Origin: an uncultured Synergistia bacterium
GTDB taxonomy: Bacteria; Eremiobacterota; SpSt-956; JAKJGF01
Direction of reading: 5' to 3'
Length of the DNA: 5,185 nucleotides
Assembly (NCBI GenBank): GCA_937888925.1
Contig: CALARM010000014.1
Span: 1 to 5,185, forward strand
Part shown: positions 1 through 5,185 of the stretch, piece by piece
Layout: each line of letters begins with the position of its first letter
Numbering within the stretch: position 1 is the stretch's first letter
Made by a program: the position numbers and the translations under genes
Notes under the pieces: model-generated
Seen by the model: the letters and a program-made list of their open reading frames with translations, nothing else
Databases searched by the model: none
What the model was told of the DNA's origin: nothing

Positions 1-249
1 GGGCTTCAGGCTATTTTTGAAGAAGCAAAAATCAGTCATGAAGACAGAAAATATTTTACATCCTGTATAAATAAGGCTATTACAACAGATGAAATAAAAA
101 AAGAATTGAATGAATATAACCATACAAGAGAAGAACTGGAGGAAATAATAGAATTATGCTCTACTCTGGGAAGGGTTGATAAATTAAGTAATGAAGAGAA
201 ACTGGTTATAAGAAGACTCAAGAATATATTCGGTCTGGAGAAAGATTGA
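1..249 (+). CDS. C-terminal fragment of a small helical, TerB-like protein (5' end outside window)
   Basis: The frame is open from base 1 to the TGA at 247-249 and gives 82 residues with no in-frame ATG, so the start lies upstream. The sequence is rich in Glu, Lys, Leu and Ile and looks all-helical. The last 35 residues (ELCSTLGRVDKLSNEEK followed by a helix ending in IFGLEKD) resemble the final repeat of TerB/DUF533-type domains, where a small-residue-x-Asp turn is followed by an acidic 'xxEE' helix start and a helix ending in Gly-Leu. The usual ADG turn reads GRVDK here, so the metal-binding character is weak. TerB-like domains occur in stress-response and membrane-associated proteins, but the role here cannot be inferred from a tail. 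The coding call is good because codon use matches the neighbours and a hairpin follows the stop. The family call is tentative. Confidence 0.6.
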   Translation, partial: GLQAIFEEAKISHEDRKYFTSCINKAITTDEIKKELNEYNHTREELEEIIELCSTLGRVDKLSNEEKLVIRRLKNIFGLEKD

Positions 250-271
250 TCCTTTCATGAAGGATTTTCTT
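249..271 (+). terminator. Short intrinsic terminator after the TerB-like gene
   Basis: ATCCTT (249-254) pairs perfectly with AAGGAT (260-265) around a five-base TCATG loop and is followed by TTTCTT (266-271). The 6-bp stem begins on the last base of the TGA stop. The stem is short and the T tract is broken by a C, so it is probably a leaky terminator. It is the only candidate separating this gene from the lipoprotein gene. Confidence 0.5.
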
Positions 272-323
272 AAACATAAAAGAAATTATAAAAATGATAA
301 GAACCTGAAAAAGGAGATTTATT

Positions 324-614
324 ATGACTTTAAAAAAAATCATAACACTATCAATTGCTCTACTAATAATCCTGTCTATTGTGTCCTGCACAGCCGAAAA
401 CTCAAATGTAAATGAAAAAGCCAGCGAATTTAACAGTAAAGGGAGTGACTTAAAAAGAGAAGCTTCCTCTCTATTTAAACAGGGAAAACCTGATGAAGCA
501 GGCAAAAAACTGGAAGAAGCTCTTACATGTTATGATGAAGCTTTAAAAATAGACCCGAATTATACAAAAGCCAAGGAAAACAGAGCAGAAGTTTTAAAAG
601 CACTGGGAAGGTGA
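324..614 (+). CDS. Small TPR-containing lipoprotein
   Basis: This is a 96-residue precursor. Residues 1-21 form a lipoprotein signal peptide: K4-K5, a hydrophobic core (I6-L17), then the lipobox I19-V20-S21-C22, so C22 should be lipidated and anchor a mature protein of about 75 residues to a membrane. After a polar linker (23-45), residues 46-79 form a TPR-like helix pair ending in the typical YDEALKIDPNY signature, and residues 80-95 look like the first helix of a next repeat or a capping helix. AAGGAG at 311-316, seven bases before the ATG, supports the start. The TPR part suggests a docking or scaffold role, with no catalytic residues expected. The gene lies six bases upstream of another TPR gene, so the two are probably co-transcribed and may interact. 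The exact function is unknown. Confidence 0.85.
   Translation: MTLKKIITLSIALLIILSIVSCTAENSNVNEKASEFNSKGSDLKREASSLFKQGKPDEAGKKLEEALTCYDEALKIDPNYTKAKENRAEVLKALGR
608..614 (+). promoter_or_regulatory. Ribosome binding site overlapping the upstream stop codon
   Basis: AAGGTGA lies inside the last codons and TGA stop (612-614) of the lipoprotein gene. It is six bases before ATG 621 and nine before ATG 624. The overlap suggests translational coupling. Spacing is acceptable for both ATGs, so the start of the next gene is uncertain by one codon. Confidence 0.5.
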
Positions 615-620
615 GATAAG

Positions 621-1184
621 ATGATGAAAAACCGTAAAGGTGAAGAAATTATAGTAGAAAATGACAGAGGAAGCATATGTGTACATTTGCTGGATAAAAA
701 GGGATTTACTCTGGCCTGTGAGGAAATTGAGAAACTTGTAAAATTAATAAACAGCCATAATCCTCTTATGATAAGTACAAAACCTCTTTATGAATATGGT
801 ACATTTGTGCTGGCACCGAAAGGAAAAGAGCTGGAATTTAAACCACAGTGGTGGGCTGTGGAAAACAGTAAAAAAGAAGGAATTGAAAATGTTTTAATTT
901 CCGATAAAAGCGAATTCTGTAAAGTTCTTGAAGGACTGAAAGGTTTTGCTCTCTATGATCTGGGGAAATTGCAGGAGTGTCTCATAGCTTTTGATAAAAT
1001 ACTGGCAAAAGAGACCAATACAGATATGCTGAAACAAAAAGGTTTTGCTCTCTATAAACTCAAAAGATATGACGAAGCAAAAGCCTGTCTTGACAGGGTT
1101 GCTGAAATAGCGCCGGATAAAGTAAATGTGGAAATGAACAGAATTCAGGCGGATATAAAGGAAAAAATTCAAAGTCAATTATAA
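621..1184 (+). CDS. Cytoplasmic protein with unknown N-terminal domain and two C-terminal TPR repeats
   Basis: This 187-residue protein has no signal peptide or membrane segment and is probably cytoplasmic. Residues 1-100 are an unrecognised, probably alpha/beta region with a Q-W-W at 76-78. Residues 103-133 and 136-168 are two TPRs: 'LKGFALYDLGKLQECLIAFDKIL' is mirrored by 'LKQKGFALYKLKRYDEAKACLDRVAEIAPD', with the expected G/A/Y helix-A pattern and the 'DEA' helix-B pattern. The final helix (170-187) would cap the array. The gene begins six bases after the upstream lipoprotein gene, also a TPR protein, so the pair reads as one operon. A shared 18-nt sequence in the two repeats suggests internal duplication. 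The start could be ATG 621 or 624. Likely role is protein-protein interaction. I do not recognise the family and cannot assign a partner. Confidence 0.85.
   Translation: MMKNRKGEEIIVENDRGSICVHLLDKKGFTLACEEIEKLVKLINSHNPLMISTKPLYEYGTFVLAPKGKELEFKPQWWAVENSKKEGIENVLISDKSEFCKVLEGLKGFALYDLGKLQECLIAFDKILAKETNTDMLKQKGFALYKLKRYDEAKACLDRVAEIAPDKVNVEMNRIQADIKEKIQSQL
939..956 (+). repeat. First copy of an 18-nt direct repeat inside TPR 1
   Basis: AAAGGTTTTGCTCTCTAT encodes KGFALY of the first TPR. An identical copy lies exactly 99 bases (33 codons) downstream in the second TPR. Confidence 0.9.
1038..1055 (+). repeat. Second copy of the 18-nt direct repeat, inside TPR 2
   Basis: This is identical at all 18 bases to 939-956, in the same frame and again encoding KGFALY. 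Sequence around the two copies has diverged (for example DLGKLQE against KLKRYDE), so only the helix-A core is identical. Confidence 0.9.
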
Positions 1185-1192
1185 TTATATTT

Positions 1193-1206
1193 CGTGACGC
1201 GTGACG
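1193..1206 (+). repeat. Tandem 7-bp direct repeat (CGTGACG x2)
   Basis: CGTGACG at 1193-1199 is followed immediately by CGTGACG at 1200-1206. The tandem copy overlaps the left arm of the large inverted repeat. It could be coincidence, slippage, or a paired protein-binding site. Confidence 0.6.
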
Positions 1207-1273
1207 GGTGGAAACAATTCCTGCCGGTGTCAACAGAGGCACTGAACAAAAAAACTGTCCTCCCGCCACGCGT
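1197..1273 (+). repeat. GC-rich 77-bp inverted repeat / structured hairpin between the TPR gene and the GH57 gene
   Basis: The left arm ACGCGTGACGGGTGGA (1197-1212) pairs with the right arm TCCTCCCGCCACGCGT (1258-1273) at 14 of 16 positions; the mismatches are A1204/C1266 and T1209/T1261. Inside the 45-base loop a second hairpin is possible: CGGTGTC (1225-1231) with GGCACTG (1238-1244), seven pairs including two G-U, and a six-base AACAGA loop. By hand count, bases 1193-1273 are 46/81 G+C, far richer than the flanks. The right arm is followed by TTATAATTTTTATTATT, so terminator function for the TPR operon is possible, though the T run is interrupted. Other options are a leader RNA or operator for the downstream gene, or a dispersed repeat. 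I recognise no Rfam-type riboswitch core. Confidence 0.75.
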
Positions 1274-1279
1274 TATAAT
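1274..1279 (+). promoter_or_regulatory. Candidate -10 box (TATAAT) upstream of the GH57 gene
   Basis: A perfect TATAAT starts one base after the right arm of the inverted repeat and 40 bases before the start codon at 1320. No good TTGACA-like -35 is seen at the 16-18 base spacing (sequence there is about AAAACTG). Because the region is AT-rich, a chance match is possible; the same hexamer also occurs at 1180-1185. If the box is used, the -35 region would fall within the loop and right arm of the inverted repeat. Confidence 0.3.
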
Positions 1280-1306
1280 TTTTATTATTATAAAAACACC
1301 TGTATC

Positions 1307-1313
1307 GGGAGGA
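1307..1313 (+). promoter_or_regulatory. Strong ribosome binding site fixing the start of the large gene
   Basis: GGGAGGA lies six bases before ATG 1320, an excellent Shine-Dalgarno match at good spacing. The next in-frame ATG (1338) has no comparable site, so 1320 is chosen. Confidence 0.8.
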
Positions 1314-1319
1314 TAAAAT

Positions 1320-4300
1320 ATGAATATTTACGAACAAATGATAGAACTCTTTGAAATCATAGAACCACAGAGCACCAGAACCTTTATGTATGTGGAAGAT
1401 GAAACATTCGGTCTTAAAAAACTTATTGAAGATTTTCTGGAAGGTAAAAAAGGTCTATTAACATTAGAATCTCTTATGAAATTTCAAAAATTTGTAGAAG
1501 AAAAAAATATGACTTCTGTAATAATACCTTTCAGGGAAGCCATAAGAAGAACAATAGAAAGAACTCTGGCTGCATACTCCGGCAAAGCCATATTTTTCTC
1601 GGACCACCATCATATCTATCAACCTGACAGATATGATGTGAAATTCGCAGATTACATACATGAAAAAATCTGTAAAGAATGTTACGATTCTATGTCAAAG
1701 ATATATCAATATTATTCTGTAAATATTGGCCCCACCCTTTTAGAATGGTTCAGGCAGAAAAGACCTGACATAATGGAAAGACTGATAAAAGCCAGCAGAC
1801 GGGAGCCGGTTATGGCCCAGACCTATACCCATCAAATACTTCCTCTTATAAGAAATGAAGAAGACCTCAGAGTAGAAATCACAGGAGGTATCAAATACAG
1901 GGATCTGATATTCGGCCCTTTACCTGAAGACAGTTACAGAGGCATATGGATACCCGAATGTACCATAGGTATAAGAGAAGCTAAATGTCTTGCAGAAGAA
2001 GGGGTAGATTTTATCATATTGAGAGGCGATCAGTCTGCCTATTTTATAAATACGGTAAAGCCTTATAAAATAAAATGGGAAAAAGAAGATGGAGAAAAAC
2101 TGGAACTTATGGTTTTTTATTATCACCATTTCAGTAAAGAACTCTCTTTTGACAAATGGACTACAGATAATCCCCATAATACAATGAACCATATGTTAAA
2201 AAACATACCTCATAACAGCATGATACTTCTTGCCCATGATGGTGAACTTGTCCATCACAGATGGGAATACTGTCATGCAGACGTATCGGGATTTTTCAAA
2301 GAACTGCCTGTAGAAATATACAGAAGAAAACATCCTTCTGTCATAATGATGACCCCTTCCCGTTATATTCGATTTCTGAAGATGAAAGCCATGCTTGAAG
2401 GCAGGGAATTTTCACTTCCCGAAACGGAATTGCCTGATTTTCCCACATCCTGGTCATGCGGAGGCTATGAAATCAAGTCCTTTACAACACTTAAAGGCAT
2501 AGACATAGAACAGTTAATGAACAGTTCAGACAGAGATATTATAAGATATTATTCAGAAATGCTTGTAATAAGAAAACTCCAGGGAGGAACAGTTGACCCG
2601 GTAGATGATAGTCAGTGGGAATATTTTGTTACGGAGCAAATGGAAAAATTCAAACAGGAAGAGACCTTTCCTCTGAGCAGAAAAAGAAAAGAAGAAATAA
2701 GAAGAGACATGTACAGAGGAGTAAATGTCTGTTATGACATAAGAAGATTTAATAAAATAAAAGCAGGAGGAGCGGGCCGTTGGGCTTTCGGCAGTCTTGA
2801 CTCAGGTAATTCGGATTATCAAACCTATCTTCGTGAAGCAGTAATGATAATAGAAGATAAAGTAATGGAACTGTTTAAAGAAAAAGTTAAGCCATGTTTT
2901 AAAGATATAGTGAAAGCAAAAGCAGATTTTATGGTCTTCAGACTTGACGAGCTTGAAATCCCCGATGAAAATGAAGAAAAATTCGAATATCTGAGAAGCA
3001 TCTATCCTTCCATAACAGAAGAACAGGCCTGTGTCTATCAATCAAAAGAAGATTTTTTTGAAAAACATCTCATAATGCCTCTCTATGAAACAGAAAAAGA
3101 TGAAATATGGTCACTGTTCTGCATATGGAACAGGATGAGAAGAGCCTATACATCATGTGCATACTTTTTTGATGATTTTAACAACCATGTGGCAGAAGAT
3201 GCAGTACTCCGGGCAACAGAAGCAGTATTCCTTATGGAAGAGCATTTTAATATTAAAGTAAGTCATGATTTTTTAGAAAAACTCAAAGCATGTAAAAGCC
3301 GGTACAGAAGAGAGAGAAATCAGGGGCCCGATCTGTCTGCAGACCGTGTGGCAAAGATTCATCTGAATATTCTTAAACTTGAAAAATCAATCACCTCCAT
3401 AGAAAAAATAAGTAAAAACAGTTTCATGGAATATATAAAAAGCGGAAAATATTCCCTTCCCCACCCAGCCTCTGACGTACAGGAATATTACCGTGCCTTT
3501 GTAAATGAAGAACTGGCAGGTTTTACAAGCAGAGAAGGCATTGAAGAACTCCTGTCCAAAACATCGAGAGAAGTAGCAAGAACCAGGGAAGCAGTGAAAA
3601 TTGTAATAGAAAAAAGAGATCTTACAGCAGGTGATATACTGAGCAGATTCAGAATAGATGTAAATTACGACCAGATTGAACCGGAAAAACCTTATCTTAT
3701 ATCGCCTGTAGATAATGATGTACTTATATCTACGGAAATAGAAGAAAAACTTCAGGAACATGTCTCTTCTTTTTATGTGAATAATATGTCTCTGTGCCTG
3801 TCAGATTATGGCGTAGAAATGAAGAAAGTGAAAAATGTATTTATAGATCCGGAAAAAATTATACTGGAAGGTTCAAATAATGATGGTAAAAACAGAAGAG
3901 ACGGAGCATCCAATCCTCTGTGGGAAATTTACTTCGCTGAAGGACAGAAGATATGGGATCTGGCAGCATGGACGTTTAATCTCAGGGTTATAAGAAAAGA
4001 GATAAAAAAGATAAAAGAAGAAATAGAGAAGATTGAAGAAATAGACACTTATGGACTGGAAAAGTTCTATAATAATCTTACAACTCTTTACAGGGAAGTG
4101 GGACATAAAGAACTTCTTTACGGAGAAGACGGGAAAAGCGGCCTTAAAGGGTTTATTGAAGAGAATAATATTACAGAAGGATTAAGTGGCTATCTGGCTG
4201 CTAACCCGGGTATATTTCCTGAGAGTCATATGAAAATCCTGCAGGATCTGCTCATATATGAACTTTTCTTAAAACATGATAATTCCATAGGTCATTATGA

Positions 4301-5185
4301 ACTGAAGCAGAAATATGACAGTGGAAGATCTCTCAGCCTTTATGAATCGGTAACGGAATATTGTACAGAACATGATATTCCTTACTCTCATGAAATCTAT
4401 GTCCATAAAGTGTGGAAATATCAAAAAGACAGGTTAAAATACTACAGGGAACTGCTGGAACAGGAAGAAAAAACAAAGGCATTTCTTTCAGCCAATATGG
4501 CAGTAAAAGAAATAGGAGAAGAATCTTCGTACAGTCTCATTACATACCCTGCAGTTTATGTTCACGGTGCGGCAAATGAAGAAAATTTCGAAGGTTTTTA
4601 TCCGGATAATGAAGCCATTCCGGAATTTGCTATGAGACACATACAAAGGAATACAAGACTATTATTTCTGCCTGGCAGTGTAGAAATGGAAGGACAACTG
4701 GAATATTTCAGGAAAATGCAGCGTTATCTCCTTGAAAAATTCAGTATCAATGATGTAAAAGCAGGTATTTTTGCATGTGGTTCTCAGAAGGAGTTAGATA
4801 CCTTTACAGAAAGAGAAGAAACAGGTAAGGAATTTTTCCTGATACCTTCTATGGAAGGAGATATGTCCAAAAAATATTTCACACAGGACAGACTTAAAGA
4901 TACAGGTTCAAAACATCTGGAATTTGACAGAGAGAAAGAACTCGATTTATTCGAAGATTATATGAATAAAAGCGATATAATATACCTGGGAGGAGGATGG
5001 TCTACCATATCTGGATTGAGACATCATGACCTTCTGTTAAATTCGGGGAAAAAATTCAGAGATAGTCTGAAAGAATTTATCTTAAGAGGGGGCCTTCTCA
5101 TGGGAGTAAGTGCCGGTGCCATGTGTATGGGTATGGAAAATATTCTCTATACTCCGAAAGCAAAGACATTTGAAGGCAAAATAGA
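1320..5185 (+). CDS. Giant GH57/DUF3536 glycoside hydrolase-like protein fused to an S51 peptidase-like domain (3' end outside window)
   Basis: The frame is uninterrupted for 1288 codons and still open at the window edge. No signal peptide or membrane span is seen, so it is probably cytoplasmic. Residues 1-90: unrecognised helical extension. Residues 90-370: GH57 catalytic barrel with HHHIYQP (96-102), NIGPTLLEW (135-143), WIPEC (210-214; E213 presumed nucleophile) and HDGELVHHRW (306-315; D307 presumed acid/base). Known GH57 enzymes act on alpha-glucans by a retaining mechanism; DUF3536-type members are mostly uncharacterised. Residues 376-690: DUF3536-like, with TSWSC (376-380), GAGRW (484-488) and YTSCAYFFDD (610-619). 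Residues 690-1105: unrecognised, with a charged helix at 891-909. Residues 1110-1288: S51-type alpha/beta fold, with FLPGS (1116-1120), IIYLGGGWST (1220-1229) and GVSAGA (1262-1267; S1264 presumed nucleophile). The His and acidic triad members would lie beyond the window. The strong RBS at 1307 sets the start. Domain calls are firm; substrate and activity are unknown. Confidence 0.9.
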   Translation, partial: MNIYEQMIELFEIIEPQSTRTFMYVEDETFGLKKLIEDFLEGKKGLLTLESLMKFQKFVEEKNMTSVIIPFREAIRRTIERTLAAYSGKAIFFSDHHHIYQPDRYDVKFADYIHEKICKECYDSMSKIYQYYSVNIGPTLLEWFRQKRPDIMERLIKASRREPVMAQTYTHQILPLIRNEEDLRVEITGGIKYRDLIFGPLPEDSYRGIWIPECTIGIREAKCLAEEGVDFIILRGDQSAYFINTVKPYKIKWEKEDGEKLELMVFYYHHFSKELSFDKWTTDNPHNTMNHMLKNIPHNSMILLAHDGELVHHRWEYCHADVSGFFKELPVEIYRRKHPSVIMMTPSRYIRFLKMKAMLEGREFSLPETELPDFPTSWSCGGYEIKSFTTLKGIDIEQLMNSSDRDIIRYYSEMLVIRKLQGGTVDPVDDSQWEYFVTEQMEKFKQEETFPLSRKRKEEIRRDMYRGVNVCYDIRRFNKIKAGGAGRWAFGSLDSGNSDYQTYLREAVMIIEDKVMELFKEKVKPCFKDIVKAKADFMVFRLDELEIPDENEEKFEYLRSIYPSITEEQACVYQSKEDFFEKHLIMPLYETEKDEIWSLFCIWNRMRRAYTSCAYFFDDFNNHVAEDAVLRATEAVFLMEEHFNIKVSHDFLEKLKACKSRYRRERNQGPDLSADRVAKIHLNILKLEKSITSIEKISKNSFMEYIKSGKYSLPHPASDVQEYYRAFVNEELAGFTSREGIEELLSKTSREVARTREAVKIVIEKRDLTAGDILSRFRIDVNYDQIEPEKPYLISPVDNDVLISTEIEEKLQEHVSSFYVNNMSLCLSDYGVEMKKVKNVFIDPEKIILEGSNNDGKNRRDGASNPLWEIYFAEGQKIWDLAAWTFNLRVIRKEIKKIKEEIEKIEEIDTYGLEKFYNNLTTLYREVGHKELLYGEDGKSGLKGFIEENNITEGLSGYLAANPGIFPESHMKILQDLLIYELFLKHDNSIGHYELKQKYDSGRSLSLYESVTEYCTEHDIPYSHEIYVHKVWKYQKDRLKYYRELLEQEEKTKAFLSANMAVKEIGEESSYSLITYPAVYVHGAANEENFEGFYPDNEAIPEFAMRHIQRNTRLLFLPGSVEMEGQLEYFRKMQRYLLEKFSINDVKAGIFACGSQKELDTFTEREETGKEFFLIPSMEGDMSKKYFTQDRLKDTGSKHLEFDREKELDLFEDYMNKSDIIYLGGGWSTISGLRHHDLLLNSGKKFRDSLKEFILRGGLLMGVSAGAMCMGMENILYTPKAKTFEGKI

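Follow-up and report, generated by a model that had tools for sequence, protein, structure and literature searches.

A single-chain fusion of a GH57-DUF3536 protein and a divergent S51-like domain in uncultured bacteria

The described systems closest to the gene analysed here are the GH57 4-alpha-glucanotransferases and branching enzymes (1k1x, 3n8t), the GH57-DUF3536 proteins, the Peptidase E type aspartyl dipeptidases (1fy2, 7ffp) and the cyanophycinases (CphB, 3en0/7uqw, and the pseudo-CphB 7uqv, on which nothing was found in the literature searched). PoGH57 of Pontibacter is an example of a GH57-DUF3536 protein, and the fingerprints of GH57 branching enzymes are HxHLP and ELF(Y)GHW (both from the accessible part of PMC11206854). 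The third residue of the S51 triad is typically Glu or Asp, and D198 was reported as essential in the dipeptidase E Orf2, the mutant data not being shown (accessible part of PMC11078827). The residues of the cyanophycin pocket of CphB include Asp172, Arg178, Arg180, Arg183 and Gln101 (accessible part of PMC3235067).

The gene was found in a window of 5,185 nucleotides, i.e. the whole stretch of DNA that was analysed. Its product shares the catalytic barrel and the alignment of the nucleophile with 1k1x and 3n8t, but it has added DUF3536 and S51-fold parts and lacks the branching-enzyme fingerprints, since the window reads HHHIYQP and ELVHHRW at these motifs. With the GH57-DUF3536 proteins such as PoGH57 it has the GH57 and DUF3536 Pfam matches and the TSCx[WYF]F motif in common. 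Those proteins, however, are free-standing and distant: the 54 found besides the fusion relative P0005 (427-840 aa, search reach approx. 380-1207 aa) showed 20-31% identity over 21-44% of the query, and none of them had a precomputed S51 Pfam match. Compared with 1fy2 and 7ffp, the fusion has a Thr at the acid position, an extra middle region and a GH57 half, while in comparison with the cyanophycinases it has a Thr for Glu201, four pocket residues replaced and the GH57 part attached.

The combination of GH57-DUF3536 and S51 was not found in the literature searched (mostly without subscription papers), which agrees with the earlier note, whose author did not know the architecture as a described system. 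DUF3536 itself was scarcely named there, and GH57 and cyanophycinase were named together only in separate places, in the accessible parts of that literature. The database names "peptidase E" and "Peptidase family S51" indicate that such proteins have been deposited and named after their C-terminal part.

The fusion gene and its relatives

Positions 1320..5183 of the + strand form one ATG-initiated open frame of 1288 amino acids, which runs past the end of the window, and a Shine-Dalgarno-like GGGAGGA (1307..1313, + strand, read from the sequence) lies 6 bases 5' of the ATG. The complete protein is present in the database (P0001, 1403 residues) and differs from residues 1-1288 encoded in the window by 4 substitutions. 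The unbroken frame with GH57, DUF3536 and S51 parts which the earlier note had described was confirmed by the Pfam search it proposed: in the window, GH57 (PF03065) scored 60.2 bits (cut-off 21.2), DUF3536 (PF12055) 51.9 bits (cut-off 25) and Peptidase_S51 (PF03575) 24.1 bits (cut-off 23.9). The seven motifs named there each occur once in the frame, HIYQP at residues 98-102, NIGPTLLEW at 135-143, WIPE at 210-213, HDGE at 306-309, YTSCAYFFDD at 610-619, IIYLGGG at 1220-1226 and GVSAGA at 1262-1267, but the spacing from the DUF3536 signature to the S51 turn is 601 residues and not about 650. The NCBIfam search with the fusion protein gave no match, and a sequence search of the PDB, run with the protein encoded in the window, returned one insignificant match only (E 0.31). 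No signal peptide was apparent at the start of the protein on inspection of the sequence, and the protein is probably cytoplasmic.

The product would be a two-part enzyme, in which a middle region joins the N-terminal GH57-DUF3536 half to the C-terminal S51-fold domain. This middle region (3387..4529, + strand, residues 690-1070) has no Pfam match, and its approx. 380 residues are predicted to be mixed alpha/beta and then helical in the model of P0005.

The whole-protein search covered 5.8 billion proteins (reach approx. 709-2254 aa, threshold E <= 1e-5) and gave 11 matches including P0001, all belonging to the fusion family. Ten of these contain GH57, DUF3536 and S51 together. The exception, P0005 (1146 aa), is encoded on a contig of 3482 bases and ends where S51 starts; since P0012, which has the S51 part, begins with the very 103 residues with which P0005 ends, the two are probably one gene split over two contigs. 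An artefact of assembly or gene calling might be suspected, as the S51 domain is cut by the window end and the sources of several relatives are metagenomes. However, nine full-length relatives from several sources share the layout of P0001 (the 10 relatives are 40-86% identical to it), and the frames are unbroken in both genomes that contain the gene, so that a join of two genes in assembly, which the earlier note had considered, is very unlikely and we regard such an artefact as practically negligible. The single-chain nature of the protein is thus supported by Pfam on both the window and P0001 and by the common layout, which makes it a genuine fusion, kept in a small number of uncultured bacteria.

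In a survey of 149 genomes of the phylum the fusion profile matched in 11, over its whole length only in G001 and G006, which have one unbroken fusion gene each; the remaining 9 matches span 70-113 positions of the GH57 part. DUF3536 was likewise matched only in G001 and G006, by the fusion gene itself. The relative P0006 is labelled Candidatus Eremiobacterota, for which the present name in the NCBI taxonomy is Vulcanimicrobiota, and the host of the window probably belongs to this group. None of the 65 pattern matches on virus contigs was a relative, the plasmids gave no match, and of two scans of genome contigs the first gave 0 loci and the second 1.

The GH57-DUF3536 half

The GH57 catalytic barrel extends over 1572..2399 (+ strand, approx. 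residues 85-360, Pfam stretch 110-358), and all 11 proteins match PF03065 at E <= 0.01. A (beta/alpha)7 barrel is predicted in the structural model, which is of moderate quality (pLDDT 71.8, with barrel stretches under 50); Foldseek alone matched this model only weakly (E 3.6e-4 for the best match, with a query-based TM-score of 0.12). The nucleophile candidate, Glu213 of WIPEC (1956..1958, + strand), lines up with residue 183 of TK1436, chain 3n8t, which is the Glu of its WLPEC. Asp307 in HDGE (2238..2240, + strand) is the candidate proton donor by its motif only, an assignment leaning on the general GH57 description in the accessible part of PMC6037648. Both residues are invariant in the 11 proteins. 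Sequence and model thus show the fold and the candidate catalytic residues of a GH57 enzyme in the N-terminal half. It would be a retaining enzyme of alpha-glucans, for which a 4-alpha-glucanotransferase or a related amylase is most likely, and its substrate may be a glycogen-type glucan. Glycogen/starch synthase (PF08323) was matched in both G001 and G006. Since the free-standing GH57 relatives are distant, transfer of a substrate from PoGH57 is weak.

The DUF3536 match lies at 2829..3356 (+ strand, residues 504-679) and covers only positions 9-156 of the 284 in the profile. YTSCAYFFDD, encoded at 3147-3176, was a fair choice of DUF3536 signature, the pattern TSCx[WYF]F being present in 50 of the 54 free-standing relatives, mostly as TSCGWFF. 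Fused domains often share one pathway, thus the fusion offers a lead to the function of DUF3536-type GH57 proteins.

Catalytic residues of the S51-fold domain

The first 218 of the approx. 333 residues of the C-terminal domain are encoded at 4530..5183 (+ strand), the rest lying beyond the window. Because the window cuts the domain, the S51 score barely passes there (residues 1199-1273, 0.2 bits over the cut-off); in the complete P0001 it reaches 38.4 bits, and the worry of the earlier note that a significant S51 match might be missing did not hold. The model also predicts an S51 fold. Profile searches matched YopH phosphatase entries over part of this stretch too (E 0.05 to 0.99), a likeness which was taken as chance.

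The IIYLGGG turn is located at 4977..4997 and the nucleophile candidate Ser1264 of GVSAGA, assigned by alignment and motif, at 5109..5111 (both + strand). The GGG turn and the Ser of GxSAG are kept in all 13 sequences compared, with the Gly of GxSAG being Thr in 6 of them. The earlier note had advised looking downstream for the S51 His and acidic residue. The His was found, in QVH[FY]EEYG, in 13/13 sequences (candidate His1301), but the acid was not: at His+27 each of the 13 has Thr, whereas Asp or Glu occupies this position in all 29 comparison S51 domains of the phylum that reach it. Relocation of the triad acid to His+2 was weakened as an explanation, because an Asp at this place (HYD or HFD) is common in PepE-type S51 domains of the phylum too. 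An H-x-E arrangement is that of the class I glutamine amidotransferases. Asp1327, adjoining the Thr, is a possible substitute acid.

In a tree of S51 domains the fused clade stands on a long branch (1.86, support 1.0), with no clear nearest relative. The search with the S51-like domain reached proteins of approx. 190-600 aa sharing exact 5-residue words, and none of its 2212 candidates of comparable length was recognised as a free-standing relative at E <= 0.01. Its 3 matches, 59-65% identical, are on contigs of 1337-4101 bases and appear to be fragments of this fusion family.

The best explanation, to which we assign a probability of roughly 45%, is that a GH57-DUF3536 alpha-glucan enzyme is combined with a divergent Ser-His hydrolase. 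The latter would act on a substrate other than cyanophycin, be it an amide, an ester or a peptide, and would be physically tied to the glucan enzyme in one chain. Chemistry is preferred because the Ser, the His and QVHxEEYG are constant across two subgroups that are only 39% identical in the S51-like domain. Catalysis is doubted because of the lost acid, and the S51 site may be dead. A serious, somewhat less probable alternative is therefore a pseudo-enzyme, which would bind a ligand or form a dimer and would regulate or position the GH57 enzyme without chemistry of its own. The invariant Thr, the long branch and the lack of recognised free-standing relatives in the search above are in line with it. 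Pseudo-enzymes are, however, often without the nucleophile, which is retained here together with the His and the GGG turn. An active PepE-like Asp-X dipeptidase joined to an active alpha-glucan enzyme is unlikely, as in the alignment the position reported as essential in Orf2 (D198) is Thr; the hint of the earlier note at Asp-X turnover found no support for the same reason. Slightly less probable still, a GH57 that remodels alpha-glucan and a Ser-His hydrolase whose triad acid is displaced or dispensable may act in turn on one conjugate, e.g. an amino-acylated or peptide-bearing storage glucan. If that were true, the protein would represent a new bifunctional enzyme class. The fusion also provides an S51-fold branch with natural loss of the usual triad acid, on which it could be tested how far a Ser-His dyad suffices in this fold.

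Cyanophycin and the gene neighbourhood

Joint turnover of glycogen and cyanophycin was also considered. Among solved structures, the profile matches of the S51 part are cyanophycinases and a cyanophycinase-like peptidase (7uqv, 3en0, 6nqc), with weak E-values of 0.0095-0.24, and a further profile search gave E 0.018-0.073 (7uqv, 3en0, 6nqc, 7uqw). However, the positions of CphB Asp172, Arg178, Arg180 and Arg183 (His-2, +4, +6 and +9) are occupied in 13/13 sequences by Gln, Tyr, Ile/Leu/Met and His/Gln, respectively, in an ungapped alignment. CphB Gln101 falls in an alignment gap and has no clear counterpart, only P0006 having a Gln within 10 residues after GGG. Moreover, among the best 5 candidates of each genome, G001 and G006 have no cyanophycin synthetase over the cut-off (best 138.2 and 145.2 bits, respectively, against 850), and sub-threshold matches like theirs were recorded for every one of the 149 genomes. 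In five of the 149 (G008, G009, G132, G133, G134) a synthetase does pass the family cut-off, and all five are without the fusion. On account of the pocket residues and the lack of a synthetase match over the cut-off this explanation, suggested by the earlier note, was rejected as highly improbable. Likely cyanophycinases do exist elsewhere in the phylum, since G008 and G009 each have an S51 gene that bears the cyanophycinase motif, approx. 190 bases from the synthetase.

Around the window and the loci L001 and L015, inspected mostly by eye, no shared neighbours except TPR proteins and no glucan gene beside the fusion were seen; this counts against the preferred explanation, as do the distant free-standing relatives and the moderate GH57 model. 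TPR proteins occur elsewhere in the fusion genomes too, and the neighbours were rejected as a functional clue. In the window, two short TPR proteins are encoded upstream of the fusion on the + strand (324-614 and 621-1184), the first with a lipoprotein-like start by eye, i.e. a hydrophobic stretch followed by a Cys. They are preceded by a gene end (1-249, + strand) whose TerB match stays below the threshold (19.1 bits, cut-off 24.4). G006 also encodes a second S51 protein (L025, 712-2151), which is unusual, with 479 aa and an N-terminal extension; no similar solved structure was found for it by sequence, and its location approx. 3.7 kb from the glycogen synthase match, with genes between, was taken as chance. 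In L001 the next downstream gene is DnaB-like and on the opposite strand. In L015 of G006 a gene resembling a hybrid histidine kinase by eye (10533-13247) shares 4 bases with the end of the fusion gene in an operon-like overlap.
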